DNA of 34,783 bases from Vicinamibacteria bacterium (GTDB lineage Bacteria > Acidobacteriota > Vicinamibacteria > Fen-336). Under the pieces are notes generated by a model that saw nothing but the letters and a program-made list of their open reading frames with translations, ran no database searches and was not told where the DNA came from. The position numbers and the translations under genes are program-made. The number at the start of each line of letters is the position of its first letter. Within the stretch, counting starts at the first letter, position 1. Positions 1 to 34,783 of this stretch are shown here, piece after piece. The stretch spans positions 1-34,783 of the forward strand of contig DATMML010000068.1 of NCBI GenBank assembly GCA_035570235.1, written 5' to 3'.

Positions 1-2
1 GG

Positions 3-605
3 GTTCTGATCGCGCTCGTGCTGGGCCTGGCCTGGACCGTCCCCGTGGGCGTGCGCATCGGCCTCTCCCCCCGCCTCGCCCGGCTTGCCCAACCCCTAGC
101 CCAAGTGGCGGCATCCATCCCCGCCACCGCGCTTTTTCCGATCGTGGTGGTGGCTTTGGCTCGCTTAGGGGGTGGGCTGGACCTGGCCGCAGTGCTGCTG
201 ATGCTGCTGGGAACCCAGTGGTACATCCTCTTCAACGTGATCGCGGGGGCCATGACCATCCCCGAGGACATGAAGGAGACAGTGCGGGTCTTCCGCTTCC
301 GCCGCATCGACCGCTGGCGCTACCTCTTCCTGCCCGCCATCTTCCCCCACCTGGTGACGGGCCTGGTGACCGCGGGGGGCGGGGCCTGGAATGCGAGCAT
401 CATCGCCGAGTACTTTCATTTCGGAGGCCAGACCCTCTCCACCCTCGGCCTCGGCTCCACCATCAGCCACGCCACGGACGCCGGCAACTTCGCCCTGCTG
501 CTGGGAGCGACGGTGGCCATGGCCGCCACCGTGGTCACCTTCAACCGGCTGGTCTGGCGGCGTTTTTACCGGCTGGCCGAGGAGCGATTCACCCTCGAGG
601 GCTGA
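3..605 (+). CDS. ABC transporter permease, NitT/TauT type (5' truncated)
   Basis: C-terminal part of an inner-membrane permease of the nitrate/sulfonate/taurine (SsuC/TauC-like, BPD_transp_1) class. The reading frame is open back to the window edge, so the GTG at 18 is not the likely start. Hydrophobic helices alternate with short loops. A region reading ETVRVFRFRRIDRWRYLFLP sits where the EAA loop that contacts the ATPase is expected. The last residues (RLVWRRFYRLAEERF) form a basic cytoplasmic tail often seen in two-domain permeases of this class, so the complete protein may carry a second permease domain upstream. The substrate cannot be read from this fragment. The ATPase and binding protein would lie outside the window. 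The next gene converges on it. Confidence 0.85.
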   Translation, partial: VLIALVLGLAWTVPVGVRIGLSPRLARLAQPLAQVAASIPATALFPIVVVALARLGGGLDLAAVLLMLLGTQWYILFNVIAGAMTIPEDMKETVRVFRFRRIDRWRYLFLPAIFPHLVTGLVTAGGGAWNASIIAEYFHFGGQTLSTLGLGSTISHATDAGNFALLLGATVAMAATVVTFNRLVWRRFYRLAEERFTLEG

Positions 606-635
606 CCGTGGCGGCGAGGGCGGCCTTCACGACCC

Positions 636-672
636 CCTCGCCCTTCCCCGACCCTCGAGAAGCCGGGCGAGG
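636..672. terminator. Inverted repeat between convergent genes
   Basis: CCTCGCCC at 636-643 pairs with GGGCGAGG at 665-672 across a 21-nt loop. It lies between the permease stop at 605 and the convergent stop at 734. There is no T-run, so terminator function is only suggested by position. Confidence 0.3.
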
Positions 673-733
673 CCAGGGGCGAAGGCGCGGCCGGCGCGGG
701 GGAGGAGAAGAAGGGTCCCCGGGGGATTGCCGG

Positions 734-1099
734 TCAGTAGAGCTTCAGATCCAGGTTGTCGGCGGCGATGTCGGTGAGGTCGACGATGGCGGCGGCGTTC
801 ACGCCGATCGCGATGGCAATGCTCTCGGAGATCTCGTCGCGGGTGGCGCCAAACTTTAGGGCCTTCTTGATGTGGCCCTCGAGGCAGCCCTGACATTTGG
901 CGGCCAGGCTGGCCGAGATGGCGATCAGCTCCTTGGTCTTCCGGTCGAGGACCGAGGGCTTGTAGGTCTCCTTGTAGAACTGGAAGTAGATGTCCCGAAA
1001 GCGAGGATCCACCATGGTGTAGGAGGTGGACTGGGGCCTGGGGCTCCCGTTGTCCTCCTCTGGGAACGGCACGTGGTGCGCCTTCTTTTCCTCGTTCAA
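734..1099 (-). CDS. Carboxymuconolactone decarboxylase / AhpD-like family protein
   Basis: Small 121-residue all-helical CMD-family protein. The segment CQGCLEGHIKKALKFGATRDE contains the CxxC...H signature found in AhpD-type peroxidase partners and related proteins. The likely activity is therefore thiol-dependent (disulfide/hydroperoxide reduction) rather than lactone decarboxylation. The start chosen is TTG at 1099, giving MNEEKKAHH, because AGGAG lies 6 nt upstream. Extending the frame further upstream would overlap the preceding hydrolase gene. It follows that hydrolase by 13 nt on the same strand, so the two are probably co-transcribed. The C-terminus ends in DNLDLKLY. The physiological substrate is unknown. 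Confidence 0.85.
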   Translation of the reverse strand: MNEEKKAHHVPFPEEDNGSPRPQSTSYTMVDPRFRDIYFQFYKETYKPSVLDRKTKELIAISASLAAKCQGCLEGHIKKALKFGATRDEISESIAIAIGVNAAAIVDLTDIAADNLDLKLY

Positions 1100-1112
1100 G
1101 GGAGGCTCCTGT

Positions 1113-2069
1113 TCATCGAATGGTGGCCAGCTGGCCAGCCACGGGGTGGTTGAGAGCGCTGGCCAGGAGGGTCGCCACCGCGCTCTCGTAGGCGGCCGTC
1201 CCGTCCCGGTAGGCGCCGCCGTGGCTCTTGCCCGGAACCACCAGGACGGACGCCTGGTCTCCAGCCGCCGCCTGGAGAGCAAAGGCAATCTCCTTGGGCA
1301 TGCGGCGGTCCTCGGAGTTGGCCACGAACAGCACCGGGCGTCCGGAAAGGTGGCTGGCCGCGGCCCGGATGTCGACCGCTCGCGGACTGAAATCGCCGAG
1401 GCGCCCCATCCAGAAGAGGATCTCGTCGGCCACGGGCCAGGTGGGCACGATGCGCAGCCACCAGCGGAACCCGCGGAACAGCTGGAGGTGATGGTTCACG
1501 GTGTCGGCGAGGTCGCGGAAGCTGCTGTCCGAGACGACGCCCGCCACCGTGGGGTCCTCCGCCGCGGCCAAGACGCAGGCCGCCGCACCCAAGGAGACGC
1601 CCCAGAGCACCACCGGTCCCGGGGCTCGGCCGCGGGTCAGGGCAATGGCAGCCCGGATGTCCTCTTTCTCCCGCTGGCCAAAGGTGGTGGCCGATCCGCC
1701 GCTCTCTCCATGGTGGCGGAGATCGAAAAGCAGGGCATTCCAGCCCAGCCTGTGAACGAAGGGTACCTTCCGGACCATCTCGATGCGTGAACGGTTCAGG
1801 CCGTGCACCAGGACCACCGTGCCCTGGGACTGGGCCGCCGGCACCCACCACCCGCGGAGGGCCACGCCGTCGGGGGCGGTGAAGGCCACCTCCTCGAAGG
1901 CCAGGCTAAAGGATGCCGGTGTGAGCCCGGCGTTATCCTTGTCCTGAAAGTGGAACTGGCGGGTGGTGGCCAGCCCCCCGAGAAAATAGGGCACCCAGCC
2001 GAAGACGAAGAGAAGAACGCCCGCCCCGAGCAGGAGGGCCAGCCAGCGGGCCCAGCGCCGCCACTTCAA
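1113..2069 (-). CDS. Membrane-anchored alpha/beta hydrolase
   Basis: A 318-residue alpha/beta-hydrolase-fold protein with an N-terminal hydrophobic helix (about residues 8-32), probably an uncleaved anchor with the catalytic domain outside the cytoplasm. The oxyanion-hole HG is at 89-90. The nucleophile elbow GVSLG puts Ser at 159. The likely acid is Asp254 (NSEDRRMP) and the likely base His283 (GKSHGG). The pattern resembles the BAAT/YfhR-like serine peptidase/esterase group (Hydrolase_4). The start is TTG at 2069 with GAGG about 8 nt upstream. An extended -10 promoter lies just before it. It leads a two-gene operon with the AhpD-like gene. The substrate is not known. Confidence 0.88.
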   Translation of the reverse strand: MKWRRWARWLALLLGAGVLLFVFGWVPYFLGGLATTRQFHFQDKDNAGLTPASFSLAFEEVAFTAPDGVALRGWWVPAAQSQGTVVLVHGLNRSRIEMVRKVPFVHRLGWNALLFDLRHHGESGGSATTFGQREKEDIRAAIALTRGRAPGPVVLWGVSLGAAACVLAAAEDPTVAGVVSDSSFRDLADTVNHHLQLFRGFRWWLRIVPTWPVADEILFWMGRLGDFSPRAVDIRAAASHLSGRPVLFVANSEDRRMPKEIAFALQAAAGDQASVLVVPGKSHGGAYRDGTAAYESAVATLLASALNHPVAGQLATIR

Positions 2070-2098
2070 GAGCGTGCCTCGGGGGGGCTCACCGGTCG

Positions 2099-2107
2099 AT
2101 CATAACA
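2099..2107 (-). promoter_or_regulatory. Extended -10 promoter for the hydrolase operon
   Basis: Read on the minus strand, TGTTATGAT is a TGn plus TATGAT extended -10 element. It would start transcription near 2092, about 23 nt before the TTG start at 2069. No good -35 is visible, which is usual for extended -10 promoters. Confidence 0.42.
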
Positions 2108-2307
2108 AACCCGCATGGGGCGCGTGGGTGACGAGGTCGGAGAAGGCGTGACGACCGACATAACGGCCGCGCTCTGGGGGCTTCTCTGGGGGCACTTGAT
2201 CGGCCCCCGCGCGCCGTCACCCCGTCGCGCCGCCACGCCTCTCCGATCTCTTAGGGGAACTTACGCAAGCCTTAACCCCATGTTCCTCTGTGGCTTGTCA
2301 AACGATG

Positions 2308-3714
2308 TCACGGCTCGGTGATTTCGCCCTCCAGCACCCTGAGGGGGCCGGACTGGAACACGGGCCGGGCCCCGGGATCGAAGAGGCCGCTCGAGTAGGT
2401 ATAGGCACAGGGCCCCCGGGATCGAGCCTCCGGATCGTCCCGGTAAGGAAGAGGCAGCCAGGGCTCCCGGACGGCGCGCCCGGCCAGGGCCGGGATCCAG
2501 AGGCCGGAGGGAGCACGGTTGCAGACGAGGTCCAGGGGACGGGTGTTTTCCCGGATCCAGGCTATCGCTGCCAGGTCCTCTCCGGTGACCAGGCGGGGCT
2601 GGACCAGCGCGTCCCGGCGCGCGCTCTCGCAGGCCGCCCCCGCGAGCAGGAGGAGGGTCAGGCGGGCGGCGAGCGCCCCCCCCCGCGTCAGGCGGTCGAT
2701 CACGAGGGCCAGGGCCGTTCCGAAGGCGAGTGCCAGCACCGGCAGCGCCAGGTCGGCGGCCGCCACCCGGTGGAGCCACCGGGCCCTCCCCAGGGTTGCC
2801 AGCGGCAGCCGGAGCAGGAAGGGCGCGGCGGCCAGGAGAGCCGCGAGGGCAGCGAGGCAAAGGCGACCCCGGTGCCCCTGTCGGTCCCCACGCCACGGCC
2901 GAAGGGCCAGCCCGAGGGCGAGGGCACCCGCTCCCATCAAGGGAGCGTGGCAGACGAAAGCCGCGCCTAGGAAGAGCCCGGCGGCCACGGCCGGAGAGCG
3001 ATCGGAGCCGCGTACAAGGTGGGCGGAAGCAGCGAGCACGAGGGCCAGGGCGAGCACCGCCGTGCCTTCACCGAGGCCGAGAAGAGCGGTGGGCAGACGC
3101 GCGAGGCCGACGGCAAGAACCGCGGCCCATGCCGCGGAGGGCACGAGCAGGAAGCGCCTCAGGAGCGCGAAAGCCGCGACGTGCAGTAGGCCCTGCGCGG
3201 CCAGGGACACCAGGAAAACCGCCCGGTCCGGGGCCAAACCGGACAGGAGAGCCACGTCCGCAGCGAGGGCGTGCAGTCCCGGTGGATAGACACCGAAGGT
3301 GTGGAGGGGGAGAAGCGGCTCGTAGGTGACGGGCGGGCCGTCGCGCCAGACCATGAGGAGCGCGGTGAGGGCGTGGAAGCTCATGTCCGGTCCCGGCGCC
3401 ACCGGCCACAAGAAGAAAGGGGTGATGCGGGCGAGGGCGGCTGCCACCACCACCATCGCGGGACCCTCGGGCGGGCGAAGTTCGAGCGGCTTCAGCAGGC
3501 GCAGCGACACCGTCACCAGGAAGGCCAAGAGGGCGGCGCGCAGGAAGCCCTCGCGCCCCGCTCCCGGCAGCCACCACCACGACACGATCCAGAAGGAGAC
3601 GGACAGGAATGGAACCGCTGTCCAGGGAGCGCGCACGACGAGCAGGCCCGGCAGGAGCAAAAGGGCAGAGAGAGCCAGCAGCCCGGGAGCGTCGACCAGG
3701 ACCTCGGGAGGCAC
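2308..3714 (-). CDS. Polytopic membrane protein, possible GT-C-like
   Basis: A 468-residue integral membrane protein with about ten hydrophobic segments through residues 1-360, followed by a soluble C-terminal region of about 110 residues. An early loop carries PGPDMSFHA, roughly where GT-C glycosyltransferases such as the PMT/ArnT families have acidic residues between the first helices. The late segment AIAWIRENTRPLDLVCN resembles the start of the soluble domain in such enzymes (a typical 'W(I/L)RENT' element). Similarity is general only, so donor, acceptor and even transferase activity are unproven. The start is GTG at 3714. The gene is divergent from the TauE gene with very little space between them. 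Three shadow frames cross it. Confidence 0.7.
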   Translation of the reverse strand: MPPEVLVDAPGLLALSALLLLPGLLVVRAPWTAVPFLSVSFWIVSWWWLPGAGREGFLRAALLAFLVTVSLRLLKPLELRPPEGPAMVVVAAALARITPFFLWPVAPGPDMSFHALTALLMVWRDGPPVTYEPLLPLHTFGVYPPGLHALAADVALLSGLAPDRAVFLVSLAAQGLLHVAAFALLRRFLLVPSAAWAAVLAVGLARLPTALLGLGEGTAVLALALVLAASAHLVRGSDRSPAVAAGLFLGAAFVCHAPLMGAGALALGLALRPWRGDRQGHRGRLCLAALAALLAAAPFLLRLPLATLGRARWLHRVAAADLALPVLALAFGTALALVIDRLTRGGALAARLTLLLLAGAACESARRDALVQPRLVTGEDLAAIAWIRENTRPLDLVCNRAPSGLWIPALAGRAVREPWLPLPYRDDPEARSRGPCAYTYSSGLFDPGARPVFQSGPLRVLEGEITEP

Positions 3715-3772
3715 GCCTGCGGATTGTATGCCCCGATTCCTGCTCCCCCTCCCTTCGGGTTACGATTCCGGC

Positions 3773-4588
3773 GTGACCGAACCCTCATCCTGGCTTCTTG
3801 CCCTGGCGGGTGCGGGCACCGGCATCGTGGGCTCGCTCCTGGGCATAGGCGGAGGGGCCTTCCTCGTCCCGCTCTTGACCCTCTACTTCGGCATTCCCAT
3901 CCGGACCGCCATCGCGGCCAGCCTCATCTCCGTCATCGCCACTGCCTCTGCCTCCGCCACCGTGAACCTGGACCGGGGCCTGGTCAATCTGCGGCTCGGC
4001 CTTGTCCTGGAGGTCGCCACTAGCGTAGGCGGCCTGGCCGGAGGTGTGCTCGCGAGCCAGCTGTCCCAGCCCCAGCTCTTCATGGCCTTCGCCCTGACCC
4101 TCGCCGTCATCGGCCTCCTCGTTGCCGTGCGCTCCAAACGCCGGAACGTGATCGCAGACCTCGCGGTGGACCCGGGCCGGCTGGGGGGCCGCCTCCTAGA
4201 AGGGGGGAAGGAGTATGTCTATCGGGTGCGGAGGCTGCCCGTGGCCTTCGGCGCCTCCTTGCTCGCCGGGGCCCTCTCCGGACTCCTGGGGGTGGGGGGC
4301 GGGATCATCAAGGTCCCGGTTCTGAACACCTTCTGCGGCATCCCGATCCGCGTGGCCGGTGCCACCAGCGCGCTCATGATCGGCGTGACCGCGGCCGCCT
4401 CGGCCTTCATCTACTATGCCCGGGGCGACGTGGTCCTGCCCCTCGCCGCCTCCGTGGCCCTGGGGGCACTTCCCGCGAGCCTGCTCGGGGCCCGTCTTTC
4501 CGACCGGGTTCAGATCCGCTATCTGAAGATCTTGATGGCCCTGCTCCTGCTAGGGGTGTCGCTGCGCATGGCGGGGGAGGTTTTGTGA
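3773..4588 (+). CDS. TauE/SafE family membrane transporter
   Basis: A 271-residue integral membrane protein of the TauE/SafE (formerly DUF81) family, which moves sulfur-containing or other small organic anions across the inner membrane. It shows the family's internal duplication: GIVGSLLGIGGGAFLVPLL near the N-terminus and LSGLLGVGGGIIKVPVL about 160 residues later, each followed by a GIPIR...A(A/T)S element. The start chosen is GTG at 3773, which leaves a short tail before the first helix. ATG at 3728 is possible and would add 15 Pro-rich residues. TACGAT just before the GTG could be a -10 of a nearly leaderless message. The stop overlaps the next start. Confidence 0.9.
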   Translation: MTEPSSWLLALAGAGTGIVGSLLGIGGGAFLVPLLTLYFGIPIRTAIAASLISVIATASASATVNLDRGLVNLRLGLVLEVATSVGGLAGGVLASQLSQPQLFMAFALTLAVIGLLVAVRSKRRNVIADLAVDPGRLGGRLLEGGKEYVYRVRRLPVAFGASLLAGALSGLLGVGGGIIKVPVLNTFCGIPIRVAGATSALMIGVTAAASAFIYYARGDVVLPLAASVALGALPASLLGARLSDRVQIRYLKILMALLLLGVSLRMAGEVL

Positions 4589-4896
4589 CCGGTGGCCCCT
4601 TGCTCCTGAACCGGGTCATCGAAGCGGTCCTCACCGCGGGGGTGCTCGTGAGTGGGGCTCTGATGCTGGCCGGCCTCGCCCTCGAGCGAACCCCCCTCCT
4701 GCAGTGGGGGATCGTGGTCCTCATGCTGACCCCCGTGGCCCGCGTCGTGGTCGTGACCCTCGGCCTCGCCCTCGAGCGGGACTGGGCGTTCGCGCTCATC
4801 TCGCTCTGGATCCTCGGGGTCCTCGCCTCCAGCATGTACGTGGCTGCCCACGTCGCGCGCCCGCGCTCACCAGCGGTAGCCCCCCGCCACGCATGA
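4585..4896 (+). CDS. DUF1634 family membrane protein
   Basis: A 103-residue protein with three predicted transmembrane helices (about residues 9-30, 37-60 and 67-88). DUF1634 proteins are commonly encoded directly beside TauE/SafE transporters, and this one starts with a GTG that overlaps the transporter stop (GTGA). Translational coupling and a shared role as an accessory subunit are likely, but the mechanism is not known for the family. Its own stop overlaps the ATG of the following phosphatase gene (ATGA), making a tight three-gene unit. Confidence 0.83.
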   Translation: MTGGPLLLNRVIEAVLTAGVLVSGALMLAGLALERTPLLQWGIVVLMLTPVARVVVVTLGLALERDWAFALISLWILGVLASSMYVAAHVARPRSPAVAPRHA

Positions 4897-5534
4897 AGCC
4901 GGCGCCCGTCCGGGCCGTCCTATTCGACTGGGACGGCACCCTGCTGGACTCGGCCGAGTCCAGCTACCGCTGCTACCGAGACCTCTTCGCTTTCCTGGGC
5001 ATCGACTTCGACCGGGAGCGCTTCCAGCAGACCTACTCCCCCGACTGGTACCGCACGTACCGGTCGGTGGGCATTCCCGAGTCGCGCTGGGCCGAGGCCG
5101 ACGCCATCTGGTTGGAGCGCTACGCCCGGGAGGAGAGCCGGCTCCTCCCGGGAGCGCGGGAGGCCCTTTTGGCCCTGCGGGAGCGGAGGGTCGGCCAGGG
5201 GCTGGTTACCAGCGGGAACCGGCCGCGCGTGAGCCGGGAGTTGGCGGCGTTGGACCTCGAGGACTTCTTCGGAGCCGTGGTCTGCGCCGACGAGGCGGGC
5301 GCGCGCAAGCCGGATCCGGCGCCCCTGCTCCTCGCGCTGGCCCGGCTCCGCGTCCACCCGGAGGAGGCCGCCTACGTGGGCGACAGCCCCGAGGACATCC
5401 AGATGGCCCGCGCCGCGAGCGTGTTCGCGGTGGGAGTCCCGGGCGGTTTCCCCAACCGAGGGGCTTTGGCCGTGGCCAGCCCCGATCTCCTGACCTCGAG
5501 CTTGGGAGAGGCGGTGGAGGCCCTTCTTTCCTGA
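4893..5534 (+). CDS. HAD-superfamily phosphatase, phosphoglycolate phosphatase-like
   Basis: A 213-residue cytoplasmic HAD hydrolase of the Gph/CbbY type with a helical cap. Motif I FDWDGTLLD gives nucleophile Asp12 and acid/base Asp14. Motif II is VTSGN (Thr106/Ser107). Motif III is ARKPDP with Lys139. Motif IV is GDSPEDIQMA with Asp164. The cap covers about residues 18-85. The start is ATG at 4893, overlapping the DUF1634 stop by 4 nt, so translation is coupled. Candidate substrates are phosphoglycolate or a small sugar/nucleotide phosphate. Nothing in the sequence decides between them. A link to the upstream transporter is suggested only by operon position. Confidence 0.9.
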   Translation: MKPAPVRAVLFDWDGTLLDSAESSYRCYRDLFAFLGIDFDRERFQQTYSPDWYRTYRSVGIPESRWAEADAIWLERYAREESRLLPGAREALLALRERRVGQGLVTSGNRPRVSRELAALDLEDFFGAVVCADEAGARKPDPAPLLLALARLRVHPEEAAYVGDSPEDIQMARAASVFAVGVPGGFPNRGALAVASPDLLTSSLGEAVEALLS

Positions 5535-5595
5535 GCGTTCACGTTTGGCGCCCGCGTGCGCCAGGCGATAGCATGTGCGCCGGGAGGTGCGGAAG

Positions 5596-6729
5596 GTGCC
5601 CCAGACGCGGCTCGTGCCCATGGTGGACTTGAAGGCCCAACTGGACCGCATCCGGCCCGAGATGGAGGCCGCCATCGGGAGGGTGCTCGCCACCACCTGT
5701 TTCGTGGGGGGGGAGGAGTGCGACCTCTTCGAGCAAGAGTTCGCGGCCTACTGCGGGACCACCCACGCTTGTGGTGTGGCTAACGGCACCGACGCCCTGA
5801 CCCTCGCCCTGCGGGCCTACGGCGTGGGGCCGGGAGATGAGGTCGTGACGCCGGCCAGTACGTTCATCGGCACCGGGGAGGCCATCCTCTTGAACGGGGC
5901 GCGGCCGGTCTTCGTGGACGTGGACCCCCAGACCTTCACCATGGACGCCTCCCAGGTGGAGAGAGCCCTGAGCGCCCGGACCAAGGTCATCCTGCCCGTT
6001 CACCTCTACGGGCACCCCGCGGATATGGCGGCCCTCAACGGGATCGCCCGCGGTCGCGGTTTGCCCGTGCTGGAGGACGCGGCCCAGGCCCACGGGGCGG
6101 AAGTGGAGGGCCAGCGGGTGGGCAGCCTCGGCCACGCGGCCTGCTTCAGCTTCTATCCGGGCAAGAACCTGGGGGCTTTGGGCGATGCGGGAATGGTCAC
6201 CTCCCGCGACGGCGGCTTCATCGCCCGCGTGCGCCAGCTGGCCAACCACGGCGGGGGCGCGGACAAGTATGACAACGTGGTGCTCGGCACCAACAGCCGG
6301 CTGGATGCCCTTCAGGCCGCGGTCCTGCGCGTCAAGCTCCGCCACCTGGACCGCTGGAACCAGGAACGGCGTGAGCGGGTGCAGGCCTACACCGAAGCCC
6401 TGGCCGGCCTGCCCTCCGTTCTCCTGCCCCGCGAGCGGGCGGGGGCCCGCTCCGCCTGGCACCTTTTCACGATCCGAACCAGCGCGCGCGACGCGCTGAA
6501 GGCGCACCTTCTCTCCCAAGGCATCGCCGCCGCCGTGCATTACCCTCGGCCCATCCACCTCCAGCCGGCCATGGCCACGGCGGGAGGCCGGCCGGGCGAC
6601 CACCCGATCTCGGAGGCGCTCTCCCGGGAGGTTCTCTCCCTCCCCCTCTACCCCGAGCTGCCGGAGCCCGAAGCGCGGCGCATCGCGGACGAGGTGAGGA
6701 GCTTCTGCACAGCCGCGGTCCGAAGCTAA
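5596..6729 (+). CDS. DegT/DnrJ/EryC1/StrS family sugar aminotransferase
   Basis: A 377-residue PLP-dependent enzyme that transfers an amino group to a keto-sugar, usually a nucleotide-linked one, for polysaccharide, O-antigen or antibiotic sugar synthesis. Visible family marks are the N-terminal PMVDLKAQ, GTDAL (phosphate binding), VLEDAAQAHGA (Asp contacting the pyridine N), and SFYPGKNLGALGDAG, in which Lys190 should form the Schiff base. A C-terminal HYPxPIH-type element (VHYPRPIHLQPA) is present. The start chosen is GTG at 5596, because GGGAGG lies 8 nt upstream. GTG at 5575 would add seven residues. No other nucleotide-sugar genes are nearby, so its pathway is open. Confidence 0.93.
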   Translation: MPQTRLVPMVDLKAQLDRIRPEMEAAIGRVLATTCFVGGEECDLFEQEFAAYCGTTHACGVANGTDALTLALRAYGVGPGDEVVTPASTFIGTGEAILLNGARPVFVDVDPQTFTMDASQVERALSARTKVILPVHLYGHPADMAALNGIARGRGLPVLEDAAQAHGAEVEGQRVGSLGHAACFSFYPGKNLGALGDAGMVTSRDGGFIARVRQLANHGGGADKYDNVVLGTNSRLDALQAAVLRVKLRHLDRWNQERRERVQAYTEALAGLPSVLLPRERAGARSAWHLFTIRTSARDALKAHLLSQGIAAAVHYPRPIHLQPAMATAGGRPGDHPISEALSREVLSLPLYPELPEPEARRIADEVRSFCTAAVRS

Positions 6730-6739
6730 GGAGCGTCCC

Positions 6740-7537
6740 TTGCGCCCAAATACTGCCCCCCTGATCCGGACGCTGGCGCTTCTCGGCCTCGGCCTCCTGC
6801 CTCGACCCCTAAGGGCGGAGGACGCGGAGCTGCTCTCCGGAGCCTCGCTTCATCTGGAGGCGGCGCGTTACGCGCCGGCGGACGTCCAGTTCGGCTGGAC
6901 GGGCTGGATCGGCGCGGGGGCGGACCTGGTGCGCTTCGGACGGGCGGCGGTCTACTTCACCGCCGACTTAGAGACGATCCTCGGCAGCGAGAGGCGGGCC
7001 TTCGACGCCAACCAGGTCAGCTACCACCTCGAGCCGGGGGTGCGGGCAAGAGTCGGCGACCATGAGCTCACCCTCTGCCTGCACCACGTCTCCCGCCACC
7101 TCATCGACCGGCTCAAGACGCAACCCGTGGATTGGAACATGCTGCTGGTGCGGGCGGCGGGGCCGCTCCCGGCCCGTTCTCCCGTCCCCGGGCGCTACGT
7201 CTTCAGCGTTGGGCACACGACCGCGGTGTCGCTCGTTGGCTACCAATGGGAGGTGGTGGCGGGGGTGCAGGCGGATGTTCTCCGTCGCGGGGGGGGCGGG
7301 GTGTACACCGCGGTCCTGGCCCGCTTCGTCACGACCGACGACTCACCCCGGTTCCCGCGGGGCAGCTTCGTCGACTTCACGGCCGAGGGCGGGGGACGCT
7401 GGACGCGCGGGGGGCGCCGACTCGAGTTGTTCGCGGCCTTTCAGCACCGCAACGACGTGTTCCTGCTCGTCCCCGGCTCCTGGGACCGGGCCGCCTTCGG
7501 CTTCCGGATTGGGCTCGGGGGCGGAGAGGCCCGCTGA
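6740..7537 (+). CDS. Putative outer-membrane beta-barrel protein
   Basis: A 265-residue protein with an N-terminal signal peptide (LIRTLALLGLGLLP, likely cleaved after ALRA/RA near residue 26). The mature part is rich in alternating polar/hydrophobic strands ending in aromatic or charged residues (VRFGRAAVYFTADLE, YVFSVGHTTAVSLVGYQW), and it ends in a strand (AAFGFRIGLGG). This is consistent with a small outer-membrane barrel. I do not recognise a named family. The start is TTG at 6740 with AAGGAG 6 nt upstream. It begins 10 nt after the aminotransferase stop, so the two are likely co-transcribed. Its 3' end overlaps the convergent gene by 97 nt. Confidence 0.7.
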   Translation: MRPNTAPLIRTLALLGLGLLPRPLRAEDAELLSGASLHLEAARYAPADVQFGWTGWIGAGADLVRFGRAAVYFTADLETILGSERRAFDANQVSYHLEPGVRARVGDHELTLCLHHVSRHLIDRLKTQPVDWNMLLVRAAGPLPARSPVPGRYVFSVGHTTAVSLVGYQWEVVAGVQADVLRRGGGGVYTAVLARFVTTDDSPRFPRGSFVDFTAEGGGRWTRGGRRLELFAAFQHRNDVFLLVPGSWDRAAFGFRIGLGGGEAR

Positions 7538-7980
7538 GCGGGCTGGTCAGGGGCGGAAAAGCCGAAGTACTTCTCGGCCCGGGCCATGAGCTCTCCCTCC
7601 GTCTCCGTTCCCCGCTGGATCTGGGGCTCGTGGCCGTCGCGGAAAAAGACGGTCCCCACGAAATCCTGGGTCTTCCGGAAATTGATCTTCCGATGCCGCG
7701 AGAAGAGGGAGCCGTGCTCGAGGAGGACGGGGCGCGACTCCACCACCTTGACCTCGTTGGCCTCGAGCCGGGGGCGTGCCCTGGCCAGCACTTTGCGGAA
7801 GGCCCCCGCCGGCCCCTCCCCCGGGTCAGCGGGAGTGGGCAGGATGAAAACGACCACGGAGCCGCTCAAATGGAGGTCCCCCGCGCCTTGTTCTCCTCCC
7901 CGGGCCCCCCGAGCGAGGACCCCCACCCCCACGAGCGCGAGGGCGAGGCTTATTGATGCCGGCCATTGCCTGGAGATCAC
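7441..7980 (-). CDS. Secreted thioredoxin-fold-like protein, hypothetical
   Basis: A 179-residue protein starting with a hydrophobic signal segment (SISLALALVGVGVLARGA). The middle contains VVVFILPTP and, later, FVGTVFFRDGHEPQIQRG followed by a helix (ETEGELMARAEKYFGF). This resembles the last strands and helix of a thioredoxin fold, but no CxxC is present. A redox role is therefore unlikely, and the fold assignment is tentative. The tail after about residue 148 is Pro/Arg-rich and lies in the overlap with the convergent barrel gene. GTG at 7980 overlaps the stop of the upstream gene (GTGA), which argues for coupled translation and supports the gene being real. Confidence 0.6.
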   Translation of the reverse strand: MISRQWPASISLALALVGVGVLARGARGGEQGAGDLHLSGSVVVFILPTPADPGEGPAGAFRKVLARARPRLEANEVKVVESRPVLLEHGSLFSRHRKINFRKTQDFVGTVFFRDGHEPQIQRGTETEGELMARAEKYFGFSAPDQPAQRASPPPSPIRKPKAARSQEPGTSRNTSLRC

Positions 7981-8372
7981 CGCGGCCGGCCTGAGCGAAT
8001 CCGATCGGCGATCACTCGGAGCTGGCTCTCCGCCGCTTTGCGCACCTCGAGGTAGCGGGTCTCACCCACGAGGCGCTCGAGGTAATCCACGTCCGCGGCC
8101 CGGGTCATGACCCGCACCAGGATCTGGCCGATGTGCCGGTCCTCGGCGTGGGTCTTGAGCAACTCGGGATCGCGAATCTTCTTGGCCGCCTCTTGGCGAA
8201 TGAAGAAGTGACGGTCGCTCCTCACTACCTCCAGGAGCACGTCATCGCGATCGTGCAGCCCGTCCCCCAGGGACTCGATCTCGTACAGCAGGTCTTCATC
8301 GCTCAGGCCCAACCAACCCGCAGGCGGCCGCGTCGCCAAACCTGCGGGACGGCGTCTGTCGGGACCCCCCAT
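7977..8372 (-). CDS. HEAT-repeat-like helical protein
   Basis: A 131-residue protein, largely helical, without a signal peptide. Segments such as DDVLLEVVRSDRHFFIRQEAAKKI and RLVGETRYLEVRKAAESQLRVIA look like degenerate HEAT/PBS-lyase-type repeats, with the usual 'VRxxAA' core appearing twice (IRQEAA, VRKAA). Such proteins normally act as scaffolds. The partner is unknown. The ATG at 8372 follows the PilZ stop with no gap, and its stop overlaps the next GTG, so it is the middle member of a compact operon. Confidence 0.72.
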   Translation of the reverse strand: MGGPDRRRPAGLATRPPAGWLGLSDEDLLYEIESLGDGLHDRDDVLLEVVRSDRHFFIRQEAAKKIRDPELLKTHAEDRHIGQILVRVMTRAADVDYLERLVGETRYLEVRKAAESQLRVIADRIRSGRPR

Positions 8373-8732
8373 TTAAGCTATCTGCGCCGCAAGGCGACGG
8401 AAGTCGTCAACCACAACCTCCAGCCCACGCCGGGCCTCCGCGGAGATCCGCTGGAAGGTGAGGCCAAAGGAGTGCGTCCCCCGGGTCCCGGTCCGCGCCC
8501 ATTTGACCACCGCCGGCAGCCGAGAGTGGGACACCTTGCGACCGATCCTCACCTCCAGGACCACGCGCGTGCCGGCCGGCGGGGGGTCCACCTCGCAGGC
8601 CACTCGCCCTCCCCGCGGGCTCAGGTCGGTCAGATAGGCGACGAAACGCCGCCGCCCGCGGACCACCCGACAGGGCGCCACATAAGGTTGAATGCGGGGC
8701 GTCCTCCGCTTTTCGGTGATGCGCGCGCCCAT
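8373..8732 (-). CDS. PilZ domain protein (c-di-GMP binding type)
   Basis: A 119-residue single PilZ domain. The two c-di-GMP contact motifs are visible: RxxxR at residues 9-13 (RRTPR) and D/NxSxxG at 36-41 (DLSPRG). A beta-barrel follows, with strands such as GTRVVLEVRIG and SHSRLPAVVKWAR. Free-standing PilZ proteins relay c-di-GMP levels to motility, exopolysaccharide or lipid machinery. The start at 8732 has a strong GGAGGGAG ribosome site. It sits 29 nt downstream of plsC and directly abuts the HEAT-like gene, so those are possible partners. Binding needs testing, but the key residues are intact. Confidence 0.88.
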   Translation of the reverse strand: MGARITEKRRTPRIQPYVAPCRVVRGRRRFVAYLTDLSPRGGRVACEVDPPPAGTRVVLEVRIGRKVSHSRLPAVVKWARTGTRGTHSFGLTFQRISAEARRGLEVVVDDFRRLAAQIA

Positions 8733-8761
8733 GCTCCCTCCGAACCCTCGCCGGTTCCTGC

Positions 8762-9463
8762 CTAGACGGAAAGCGCGGCCGCGATCCGATCGCGGACGAC
8801 AGCCATGAGGCGGTCGCGCTCCTCGTAACTGTACGACGCTGCGTCCTCCGGGTCCAGGACCCGCACCCGCACCGTCCCCGGGCAGATGCGGAAGCTGCCC
8901 GGGGGCATCAAACGGTGGGCCCCGAGGATGGCCACGGGCACGATCCGACTCCCCGCGTCGATGGCGACCACGAAACCCCCCTTCTTGAATTCCCCCAGCT
9001 CCCCCGTCCGGCTTCGCGTCCCTTCCGGGAAAATGATGAAGTTGCTTCCGGCCTTGAGCGACTCCACCGCCCGGGCGATGGCCCGTTTGGACTGGATCGG
9101 GTCCTTCCGGTTGACGTCGATGAAACCGGCGAACTTCAGGCAGTAGTGGACAAAGGGGAAACGATAGAGCTCTCTCTTGACGACCGCCTTGAACTCCACG
9201 TGCAAGAGCCCGAAAAGGAGGGCCGCGTCCAGGTGGCTGGCGTGGTTCGGCATCAGGATGGTGTTGCGGGGCGCTCGTAGGTGCTCCGTTCCTTCTATGA
9301 CGACTCGGATCCCGGCCAGCCGGCAGGAGACCCGCACCGCAAACCGCGCCAGGCCATAAAGGAGGCGGGGCGAGCCCGCGAACCGGGCCAGGGGGTAGCC
9401 CAGGAGGCTGGCCAGGATCGCGTAGGGGCCTAGGAGGATGAGGACAAAGACGGTCCGGATCAA
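8762..9463 (-). CDS. plsC: Lysophospholipid acyltransferase (1-acyl-G3P acyltransferase)
   Basis: A 233-residue PlsC/LPLAT enzyme that acylates lysophosphatidic acid to phosphatidic acid at the inner membrane. The catalytic NHxxxxD box is NHASHLD (His74, Asp79), the substrate-binding block FPEGTR is at 145-150, and the later VPVAILGAHRLMP matches the fourth conserved block. A hydrophobic N-terminal helix (residues 4-28) anchors it. The start is TTG at 9463 with only a weak ribosome site. No better start is visible before the conserved region. It lies 40 nt after the HU gene and 29 nt before PilZ. Several PlsC paralogues are common, so it may be a specialised copy. Confidence 0.9.
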   Translation of the reverse strand: MIRTVFVLILLGPYAILASLLGYPLARFAGSPRLLYGLARFAVRVSCRLAGIRVVIEGTEHLRAPRNTILMPNHASHLDAALLFGLLHVEFKAVVKRELYRFPFVHYCLKFAGFIDVNRKDPIQSKRAIARAVESLKAGSNFIIFPEGTRSRTGELGEFKKGGFVVAIDAGSRIVPVAILGAHRLMPPGSFRICPGTVRVRVLDPEDAASYSYEERDRLMAVVRDRIAAALSV

Positions 9464-9503
9464 GGCGTTTCTGGAGGGCGCGGCCGGACCCGGGCGACGG
9501 GGA

Positions 9504-9827
9504 TCAGGATCCGGTCGTGGGGTTCGGGGTCGCGGCCTCTTCGGGAGGCGCCGCCCCGTTCAAGAGGAGCTTCAACTCCTTCCCCATCTTGAAGTAGGGG
9601 ATCTTCTTGGGCGGGACGTCCACCTTCTCCCCGGTCTTGGGGTTACGCCCTTTGCGGGGCGCGCGATTCCGGAAGCGGAAGCTTCCGAACCCCCGTATCT
9701 CGACCTCTTGCCCGCCCTGAAGAGCGGAAACCACGCTCTTGAGGGCGGCCTCGACGATGATGCCGGATTGGACCTGGGTGATGTCGAGGCGCTTCGCCAC
9801 GATGTTGATCAGGTCGGCCTTGGTCAT
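9504..9827 (-). CDS. HU/IHF family DNA-binding protein (IHF-beta-like)
   Basis: A 107-residue nucleoid protein. It begins MTKADLINIVAKRL, continues through the dimer core, and carries the DNA-binding arm signature GFGSFRFRNRAPRKGRNP, in which the RNP at the arm tip intercalates and bends DNA. PPKKIPYFKMGKELK closes the family domain, and a short Pro/Ala/Thr tail follows. By motif it is closest to IHF-beta/HU hybrids. The start chosen is ATG at 9827, as in family members. ATG at 9851 or TTG at 9857 would add 8 or 10 residues. It has its own strong promoter with a perfect palindrome and probably heads the plsC-PilZ operon. Confidence 0.93.
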   Translation of the reverse strand: MTKADLINIVAKRLDITQVQSGIIVEAALKSVVSALQGGQEVEIRGFGSFRFRNRAPRKGRNPKTGEKVDVPPKKIPYFKMGKELKLLLNGAAPPEEAATPNPTTGS

Positions 9828-9906
9828 CGCACTTCTCGCCGGCTCAGTCATTCGCAAGGACCCCCGCCTGCTCCCGGAGGAGATGCGAGTAGGCAGTCAA
9901 TTGAGA

Positions 9907-9934
9907 CGGCGGATTCTAGCCGGGAAATCCGCCG
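9907..9934. promoter_or_regulatory. Perfect 9-bp palindrome over the HU promoter
   Basis: CGGCGGATT at 9907-9915 and AATCCGCCG at 9926-9934 are exact inverted copies separated by 10 nt. One turn of helix between arms is the usual geometry of a dimeric regulator site. It covers the -10 and most of the spacer of the HU promoter, so a bound protein would block RNA polymerase. Confidence 0.55.
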
Positions 9935-9941
9935 AAGTCAA
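9913..9941 (-). promoter_or_regulatory. Sigma70-type promoter for the HU/IHF gene
   Basis: On the minus strand, TTGACT (9941-9936), a 17-nt spacer and TAGAAT (9918-9913) form a near-consensus promoter. The start site would be about 9906, roughly 80 nt before the chosen ATG. Confidence 0.65.
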
Positions 9942-9957
9942 GGAACCATTGGGAGAT

Positions 9958-9976
9958 CCGGCTCCGACCGAGCCGG
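9958..9976 (-). terminator. Hairpin just after carD
   Basis: CCGGCTC (9958-9964) and GAGCCGG (9970-9976) form a 7-bp GC-rich stem with a 5-nt loop, starting 9 nt after the carD stop. There is no U-run, so it is a possible terminator or attenuator between carD and the HU promoter. Confidence 0.42.
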
Positions 9977-9984
9977 GCCCCCAC

Positions 9985-10530
9985 TTAGGCGTCCGAGGTG
10001 CGGCGGGGGCCTACCGGCTTCTGAGCCGGCTTGGTCCGCGGGCTGAAGGTCTTGCTGAGAGCGCGGTCCACCCGCTCCTCTACAGAGGCGGTCGGTTTCT
10101 CTTCCACCTCGGCTATCTCACTAACCAGCAAGAACTTAGCTCGATCGAGCATGCGCTTCTCGCGGAACGACAGGCTCTTCTTTCGGGAGAGATACGTGAG
10201 CCCCTTGAGGACGATCGCCACCTCGTAGAGGCTTCCCGTGCGCATCTTGTCCGAGTTCTCCTTGAATCTCCCCTTCCAGTTCGGGTGCTGGTCTATGGTT
10301 CCGTCGCCGAGGAGGTTGAAGATCTTGCGCACGTCGGTGGCGGTAATCACGTGGCGCAGACCCACCCCGTCCGCGTTCTGCTGTGGCACCCAGACACGGG
10401 AATCGTTCGAGAGGATCCGTAGCTGGTAGAGGCTGATCTTCCCCGTGGGTGTGGGTCGGGTTTGGATGCTTTCGACGACACCGACACCGTGGTTCGGGTA
10501 GATGACCTTCTCACCGACCTGGAAAACCAC
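9985..10530 (-). CDS. carD: CarD family transcriptional regulator
   Basis: A 181-residue CarD/CdnL-type protein. The N-terminal Tudor-like RNA-polymerase-interaction domain (residues 1-70, starting MVFQVGEKVIYPNHGVGVV) binds the beta subunit. The C-terminal helical domain (about 75-165, with the W of PNWKGRF and KKSLSFREKRMLDRAK) contacts the promoter DNA fork. These proteins stabilise open complexes, notably at rRNA promoters. A basic Pro/Lys tail (165-181) is extra. The start is GTG at 10530, preceded by GAGAGG at good spacing. It is transcribed from its own promoter at about 10.6 kb. Confidence 0.95.
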   Translation of the reverse strand: MVFQVGEKVIYPNHGVGVVESIQTRPTPTGKISLYQLRILSNDSRVWVPQQNADGVGLRHVITATDVRKIFNLLGDGTIDQHPNWKGRFKENSDKMRTGSLYEVAIVLKGLTYLSRKKSLSFREKRMLDRAKFLLVSEIAEVEEKPTASVEERVDRALSKTFSPRTKPAQKPVGPRRTSDA

Positions 10531-10593
10531 ACTGACCTCTCTTTCTCAGGGTTCGGGTGGGTTGCCTGCGGGCACTCGATAGGCCGAGTACGT

Positions 10594-10622
10594 AGTGTAC
10601 CAAAGCCGCGGGCAGCGGGCAA
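10594..10622 (-). promoter_or_regulatory. Sigma70-type promoter for carD
   Basis: Minus-strand TTGCCC (10622-10617), exactly 17 nt, then TACACT (10599-10594). The predicted start is near 10587, leaving a leader of about 57 nt before the GTG at 10530. Confidence 0.55.
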
Positions 10623-10753
10623 ATCCCAACCGGAGCCCGGCGGGCTGAGGGCGAGACGGAGAACCCGCCAGCCAGAAGCCGAGGGTGAGCCTAACGGGCT
10701 GGCCCGAGGACGACGCGGGAGGCGATGGATGGTGACATGGCGGCCTCCTTTCC

Positions 10754-11869
10754 CTACAGCGTCCGGCGGTACTCTACCAAGCCCTGAACGCAGGAATCCA
10801 CGTCCTGCTCGGTGTTGAAGAAATGAGTAGCGATCCGGATTCCCTCCGGTCGCTCCGTCACCGAAATCCCGAGCTCCTTCAAGAACGATCTAGCCCGTCC
10901 CGGTTCCGGCACCAGGCAGAGGGTCTGACCCGACCGGTGGTCACCCCCGGGCGACAGTACCTCGAAGCCTTGCTTGCCCAGCCGGAATGTGAGGTACATG
11001 TTGAGGGCGAGAACGCGATCGGCGATGGCGCCGGTGCCGATGCCCTGGATGTAGTCGACGGCCGCGCCCAGGGCGAAAATCTGCGCAAACGCAGGGCACC
11101 CCATTTCCGTTCGGCGGTTCCCGGGCAGGAGTCGGATCTGGCGGTTGTCGAAAGCGAACGGGTCCTCCACGCTCAACCATCCGATGGCTCGGGGGGGACG
11201 CGCGCCCAGGATCTTGCCGCTCACATAGACGAACCCCGTCCCGTACCCGGCGCACAGCCACTTGTGGCCGGTCGTGGCCAGGGCGTCGATGCCACTCCGC
11301 CGCACGTCCACCGGGAACGCTCCCACCGACTGGCTGCCGCACACCACAAAGTGTCGGTCCCCCTTCAGGGCCCCGAAAGCGCCTAGATCCTGCCGGCAGC
11401 CGTTAGAGAACTGCACGTGGCTGATCGCGATGGTGGACGCGCGGGGAGCCTGTTCGAGCGCGAAGGATTCCAACCGGAGCACACCCTCCACCGCAGGCAT
11501 GAAATGCACCTTCGTCCCGCGGTGTATCCAGGGCAGAGTCACGGTTGGGAACTCAAGCTCGTCGGAGAGGACGGGGCCGTCCTCGCCCAAAAGGTCCACG
11601 ATCAAGTTGATCCCGGTCGAGGTGTTGGGCACGAAGGCTATCTCCTCAGCCTCCGCCCCCACGAGGCGCGCGACCTTCGCGCGCACCGTCTCCCTCATGT
11701 CGAGCCACTGGTCCCAATCCCCGTCACCGCCGCTCTCCAGCGAGCGGTAGAAGGCGTCGACCGCCTCGCGCACCTGCCGTGGTGGGGGACCGGCAGCGGC
11801 CGCGTTCAGGTACACGTGGCTCTGGAGACCTGGAAAGTCCTGCCGGACTTCGTCCCAGGGAGAGGCCAT
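10754..11869 (-). CDS. Class V aminotransferase-fold protein with Cys at the PLP Asp site
   Basis: A 371-residue PLP-dependent fold-type I protein of the NifS/CsdA/isopenicillin-N-epimerase-like group. It begins WDEVRQDFPGLQSHVYLNAA and has NTSTGIN (phosphate loop), HVQFSNG, and TTGHKWLCAGYGTGF with Lys203 as the expected Schiff-base lysine. The residue normally Asp in 'VDGAQSVG', which pairs with the pyridine nitrogen of PLP, is Cys177 here (VVCGSQSVG, codon TGC at 11341-11339). A desulfurase active-site cysteine loop is not evident. Lyase, epimerase or non-catalytic roles are possible. ATG at 11869 was chosen. GTG at 11896 would add nine residues. It is divergent from the TPR gene. Confidence 0.88.
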   Translation of the reverse strand: MASPWDEVRQDFPGLQSHVYLNAAAAGPPPRQVREAVDAFYRSLESGGDGDWDQWLDMRETVRAKVARLVGAEAEEIAFVPNTSTGINLIVDLLGEDGPVLSDELEFPTVTLPWIHRGTKVHFMPAVEGVLRLESFALEQAPRASTIAISHVQFSNGCRQDLGAFGALKGDRHFVVCGSQSVGAFPVDVRRSGIDALATTGHKWLCAGYGTGFVYVSGKILGARPPRAIGWLSVEDPFAFDNRQIRLLPGNRRTEMGCPAFAQIFALGAAVDYIQGIGTGAIADRVLALNMYLTFRLGKQGFEVLSPGGDHRSGQTLCLVPEPGRARSFLKELGISVTERPEGIRIATHFFNTEQDVDSCVQGLVEYRRTL

Positions 11870-11999
11870 AGGGGACGAGAATACCGCAAAAGACACGGGG
11901 TGACTCGGCCTCTCGACCGCGGGAGCGGCGGGGCAGCGCTCGGAGTCGCAGGGCGATGACTCCCCCGTTCAAGCGATCCGGTCCCACTGATAAAGAACT

Positions 12000-12020
12000 G
12001 GTCACCTCGGAAACGTGACC
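12000..12020. promoter_or_regulatory. Inverted repeat in divergent intergenic region
   Basis: GGTCAC (12000-12005) and GTGACC (12015-12020) are exact inverted arms with a 9-nt centre, between the divergent aminotransferase and TPR genes. It looks like an operator half-site pair. No regulator gene is adjacent. Confidence 0.3.
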
Positions 12021-12122
12021 GCCGCCGGCACCCCTCGCTTCCAAGGAGCCTTCCTCGTGCCCGGCTCTTGCCTGGACAGCCAGGGGTTTCCGCAGACGGG
12101 AAGTTGGGTGTAAGCTACTGCT

Positions 12123-13211
12123 ATGATGGAAGTTGGTGCCGTGGTCGCTACCAGTGAGCAAAGGCCGAGTCGGGCCCGTGGGGAGTCCTGGGTCGGAAGT
12201 CGTTTGTCACAAAAGCATCGTGCCATCTCGGCTGAGCTAAGGAACGCTCGAGGCGCAGCCAAAGGCGCGGAGACGGCGCTCAGAGCACCATCCTGGGCCT
12301 TCGCCTGCGCTCTCATCACCTTCTTGGGTCTAACACCCGGCTGCAGTCAGAAGCAGCCGGAGCCAGCCAAGCGCGATTCCGGTCTCTTCACGCTCGGGAC
12401 CCAGCCCGCTGCCCTTCCTTCTGGGACGGCGGAGTTGCCGACCGGTCCAGGGGCCAAGGACTTCGAGGAAGGACGTCGGCTCCTCGCCGAGGGCCGGGCT
12501 TCCGAGGCTCTTCCCCTCTTGGTTAGGGCAGCCAGTGATGCACCCTCCAACGCCATGTATCAAAGCGTGTGCGGTCAGGCCCTCTGGGCCACCGGCGCCC
12601 GCGACGAGGCTCTCGTTCGTTATACCCGCGCCGCGCAGCTCGCCCCTGACACTTTCCGACTACAACTGGCAAAGGCCCTCGATGCTTCCGGAAAGTCTGC
12701 GGAGGCGATAACGGAATACCAGGGCGTCTTGGCCAAGGATCCGTCAAACGCACGTGTGTCCGAGGACCTGGGCCATCTCCTTTTCCGCACCGGACAGTAC
12801 TCAAGCGCGGCTCCGCTCTTGCGCCGAGCCGTAGACACTCGGGGGGACGACCCCGTCCTGCAACAGGAACTCGCGTACGCCCTCGAACAGTCGGGCCAAC
12901 CAGCTCAGGCAGTAGACGTTTATCGCAACGTTCTGCGGCTTGCCCCGGAGGCGGACGTGACTCGGGGTCGGCTGGCGGAGGTCCTCTTCCAGCAGGGCAA
13001 GAAGGATGAAGCTATCGCCCTCACCCAGGAAGGCCTACGACGCACCCCGGACGTGCCCATCCTTCACCGTAACCTGGGGAGTCTGCTTGAGCGCTCCGGT
13101 CGAACCGCGGAGGCGATCCAGGAGTACAGGGCCTACGCGCGCCTTGCCCCCAACGCTCCCGACGTCAAGGAATTGCTCGACCACGCAGATCGCCTGGGAA
13201 GCGGTTCATAG
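12123..13211 (+). CDS. TPR-repeat protein, probably membrane-anchored or lipoprotein
   Basis: A 362-residue protein with a long basic N-terminus, a hydrophobic helix at about 58-72 and then LTPGC with Cys74. This could be an imperfect lipobox, or the helix may simply anchor the protein. Residues 75-108 are a Pro/Ser linker. Residues 110-355 hold about seven tetratricopeptide repeats with the usual W/Y..L...A.A pattern (for example ARDEALVRYTRAAQLAPD, GQPAQAVDVYRNVLRLAPE, GRTAEAIQEYRAYARLAPN). TPR arrays bind partner proteins. The start is uncertain: ATG ATG at 12123 lacks a ribosome site and the first 50 residues look unlike a signal. Base use is less GC-biased at its 5' end. Confidence 0.8.
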   Translation: MMEVGAVVATSEQRPSRARGESWVGSRLSQKHRAISAELRNARGAAKGAETALRAPSWAFACALITFLGLTPGCSQKQPEPAKRDSGLFTLGTQPAALPSGTAELPTGPGAKDFEEGRRLLAEGRASEALPLLVRAASDAPSNAMYQSVCGQALWATGARDEALVRYTRAAQLAPDTFRLQLAKALDASGKSAEAITEYQGVLAKDPSNARVSEDLGHLLFRTGQYSSAAPLLRRAVDTRGDDPVLQQELAYALEQSGQPAQAVDVYRNVLRLAPEADVTRGRLAEVLFQQGKKDEAIALTQEGLRRTPDVPILHRNLGSLLERSGRTAEAIQEYRAYARLAPNAPDVKELLDHADRLGSGS

Positions 13212-13459
13212 ACAAGAGGGTCGGAGGGCAAGTGGAGTTGCATCGAGTCTCGCCCTCTGGCTACCCTACCCCCCCCCGGGGAGGCGGAAAGATCCACCAA
13301 CACCTAGCCCCACCGGTCTCGTATCCTTCGCCTGTCCTCAAGTTGGTGGACAGAGAGCCCACGACAACACACGATTCCTTCCACTGGGCCGCTGACCGAG
13401 GTGGGCCAGGCTCGGGGCGTTCGTCGCTGACCCGTCAAGATGTGGGATGATTGGGCCGC

Positions 13460-13548
13460 GCCGGAGTGGCGAAACTGGCAGACGCGCGGGACTCAAAATC
13501 CCGAGAGCTTCCAAGCTCGTGTGGGTTCGATTCCCACCTCCGGCACCA
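13460..13548 (+). tRNA. tRNA-Leu (anticodon CAA)
   Basis: The acceptor GCCGGAG (13460-13466) pairs with CTCCGGC, followed by A and an encoded CCA (13546-13548). The anticodon stem CGGGA/TCCCG encloses loop CTCAAAA with anticodon CAA at 13494-13496, which reads UUG. A long variable arm (GAGCTT-CC-AAGCTC) marks a class II tRNA, and the T arm is GTGGG-TTCGATT-CCCAC. All stems pair. Confidence 0.97.
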
Positions 13549-13584
13549 GCCCACCAACGACTTCACGCGGCGTAGCGAAGGGGG

Positions 13585-13613
13585 TTGAACGAGCGTCTTC
13601 CAATGCGTATACT
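13585..13613 (+). promoter_or_regulatory. Sigma70-type promoter for the mazEF-like operon
   Basis: TTGAAC (13585-13590), a 17-nt spacer and TATACT (13608-13613) are close to consensus. Transcription would begin near 13620, leaving about 17 nt of leader with the GGAGG ribosome site before the antitoxin ATG. Confidence 0.65.
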
Positions 13614-13622
13614 CATTGTATA
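13601..13622. promoter_or_regulatory. Nested inverted repeats, likely antitoxin operator
   Basis: Two overlapping palindromes sit on the -10: CAATG (13601-13605) with CATTG (13614-13618), and TATAC (13608-13612) with GTATA (13618-13622). Toxin-antitoxin operons are typically repressed by the antitoxin binding such sites. Confidence 0.5.
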
Positions 13623-13636
13623 GCCGTGGAGGAGGC

Positions 13637-13879
13637 ATGCAGACCAAGATCCAGAAATGGGGGAACAGCCTGGGCGTACGTATCCCGCGGTCCTTTGCGG
13701 CGGAGGCCGAGGTTGAAGCGGGCTCGGCCGTTGACATCTCCGTTGAGAAGGGTGGCCTCAGAATCCGGCCCGTGCGTCGGCGGCGCTATGCCCTCAGGGA
13801 ACTACTCAGGAAGATCACTCCGCGGAACATACACAAGGAGGTCGCGACCGGTGCGGCGGTAGGCCGAGAGGCCTGGTAG
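13637..13879 (+). CDS. mazE: MazE-like antitoxin, AbrB/SpoVT fold
   Basis: An 80-residue antitoxin. Residues 1-47 form the swapped-hairpin DNA-binding domain, with the signature KIQKWGNSLGVRIPRS and then a VEAG..VDISV strand pair. Residues 48-80 are basic and flexible, the part that in this family wraps around the toxin dimer. It should neutralise the MazF-like protein and repress their shared promoter. ATG at 13637 is preceded by GGAGGAGG. The stop directly abuts the toxin GTG, so the two are translationally coupled. The operon lies 88 nt downstream of tRNA-Leu, a common landing place for mobile genes. Confidence 0.9.
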   Translation: MQTKIQKWGNSLGVRIPRSFAAEAEVEAGSAVDISVEKGGLRIRPVRRRRYALRELLRKITPRNIHKEVATGAAVGREAW

Positions 13880-14230
13880 GTGGCTGCACAGTATGTCCCA
13901 GAGCGGGGAGAGATTGTCTGGCTTGAGTTCAACCCTCAAGCGGGTCATGAACAGGCAGGCAGGCGTCCAGCACTGGTTGTCTCGCCGGGCTCGTACAACC
14001 GGAGGGTTGGTCTGGCCCTCTTCTGCCCCGTCACCTCGCAGGTCAAAGGGTACCCGTTTGAGGTTGCGCTTCCCCCTGGACTGGAAGTGCAGGGCGCCAT
14101 CCTGTCGGACCAGGTGAAGAGCCTTGACTGGCGCGTCAGGAGGGCACGGCAAATATGCAGGGTCCCACGTTCGGTCTTGGATGAGACAATGGGGCGAATC
14201 CTCGCGTTAGTCGATCCGGATGCTCGCTAA
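13880..14230 (+). CDS. mazF: MazF-like endoribonuclease toxin
   Basis: A 116-residue toxin of the PemK/MazF family, which cuts mRNA at short sequence motifs and halts growth. The N-terminal RGEIVWLEFNPQAGHEQAGRRPALVVSP is diagnostic in form: Arg28/Arg29 and Thr52 (CPVTSQ) fall where the catalytic Arg and Thr of E. coli MazF lie. LSDQVKSLDW follows the usual dimer strand. Full length and without frame damage, so it is probably active. GTG at 13880 starts immediately after the antitoxin stop. The cleavage sequence cannot be predicted here. Confidence 0.93.
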   Translation: MAAQYVPERGEIVWLEFNPQAGHEQAGRRPALVVSPGSYNRRVGLALFCPVTSQVKGYPFEVALPPGLEVQGAILSDQVKSLDWRVRRARQICRVPRSVLDETMGRILALVDPDAR

Positions 14231-14599
14231 GAAGCATCTCTGGACTCCTCCGCAAAGAGAAAAAGTTGCCGGCGGCTAACGGGATCGGCAATAAGCGCCC
14301 CGCCTGCAGTCTGGTTTCGCCAAGCCGGCGAAATAGAGAGTCCTCCGGTTTCTCAAGTCGCTGCTTCTGAAGAGGTTCGGCTCCCAGAACTGCCCGCTAG
14401 GACCGCGTCGCCCCAAACGTCCGTGTGACGGCGCCCACAGCCGCTCCCCCGTCCTGCGGTAAAATTCTTCACGGCGGCGAGTCTTCCCGTTCTTCCAGGT
14501 TCGGGCGGAGACGCCGGGCTGCTCGTTGCGGTGGACGTGGACTAACGAACCCTCTCCAGGTGGGGACGAGGACCAACGTACTTTTTCCAGGTGGGGGAC
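14231..14599. other. Intergenic region with one hairpin, no gene seen
   Basis: This gap between mazF and the propeller gene holds one good hairpin (14315-14333) and otherwise nothing I can support. The long minus-strand frame crossing it is a shadow of the propeller gene. GGTGGGGG just before 14600 is that gene's ribosome site. Confidence 0.5.
14315..14333 (+). terminator. Hairpin downstream of mazF
   Basis: TTTCGCC (14315-14321) and GGCGAAA (14327-14333) form a 7-bp stem with loop AAGCC, about 85 nt after the mazF stop. It has no T-run, so termination is plausible but not certain. Confidence 0.4.
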
Positions 14600-16909
14600 A
14601 TGGAATACGGCATGGCCGGCCGTTCGACCGTACGCGTCGCGCTCGCGTTCACTTTGGTCTGTCTTGCGGCCCTCCCCACCTGGGCGTCGGATTGGTTCCA
14701 CTTCAACTTCGACGCACGCCACAGCGGGAACAACACACAGGAGACGGCGATCAACGCGGCCAACGTCTCGACCCTCCACGTGCTCTACCACGTCTCGCTG
14801 CCCTCGATTGCTGACGGAGCACCGGCGTTCCTTTCCGGGGTGGCGACCCCGTCGGGGACCAAGGACCTCCTCTTCCTCAACACCAAGGACGGCCATATCC
14901 TGGCGCTCGACGCGGCGACTGGAGCCACGATGTGGTCCCACCAGCCGGCAACAGGGCCGAACTACACGACCTCCTCCCCCGCCGTCGATCCCGGCCGCCT
15001 CTTCGTCTACGCCTACGCCTTGGATGGAAAGGTGCACAAGTACCAGGTGGGGGACGGCACCGAGATCACGACGGGTGGCTGGCCCGAACTCGCCACGCTG
15101 AAGCCGGACGTTGAGAAGGGCTCCTCCGCCCTGTCGGTCGTGACGACGGTGGGCGGCACGACCTATCTCTACGTGACGAACGGCGGGTATCCAGGGGATG
15201 CCGGCGACTACCAGGGACACGTGACCGCGATCGACCTCGCAACCGGTGCCCAGAAGGTCTTCAACGCGAACTGCAGCAACAATGCCGTGCATTTCGTGGA
15301 AGGTGGAACGCCCGATTGCCCGCAAGTGCAGAGTGCGATCTGGGCGCGAGTCGGTGTCGTCTACGACTCCGACAACGACAAGATCTTCATGGCGACGGGC
15401 AACGGCACCTTCGACGCGTTCATGACCGGCAAATTCGACTGGGGCGACAGCGTGTTCGCCCTGCACCCCGACGGGACCGGCAACGGCCTCGGCCAGCCCG
15501 TGGACAGCTACACGCCGACCAACTACCAGGCCCTGCAGAACGGCGACGCCGACCTCGGCAGCACGGCACCGGCCATTCTCCCGGTGCTGCCCGGCAGCAA
15601 GTTTGCTCACCTCGGGGTACAGAGCGGCAAGGACGCATTGATCCGCCTCCTGAACCTCGACAACTTGAGCGGTGCGGGAGCCCCCGGTCATACAGCCGGA
15701 GAGGTGCAGACGCAAGCTGTGCCGCAAGGCGGAGAGGTGCTCACGGCACTCGCGGTCTGGACGAACCCCGCGGACAACGGAGTGTGGGTATTCGTTGCAA
15801 ACGGAAGCGGCATCTCGGGGCTGCAGGCGACCGTGGACGGGTCGGGTAACCCGTCCCTGGCTTCCAAATGGAGCGACTCGACCGCGGGAGCGTCCCCCAT
15901 CGTGGCGAACAGCATCCTCTACTATGCAAGTGCCGCGGGGGCGCGCGCACTGGACCCCGTGAAAGGCACTCAACTGTGGAGCGCGAGCATCGGAGGCGTC
16001 CACTGGGAGAGCCCGATAGTGATCAACGGCCACCTTTTCGTCACCGACGAGGGCTCCCAGCTCTGGGCTTACGGCCCCACCAACAGGGACCGCGCCATCG
16101 ACTTCGACGGGGACCACAAGACGGATCTTGCGGTCTTCAATCCCTCAAGCGGCTTGTGGTACATCCGCCACTCGTCGGACGGCTCAGTCGCCACCGTGGG
16201 CTACGGGGGCACGGGGTACATTCCGGTGCCGGGGGACTATGACGGGGACGGGAAGACCGACATCGCGGTCTACCACCCGCCGTCCGGGCTGTGGTTCATC
16301 CGATACTCGTCCACGGGTGTGGACACCGTGACGGGGTTCGGGGGTACAAACTACGTTCCGGTGCGGGGGGACTTCGACGGGGACGGGAAGACGGATTTGG
16401 CCGTGTTCCACGACCCGACGGGGATATGGTTCATCAAATACTCGTCGACGGGGACTGTGGTGACGGTGGGATACGGGGCGACGGGCTACATACCGGTTCC
16501 GGGGGACTACGAGGGCATTGGCAAGACGGACCTCGCGGTCTACTACCCACCGTCGGGGCTGTGGTTCATCCGGAACTCGTCGACGGGGGCGACGACTACG
16601 GTCGGCTTCGGGGGAACGGGCTACACCCCGGTTCGGGGAGACTTCGATGGAGACGGCAAGAACGATGTCGCCGTCTTCAACGATGCGACGGGGCTGTGGT
16701 TCATCCGGAACTCGTCGACGGGGACGGTGGTGACGGTGGGATACGGGGCGACGGGCTACATACCGGTTCCGGGAGGCTACGAGGACATTGGCAAGACGGA
16801 GCTCGCGGTATACCATCCGCCCACGGGGCTCTGGTTCGTGCGCTCCTCGCTCAACGGAGGGACCACCACGACTGGGTTTGGAGGCCCGGGTTTCAACCCC
16901 GTGAACTAG
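14600..16909 (+). CDS. Secreted PQQ-like beta-propeller protein with FG-GAP/VCBS-type repeats
   Basis: A 769-residue exported protein. A signal peptide occupies about residues 1-29 (VRVALAFTLVCLAALPTWA|S). Residues 30-495 form a quinoprotein-like propeller with recurring DG.ILALDAATGATMWSH, GHVTAIDLATGAQKVF and ARALDPVKGTQLWSA blades of the PQQ_2 type. No clear PQQ or metal site was identified, so a binding rather than a dehydrogenase role is likely. Residues 501-769 are six 45-residue repeats starting D(F/Y)DGDGKTD, a calcium-loop pattern, of FG-GAP/VCBS type. The start is ATG at 14600 after a GGTGGGGG site. GTG at 14591 is also possible. It stands alone and is likely cell-surface or extracellular. 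Confidence 0.88.
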   Translation: MEYGMAGRSTVRVALAFTLVCLAALPTWASDWFHFNFDARHSGNNTQETAINAANVSTLHVLYHVSLPSIADGAPAFLSGVATPSGTKDLLFLNTKDGHILALDAATGATMWSHQPATGPNYTTSSPAVDPGRLFVYAYALDGKVHKYQVGDGTEITTGGWPELATLKPDVEKGSSALSVVTTVGGTTYLYVTNGGYPGDAGDYQGHVTAIDLATGAQKVFNANCSNNAVHFVEGGTPDCPQVQSAIWARVGVVYDSDNDKIFMATGNGTFDAFMTGKFDWGDSVFALHPDGTGNGLGQPVDSYTPTNYQALQNGDADLGSTAPAILPVLPGSKFAHLGVQSGKDALIRLLNLDNLSGAGAPGHTAGEVQTQAVPQGGEVLTALAVWTNPADNGVWVFVANGSGISGLQATVDGSGNPSLASKWSDSTAGASPIVANSILYYASAAGARALDPVKGTQLWSASIGGVHWESPIVINGHLFVTDEGSQLWAYGPTNRDRAIDFDGDHKTDLAVFNPSSGLWYIRHSSDGSVATVGYGGTGYIPVPGDYDGDGKTDIAVYHPPSGLWFIRYSSTGVDTVTGFGGTNYVPVRGDFDGDGKTDLAVFHDPTGIWFIKYSSTGTVVTVGYGATGYIPVPGDYEGIGKTDLAVYYPPSGLWFIRNSSTGATTTVGFGGTGYTPVRGDFDGDGKNDVAVFNDATGLWFIRNSSTGTVVTVGYGATGYIPVPGGYEDIGKTELAVYHPPTGLWFVRSSLNGGTTTTGFGGPGFNPVN
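16100..16906 (+). repeat. Six tandem 135-bp (45-aa) repeats
   Basis: Units begin at 16100, 16235, 16370, 16505, 16640 and 16775. Odd units read DF..AVF..VGYG.TGYIPVPG and even units DY..AVY.PP..GFGG..PVR, so the real duplication unit is 270 bp. Units 4 and 6 have lost the DGD calcium-loop residues (DYEGIGKTD, GYEDIGKTE). Confidence 0.92.
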
Positions 16910-17363
16910 AGCGCGACGCCGCACTCGACCTCATCAAAGAACCAAGGAAGTCCGCACCAAGCTCGATCTCCTCTTCGACCCCGGGCAAGAGCAGGCACTC
17001 ACGCTCCTCCGGCACCAAATATCAGCAACCTAGTGTCGGGCCGCGCATCTGCCCTTCCTGCCCCAATGCCCGGGCTGTGCTGGTCTTGTGCTGGTTCTCC
17101 CAAGGGGGTCACTCCTTGGCGGTCGGAAAGGCAACCGCAGTCGCCTCCGGGGAAGCGGCAGGCGTCGCTTGGAGTCTCACCTCGGCAAAGCCGCCACCTG
17201 CTCCGCGCTGGGCCTTGTCTCTGCACACCGGAAGCGCACTCGTCGACGTTCCTAACCACTGAGCCATGGGTAGGCCCGGTGCTGCGCCGAGAGCCCGCGC
17301 CTACGCTACTATCCCGTGAACAGTCCTTGATCAGAGGATCGGCGGACACTGAACGGAGGAGAA
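16910..17363. other. Intergenic region upstream of mscL, no gene seen
   Basis: No convincing coding frame. The minus strand at 17210-17277 has a tRNA-like outline (GGGCCT/AGGCCC ends and a GGCTCAGTGGTTAG D-arm-like stretch) but no TTCRA T-loop. GGAGGAG before 17364 is the mscL ribosome site. No strong promoter was found. Confidence 0.45.
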
Positions 17364-17729
17364 ATGCTGAAGGGATTCCGAGATTTCCTGTTGCGGGGCA
17401 ACGTTGTGGACTTGGCCGTGGCGGTCATCATTGGCGCCGCTTTCGGCACGGTGGTCGATGGCTTCATCAAGGGGATCGTCGACCCGCTGATCGCGCTCTC
17501 TGCTCCAGGCGACACCAAGCTCCTTGAGGCTGTGGCCCTCGGCCCGTTCAAGGTCGGGCTCCTCCTTTCGGCGGCGGTAAACTTTGTCGTGAAAGCCGGC
17601 GTCGTTTATTTATTGCTGGTGAGGCCGTTCAGTCACTTGGCGGGGCGCCTTGCCGCCGCGTCGGCCGCTCCCCCGGCGGATGTGCAGCTTCTCGGCGAGA
17701 TCCGCGACCTGCTGAAGAACCGAAAATAG
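17364..17729 (+). CDS. mscL: Large-conductance mechanosensitive channel
   Basis: A 121-residue inner-membrane channel that opens under membrane tension to release solutes in hypo-osmotic shock. The first helix and pore-lining TM1 read GFRDFLLRGNVVDLAVAVIIGAAFG, the strongest MscL signature. TM2 is at about 68-92 (FKVGLLLSAAVNFVVKAGVVYLL). The cytoplasmic C-terminal helix (VQLLGEIRDLLKNRK) is short but present. The length is at the small end of the family because the periplasmic loop is brief. The start ATG has GGAGGAG directly upstream. It converges on the next gene with a 16-nt gap between stops. Confidence 0.95.
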   Translation: MLKGFRDFLLRGNVVDLAVAVIIGAAFGTVVDGFIKGIVDPLIALSAPGDTKLLEAVALGPFKVGLLLSAAVNFVVKAGVVYLLLVRPFSHLAGRLAAASAAPPADVQLLGEIRDLLKNRK

Positions 17730-17745
17730 GTCTGCGAGAACAAGG

Positions 17746-19299
17746 TCACGGCTGCGTTCGCGAGCCCCGCTGAGCAGAATGCGCATCGGCAAGCATTCGC
17801 CGGGTCATCTCTTCGATCGGTGCGCGATCATCGGTGAAAACCATGGTCCCCGAGGGAGGTATTACGTCGCGGATCGCCGTGGCGGCCTCCAGCGCAAGTT
17901 GACGAACGGGCTCGCGGCCGAGATCCTGTCGGAACGCAGACTGAATTGAAATCACCGAGCGTTCCTGGGGAAATGCGAAGATGATTCGGTTCATGTCTTG
18001 ACGGGTGAGAACCAACACAGATGCGAAGACACGCTTGAGCGTGGCAACGGTGGAAAGGACAAGATGCTGATCGATGCTCGCATCGAAGACGTTCATCATG
18101 AGCACCCCGCCTTCCGCCAGGTGAGCGCGCACCAATCCGAAGAACTCGATGGTAGCGAGGTAGAACGGGATGTAGGGCCCACCTTGGTAGAGGTCAACCT
18201 GAACGAGATCGTAGCGGCTCGGGCAACGGGAGATCCACGGGCGCGCGTCGGCTAGATTGACATGCAGCCAGCCGGGGCTGGAGGGCAGCCCGAAAAAGCG
18301 CACGCCTGCCTCGGCGACCTTTGGATCAATCTCCACCGCGTCGACTTCCATATCCGGGGCGGCAGCCCGCATCGCGCTGATCGATCCACCCGCTCCCATG
18401 CCCAGGACGAGCGCCCGACGGCCGGAAACGAGCAGCGGGCCAAGGGCATAGTCATCGTAGTAGTACCCCGTCCAACCGACGACTTCGTCCCGGATCGTGT
18501 GGACAGAGGCCTCGTCGTTCAGGAAGAGGAACAAGGTCCGACCTCGCCGGACGACCCGAACGAGGTTGTACGGGGACTCACTCGTCCAGACCGTGCCTTC
18601 GGAGCTTGGTGCCTCGGGGAGAGCGGGGAGAAGAGGCAAGGCCAGGAGCGCGACCAAAGCCGTCCGCCTCCGCTTGATGAGGCCGACCACGCCTAGGACC
18701 ATGGAGAGGGCACACAGAATTTTGAGCGTAGCCTGCGTGCCAAGGCGGGGCACGAGCCCGAAGCTCGTGCCGAGGACGCCGCCAATACCCCCGGCCGTGG
18801 AGAGCGCGAGAACCGCCCCCACGGAGGATCCTATGTGGCCGGCCCTCGCCAGCAGGCGTATCACCATAGGACTCGTCGCGGCCAGAGCAACCATGGGCAG
18901 GGCAAAGATGATCAGCGTTGCTCCTACCGGTCCGGAAAATTCCCCGAACTGCGCGCACCAGGGAAGGAGCGAGCCAACCATCAAGAGGATCAGGAACTGG
19001 TAGATCCCGCTCAGCAAGATCATCCCGTAGAGCGAGCCGTCGCCGGGACTCCGATCCGCAACCCAGCCGCCGAGGGCGTAGCCGACGCTAAGGGCGAGCA
19101 TTACTACGGAAATCAGGCTGCCCCAGACATAGATCGAATATCCGAAATAGGGCGCGTAGAGCCGAAAGGCGACTATTTCCAGGGCCATGGTGATGGCGCC
19201 CGTGGTCGACGCCGTCACTAGCCACAGCGCCAGTCTTCCCCCGCTGGTTGGCGAAGACGGTTTGATGGGGGCTTGCTCGGAAGCGTTTGACCCTGGCAT
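17746..19299 (-). CDS. Fused MFS-like / spermidine-synthase-like protein
   Basis: A 517-residue protein of a recognised fused architecture. Residues 22-222 form about seven transmembrane helices (for example AITMALEIVAFRLYAPYFG and PMVALAATSPMVIRLL). Residues 235-505 are a Rossmann-like domain related to polyamine aminopropyltransferases. It shows LGMGAGGS (299-306, nucleotide-binding loop), DAVEIDPKV (acidic end of beta-2, Glu323/Asp325) and VQVDLYQGG (Asp369 where the catalytic Asp of SpeE lies). Membrane helices make ordinary cytosolic spermidine synthesis uncertain. The real amine substrate is not known for this group. ATG at 19299 has AAGGA upstream. Confidence 0.87.
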   Translation of the reverse strand: MPGSNASEQAPIKPSSPTSGGRLALWLVTASTTGAITMALEIVAFRLYAPYFGYSIYVWGSLISVVMLALSVGYALGGWVADRSPGDGSLYGMILLSGIYQFLILLMVGSLLPWCAQFGEFSGPVGATLIIFALPMVALAATSPMVIRLLARAGHIGSSVGAVLALSTAGGIGGVLGTSFGLVPRLGTQATLKILCALSMVLGVVGLIKRRRTALVALLALPLLPALPEAPSSEGTVWTSESPYNLVRVVRRGRTLFLFLNDEASVHTIRDEVVGWTGYYYDDYALGPLLVSGRRALVLGMGAGGSISAMRAAAPDMEVDAVEIDPKVAEAGVRFFGLPSSPGWLHVNLADARPWISRCPSRYDLVQVDLYQGGPYIPFYLATIEFFGLVRAHLAEGGVLMMNVFDASIDQHLVLSTVATLKRVFASVLVLTRQDMNRIIFAFPQERSVISIQSAFRQDLGREPVRQLALEAATAIRDVIPPSGTMVFTDDRAPIEEMTRRMLADAHSAQRGSRTQP

Positions 19300-19802
19300 C
19301 CCGTCCTTCAGAGCGCTCCCAGGAGGGTCTTTGTGCCTCGAGTCAGGCCTCTTTTGGCGATTACCAGGTCAACCCTTTCATGCCTTCATCTCGGGTCTCT
19401 CTCGGCGAGGAAGGAGACCCCCGCCCGGGGTCGATGGTCGCACCGGGGCAGGACGGGAACCGAAGCACCCGATCCGTGGAACCCGGAGCGCGGGCGCTCG
19501 GCTCTGCATCGACATCCTCCGGAAGGGGCCGGTTCACACGGGGTTGGACAAACGCCAGACGGAACTGGCTGAATGGGATGCTACCACGAGGGGCAGCAGC
19601 TCCAGGTTAAGGGGCAGTGCTTTCCACTGGTTCCGAGGGAGGTGGCCCCGGCGGCAGAGCCGCGCGATGGGAGCCGGTTGGGAGGTGGACGCCCGAGCCA
19701 GGGAGGCGGGCAGGTCCGGTTGGATTCCCGCCTGATGGACAGAGGCTCCTTTATTAGATAGCCTTGACTCATGCGCCCGTCCCTCCCGGGCTAGGGTGCA
19801 CA
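19300..19802. other. Intergenic region between divergent genes, no gene seen
   Basis: About 500 bp separate the MFS/spermidine-synthase gene from the kinase. Open frames here have no family features or ribosome sites and are judged spurious. One short inverted repeat, GACCCC (19416-19421) with GGGGTC (19427-19432), is present. No consensus promoter was found. Confidence 0.45.
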
Positions 19803-21467
19803 ATGGCGCCAGCCTCGCGGACGCGGCGTTCTCGGGTTCGTGTTCCCGCCAAGCCTCGGCCCTCCCGTCACCTCAAGAAGGCCCCCGCAAAGCCGGTCCG
19901 TGGGTTCCCGACGCCAGACTTCCGTGCCCTGTTCGAGGCGTCGCCTGGTCTCTACCTAGTGTTGATGCGGGACCTCACGATTGTAGCCGTCAGCGACGCC
20001 TACACACGAGCTACGATGACCAAGCGTGAGGAGATCGTCGGCCGCGGGTTGTTCGCGGTCTTCCCCGACAACCCCGATGATCCAAACGCGACCGGCGTCA
20101 GCAACCTCCGAGCGTCGCTGGAGAGGGTGCTCCAAAACCGCGCCCCCGACGCCATGGCCGTACAGAAGTACGACATCCGGCGGCCCGACTCCAAAGGTGG
20201 AGGCTTCGAGGAGCGGTACTGGAATCCGGTCAACACTCCCGTTCTTGGGCGGAGAGGAGAGGTGACCTACATCATCCACCGGGTCGAGGACGTCACGGAG
20301 GTGGTTCGCCTGCAGAACTTAGGGAACGAACAACAGTCGCAGAAGATGGAGGCCCTCGGTCGCCTGGCGAGCGGCGTAGCCCACGATTTCAACAACCTGC
20401 TTGGTGTCATTGCTGGTTACGGAGAACTCCTCGGGAAGCAGCTCCACGACCAGCCACGCCTCAGCAAGTACTGCAGCGACATTCTGAAGGCAACCGAGCG
20501 CGCAGCAGCCCTCACTCGTCAGCTCCTCGCCTTTAGCCGCAAGCAGATCCTCCAGCCACAGGTTCTCGACCTGAACGCGGTGGTGGCGGACGTGGAGAAA
20601 ATGCTGCGGCGGGTGATCGGTGAGGACATCCTGCTCGTCACCCTCCCCGCGCAGAATCTGGGGGCGGTCCGGGCCGATCCGGGGCAGATCGAGCAGGTCC
20701 TCCTGAACCTGGCCGTGAACGCGCGCGATGCCATGCCGCGGGGAGGGCGCCTGACAATTGAGACCGCCACCGTTGACCTCGACGCACTCTATGCCCGGTC
20801 GCGACCCGGGGTTGAGCCCGGTCCTCACGTGATGCTGGCTGTGAGCGACACGGGTCACGGCATGAAACAGGAGATCCTGGACCACATTTTCGAGCCCTTC
20901 TTTACGACCAAAGAGGCGGGTAAGGGTACGGGCCTCGGACTGGCCACCGTCCACGGGATCGTCAGGCAGAGTGGTGGCCACATCTGGGCCTACAGCGAGC
21001 CCGAGCACGGAGCGACGTTCAAGGTCTATCTCCCGCGGGTCGGCACGGTGGGGGCCGTAGCCGCCCCGGAGAAGCCCGAGCGGGAACTGCCGCGCGGTGC
21101 AGAGACGGTACTCCTCGTCGAGGATGAGTCCGTCCTGCGGGAGATGGTCCGCGAGTGTCTGGAAGCGAGCGGCTATACGGTCCTGGAGGCGCGTCAGGCC
21201 GCGCACGCCCTAGAGATCGCCCAGGCGCACTCCGGGCCCATCCACCTCCTGATTACCGATGTGGTCATGCCCGGGATGAGCGGACGCAAGCTGGCCCAGA
21301 GCCTGGCCGTCTCTCATCCCGAGACCACGGTCCTCTACATGTCGGGCTACACGGACGACGCGGTTGTTCTCCATGGTGTCCTCGCGGAGGACATGGCGTT
21401 CCTTCAGAAACCGTTCACGATCCGCGCGCTCGCGCAAAAGGTGCGCGCCATTCTCGACGAGCGCTGA
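19803..21467 (+). CDS. Hybrid sensor histidine kinase with PAS and receiver domains
   Basis: A 554-residue soluble hybrid kinase. A basic N-terminus (1-35) leads into a PAS-like sensor (about 38-172, [21 protein letters not shown]). Then come HisKA with phospho-acceptor His194 ([12 protein letters not shown]) and HATPase_c (about 250-412: N box [15 protein letters not shown]1 DTGHGM, F box EPFFTTK, G2 GTGLGLATV). A C-terminal receiver domain (435-552) has Asp486 (ITDVVMPG), the Thr/Ser in YMSGY and Lys in LQKPF. The family resembles the PAS/HisKA_4-type kinases with a fused REC common in Acidobacteriota and Deltaproteobacteria. Its ligand is unknown. ATG at 19803 was chosen. TTG at 19764 would add 13 residues. 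No DNA-binding partner is adjacent. Confidence 0.93.
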
Positions 21468-21509
21468 GAGCTCCCCGCCTCCCGTCCCCGGGAGCGGCGT
21501 CCAACGCGC

Positions 21510-21534
21510 GGCAGGGCGGCTGTGCGTCCCTGCC
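21510..21534. terminator. Hairpin between convergent kinase and TolB-like genes
   Basis: GGCAGGG (21510-21516) pairs with CCCTGCC (21528-21534) over an 11-nt loop. It lies 43 nt after the kinase stop. A second, weaker pair (CCTCTC at 21541, GAGAGG at 21558) follows. No U-run is present. Confidence 0.4.
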
Positions 21535-21709
21535 GTCAGTCCTCTCGCCTCGGTCCAGAGAGGAGGCGGGGTGGCAGGGTAGGGAGCCCCTTCAGATCAT
21601 CGCGAGCGGGAGGCTCGCCGCGGCGCCAGGCGCGGGCGTTGGTCTCTGGCGAGGGAGGTCTGTCAGCCTCGGGTGGCGGCGCGGTCCCCGTATCCCAGGC
21701 GCTCGCGGG

Positions 21710-23203
21710 TCACGGTTTGACCAGGCGATAACTCACGAAGGCCAGCGATTGACTGTCCGGAGACCAGGAGGGGACGTTGATCGTTCCCTGACCGCCAAAG
21801 AGGCGGGCGAGAACCCGCGGTTCCCCGCCCGCGAGCGGCATGATCCGCAGGGCCACGTCCTGGTTGGGCGGATGCCCTTGGACACCTTTGCCGTAGGAGA
21901 GGAAGGCCACCCACTGCCCGTCTGGAGAGGGGTGGGGGAACCAGTCCTCATACTCCTCATCGAACGTCGCCTGCCTCTGGTCGGAGCCGTCGGCGCCCAT
22001 CCGCCAGATTCTCATGCGGCCGGTCCGGTCCGAGTTGAAGAAAATTGTCTTCCCGTCCGGCGCATAGTCCGGGCCGTCGTCGAGGCCGGCCGCCGTGGTA
22101 AGACGCTTTTCGTCCGTCGATCGTTCGCCGTCGGCGGAGATGGCGTAGACATCGAACTCGCCGCTGCGCCGCGCGCAGTAGGCGAGGGTCTTCCCGTCGG
22201 GAGACCAGCCGTGCCAGTAGGACGGGCCGAGAGCCGTGACTTGGCGAGGCTCCCCTCCCCCCGCGGGCACGACGTAGATGAGCGAGTCCGGGCCGGGCGA
22301 GTGGCTGATGGCGAGCCAACGCCCGTCAGGAGACAGGCCGTGGTCGTTGTTCAGGCGGTCGGCCACTCCCGTGTCCACGAGACGCGGCTGGCCACCCTCC
22401 CGCGGCAGGGTCAGCAGGCGCCCGCCCCGGTTGAAGATAAACGACCGACCATCACGCGACCAGTTGGGGGCCTCGATGTGCTCCCGAGCGGTGTAGACCG
22501 CCTCGCGCTCGCCGTTTCCGATGGAAATCACTTCCAGCCGGCTCTCCAGGACACGTGCCGCCTCCGGCGTGGAGCCGAGGGTCTCCAGGCTGACCCGGGA
22601 GAAAGAGGCGGTGGCGAGGGCCGCCGCCTCGTGCGCACACGCGGCGAGCCCCGCATAGACGGGGTCGGGAAGAGCGACCGTCACCGAACCCACGGGCTGG
22701 AACGCCTTCCCCTCGTGGGCCACGGAGAGGCTGAAGAGGTCTCCCGTCCGTTCGAGACGGATCGTGGCGGGAGCCCTAACCGGAGAACGCACCTCGAGGG
22801 TGGGACCGCCCCTTACGAGCCGGTACTGGAGGGAGATGAGCCCGTCCGCATGCACCACGCCGTCCGCATAGGGTGCATCGGACTCGACTCCAGCGCGGAC
22901 CATCCAGCCCGCCTTGCGGTGTGCGTTTCCCTCCCGCTCCGGAAAGCTCACCTCCGCGGTCAGGATCAGATCCCCCGAGAGTCGCCGCCATGCGAAGTGG
23001 AAGGCGTCCTGCGCCCCCCACATGTTCTCCCCGCTCGCCGTGACACGGTACTCCCCCTTGTCGGTATCGAAGAGCAGCGAGCCCGGGCGCCGCGTCTCCC
23101 CGACGTCACCGTGCCCCTCGAAGACGCTTCGCTCCGGCCCCGGCGAGGGGATAGCCAGGGATGACCACCCCAGGAGGATCAAGCCAAAAATGTAGCACCT
23201 CAT
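21710..23203 (-). CDS. TolB-like PD40 propeller protein with N-terminal DUF1349-like domain
   Basis: A 497-residue exported protein: a signal peptide (about 1-19), then a concanavalin-like DUF1349-type domain (about 28-215, containing FHFAWRRLSGDLILTAEVSF and HRKAGWMVRAG). A PD40/TolB beta-propeller follows (about 235-497) with six SxDG repeats, such as NWSRDGRSFIF, GLSPDGRWLAIS, GWSPDGKTLAY, DYAPDGKTIFF, HPSPDGQWVAF and SWSPDSQSLAF. Such proteins sense or bind extracytoplasmic ligands. A true TolB role is unlikely without tol genes. The start ATG has GGAGA upstream. The plus-strand 669-residue frame opposite it is a shadow. Confidence 0.88.
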   Translation of the reverse strand: MRCYIFGLILLGWSSLAIPSPGPERSVFEGHGDVGETRRPGSLLFDTDKGEYRVTASGENMWGAQDAFHFAWRRLSGDLILTAEVSFPEREGNAHRKAGWMVRAGVESDAPYADGVVHADGLISLQYRLVRGGPTLEVRSPVRAPATIRLERTGDLFSLSVAHEGKAFQPVGSVTVALPDPVYAGLAACAHEAAALATASFSRVSLETLGSTPEAARVLESRLEVISIGNGEREAVYTAREHIEAPNWSRDGRSFIFNRGGRLLTLPREGGQPRLVDTGVADRLNNDHGLSPDGRWLAISHSPGPDSLIYVVPAGGGEPRQVTALGPSYWHGWSPDGKTLAYCARRSGEFDVYAISADGERSTDEKRLTTAAGLDDGPDYAPDGKTIFFNSDRTGRMRIWRMGADGSDQRQATFDEEYEDWFPHPSPDGQWVAFLSYGKGVQGHPPNQDVALRIMPLAGGEPRVLARLFGGQGTINVPSWSPDSQSLAFVSYRLVKP

Positions 23204-23398
23204 GCAGTCTCCACTTTTCAGATGGAGTCTACCTCAGCGCGGTGTTCACTTCCCTCCCAACCCCTGCCCGTGGTCGGCCTCTCCCGGGAATCGCCGGATA
23301 CACTTTCCGCCGGTGTGCTCGTCGATCACCCGGTCTGGTTACTCCGCACTCCTTTAAACCGCGAAATGCGGGTAAAGAAATCGTATTGAACCGAATCG

Positions 23399-23422
23399 GC
23401 GCGCCAATCATTCTTAGCGCGC
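23399..23422 (+). promoter_or_regulatory. Inverted repeat abutting the receiver gene start
   Basis: GCGCGC at 23399-23404 and again at 23417-23422 can form a 6-bp stem that ends at the ATG at 23423, where a ribosome site would normally be. No Shine-Dalgarno is visible. TTGAAC at 23386 with a poor -10 17 nt later would give an almost leaderless message. Confidence 0.3.
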
Positions 23423-23788
23423 ATGGTGCGTGTGCTTGTAGCCGACGACAGCGAGCCATTGCGCACTATGTTCCAAGAGACCCTGATCGGCGAGGGCTTT
23501 GAAGTCGTGGCGGCCACGGACGGCCAGGAGGCCCTCGATCTCTTCCACGCCGCCGGTCCGTTCGACCTCGTCCTCCTTGACGGCGACATGCCCCGCCTCA
23601 CGGGCCGCGAAGTCGCCCGGAAGCTGAGAGCGGACGGCTTCGGCCTCCCGGTGGTGATTGTCAGCGGCACCGTCCACATCAGCGAAGCCGAGGCCCGGGC
23701 GTTAGGCGTTACCTTCCTCCTCAAGCCTGTGCCACCTAACGATCTCGTGCGCGAACTCCGTCGCCTCTTGGGCCCCCCGCGGCCCTAA
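23423..23788 (+). CDS. Single-domain response regulator (CheY-like receiver)
   Basis: A 121-residue free-standing receiver domain. The acidic pair is ADDSE (Asp8/Asp9), the phospho-acceptor is in LLDGDMPRL (Asp53 by position), the switch Ser/Thr is in IVSGT, and Lys is in LLKPVPP. It lacks an output domain, so it would act by protein contact or as an intermediate in a phosphorelay. The hybrid kinase at 19.8-21.5 kb is the only kinase nearby and is a possible partner. The start ATG lacks a clear ribosome site and is preceded by an inverted repeat. It is divergent from the TolB-like gene. Confidence 0.9.
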   Translation: MVRVLVADDSEPLRTMFQETLIGEGFEVVAATDGQEALDLFHAAGPFDLVLLDGDMPRLTGREVARKLRADGFGLPVVIVSGTVHISEAEARALGVTFLLKPVPPNDLVRELRRLLGPPRP

Positions 23789-23969
23789 GGGGGGAGGAGT
23801 GGCACAGCCCCTTGCACGCCCTTGAGCCCCGATTGTTACTTGTCGAGCATTGGCTGATGCCGGGGTCGCGGGGGAACCCCGTGCGGGGATCCCACACAAG
23901 TCCTGCCGCCGGCCCCTCTCTCCAACGAGATCGGCTGAAGCCAGTCGAACGAGCTTGGCTTTTGCCCGG

Positions 23970-25577
23970 TCAGTAGTTGGAGGTCCGGAAGGTGAACATG
24001 ACTCGCTCGCCGGGGCGCCCGCTCAACCGGAACACCAGCGCATCGCCCGACACCTCGGTCACGCTTCCCGCCAGGACCCGTAGGCTGCCCGGGACGAAGT
24101 TGGCCGTGGATCCCAGCTCAAAGCGCCACGTTCCCGGCTTCCCCGCTCCTTGCAGGACCCGGGCTTCGAAGCGGTTCTCGCCGCGGTGACCGTAAGCCAT
24201 GCCCGCCGACAGGCCCGGGCCCGCGAAGGCGGTGGCGGAGCTGTTGACCAGCACTTCGCCGCTCGCCCCGGGCACCTCTAGCTTGCTCGTCCAGACCAGT
24301 TGGTCGGTATTGGACGTCGATATGGTCGGGTCGGCCGCGATCACGATGTCGCGGTGGGCCTTGGGGTCGTTGCCAACCCCCGACGACTCGACTCGCATCC
24401 TCACGTTCCAGCATTGCAGGGGTTTGATTAATGTAAAGGCTGGCCGGACAAGGTCGTACATCGACCGGGGCCGACGCTGCTTAAGGCTGGCTGGAACCGG
24501 GCATGGGGACGCGGGGGGCGGCGGGATTAGGGTGAAGACCGGCCTCACACCATCGCTCGTCGAGCGCGGCCGGCGCCGCGAGGAACTGGATGTCAGCTGG
24601 GAAACGGGCCTCGCGCCCGCCATCCCAGGAGATGCGCTGGGACCGGTAATCCCGGCAAAGGGCGTCGTGATGTTCAGGAAATTGAACGTGACCTTGATGC
24701 TGCAGGGGCCGCCCAGAACGGCGGGCGGGGGGGGAGGCGGAGGAGTGGGGGGGAAGGCGAAGCGCGCCCCCGCCGCGACGTCTACGTTGTAGTGGAGTTT
24801 GGTGGGGCCCGTGCTCTGGCACATGTCGAACTCGACCTGCTGAGTGCCGGGCAGGAGCCACTGCTGGGCGTCGGAAGGGATCGTCACTCCGGCAACCCTG
24901 ACGATGAAAACCGGGTTGAAAGGCACTGCCGCCGGGGTGGTGGGGGGGGTGGTGCCTGGCGTCGTCGCCGGCACCGTCGGCACTGAGGAACCCGCGGGTT
25001 GCGTCGTCGTGGTCGTGTTGCTGTTGCCGCTCGTGCCCAACGCGATCCCGCCCCCCACTATCGCGGCTCCCCCGGCCACCGCCGCCACCACGGTCGCCGT
25101 CCCGATCCCCCCCGTCGCAAACCCCGCGGGTACCGCCGGAAAGACCGTCACCGACGCGCTGGTCACGAAGGGCGCGACCGGCACGTCCTTCTTGCACTCG
25201 CTCTCGCTCCCCACTACCAGAGCCGCGTTGTCGACCGTCCGGTTCTCCGCGAATTTCTGGTCGAACGCGTTCACGTAGTAGAGGACCTTTTTTCCGATGA
25301 GCGCCTTTTTCGGCTTGGGAAGAATGCCCGCGTGGCAGGGGGCCTCTGACTTCATCTCAACGTAGTACCAGTTCGGAGGCCCGTCCGCGGCTCGGAAGTA
25401 CACCCGCGCCCGGGCCATCTGGCTGGCGGGCGAGAAACAAGCATTCATCTTCGGGTACTTCTCGGCCACGATACATCCCACCGGCTTATGGTCGATGTTG
25501 AGACCCTGGGCCAGTACAGGCAGCGGTAAGAGCGTGAGCAGGAACGCGATTCCCCGCCGGATGGCGCGTGCAATCAT
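23970..25577 (-). CDS. Secreted multidomain protein, unknown function, with Arg-rich repeat insert
   Basis: A 535-residue exported protein of no family I recognise. It has a signal peptide (1-23, ending PLPVLA), a Cys-containing N-terminal domain (28-130), and a Gly/Ala-rich hydrophobic stretch (152-181) that could be a membrane helix. A Thr/Pro linker (187-220), a beta-rich domain (221-300) with a poly-Pro loop (278-285), an insert (about 312-386), and a final beta-rich region (390-535) follow. The insert carries two copies of an 18-residue element, RRPRS..D.VRP.FTLI, unlike the rest of the protein. ATG at 25577 has GGAGG 7 nt upstream. The frame is open throughout. Confidence 0.72.
   Translation of the reverse strand: MIARAIRRGIAFLLTLLPLPVLAQGLNIDHKPVGCIVAEKYPKMNACFSPASQMARARVYFRAADGPPNWYYVEMKSEAPCHAGILPKPKKALIGKKVLYYVNAFDQKFAENRTVDNAALVVGSESECKKDVPVAPFVTSASVTVFPAVPAGFATGGIGTATVVAAVAGGAAIVGGGIALGTSGNSNTTTTTQPAGSSVPTVPATTPGTTPPTTPAAVPFNPVFIVRVAGVTIPSDAQQWLLPGTQQVEFDMCQSTGPTKLHYNVDVAAGARFAFPPTPPPPPPPAVLGGPCSIKVTFNFLNITTPFAGITGPSASPGMAGARPVSQLTSSSSRRRPRSTSDGVRPVFTLIPPPPASPCPVPASLKQRRPRSMYDLVRPAFTLIKPLQCWNVRMRVESSGVGNDPKAHRDIVIAADPTISTSNTDQLVWTSKLEVPGASGEVLVNSSATAFAGPGLSAGMAYGHRGENRFEARVLQGAGKPGTWRFELGSTANFVPGSLRVLAGSVTEVSGDALVFRLSGRPGERVMFTFRTSNY
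24426..24578 (-). repeat. Two diverged 54-bp repeats inside the secreted protein gene
   Basis: The copies at 24525-24578 and 24426-24479 encode RRRPRSTSDGVRPVFTLI and QRRPRSMYDLVRPAFTLI, 33 residues apart. The DNA is also recognisably similar. The Arg-rich content contrasts with the surrounding protein, so this is either an in-frame insertion or an internal duplication. Confidence 0.6.
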
Positions 25578-25713
25578 GACTGGCCTCCAGACCTAACGCC
25601 GCGACCGGACACAAGAGCCTATGACCGGCCCAGCACCAAGGAAATTCTCGTAGGGCTGGATTCTAGCACCCCGTCCTGCTTTATTCTATGCGGACGATGA
25701 ACGGAGGCAGGCC

Positions 25714-27036
25714 ATGAAGCGAACGCAGAACGGACGGCGTGATTTCCTGAGGTCGTCCGCCGCCACCGCGGCCGGTCTGGCCGTGCTGTCGGCCTTCCCA
25801 CGGAAGGTCTTGGGCGCCAACGAGCGGTTGCGTGTCGGACTCATCGGCTGTGGCGGGCGCGGCAACCACCTCCTCGGGGAGACGTTCAAGTCGGCGGGGG
25901 AGCTGAACGTCGAGGTCGCCGGCCTTTGTGACGTCTGGAGAGTCAACCTCGAGAAAGCAGCCGCGCGGGTGGCCGCGGAGCAGAACTCGAAACCGAGGAC
26001 CTTCGCGCGGTTCCCCGACCTCCTGGCCATGAGCGACCTGGATGCGGTGATCATAGCCACCCCCGATTTCGCGCATACGCCTATCCTCATCGAGGCCACG
26101 AAGCTGAAGAAGCACGCTTTCGTGGAGAAACCGATGGCGACGGTGCTCGAGCACGCCAACACCGCGGTCAAGCTCGTGCGGGAGAACCAGACCATCGTCC
26201 AGGTCGGGACCCAGCGGCGAAGCGATCCCCGGCATCATGCCGGGGCCAAGCTGGTCCAATCCGGAATTCTGGGGAGGGTGACGGAGGTGGAGACCGCTTG
26301 GCACGACGCGTCCCCCCGCTGGGCACGCGACTTCAACGACATCCGGCACGAGGACGTGGACTGGGAGCAGTATTTGATGTTTCTCCCCAAGGAGCCCTGG
26401 AATCCGGCACGTTTCCGGCGATGGCACCTCTACAAGGACTTCACGGTGGGCACGCCGGGCCTGCTGGGGGCGCACTTGATCGATGTCGGTCTCTGGTTCA
26501 TGGACGACCCCCTGCCGCGCTCGGCGGTGGCCCACGGCGGCGTCTACGTGTGGAAAGACGGACGCGAGCATGCGGACACGATCGAATGCGTTTTGGAGTA
26601 CCCGAAGGGCTTTCTTCTCAAGTACGCAACCCGCCTCGGTAACAACAACCCTGTGCCGGAGGCGATCTTCTTCGGAACCAAGGGGACATTCGACACGGAG
26701 AGCTGGACGGCGCGGGGGACAGGCGGGGGCAAGGAGGCGCTGGCCCAGTCCGTGACCGTTCCGAAGCCGGCGACACCTGTCGCGGCCGCACCCGCCGGGG
26801 CGGGCACGCAACGGGGGGCGGCGGAGGATGCGGGCATCGCACAACCAGACCCCCGCATCGCGGGAGAGGGCCATGTCCGTAACTGGCTGGAGTGCCTTCG
26901 CTCGCGCAAGACGCCCAACGCCCCGATCGAGGTTGGGTACGCGCACTCGGTGGCCAGCATCATGTGCTTCAAGGCCTGGGAGAGCGGCCGGCGCCAAGTC
27001 TATGACCCTGCGAGCCAGCAGATCCGGCCCGCCTGA
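25714..27036 (+). CDS. Tat-exported Gfo/Idh/MocA family oxidoreductase
   Basis: A 440-residue NAD(P)-dependent oxidoreductase or glycosidase-type Gfo/Idh/MocA protein. The twin-arginine signal RRDFLRSSAATAAGLAVL (Arg8-Arg9) sends it folded across the inner membrane. The Rossmann loop GCGGRG is at 45-50, and the family FVEKP motif has Lys139. GAHLIDVGLWF matches the conserved His region of the C-terminal domain. Residues of about 350-385 are an Ala/Pro/Gly-rich insert. Exported members often act on sugars or glycans with a tightly held cofactor. ATG at 25714 has GGAGG upstream. It is not part of an evident operon. A hairpin cluster follows it. Confidence 0.92.
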   Translation: MKRTQNGRRDFLRSSAATAAGLAVLSAFPRKVLGANERLRVGLIGCGGRGNHLLGETFKSAGELNVEVAGLCDVWRVNLEKAAARVAAEQNSKPRTFARFPDLLAMSDLDAVIIATPDFAHTPILIEATKLKKHAFVEKPMATVLEHANTAVKLVRENQTIVQVGTQRRSDPRHHAGAKLVQSGILGRVTEVETAWHDASPRWARDFNDIRHEDVDWEQYLMFLPKEPWNPARFRRWHLYKDFTVGTPGLLGAHLIDVGLWFMDDPLPRSAVAHGGVYVWKDGREHADTIECVLEYPKGFLLKYATRLGNNNPVPEAIFFGTKGTFDTESWTARGTGGGKEALAQSVTVPKPATPVAAAPAGAGTQRGAAEDAGIAQPDPRIAGEGHVRNWLECLRSRKTPNAPIEVGYAHSVASIMCFKAWESGRRQVYDPASQQIRPA

Positions 27037-27081
27037 GACTCGATTACTCGCTTCCTTGCCTCCCCCCGTGCTCGCCGAGGG

Positions 27082-27100
27082 CTTTCCGGCCCCCGGAAAG
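27082..27100. terminator. Strong hairpin after the Tat oxidoreductase
   Basis: CTTTCCGG, loop CCC, CCGGAAAG: an exact 8-bp stem 46 nt after the stop. Probable terminator although no U-run follows. Confidence 0.5.
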
Positions 27101-27104
27101 GTGG

Positions 27105-27144
27105 GGAGCGGTCGTTTCTGGGGACCGGACCCGGGGACCGCTCC
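27105..27144. terminator. Second long hairpin in the convergent region
   Basis: GGAGCGGTC (27105-27113) pairs exactly with GACCGCTCC (27136-27144). The 22-nt loop contains a further GGG/CCC pairing. It may serve transcripts from both sides. Confidence 0.42.
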
Positions 27145-27391
27145 ACTGACGGGCTGTCCGACTATCGGCCGGATCCGGACACTCTCGTGTCACCTCGGGG
27201 GCGGATCAGGGTGCCCCTGCCCACAACCCACTGGAAGGGAACGAGCGGACTCCGTGGCATGGGGACTGCTATAGGACAGGTAGGCACCGGCGCGGCGCCT
27301 GTCATCTTCGGCCTGGAGGGAGGCCGGAAGTCAGGCGCCCGCGCCGGGGGCCTGCGTCCCCACCCTGCTACCCCCTGAAGGGAACTGGCGT

Positions 27392-28126
27392 CTAACGAAG
27401 ACGCGCGCCGATCCAGATCGTCCGGTGGACGGCGGTCAAGAACGTAGCCAGGGTCATGAGGGCCAGCATCCACACCACCACCGTCCCCGGGGGCAGTCGG
27501 AACCAGGTGGTGAGGGTGGGGTCGAGGAAGCAGACGAGGCACGTGAGCACGAGTCGCTCTCCCCGCTGCATCAGGCCCCCGGTGCAGAGGACCCCCAGGA
27601 CCTCGCCCCGAGCCCGGGCGTAGCTGACGATCAGCGAACCGCCCATGGCGGCCGCGGCCAGGAAGGGCCCCCAAGCGCTTCCCCGAAGGTAGATCACGAA
27701 CCCGAGGAAGGCGAACACCTCCACGAAGCGGTCGAATGTGCTGTCGACGAAGTCACCAAAGTCTGAGGCCACGCCGGTCAGGCGAGCGATGCGCCCGTCC
27801 AGGATATCCGCCACCCCCCCCAGGGCGATGGCCAAGCCCCCCAGCTCGAGGCGGCCGAGGGCGATAGCCACGCCGCTGGCCGCTCCCAGGGCCAGACCCA
27901 AGTAGTTGTAGAAGTCCGGGGTGAGGCCCAAGCGCAGAGAGAGGGTGGTGAGCGGGGTTAGGGCCCACATGAACCAGTGGAGGAGGAAGTCGCCCGCCCC
28001 CAGGAAGAGCTGCCCTCCCTTGCCCTGCTGGTCAGCGTCGGTCCGGGGCCCGCGCAGGGCATAGACGCCCATCGAGACAACTCCCAGGGCGAGGGTCGCG
28101 AGGAAGGCGAGAAAGGCGGTCGACAC
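27392..28126 (-). CDS. CDP-alcohol phosphatidyltransferase
   Basis: A 244-residue integral membrane enzyme that replaces CMP on CDP-diacylglycerol with an alcohol head group. The complete signature DxxDGxxARx8GxxxDxxxD is present: Asp107, Asp110-Gly111, Ala114-Arg115, Gly124, Asp128 and Asp132. All four metal/catalytic Asp are intact. About six helices follow the usual PgsA/PIS topology, and there is an N-terminal extra helix (residues 3-24). The acceptor alcohol (glycerol-P, inositol-P or another) cannot be assigned from sequence. It is the last gene of the aminotransferase/oxidoreductase operon, 38 nt behind the fusion gene. The start GTG at 28126 has a weak ribosome site. Confidence 0.9.
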   Translation of the reverse strand: MSTAFLAFLATLALGVVSMGVYALRGPRTDADQQGKGGQLFLGAGDFLLHWFMWALTPLTTLSLRLGLTPDFYNYLGLALGAASGVAIALGRLELGGLAIALGGVADILDGRIARLTGVASDFGDFVDSTFDRFVEVFAFLGFVIYLRGSAWGPFLAAAAMGGSLIVSYARARGEVLGVLCTGGLMQRGERLVLTCLVCFLDPTLTTWFRLPPGTVVVWMLALMTLATFLTAVHRTIWIGARLR

Positions 28127-28164
28127 CGGGCTCGGTTTAAGCGGCCTTCACGAGGAAGGGGTCC

Positions 28165-30267
28165 TCAGCGCGACCGTCGCGAGAAGGGCCGCCACCAGTC
28201 GGTCCCCCCGGCGAAAGCCAGACCAAGAATGCCGATAGGCACGACCTGCAGGAGATGGTAGACGACGGCAAAAGCCAGGGCGTTCTCCTTTGGCACGCCA
28301 AACTCCACCAAGGCCAAGGTCGCGCTGATCTCGAGGGTGCCAATGTTCCCGGGCGGGGCGAGCGGAAAGGCCAGGGCCAGGTTCACCGCCACCAGTACCA
28401 GGAAGATCGCGGAGAGGGGCAGATCCAGCCCCACCGCCTTCATGGAGAGGGCGGTCACGTTCACCTCGAGGGTCCAGGCCACCAAGGAGACACCGAAGGA
28501 GGCGGCCAGGGCCTTCGGCTCTCGGCTGGCCAGGAGCCCGTGTCGCACCTTGGCCATGAACGCAGTGACCCGGGCCACGGCGTGACGGCGCGGGGAGCCG
28601 GCGGTCTCCGGGGCGCCTTCGCCCCGCGGCTGCAGGGCGAGGACCAGGATCGTGCCCAGGATGAAGAGGGCGAGGGCGAAGGCCCCGCCGGGCCGGATCC
28701 ACAGCGGGACTCCGACGAAGAAGGGGAGCAGAGCCAGGCCGAGGAGCAACCCGGCGGCGTTAACCAGCTGGTCGAGGACGATGGACCCAATGATGGACGT
28801 CCGCGGCAAGCCGGTGTCGAGCCCGAGCCAATGGGCGCGGACCAGTTCGCCCGCTCGGGCCGGCATCACCGTGGAGACGGCGAAACCCACCACCATGGCC
28901 TTGAAGGCGTGGTAGATGTTGGCAACCTTGGACATGGGACGCACGAGGGCCAACCAGCGGGCAGAGGCGGCGAGGACGAAAACGAGGTTGACGGTGGCCG
29001 CCAGGATGATCCAGCCCACCTGAGCCGAGGCCACGGCTCGGGCCACTTGGCGCCAGTCCACGTCGTAGAAGGTCCAGGCGGCGGCGGCCAGGAGGACGCT
29101 CAGGCCGACCCCCCGCAGCACCCAGCGCCGGCGTCGCCCCTCCGCGGGGGCACTGCTGGAACCCGCGGGGAGCGGCGTTGGTAACATCGAGTCGGGTGCA
29201 TCCATGGTGGCTAGCGCGTAGGCCAGGCTCTCGGCCTCCGGCTCCTCTACCTCGGTAGGAGTGAGGGACAACGCGCGGCCCTGTTCCGAGGACTCGTAGG
29301 CACGCGAGATCAGGCGCGTTACGTATACCGCTTCGTCTAGAGCCTCGGTACCCGTGTCGCTCCGGCGCACGCGGTCGGTGAAGTCGACGAGCAGCGGCGC
29401 GTACCACTCCGAATGTGAGGAGTTCTGGCTCATGCCCCCCGCGAAGGCGATCTCCTCGCGGGTCTCGGCGTGAATGCTCACCCGCTCATCGTCGCCCGTG
29501 ATTTCGCCCCCCTCGCCCACGAAGCGGTAGTGGATTTCCCGGCGCCGCGCGGCCCAGGTCAGGCTCACCTGGGCCAGGCCCTCTCCGAAATCCAGGGTCA
29601 CAAAGGCGGTGTCCTCCACCTCGTAGCCGTGGTGGAGAAGCGTCCGCACCGTAGCCTGGACGGTATCGGGTTCCCCCAGCACGGCGCGCAGCTGGTAGAA
29701 GATGTGGGCCCCGTGGTCCACGAGTATTCCGCCCCCGGCTAGGCTGCGGTCGGTGCGCCACTGAGGCTCCCAGTTCGGGTTCCCCGGGTTGGCGCCCATA
29801 CGGTGGACCTCGTACTCGGCCAGGTAGACGCGACCAATGCGGGGCAGCAGGGCCTTCACCGCCTGCCACTGTGGGGAGTAATGGTATTGATGGCAGGGCT
29901 GGAAGACGACACCCGCTTCGCGCACCGCCCGCGCTATCCGGTCCGCGTCCTCGGGGGAGGAGGCCAGGGGCTTCTCGCAGACCAGATGGAGGCCACGGCG
30001 GCTCGATTCCTCCACCAAGAGCCGGTGGGTGAAGGGGGGGGTGCAGATGTCGCAGAAGTCGAGGGACTCCCGCTGGAGCAGGTCTTCCGCCCTCTCGTAG
30101 GTGCGCGCACGGGGGAAGAAGGCGCGGGCGTCCTCCCGGTTGCACGCGGAGAGGTCGGCCACGGCCACGATTTCGACCTCGTCGCCGAGGGCGCCGCTCG
30201 CCCATTGAGGCGCATGTCCGCGGAGCGCGATGTTCCCGGCCCCGAGTAGGGCTCCGCGCAGTTTCAA
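28165..30267 (-). CDS. Gfo/Idh/MocA oxidoreductase fused to LPG-synthase-type (flippase-like) membrane domain
   Basis: A 700-residue fusion. Residues 1-340 are a cytosolic Gfo/Idh/MocA dehydrogenase: GALLGAGNIA nucleotide loop, CEKP (98-100) with the family Lys, and GGGILVDHGAHIF with His185/His188. A Glu/Pro/Ser linker (341-378) leads to residues 381-690, an UPF0104/lysylphosphatidylglycerol-synthase transmembrane domain of about eight helices. That domain has the conserved MPARAGELVRAHWLG and the late FPLAPPGNIGTLE. The frame is open across the join with no stop or start signal that would split it. TTG at 30267 overlaps the upstream TGA, and a GGGGGG(T)GG site precedes it. GTG at 30273 is an alternative. 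The role is discussed in the findings. Confidence 0.9.
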   Translation of the reverse strand: MKLRGALLGAGNIALRGHAPQWASGALGDEVEIVAVADLSACNREDARAFFPRARTYERAEDLLQRESLDFCDICTPPFTHRLLVEESSRRGLHLVCEKPLASSPEDADRIARAVREAGVVFQPCHQYHYSPQWQAVKALLPRIGRVYLAEYEVHRMGANPGNPNWEPQWRTDRSLAGGGILVDHGAHIFYQLRAVLGEPDTVQATVRTLLHHGYEVEDTAFVTLDFGEGLAQVSLTWAARRREIHYRFVGEGGEITGDDERVSIHAETREEIAFAGGMSQNSSHSEWYAPLLVDFTDRVRRSDTGTEALDEAVYVTRLISRAYESSEQGRALSLTPTEVEEPEAESLAYALATMDAPDSMLPTPLPAGSSSAPAEGRRRRWVLRGVGLSVLLAAAAWTFYDVDWRQVARAVASAQVGWIILAATVNLVFVLAASARWLALVRPMSKVANIYHAFKAMVVGFAVSTVMPARAGELVRAHWLGLDTGLPRTSIIGSIVLDQLVNAAGLLLGLALLPFFVGVPLWIRPGGAFALALFILGTILVLALQPRGEGAPETAGSPRRHAVARVTAFMAKVRHGLLASREPKALAASFGVSLVAWTLEVNVTALSMKAVGLDLPLSAIFLVLVAVNLALAFPLAPPGNIGTLEISATLALVEFGVPKENALAFAVVYHLLQVVPIGILGLAFAGGTDWWRPFSRRSR

Positions 30268-31631
30268 CGCCACCCCCCGTCGCGGGAGGCCCAGGCGAAC
30301 ACCTCTTCGATGATTCCGAGGGCGGTCTCCGCCGAGGCCCGGTCCATGGAGAGCGCGGGGTTCACCCGGAAATGCGGGTTGTAGACCATGCTGATGAGCC
30401 CCCGCCGCAGGCATTCTTGGAAGAGCCGTGCGCAGAACTTCTTGTCCAGGGGTTCCTTCGTTTGGCGGTCCCGGACCAGCTCCAGTCCGATGAGCAAGCC
30501 CTTGCCCTGTACGTGGCCGATGAACTCGTGTCGCTGCTGCATCTCCCGGAACTTGCCGAGCATCCAATCGCCAAGGCGGGCGGCATTCTCTACCAGCCCC
30601 TCTTCCTCGATCACGGTCACGGAGGCGAGAGCGGCCGCCCCCGCCATGGGATTGGCCCCGTAGCTGGAGCTGGAGCCGGAAGGGTTGCCCCAGGGCGCGG
30701 CCTTGGTGATCTCGTCCGTGGAGGCGAGGCCGGAGACGGGGAACCCCGCCCCCAGTCCCTTGCCCATGGTGATCACGTCGGGGGTGGTGTCGGTGTGCTC
30801 ACATCCGAACCAGCGGCCCGTGCGCCCGAAGCCAGTGATCATCTCATCGCTGATCAGAAGGGCGTGGTTCTCGCGGGCGATCTCCTGGATGATGGGCATG
30901 AACTCCGGAGGCGGGACGACGTTGCCGGCGGTGCCTTGAATGGGCTCGATCAGAACGGCGGCGAGGGCGCCGGTGGTGGAGTTCTTCACCACCTTGCGCG
31001 CGAACTGCGCGCATTCGATCCCACACGACGGGTATTTGAGGCCGAGCGGGCAGCGGTAGCAGTCGGCATAAGGCGTGAGGTAGGTGCCCGGGAGCGAGGG
31101 CCCGAGGCCGTTCTTGGTCCCGTCACCGATGAGGGACATGGTTCCCGCGGTCTTGCCGTGGAAGCCGCCCCAGAAGGACAGGAACTCATACTTCTTGGTG
31201 TGCGACTTGGCCAGCCGCAGCGCGGCCTCGACGGCTTCCGTTCCCCCCGAATACAGCTGGATCCGGGTGAGGCCCTTAGGGGTATGAGACGCGATCTTGG
31301 CCAAGGCCTTGGCCCGGCGGGCTGTCGTGAAGGACCCGACCGTCACCTCGTCTATCTGCTCCTTGAGGATCTGGCGGTAGCGCGGATGGGCGTGGCCGAG
31401 GGCGTTCACGCAGATGCCCGCGGCCAGGTCCAGGTAGCGGTTTCCGTCCACGTCTTCGACGAGGGAGCCTTCGGCACGCGCTACGGCAATCCCGGAGAGC
31501 GTGGCGATGGACTGGACGCCGGGAGCCAAGTTTTTCGACTCCGCGGCGACAAGGTCGCGGCTCTTGGGACCGGGAATCTCGGTAACGATGCGAGGCTCTT
31601 GAGAGATGGTGGCTTCGGCAGCTTTCGGCAA
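30264..31631 (-). CDS. Class III aminotransferase, GABA-aminotransferase-like
   Basis: A 455-residue PLP enzyme of the ornithine/GABA aminotransferase class. Visible features are DLAAGICVNALGHAHP, LYSGGTEAVEAALRLAK (phosphate loop), ISDEMITGFGRTGRWF (Asp pairing with the pyridine N), and TMGKGLGAGFPVSG with Schiff-base Lys291. A four-cysteine cluster (CYRCP...SCGIEC, Cys191, 194, 203, 207) is present, as in archaeal-type GABA-T/amino-acid-racemase relatives. TTG at 31631 was chosen because GGAGG and AGGG lie just upstream. GTG at 31655 would add eight residues but leaves almost no leader after the promoter. It is first in the lipid-type operon and overlaps the fusion gene. Confidence 0.92.
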   Translation of the reverse strand: MPKAAEATISQEPRIVTEIPGPKSRDLVAAESKNLAPGVQSIATLSGIAVARAEGSLVEDVDGNRYLDLAAGICVNALGHAHPRYRQILKEQIDEVTVGSFTTARRAKALAKIASHTPKGLTRIQLYSGGTEAVEAALRLAKSHTKKYEFLSFWGGFHGKTAGTMSLIGDGTKNGLGPSLPGTYLTPYADCYRCPLGLKYPSCGIECAQFARKVVKNSTTGALAAVLIEPIQGTAGNVVPPPEFMPIIQEIARENHALLISDEMITGFGRTGRWFGCEHTDTTPDVITMGKGLGAGFPVSGLASTDEITKAAPWGNPSGSSSSYGANPMAGAAALASVTVIEEEGLVENAARLGDWMLGKFREMQQRHEFIGHVQGKGLLIGLELVRDRQTKEPLDKKFCARLFQECLRRGLISMVYNPHFRVNPALSMDRASAETALGIIEEVFAWASRDGGWR

Positions 31632-31675
31632 TCTATCCCTAACCTCCGGCCCCACTGGGCCCGGACAAACTATGA

Positions 31676-31684
31676 ATTATACCA
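31676..31684 (-). promoter_or_regulatory. Extended -10 promoter of the aminotransferase/lipid operon
   Basis: Minus-strand TGGTATAAT combines TGn with a perfect TATAAT. Transcription would start near 31669, 38 nt before the TTG at 31631. A -35 is not evident. This is the only perfect -10 noticed in the window. Confidence 0.62.
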
Positions 31685-31702
31685 CACGGCCGTAAACCCA
31701 GT

Positions 31703-31767
31703 GGGACGCAGCGGGACGGCACGGAAAGGGCCCTAACGGCGCCCCGGAACGCGACGGGACGCAGTGG
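31703..31767. repeat. Direct repeats GGGACGCAG(C/T)GG upstream of the lipid operon
   Basis: GGGACGCAGCGG at 31703-31714 and GGGACGCAGTGG at 31756-31767, 53 bp apart (five helical turns), with a partial copy (GGGACGGCACGG) at 31713. They lie just upstream of the extended -10 and could be activator sites. Confidence 0.4.
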
Positions 31768-31917
31768 TCATAGCACACTTAGTTTACAGGGAGATCCGCC
31801 GTGAGGTCTAGAGCCGAGCCCGCGAAACTTTCCGGCTGAGCTCAACCCGGCCCCTCCGACCCGCCGGGGTTCCGCTGCGCCTCGTGGCGGGGCTGCCAGG
31901 GGCCTTCCCACACGGTC

Positions 31918-32121
31918 TTAGCGGGCCGCCTTGAAGGCTTTCCAGAACGCATCCCAAAAGGGTACCCAAAACGACAGGGTGAACGAGACTACGAACGCGG
32001 CCGCAAATGCGGCCCCGAAGCCTAGCAGCCCCCGGACCCAGGGTTTCATCTCAGGCGCGTACCGCCGGAGCAAGAACTCCGTGCCCAAACCGACCAGCAT
32101 GCCCCCGACTATCCACGGCAT
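31918..32121 (-). CDS. Small two-helix membrane protein
   Basis: A 67-residue hydrophobic protein, MPWIVGGMLVGLGTEF...AFWKAFKAAR, with two predicted transmembrane helices (about 3-17 and 31-55), a charged turn (LRRYAPEMKPW) and a basic amphipathic tail. ATG at 32121 was chosen because AGGAG lies 8 nt upstream. The longer frame to 32220 has no such site and an unnatural N-terminus. I do not recognise a family. Possibilities are a small membrane regulator or a holin-like or toxin-like peptide, without direct evidence for any. It lies 173 nt downstream of the HEPN-like gene on the same strand, so it may share its transcript. Confidence 0.6.
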   Translation of the reverse strand: MPWIVGGMLVGLGTEFLLRRYAPEMKPWVRGLLGFGAAFAAAFVVSFTLSFWVPFWDAFWKAFKAAR

Positions 32122-32293
32122 CAGTCTCTCCTCTTGGAAGGCGATGCTACGCCTCCCGACACCCCCGTGGGCACCGGAGTCACAAGGCCGACCAGACCTG
32201 CGAAACTCGGGGCTCCACAACTGGGAGATCAGGGGGAACTCCCCCCCTTCTGATGTACGGCACGTTCCGGACCGTCTGACCCGCCGGGTAGAA

Positions 32294-32884
32294 TCACGCG
32301 GTCTTCGCCGACCTGAACCCCCGCAGGAAGTTTGTGGTCTCGTCCTCGAACCACTTGACCGCTTGATCTACCCTGTCGAGGTCAGCCTCTGTCAGCCACA
32401 AGTCGTCACGCGTACGGGGGTGCGTCACTCGATTGCGGATCACGATGGCGTCCATGAATGCACGCCAACCGTCATCCTGGAAGTTTGGATCGAAAGGAGG
32501 ATCCGCGCAGCGACCAAGTAGCTTAAGGAGGAAGCGCACGCTTTCTTTCAGACGCAAGGGCCTCCGAACAGGCCGCGCTCTGGCCTTCGCGTCAAGCTGA
32601 AACTGCACCTCGTGGAGGACGAAGACCTCGGGCACGCTTAGCTTGACACGCCCCGTCTCGTTGGCAGCAAGCAGGAGATGCTTGTGGGCATGAGTCATTC
32701 CCTCCACAAAAGCCAACATCACCCGGACGTATGCTCGGCGAGCGGAGCCAGCCTCATTATCACCGGCGTCAACCTGAGCGGCGGCCCACTCGCGGTCAGC
32801 CGTGAGCCCATAGGCTAGGACGCCAAAGCGCATCAGTGCTCGACCGACCGGGTCGAGTTTCGACTCGTCGATCTCGATCACCAT
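32294..32884 (-). CDS. Hypothetical HEPN-like protein with RNxxxH motif
   Basis: A 196-residue mostly helical soluble protein. Near the C-terminus it has AIVIRNRVTHPRTR: Arg150-Asn151...His155 fits the R-x4-6-H catalytic motif of HEPN RNases, in which Asn often follows Arg. The helix before it (WRAFMDAIVI) and the helix after it (LTEADLDRVDQAVKWFEDE) are in the expected places. HEPN proteins serve in toxin-antitoxin, abortive-infection and CRISPR effectors. The N-terminal half is unassigned. ATG at 32884 lacks a clear ribosome site. GTG at 32881 is possible. It follows the 82-residue gene by 79 nt. Codon use is less GC-rich than in genes at 1-31 kb. Confidence 0.68.
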   Translation of the reverse strand: MVIEIDESKLDPVGRALMRFGVLAYGLTADREWAAAQVDAGDNEAGSARRAYVRVMLAFVEGMTHAHKHLLLAANETGRVKLSVPEVFVLHEVQFQLDAKARARPVRRPLRLKESVRFLLKLLGRCADPPFDPNFQDDGWRAFMDAIVIRNRVTHPRTRDDLWLTEADLDRVDQAVKWFEDETTNFLRGFRSAKTA

Positions 32885-32963
32885 GTCTGCGCCGTCTGAA
32901 ACCGACGCGGCTGTCCGCGAGTCCGGTAGCGGTCAGCGTGGCCCGGTCACTGCCGCTGGGGTG

Positions 32964-33212
32964 CTAGTCGGTTACTCTCTGCACCGAGAAGGCAAACTGC
33001 AAGTCACTCCCGAAGACCTTGAACGACTCGGCGTTCCTCAGGTTATACAGGCCCTCACGGATGTTGTCGTAGGTACCCTTGTGCTCGATGGAGCGACCGT
33101 AGCCGAGCCCCAGAGCAACGAATCCTGGCTCTCGCGGAGCGAAGGTCTCTATCGGGTCTTGCCCCTTTTGATCTACGCTGAACGGGTACCACCTATCGGC
33201 TTTCCACAGCAT
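32964..33212 (-). CDS. Small hypothetical protein upstream of the HEPN-like gene
   Basis: An 82-residue acidic/aromatic-rich soluble protein, MLWKADRWYPFSVDQKG through FAFSVQRVTD, of no family I recognise. The start ATG at 33212 has AGGAGG 6 nt upstream, the best ribosome site in this part of the window. Its codons strongly favour C/G endings (TAC, AAC, ATC, TTC), which decides this strand over the opposing plus-strand frame. It precedes the HEPN-like gene on the same strand, so it could be a partner or antitoxin, but that is inferred from order only. Confidence 0.62.
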   Translation of the reverse strand: MLWKADRWYPFSVDQKGQDPIETFAPREPGFVALGLGYGRSIEHKGTYDNIREGLYNLRNAESFKVFGSDLQFAFSVQRVTD

Positions 33213-33371
33213 GCAACCCTCCTGGTGCAACTCAATCGCTCCAAACCCTACACGCAATCGTAGCACGCGGCCAGGTGACTTAGCGCCGTGCTAGAGTCAA
33301 AGGCGCAACGCATTGGGAAAGAAAGCACCACCGCCAGCGTGCCTTCGAGGCAACGGAAGGGGAGCCCTAAT

Positions 33372-33833
33372 GTGACCGACCACGACGCCCAAGTTCAGCA
33401 GCGAGCCATCAAAGCTCTCTGGCCCAGCAGCGAGGACCCAGCGTTCCCGTTCAAGACCTTCACCGTCTGGGGGCTGCTCGCAGACCTCATTGCCCTTGGC
33501 GTGATCCTGGCGATGTTCAGAGTTTGCACCACGCCGTTCGAGACGGTAGTCATCGCTGGTTTGATCCTGCTTTACAACCGCGTCCTGTCGTCCGTCGTGT
33601 CCATAGGTCGTGCCTCATTAGATTATGCGCTGGACCGGGAAGTTGAGTTTGTTCACCTATTGAGACTTCTTAACGACCCCGAGGCGCATAGGTTCGAGGA
33701 GGACATCAAGGAAGCGGCTCGCATCGTTCGCTCTCGTAAGGCGAACGTGCCGTACCACATCGACAGCGTATTCCGGGCGGTTACATCGCTCATCGCGTTA
33801 TGGAAGCTCGCTGCAGCCATTTGGCCCCAGTAG
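33372..33833 (+). CDS. Hypothetical membrane protein
   Basis: A 153-residue protein with two clear transmembrane helices (about 33-51, WGLLADLIALGVILAMF, and 57-75, TVVIAGLILLYNRVL), a cytoplasmic helical region with many charges (88-128), and a third hydrophobic segment at the C-terminus (AVTSLIALWKLAAAIW). No family is recognised. GTG at 33372 has GGAAGGGGAG just upstream and gives a sensible N-terminus (MTDHDAQVQQ). The longer frame from 33288 has no site. It converges on the next gene. Base composition matches the lower-GC tail of the window. Confidence 0.65.
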   Translation: MTDHDAQVQQRAIKALWPSSEDPAFPFKTFTVWGLLADLIALGVILAMFRVCTTPFETVVIAGLILLYNRVLSSVVSIGRASLDYALDREVEFVHLLRLLNDPEAHRFEEDIKEAARIVRSRKANVPYHIDSVFRAVTSLIALWKLAAAIWPQ

Positions 33834-33854
33834 TGGAGGCCGACTAACGGGAGC

Positions 33855-34391
33855 TCAGCGCAGGATCGCGAACGTCGCTGACGCCACTGCTGCCGTAAAC
33901 AGAAGGAGACCGCCCGCACAGCCTCCGCCCTTGGAGGACCGCAGTCCTCCCGCCGGGACGACCAAGACCTTGGGCTGGCCGTACTGTTCGTCATGAGCGG
34001 CTCTTGTAAAGCGAGCAAGGGTCTGCGCGTTGTCGATGAACCGCCGCAGCCATTCCTCCCGGTCCCCGCCGGCGGTGTCCCGAGTAGTCTCGACCAGAAG
34101 GTTCTCGATGCGATGCGGCTCCATGAACCACTGCGTGGGGACGAGCATCGGACCGGCGACGTTCATCCAGGGTCTCGGCATTAGGCTTTCGATGACGGCC
34201 TGGTACATCGTCGCCAGCTCCTGAATCGTGACCCCGTGCTGCCGAAGTGGCGGAGCGACGGAGCGGTCAGTCCAGACCTTGGTGACAAACTTCCAGATTA
34301 GGTCCCGACCAATCTGATCGTCTGGACGGCCGCCCAGCGTGAGGTGTTCTCGTAGCCGGTGCTCGGCCATGCTGATGGTCATTTTTCCCAT
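33855..34391 (-). CDS. Hypothetical protein with C-terminal membrane anchor
   Basis: A 178-residue protein: a soluble, mostly helical domain (1-150, with TIQELATMYQAVIESL and REEWLRRFIDNAQTLARF), a Gly-rich linker (SSKGGGCAGG), and a C-terminal hydrophobic segment (LLLFTAAVASATFAIL) that would tail-anchor it in the membrane with the main domain in the cytoplasm. No known family is recognised. ATG at 34391 has AGAGG upstream. MTISMAEH at residue 4 is an alternative. It is convergent with the previous gene and on the same strand as the partial gene that follows it in the window. Confidence 0.65.
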   Translation of the reverse strand: MGKMTISMAEHRLREHLTLGGRPDDQIGRDLIWKFVTKVWTDRSVAPPLRQHGVTIQELATMYQAVIESLMPRPWMNVAGPMLVPTQWFMEPHRIENLLVETTRDTAGGDREEWLRRFIDNAQTLARFTRAAHDEQYGQPKVLVVPAGGLRSSKGGGCAGGLLLFTAAVASATFAILR

Positions 34392-34481
34392 GCTGCACCT
34401 CTTGCGTCCCGCGTCGTGTTACCAGGATCGTGGCACTCGCCCGACTACTGCCGGCTAGTCTGAGGTCGGCTCGTAGAGGAA

Positions 34482-34783
34482 CTAGGGCTTTAGCTGATTG
34501 ATGCGGATGATCAAACTGGTCAACTGCCTCAGCAGATGCTCAAACGCGGAATCGGCCGCAACGCGATCCCTGGGCGCCAGTGGAATCGCGCTAGTTGCTG
34601 CGCGCCAGAACTTGAGGCGCGTCCGGCCGATTTCAGTTACCAGGGCAGGCAACTCACCCTGAATCTTGCATTCCGCGAACAGCGCAGTGAGACCTTGGAC
34701 CTTCACATCAAGAATCTTCAGGCGGCGGTTTAGTGCTCTCTGGAACTTCGCCTGTGTCGGTTCACCTTCTAGCTCATCCAGGG
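34482..34783 (-). CDS. Hypothetical protein, 5' end beyond the window
   Basis: The frame is open from the window edge to the stop at 34482, giving at least 100 residues. The GTG at 34706 is therefore probably internal: 25 more codons, beginning LDELEGEPTQAKFQRALNRR, continue upstream without a stop. The visible part is helical, with heptad-like Leu spacing (LKILDVKVQGLTALF, FEHLLRQLTSLIIRINQL). No family is recognised. It lies upstream of the tail-anchored gene on the same strand, 90 nt away. Confidence 0.6.
   Translation of the reverse strand, partial: LDELEGEPTQAKFQRALNRRLKILDVKVQGLTALFAECKIQGELPALVTEIGRTRLKFWRAATSAIPLAPRDRVAADSAFEHLLRQLTSLIIRINQLKP

Follow-up and report, generated by a model that had tools for sequence, protein, structure and literature searches.

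In nearly all fold-type I enzymes, an aspartate keeps the pyridine nitrogen (N1) of PLP protonated. The locus described here raises the question of what a class V protein of this fold does when that aspartate is replaced by a cysteine, and whether the replacement belongs to a single genome or to a lineage. The gene lies in a window of 34,783 nucleotides (the whole stretch of DNA analyzed), one contig of a 5.7 Mb, 138-contig genome that is 99.6% complete and whose named nearest relatives are Vicinamibacteria and Acidobacteria metagenome assemblies.

The gene and its cofactor site

The mechanical open reading frame (10754-11896, minus strand) begins at a GTG 27 bases upstream of an ATG at 11869; orthologue alignments placed the start codon at this ATG, which gives a protein of 371 residues. 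PF00266 (Aminotran_5) is the sole Pfam family found on the protein at E 0.001 (E 2.8e-32; 112.5 bits against a curated cut-off of 21.5), and a promoter and terminator scan around the 10754-11869 gene found none. An AlphaFold2 model (alignment of 56 sequences; cofactor-free single chain) reached a mean pLDDT of 95.8 and a pTM of 0.93. Its best solved match was 5b7u (Z 46.1, rmsd 2.1 over 363 residues), and predicted model and match together place the protein in the fold-type I (aspartate-aminotransferase superfamily) fold. The features discussed below are as follows; counts refer to distinct proteins of the clade without the aspartate, defined in the next section.

10754-11869, minus strand: Aminotran_5 (class V, fold-type I) protein of 371 aa, start codon ATG at 11869 (open reading frame, PF00266, orthologue alignments)
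11339-11341, minus strand: codon 177, TGC, Cys in the column of the Asp that pairs with the pyridine nitrogen (sequence and alignments)
11261-11263, minus strand: codon 203, AAG, Schiff-base Lys (sequence; Lys in 58 of 59)
11330-11332, minus strand: codon 180, CAG, Gln of the GSQ motif (sequence; Gln in 59 of 59)
11549-11551, minus strand: codon 107, TTC, Phe in the column of the SufS His (Phe in 58 of the 58 with the column filled)
11606-11626, minus strand: NTSTGIN phosphate-side loop, residues 82-88 (alignments)
11177-11179, minus strand: codon 231, TGG, Trp, invariant in the clade (59 of 59)
10835-10837, minus strand: codon 345, CGG, substrate-carboxylate Arg (Arg in 59 of 59)

A previous sequence-only reading of this DNA had claimed that residue 177 is Cys where Asp is expected, and that the Schiff-base lysine and the phosphate loop are retained. 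Both claims hold. The plus-strand letters gca at 11339-11341 read TGC on the minus strand, residue 177 being counted from the ATG at 11869, and the resulting Cys, in the context VVCGSQSVG, aligns with the Asp of the 'VD-[GA]-[AC]-Q' motif in solved cysteine desulfurases and with an Asp in the genome's own SufS-like paralogue (L004). Five further matches to the Cys177 protein were found in the window genome at E 0.001 or better, and all four paralogues aligned out of these five (L002-L005) have Asp at the site. Lys203 and the NTSTGIN loop are in place. The protein has the Schiff-base lysine of fold-type I PLP enzymes and departs from their other usual hallmark, the aspartate on N1, which occurs in 0 of the 59 distinct clade proteins; this aspartate does not define the fold type, to which SepSecS, with Asn in that motif, also belongs.

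Gln180, by SufS structures, presumably contacts the O3' of PLP, and the SufS histidine in the column of Phe107 is, we assume, the ring-stacking one. Judged by alignment, Asn88 (kept in 57 of 58 non-Asp proteins) appears to stand in the column of the asparagine that supports the aspartate in other fold-type I enzymes, a role described for this column in a fold-type I threonine aldolase (PMC5986058); the same source gives binding of the substrate carboxylate as the superfamily role of the Arg345 column.

Distribution and history of the aspartate loss

To establish how far the loss extends, we read the aligned site across three groups of genomes. Among 193 genomes of the window's class, Vicinamibacteria, 19 had a match at E 1e-80 or better; 14 of these fall in the clade, with Cys in 7, Ser in 5, Ala in 1 and Val in 1, and the other five fall outside it, all with Asp. 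Of 162 genomes in the Blastocatellia (the class of G139, assigned from its named relatives), 62 matched at E 1e-85 or better, and the 41 clade-type places fetched (E below 1e-95) from 39 of those 62 genomes all carry Asn. Asn was also found in 14 of 14 matching genomes of the phylum Bdellovibrionota (that of L060, as its record gives it), out of 290 searched at E 1e-70 or better. Other phyla were sampled less evenly. In a scan of named genomes, 41 loci gave Asn 15, Ser 5, Cys 4, Ala 1, Val 1 and Asp 15, and tblastn of plasmids returned 386 records, all below 60% identity to the query, of which two of the 15 listed were read at the site (H1, Streptomycetaceae; H2, Salinirubellus) and have Asp.

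Over 116 distinct proteins the tally is Asp 57, Asn 45, Cys 7, Ser 5, Ala 1 and Val 1, with Asp in 57 of 57 proteins outside the clade (sister and outer relatives). The trait common to the clade is therefore not cysteine, which is present in only 7 of its 14 Vicinamibacteria genomes and which we rejected as a fixed character, but the absence of Asp: Asn in Blastocatellia and Bdellovibrionota, and Cys, Ser, Ala or Val in Vicinamibacteria. The sequence-only reading had asked whether Cys is fixed in a clade, and it is not; the outcome it named as fatal, Asp in all close homologues, did not occur, Asp being found in no close homologue. A search of open-licence PMC articles found no report of a class V clade without the aspartate, and on that search the clade, whose class V, fold-type I proteins occur in two phyla, is undescribed.

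Several other apparent replacements were discarded. An independent change of Asp to Cys in another Acidobacteriota family (L095-L097) was seen in the tblastn projection and was a gap artefact, the multiple alignment giving Asp; projected Tyr (L031, L034), Met (L027), Val (L003) and Leu (L076) all proved to be Asp in the multiple alignment as well.

The history of the loss was examined in a tree of the 94 proteins that remained of the 116 distinct ones once near-copies and partials had been excluded; it was built by a quick method, with the trait column removed and with SH-aLRT as the only support measure. A 61-row group (SH-aLRT 100) unites the Asp-bearing sisters, the Bdellovibrionota Asn proteins and the Acidobacteriota non-Asp proteins; within it, support is 98 for the Asp sister clade (8 rows), 96 for Bdellovibrionota (14 rows) and 99 for the non-Asp proteins of Acidobacteriota (39 rows), and inside the last the Vicinamibacteria form one clade of 12 rows (100). 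The free tree requires two changes between Asp and non-Asp. Forcing all non-Asp rows together gave an equally good tree (p-AU 0.50; 89 of the 94 rows, five distant or long-branched rows removed), so that monophyly of the non-Asp clade is not rejected and a single ancestral change from Asp to Asn is as likely as the free tree. In the reading that we favor, the aspartate was probably lost once, first to Asn. Although the tree is unrooted, Asp is much the more likely ancestral residue, because every outer relative sampled has it, as do nearly all fold-type I enzymes; Cys is a later state confined to Vicinamibacteria.

Codons at the site are GAC or GAT for Asp, AAC or AAT for Asn, AGC, TCC or TCG for Ser, and TGC for Cys. 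The codons of living relatives therefore spell a path of single-base steps, GAC-AAC-AGC-TGC, with each stage alive today, from which we infer that Ser came before Cys. The statement that Asp to Cys needs two base changes is right as to the distance between the codons, and relatives alive today with Asn and Ser span that distance. The gene is under purifying selection in the clade, with dN/dS (simple counting method) of 0.105-0.274 in 10 of 13 pairs, the other three being saturated.

Proposed chemistry and alternative explanations

What such a protein may catalyze is suggested by work on other PLP enzymes. In PMC6424897, transaminases are described as using Asp on N1, serine dehydratase and aspartate racemase as using Cys, and serine racemase, tryptophan synthase and OASS as using Ser. 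More generally, fold-type I enzymes are said to place Asp (sometimes Glu) on N1 and fold-type II enzymes Ser, Thr or Cys; quinonoids are reported only with an acidic N1 partner, and transamination is held to lean on N1 protonation more than elimination or racemization does (PMC6424897; PMC6411801). The aspartate is identical across 31 fold-type I structures (PMC3870968) and, with the Lys and Arg, was called invariant in an alignment of 9138 fold-type I sequences (PMC5986058), yet here a whole lineage is without it.

On balance, we favor the following explanation as a whole: the clade lost its aspartate, probably once and by way of Asn, and consists of PLP enzymes with an unprotonated N1 and a chemistry other than transamination. 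The Asp would have gone first to Asn and then, in Vicinamibacteria, Asn would have been replaced by Cys or Ser and, more rarely, by Ala or Val. PLP would still form a Schiff base with Lys203. From Asn, Ser or Cys, N1 would receive at most a neutral hydrogen bond, so N1 would be unprotonated and a long-lived quinonoid disfavored; the reaction would therefore be an alpha,beta-elimination or replacement, a racemization or an aldol/lyase reaction on a small alpha-amino acid, rather than a transamination. Elimination may serve as a first guess, because most natural enzymes that carry Ser or Cys (fold-type II) or Asn (SepSecS) there catalyze eliminations or racemizations. By this analogy, the clade probably runs a reaction unlike that of ordinary aminotransferases.

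Some observations count against this proposal. Neither Ala nor Val (one genome each) can form a hydrogen bond with N1, so parts of the clade manage without a specific N1 contact, and one clade member, described below (L014/L039), has lost the lysine as well. In the threonine aldolase, replacing the Asp by Thr, Ser, Val or Asn abolished the internal aldimine and cost most of the activity, yet the variants still formed the external aldimine and carried out aldol synthesis (PMC5986058). The retained synthesis speaks for the proposal; with the internal aldimine and most activity lost, however, the change in the clade could equally mean weak PLP binding.

The reaction type rests on analogy because no neighboring gene points to a pathway. 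Gene context was compared in 47 loci from four groups, with Pfam names assigned in one representative each for Vicinamibacteria and Blastocatellia and the Bdellovibrionota neighbors compared as sequences. Beyond scattered single loci, no neighbor gene is consistently common to the phyla in these 47 loci, and no operon among them explains the substrate. Downstream of the window gene and on the same strand lie CarD, HU, PlsC-like and PilZ genes, likewise found in most Vicinamibacteria loci compared; in Blastocatellia the gene has LysR and SSF transporter genes as neighbors, along with genes for a BadF-type kinase and a MurQ-like protein with a SIS domain. Each of these sets resembles local synteny. 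The Blastocatellia set (L048 6172-10727 and kin) looks like an amino-sugar recycling cluster. Elsewhere in the window, on the plus strand, are a second fold-type I PLP enzyme, a DegT/DnrJ/EryC1 aminotransferase (5575-6726), a PemK/MazF-like toxin from a toxin-antitoxin system of type II (13880-14227; PF02452), and a protein of 772 residues that combines a PQQ-type beta-propeller with FG-GAP repeats behind it (14591-16906). A tRNA-Leu(caa) gene at 13460-13548 lies just before that of the toxin.

The sequence-only reading had offered two outcomes, an unusual reaction path or a PLP-binding regulator. We favor the first; the second finds little support, PF00266 being the only Pfam family on the protein, Arg345 present in 59 of 59 clade proteins and the neighbors different in each lineage.

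The alternative that survives best, which we nonetheless consider unlikely, is that the Vicinamibacteria branch is, or is becoming, a pseudoenzyme or a PLP-free or PLP-sensing protein, with nothing to hold residue 177 in place. Four different residues occur at the site in its 14 genomes, as opposed to the uniform Asn of Blastocatellia (41 of 41) and Bdellovibrionota (14 of 14), and some members are odd elsewhere. One gene seen in two loci (L014:1501-2610 and L039:919-2028) has lost the lysine (Gln, CAG), the aspartate (Ala, GCC) and Thr83 (Ala) together and keeps an open frame; from its sequence, it is a candidate pseudoenzyme and may mark one lineage in which catalysis has truly been lost. 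Another (L012/L042) has Gln for His202, and a third clade member (L010:15-1121 and L038:15-1121), left out of the alignments used for structure and counted at the site, has one in-frame TGA, through decay or assembly error. Against free drift, all 14 proteins of the branch keep Gln180, Trp231 and Arg345, 13 of them also keep the lysine, and dN/dS is 0.105-0.274 for seven pairs inside it, including 0.253 for the Cys/Val pair L016/L017. Retention of these four residues together with purifying selection argues that this is no ordinary decay, although non-catalytic offshoots of the clade may exist.

Somewhat less probable still is that the protein performs ordinary aminotransferase-like PLP chemistry with N1 protonated by another group, such as His151, Glu106 or a residue of the partner subunit, which is absent from the predicted model. 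His151 is found in every one of the 13 Vicinamibacteria proteins that could be scored and in 29 of 31 from Blastocatellia; Glu106 occurs without exception (58 of 58) in the non-Asp proteins. However, His151 is patchy in Bdellovibrionota (only 4 of 14) and Glu106 is usual in relatives that keep the Asp, so neither looks like compensation; the fold-type I partner is, moreover, described as Asp, rarely Glu (PMC6411801). The sequence-only reading had allowed that another Asp might have taken over the role, and we found no newly conserved acid to stand in for the lost one among the columns of the non-Asp clade. Only four columns there are more than 90% Asp or Glu (76, 106, 188 and 356), and since these are acidic in most Asp-bearing relatives too, no acid was gained.

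That the protein is a variant Suf/Isc-type cysteine desulfurase is very improbable. SufS/CsdB-type desulfurases (5b7u, 1t3i, 1jf9 and others) are its best fold matches, with the same fold at Z 44-46 and 23-29% identity, and they share with it the Lys, Gln, phosphate-loop and carboxylate Arg columns; the NCBIfam model TIGR01979 gives it 115.4 bits. This score is far below the model's cut-off of 475.1, no suf gene is among the named neighbors, and the desulfurases have both the N1 Asp and a catalytic-Cys loop, whereas the window protein has neither: relative to L004, the C-terminal loop is deleted. Because this catalytic Cys loop is missing, the protein is no SufS-type desulfurase. Finally, an isolated mutation, misassembly or misalignment, conceivable when the first observation came from a single genome, is refuted by independent assemblies in two phyla without Asp at the aligned site.

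Comparison with known systems

Close relatives that keep the aspartate form an Acidobacteriota sister clade (L020, L021, L088-L093, L118) at 34-37% identity to the window protein (8 of 9 measured). The two clades are sister groups in the tree and share Trp231 and Ser233, whereas the sister clade has Asp at the site and Tyr for His202, each in 9 of 9. In three of seven sister loci (L193, L194, L195) the gene directly downstream is, on our reading of its sequence, presumably nitrilase-like, a possible pathway clue for the sister family. A lineage with Asn, Ser, Cys, Ala and Val forms beside close Asp sisters amounts to a natural mutagenesis series, and it bears on the long-argued question of how far N1 protonation decides the reaction of a PLP enzyme.

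Within fold type I, SepSecS (O-phosphoseryl-tRNA selenium transferase) has Asn at the place of the Asp. This Asn, in an NNAYG motif, presumably contacts N1 of PLP, and the enzyme swaps a phosphate on serine. The likeness is confined to one residue and to the Asn relatives, and does not extend to the Cys or Ser forms; the SepSecS Asn lies 32 residues before the Schiff-base lysine, compared to 26 in the window protein. SepSecS was not among the best 60 of 62 PDB sequences matching the window protein, and the SepSecS family model PF05889 does not match the window protein at E 0.001, the genome's PF05889 hit (G000:C61, 25 bits) being another protein. SepSecS is described as a separate fold-type I branch that acts on tRNA (PMC11602143).

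The fold-type II enzymes named above (serine dehydratase, aspartate racemase, serine racemase, OASS and tryptophan synthase) have Cys or Ser opposite the pyridine nitrogen (PMC6424897). Their fold is unrelated, and the likeness to the clade is one cofactor contact. Our broadest interpretation, held more tentatively than the explanation favored above and at somewhat under even confidence, is that a fold-type I lineage in two phyla operates with an unprotonated N1, its N1 partner having walked from Asp to Asn to Ser or Cys with every step still living, away from transamination and converging on the solution of fold-type II enzymes.

Follow-up and report, generated by a model that had tools for sequence, protein, structure and literature searches.

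The window analysed here, a stretch of 34,783 nucleotides, constitutes the entire contig C68 of a 5.7 Mb genome that is 99.6% complete and very probably belongs to the Acidobacteriota. Its minus strand carries a three-gene operon (31684-27392) that encodes, in this order, a class III aminotransferase (AT3), a Gfo/Idh/MocA oxidoreductase (GFO) fused to an LPG-synthase TM/flippase-like domain (LPG_TM), and a CDP-alcohol phosphatidyltransferase (PT) resembling phosphatidylinositol-phosphate (PIP) synthases (PIPS). These same-strand genes lie where the original prediction had placed them, and Pfam confirmed the families. The window also holds a tRNA-Leu (CAA) at 13460-13548 on the plus strand.

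The extended -10 promoter element that had been predicted for the operon was recovered as TGGTATAAT (31676..31684, minus strand), the sole match in the window. The pattern TGNTATAAT likewise occurs once in the window, as TGGTATAAT itself (31684-31676), with an expectation of 0.01, and TATAAT is present shortly upstream of the operon in two related loci (L009 and L039). The element stands as a unique motif, but a search found no consensus -35/-10 promoter. Direct reading of the minus strand revealed GGAGG, a likely ribosome-binding site, at 31643..31647, 11 nt before an in-frame TTG at 31631. AT3 probably starts at this TTG rather than at the GTG at 31655 chosen by the ORF finder. The stop codon of AT3 (TGA, 30266-30264) overlaps the TTG start of the fusion (30267-30265) in a shared TTGA, and 38 nt separate the fusion stop (28165) from the PT start (28126), so that both the overlap and the gap are as predicted. 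An alternative in-frame GTG is available to the fusion at 30273.

Families and active-site residues of the three proteins

AT3 (30264..31631, minus strand, with an ORF reaching the GTG at 31655) matched PF00202 at 313.7 bits and is 47-81% identical to 11 linked homologues. The residues that mark a class III aminotransferase, the PLP lysine K291 and D262 of the SDEMITGFGRTG motif, are invariant in all 12 sequences. Among solved structures, those of GABA transaminases and amino-acid racemases, including an alanine/serine racemase, lie nearest, and this comparison of the AT3 profile names no substrate. Racemase and PbfA-lyase models score well on AT3, yet under their cut-offs. Other class III aminotransferases in three of the genomes that bear AT3 are at most 39% identical to it, and a 39%-identical enzyme in genome G277, which served as negative control, has no adjoining GFO. 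A class V aminotransferase is encoded far from the operon (10754-11896, minus strand).

The fusion (28165..30267, minus strand) combines two Pfam-defined parts. Its oxidoreductase part matches PF01408, PF22725 and PF02894 over residues 9-337 (domain about 1-340), and its membrane part matches PF03706 over residues 391-686 at 163.7 bits (domain about 390-690). In 12 GFO homologues the nucleotide motif GxGxxA (G10, G12, A15) and the active site, composed of EKP (E99-K100-P101) and DHGAH of the D-x3-H type (D185, H189), are invariant. The nearest solved structures are mixed sugar oxidoreductases, and UDP-GlcNAc 3-dehydrogenase is one of the sugar dehydrogenases among the relatives of GFO; here too the profile comparison names no substrate. 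A structure predicted for the fusion reached a pLDDT of 47 and was left out of the analysis. The reading of the membrane part as MprF (lysyl-phosphatidylglycerol synthase) proper was rejected: the Pfam scan found the PF03706 transmembrane region alone and no aminoacyl-transfer domain. LPG_TM corresponds to the membrane half of MprF, whose soluble aminoacyl-transfer half is absent here, and by analogy it may flip lipids. Convergent with the operon, the plus strand of the window (25714-27036) encodes another Gfo/Idh/MocA oxidoreductase, which matches a twin-arginine signal weakly and is not kept at that place in relatives.

PT (27392..28126, minus strand) matched PF01066 at 37.2 bits (cut-off 22). 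Its top NCBIfam match was archaetidylinositol phosphate synthase (126.2 bits, below the equivalog cut-off of 180), followed by the PIPS families (89.1 bits with PIPS, below the equivalog cut-off of 170), with PgsA at 18.4 bits. Since these scores fall under the equivalog cut-offs, we name the protein PIPS-like and do not file it as an equivalog. The best sequence match in the PDB was mycobacterial PIPS (E 4e-15), and the predicted model of PT (mean pLDDT 81) found its best fold match in PIPS of R. salmoninarum (5d92; Z 22.1, 1.9 A over 203 residues), with Z scores of 18.5 for the inositol-using DIPPS, 12.0 for PSS and 11.7 for PgsA. The signature D1xxD2G1xxAR...G2xxxD3xxxD4 is present as DILDGRIARLTGVASDFGDFVDSTFD, and its four aspartates (D107, D110, D128, D132) are invariant. 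In MtPIPS, residues S132, K135, R155 and R195 have been tied to inositol phosphate by mutation or position (PMC4634129). Their PT equivalents are S168, R171, R191 and R235, of which the first and the last two are identical and invariant and the second is a conservative replacement. Compared with the mycobacterial and Renibacterium enzymes (6h53, 5d92), PT is alike in fold, in the signature aspartates and in three of the four inositol-phosphate residues. It differs in having R for K135, G at the equivalent of P153, and N for T34, the last of which departs from the cytidine motif P(D/N)xx(T/S) (TPDFYN in PT and close relatives), as well as in a longer N-terminus with an extra helix and in the linkage of its gene to amination genes. 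By its sequence, its predicted fold and its putative inositol-phosphate-binding residues, PT thus comes closest to phosphatidylinositol-phosphate synthase.

The possibility that PT is an ordinary PgsA with no other copy in the genome, which had been named as fatal to the original prediction, does not hold. PgsA has its own gene on contig C104 (TIGR00560, 160.6 bits, cut-off 109.1), and the family scores of PT disagree with such an assignment. PssA also has its own gene in the source genome (139.6 bits, cut-off 107). The same genome encodes two further PIPS-like phosphatidyltransferases, so plain phosphatidylinositol (PI) may be made elsewhere. One of the two, a second PT copy at 57% identity (L022:8233-8964; C15:86505), has as neighbours an unknown protein of 359 aa and a gene of the diacylglycerol-kinase type, with neither aminotransferase nor GFO alongside.

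Conserved linkage and two cluster types

Genomes were searched for the three-gene order, as the original prediction had proposed, and the genes were found together in relatives: the set is kept in five genomes from the taxonomic order of the window (with one of the loci cut by a contig end) and in two Eisenbacteria. The genes that flank the operon in the window are not conserved. Because the set recurs in other genomes while its flanks do not, the linkage is more than chance, and we discarded the reading of the operon as a chance set of neighbours. AT3 and GFO are also scarce. At E<=1e-100, AT3 was detected in 9 of 396 genomes of the phylum; GFO, at E<=1e-30, was detected in 7 of 297, all 7 being among the 9 genomes with AT3 and having the two genes linked. 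The pair shares a cluster in each of the 15 loci examined, often as adjacent genes, and across 12 loci the divergence of AT3 is correlated with that of GFO (r 0.93, Mantel p 0.0002), a correlation to which shared organism ancestry contributes part.

Two types of cluster were distinguished. Type A is defined as AT3-GFO-LPG_TM-PT. GFO and LPG_TM are fused in four genomes (the window, L008, L009 and L039) and are separate genes in L007, L025, L040 and L047. In the type A locus L040, LPG_TM adjoins the operon on the opposite strand, and in L058 the contig ends after GFO. In L007, two successive stop codons (1437-1442) part GFO from LPG_TM in an operon that is otherwise type A, a sign of genes that are not fused or of a fusion broken recently. 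Type B, found in more distant relatives, is composed of HAD, nucleotidyltransferase, ATP-grasp, AT3, PT (about 300 aa), GFO and LPG_TM in varying order. Here AT3 and GFO are accompanied by the membrane domain and by a different phosphatidyltransferase, each encoded by a gene of its own. All seven genes are consecutive on one strand in L047 of the Eisenbacteria sample; the module is divided over two contigs in G011, and LPG_TM was not detected at L046. Among the type B phosphatidyltransferases compared, only that of L047 keeps the fourth signature aspartate, the proposed catalytic base. This position is G or S in L025:6962-7888, L029:4477-5304, L028:4512-5366 and L046:12007-12987.

The type B ATP-grasp was found in 6 of the 396 genomes, exactly the six with type B clusters, and has RimK-like relatives. 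Its identification as an inositol-phosphate kinase was rejected, the match being weak and partial (E 0.002-0.1) and ligase-type matches better. Among solved structures, the best full-length match to the profile of the type B nucleotidyltransferase was CTP:inositol-1-phosphate cytidylyltransferase (52.3 bits, 1-230 of 237), with sugar nucleotidyltransferases scoring similarly. In one relative only (G278, L027/L041) does inositol-1-phosphate synthase belong to the cluster: a single strand carries LPG_TM, nucleotidyltransferase, ATP-grasp, AT3, GFO and PT, with the synthase just after. Adjoining this cluster, a second and divergent LPG_TM-HAD-ATP-grasp-phosphotransferase set (L041:4379-7703) has no aminotransferase of its own. 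Inositol-phosphate synthase is present in all 9 positive genomes of the phylum sample and in 5 of 6 others. Note however that 233 of 396 and 43 of 47 genomes of the two phyla encode it (59-91%), so its presence at the genome level is weak evidence.

A candidate pathway to an aminated inositol lipid

The balance of these observations tips slightly towards an operon that makes an aminated inositol (inosamine) phospholipid. PT would join inositol 1-phosphate, provided by the inositol-phosphate synthase of the genome, to CDP-diacylglycerol, giving phosphatidylinositol phosphate. GFO would oxidise one hydroxyl of the inositol ring to a ketone with NAD(P), AT3 would turn this ketone into an amine with an amino-acid donor, yielding the inosamine head group, and LPG_TM would carry or flip the finished lipid across the membrane. 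Amination may precede attachment, with free inositol phosphate as its substrate, or follow it, on the lipid itself; that GFO is fused to a membrane domain in four genomes speaks mildly for amination at the membrane. The original prediction had envisaged that a polyol is oxidised, aminated, attached to a lipid and exposed. Conserved linkage now backs this scheme, while its reactions and product keep their conditional standing. It had offered an aminocyclitol or an amino-alcohol phospholipid as examples of the product, and PT and the cluster genes now point to inositol phosphate as the precursor of what would be the former.

Other readings of the same genes must be weighed. PT so closely resembles PIPS that it might make ordinary phosphatidylinositol (phosphate), with AT3 and GFO producing a different amine, for example an amino sugar or an amino acid derivative, that decorates this lipid or serves another step. 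The sugar dehydrogenases among the relatives of GFO would suit such a role, and the type B ATP-grasp, given its RimK-like relatives, could attach an amine-bearing group. However, the operon has no glycosyltransferase or ligase and its three genes alone recur in relatives. That AT3-GFO is linked to inositol-type phosphatidyltransferases in both architectures also speaks for a shared substrate. We regard this explanation as unlikely. It is slightly less likely again that the head group is a phosphorylated amino-alcohol other than inositol, which GFO and AT3 would make and which would be used by a PT of shifted specificity that kept its phosphate-binding arginines. Class III aminotransferases frequently act on small aldehydes, and PT scores under the inositol equivalog cut-offs and departs from PIPS at K135 and in the cytidine motif, but inositol is indicated by the family and the fold that PT matches best and by its inositol-phosphate residues, as well as by the inositol-phosphate synthase and cytidylyltransferase-like genes of related clusters.

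We give very little credence to a third account, by which AT3 is a racemase or lyase, or AT3 and GFO break down an amino sugar or inosamine, with the membrane genes simply co-transcribed. The racemase among the nearest solved relatives of AT3 and the good, sub-threshold scores of racemase and PbfA-lyase models agree with it. The conserved gene order, which takes in PT and a domain of lipid-flippase type, argues against it, as do the fusion of this very domain to GFO and the scarcity of AT3 and GFO outside such clusters.

Relatively few bacteria make inositol phospholipids, and those known are anionic. With a ring amine, if true, the head group would become zwitterionic or gain in basicity, a new head-group chemistry for phyla with poorly mapped lipids. 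The literature searched, which left most subscription journals outside, yielded no paper on an inosamine or aminocyclitol phospholipid. We see a nearly even chance that phosphatidyl-inosamine is an undescribed class of membrane phospholipid, whose makers among Acidobacteriota and Eisenbacteria supplement each of the two known inositol-lipid layouts with a dehydrogenase-aminotransferase module. Proof of the ring amine would establish the new class; meanwhile, the clusters extend the known Bacteroidetes types by a modification module and offer a concrete predicted lipid mass and a small gene set for testing.

Comparison with known amination pairs and inositol-lipid clusters

Pairs of a Gfo/Idh/MocA dehydrogenase and an aminotransferase are familiar from GnnA/GnnB and from the streptomycin and rhizopine pathways, where a ring hydroxyl is oxidised and the resulting ketone is aminated. 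Those pairs use DegT-type aminotransferases and soluble substrates, whereas the aminotransferase of the operon is of class III and is tied to a lipid phosphotransferase.

Heaver et al. described two inositol-lipid layouts in Bacteroidetes, each with an LPG synthase homologue nearby (PMC9246714). The first, that of Bacteroides thetaiotaomicron, relies on a PIPS of the CDP-alcohol phosphotransferase family that uses CDP-DAG and inositol phosphate (PMC9246714). The operon shares with it a PIPS-like phosphotransferase and an LPG-type membrane protein, but has no IPC synthase and has inositol-phosphate synthase outside the cluster, on contig C30. No PIP phosphatase was found within the operon either; a PgpA homologue is encoded elsewhere in the source genome, and in B. 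thetaiotaomicron this step is served by the PgpA family (PMC9246714). AT3 sets the operon apart as well, the word "aminotransferase" being absent from the paper on B. thetaiotaomicron (PMC9246714). The second layout, that of Prevotella and B. vulgatus, comprises an NTP transferase, a CDP-alcohol phosphotransferase and a HAD hydrolase, whose roles were unconfirmed there, besides the LPG synthase homologue (PMC9246714). By its parts list type B is alike, with AT3, GFO and ATP-grasp added, while the layout of the window differs. Types A and B match the two Bacteroidetes layouts, with the AT3-GFO pair as an addition to each. Nothing speaks more strongly for an action of this pair on the inositol head group than its association with two chemically different inositol-lipid routes.
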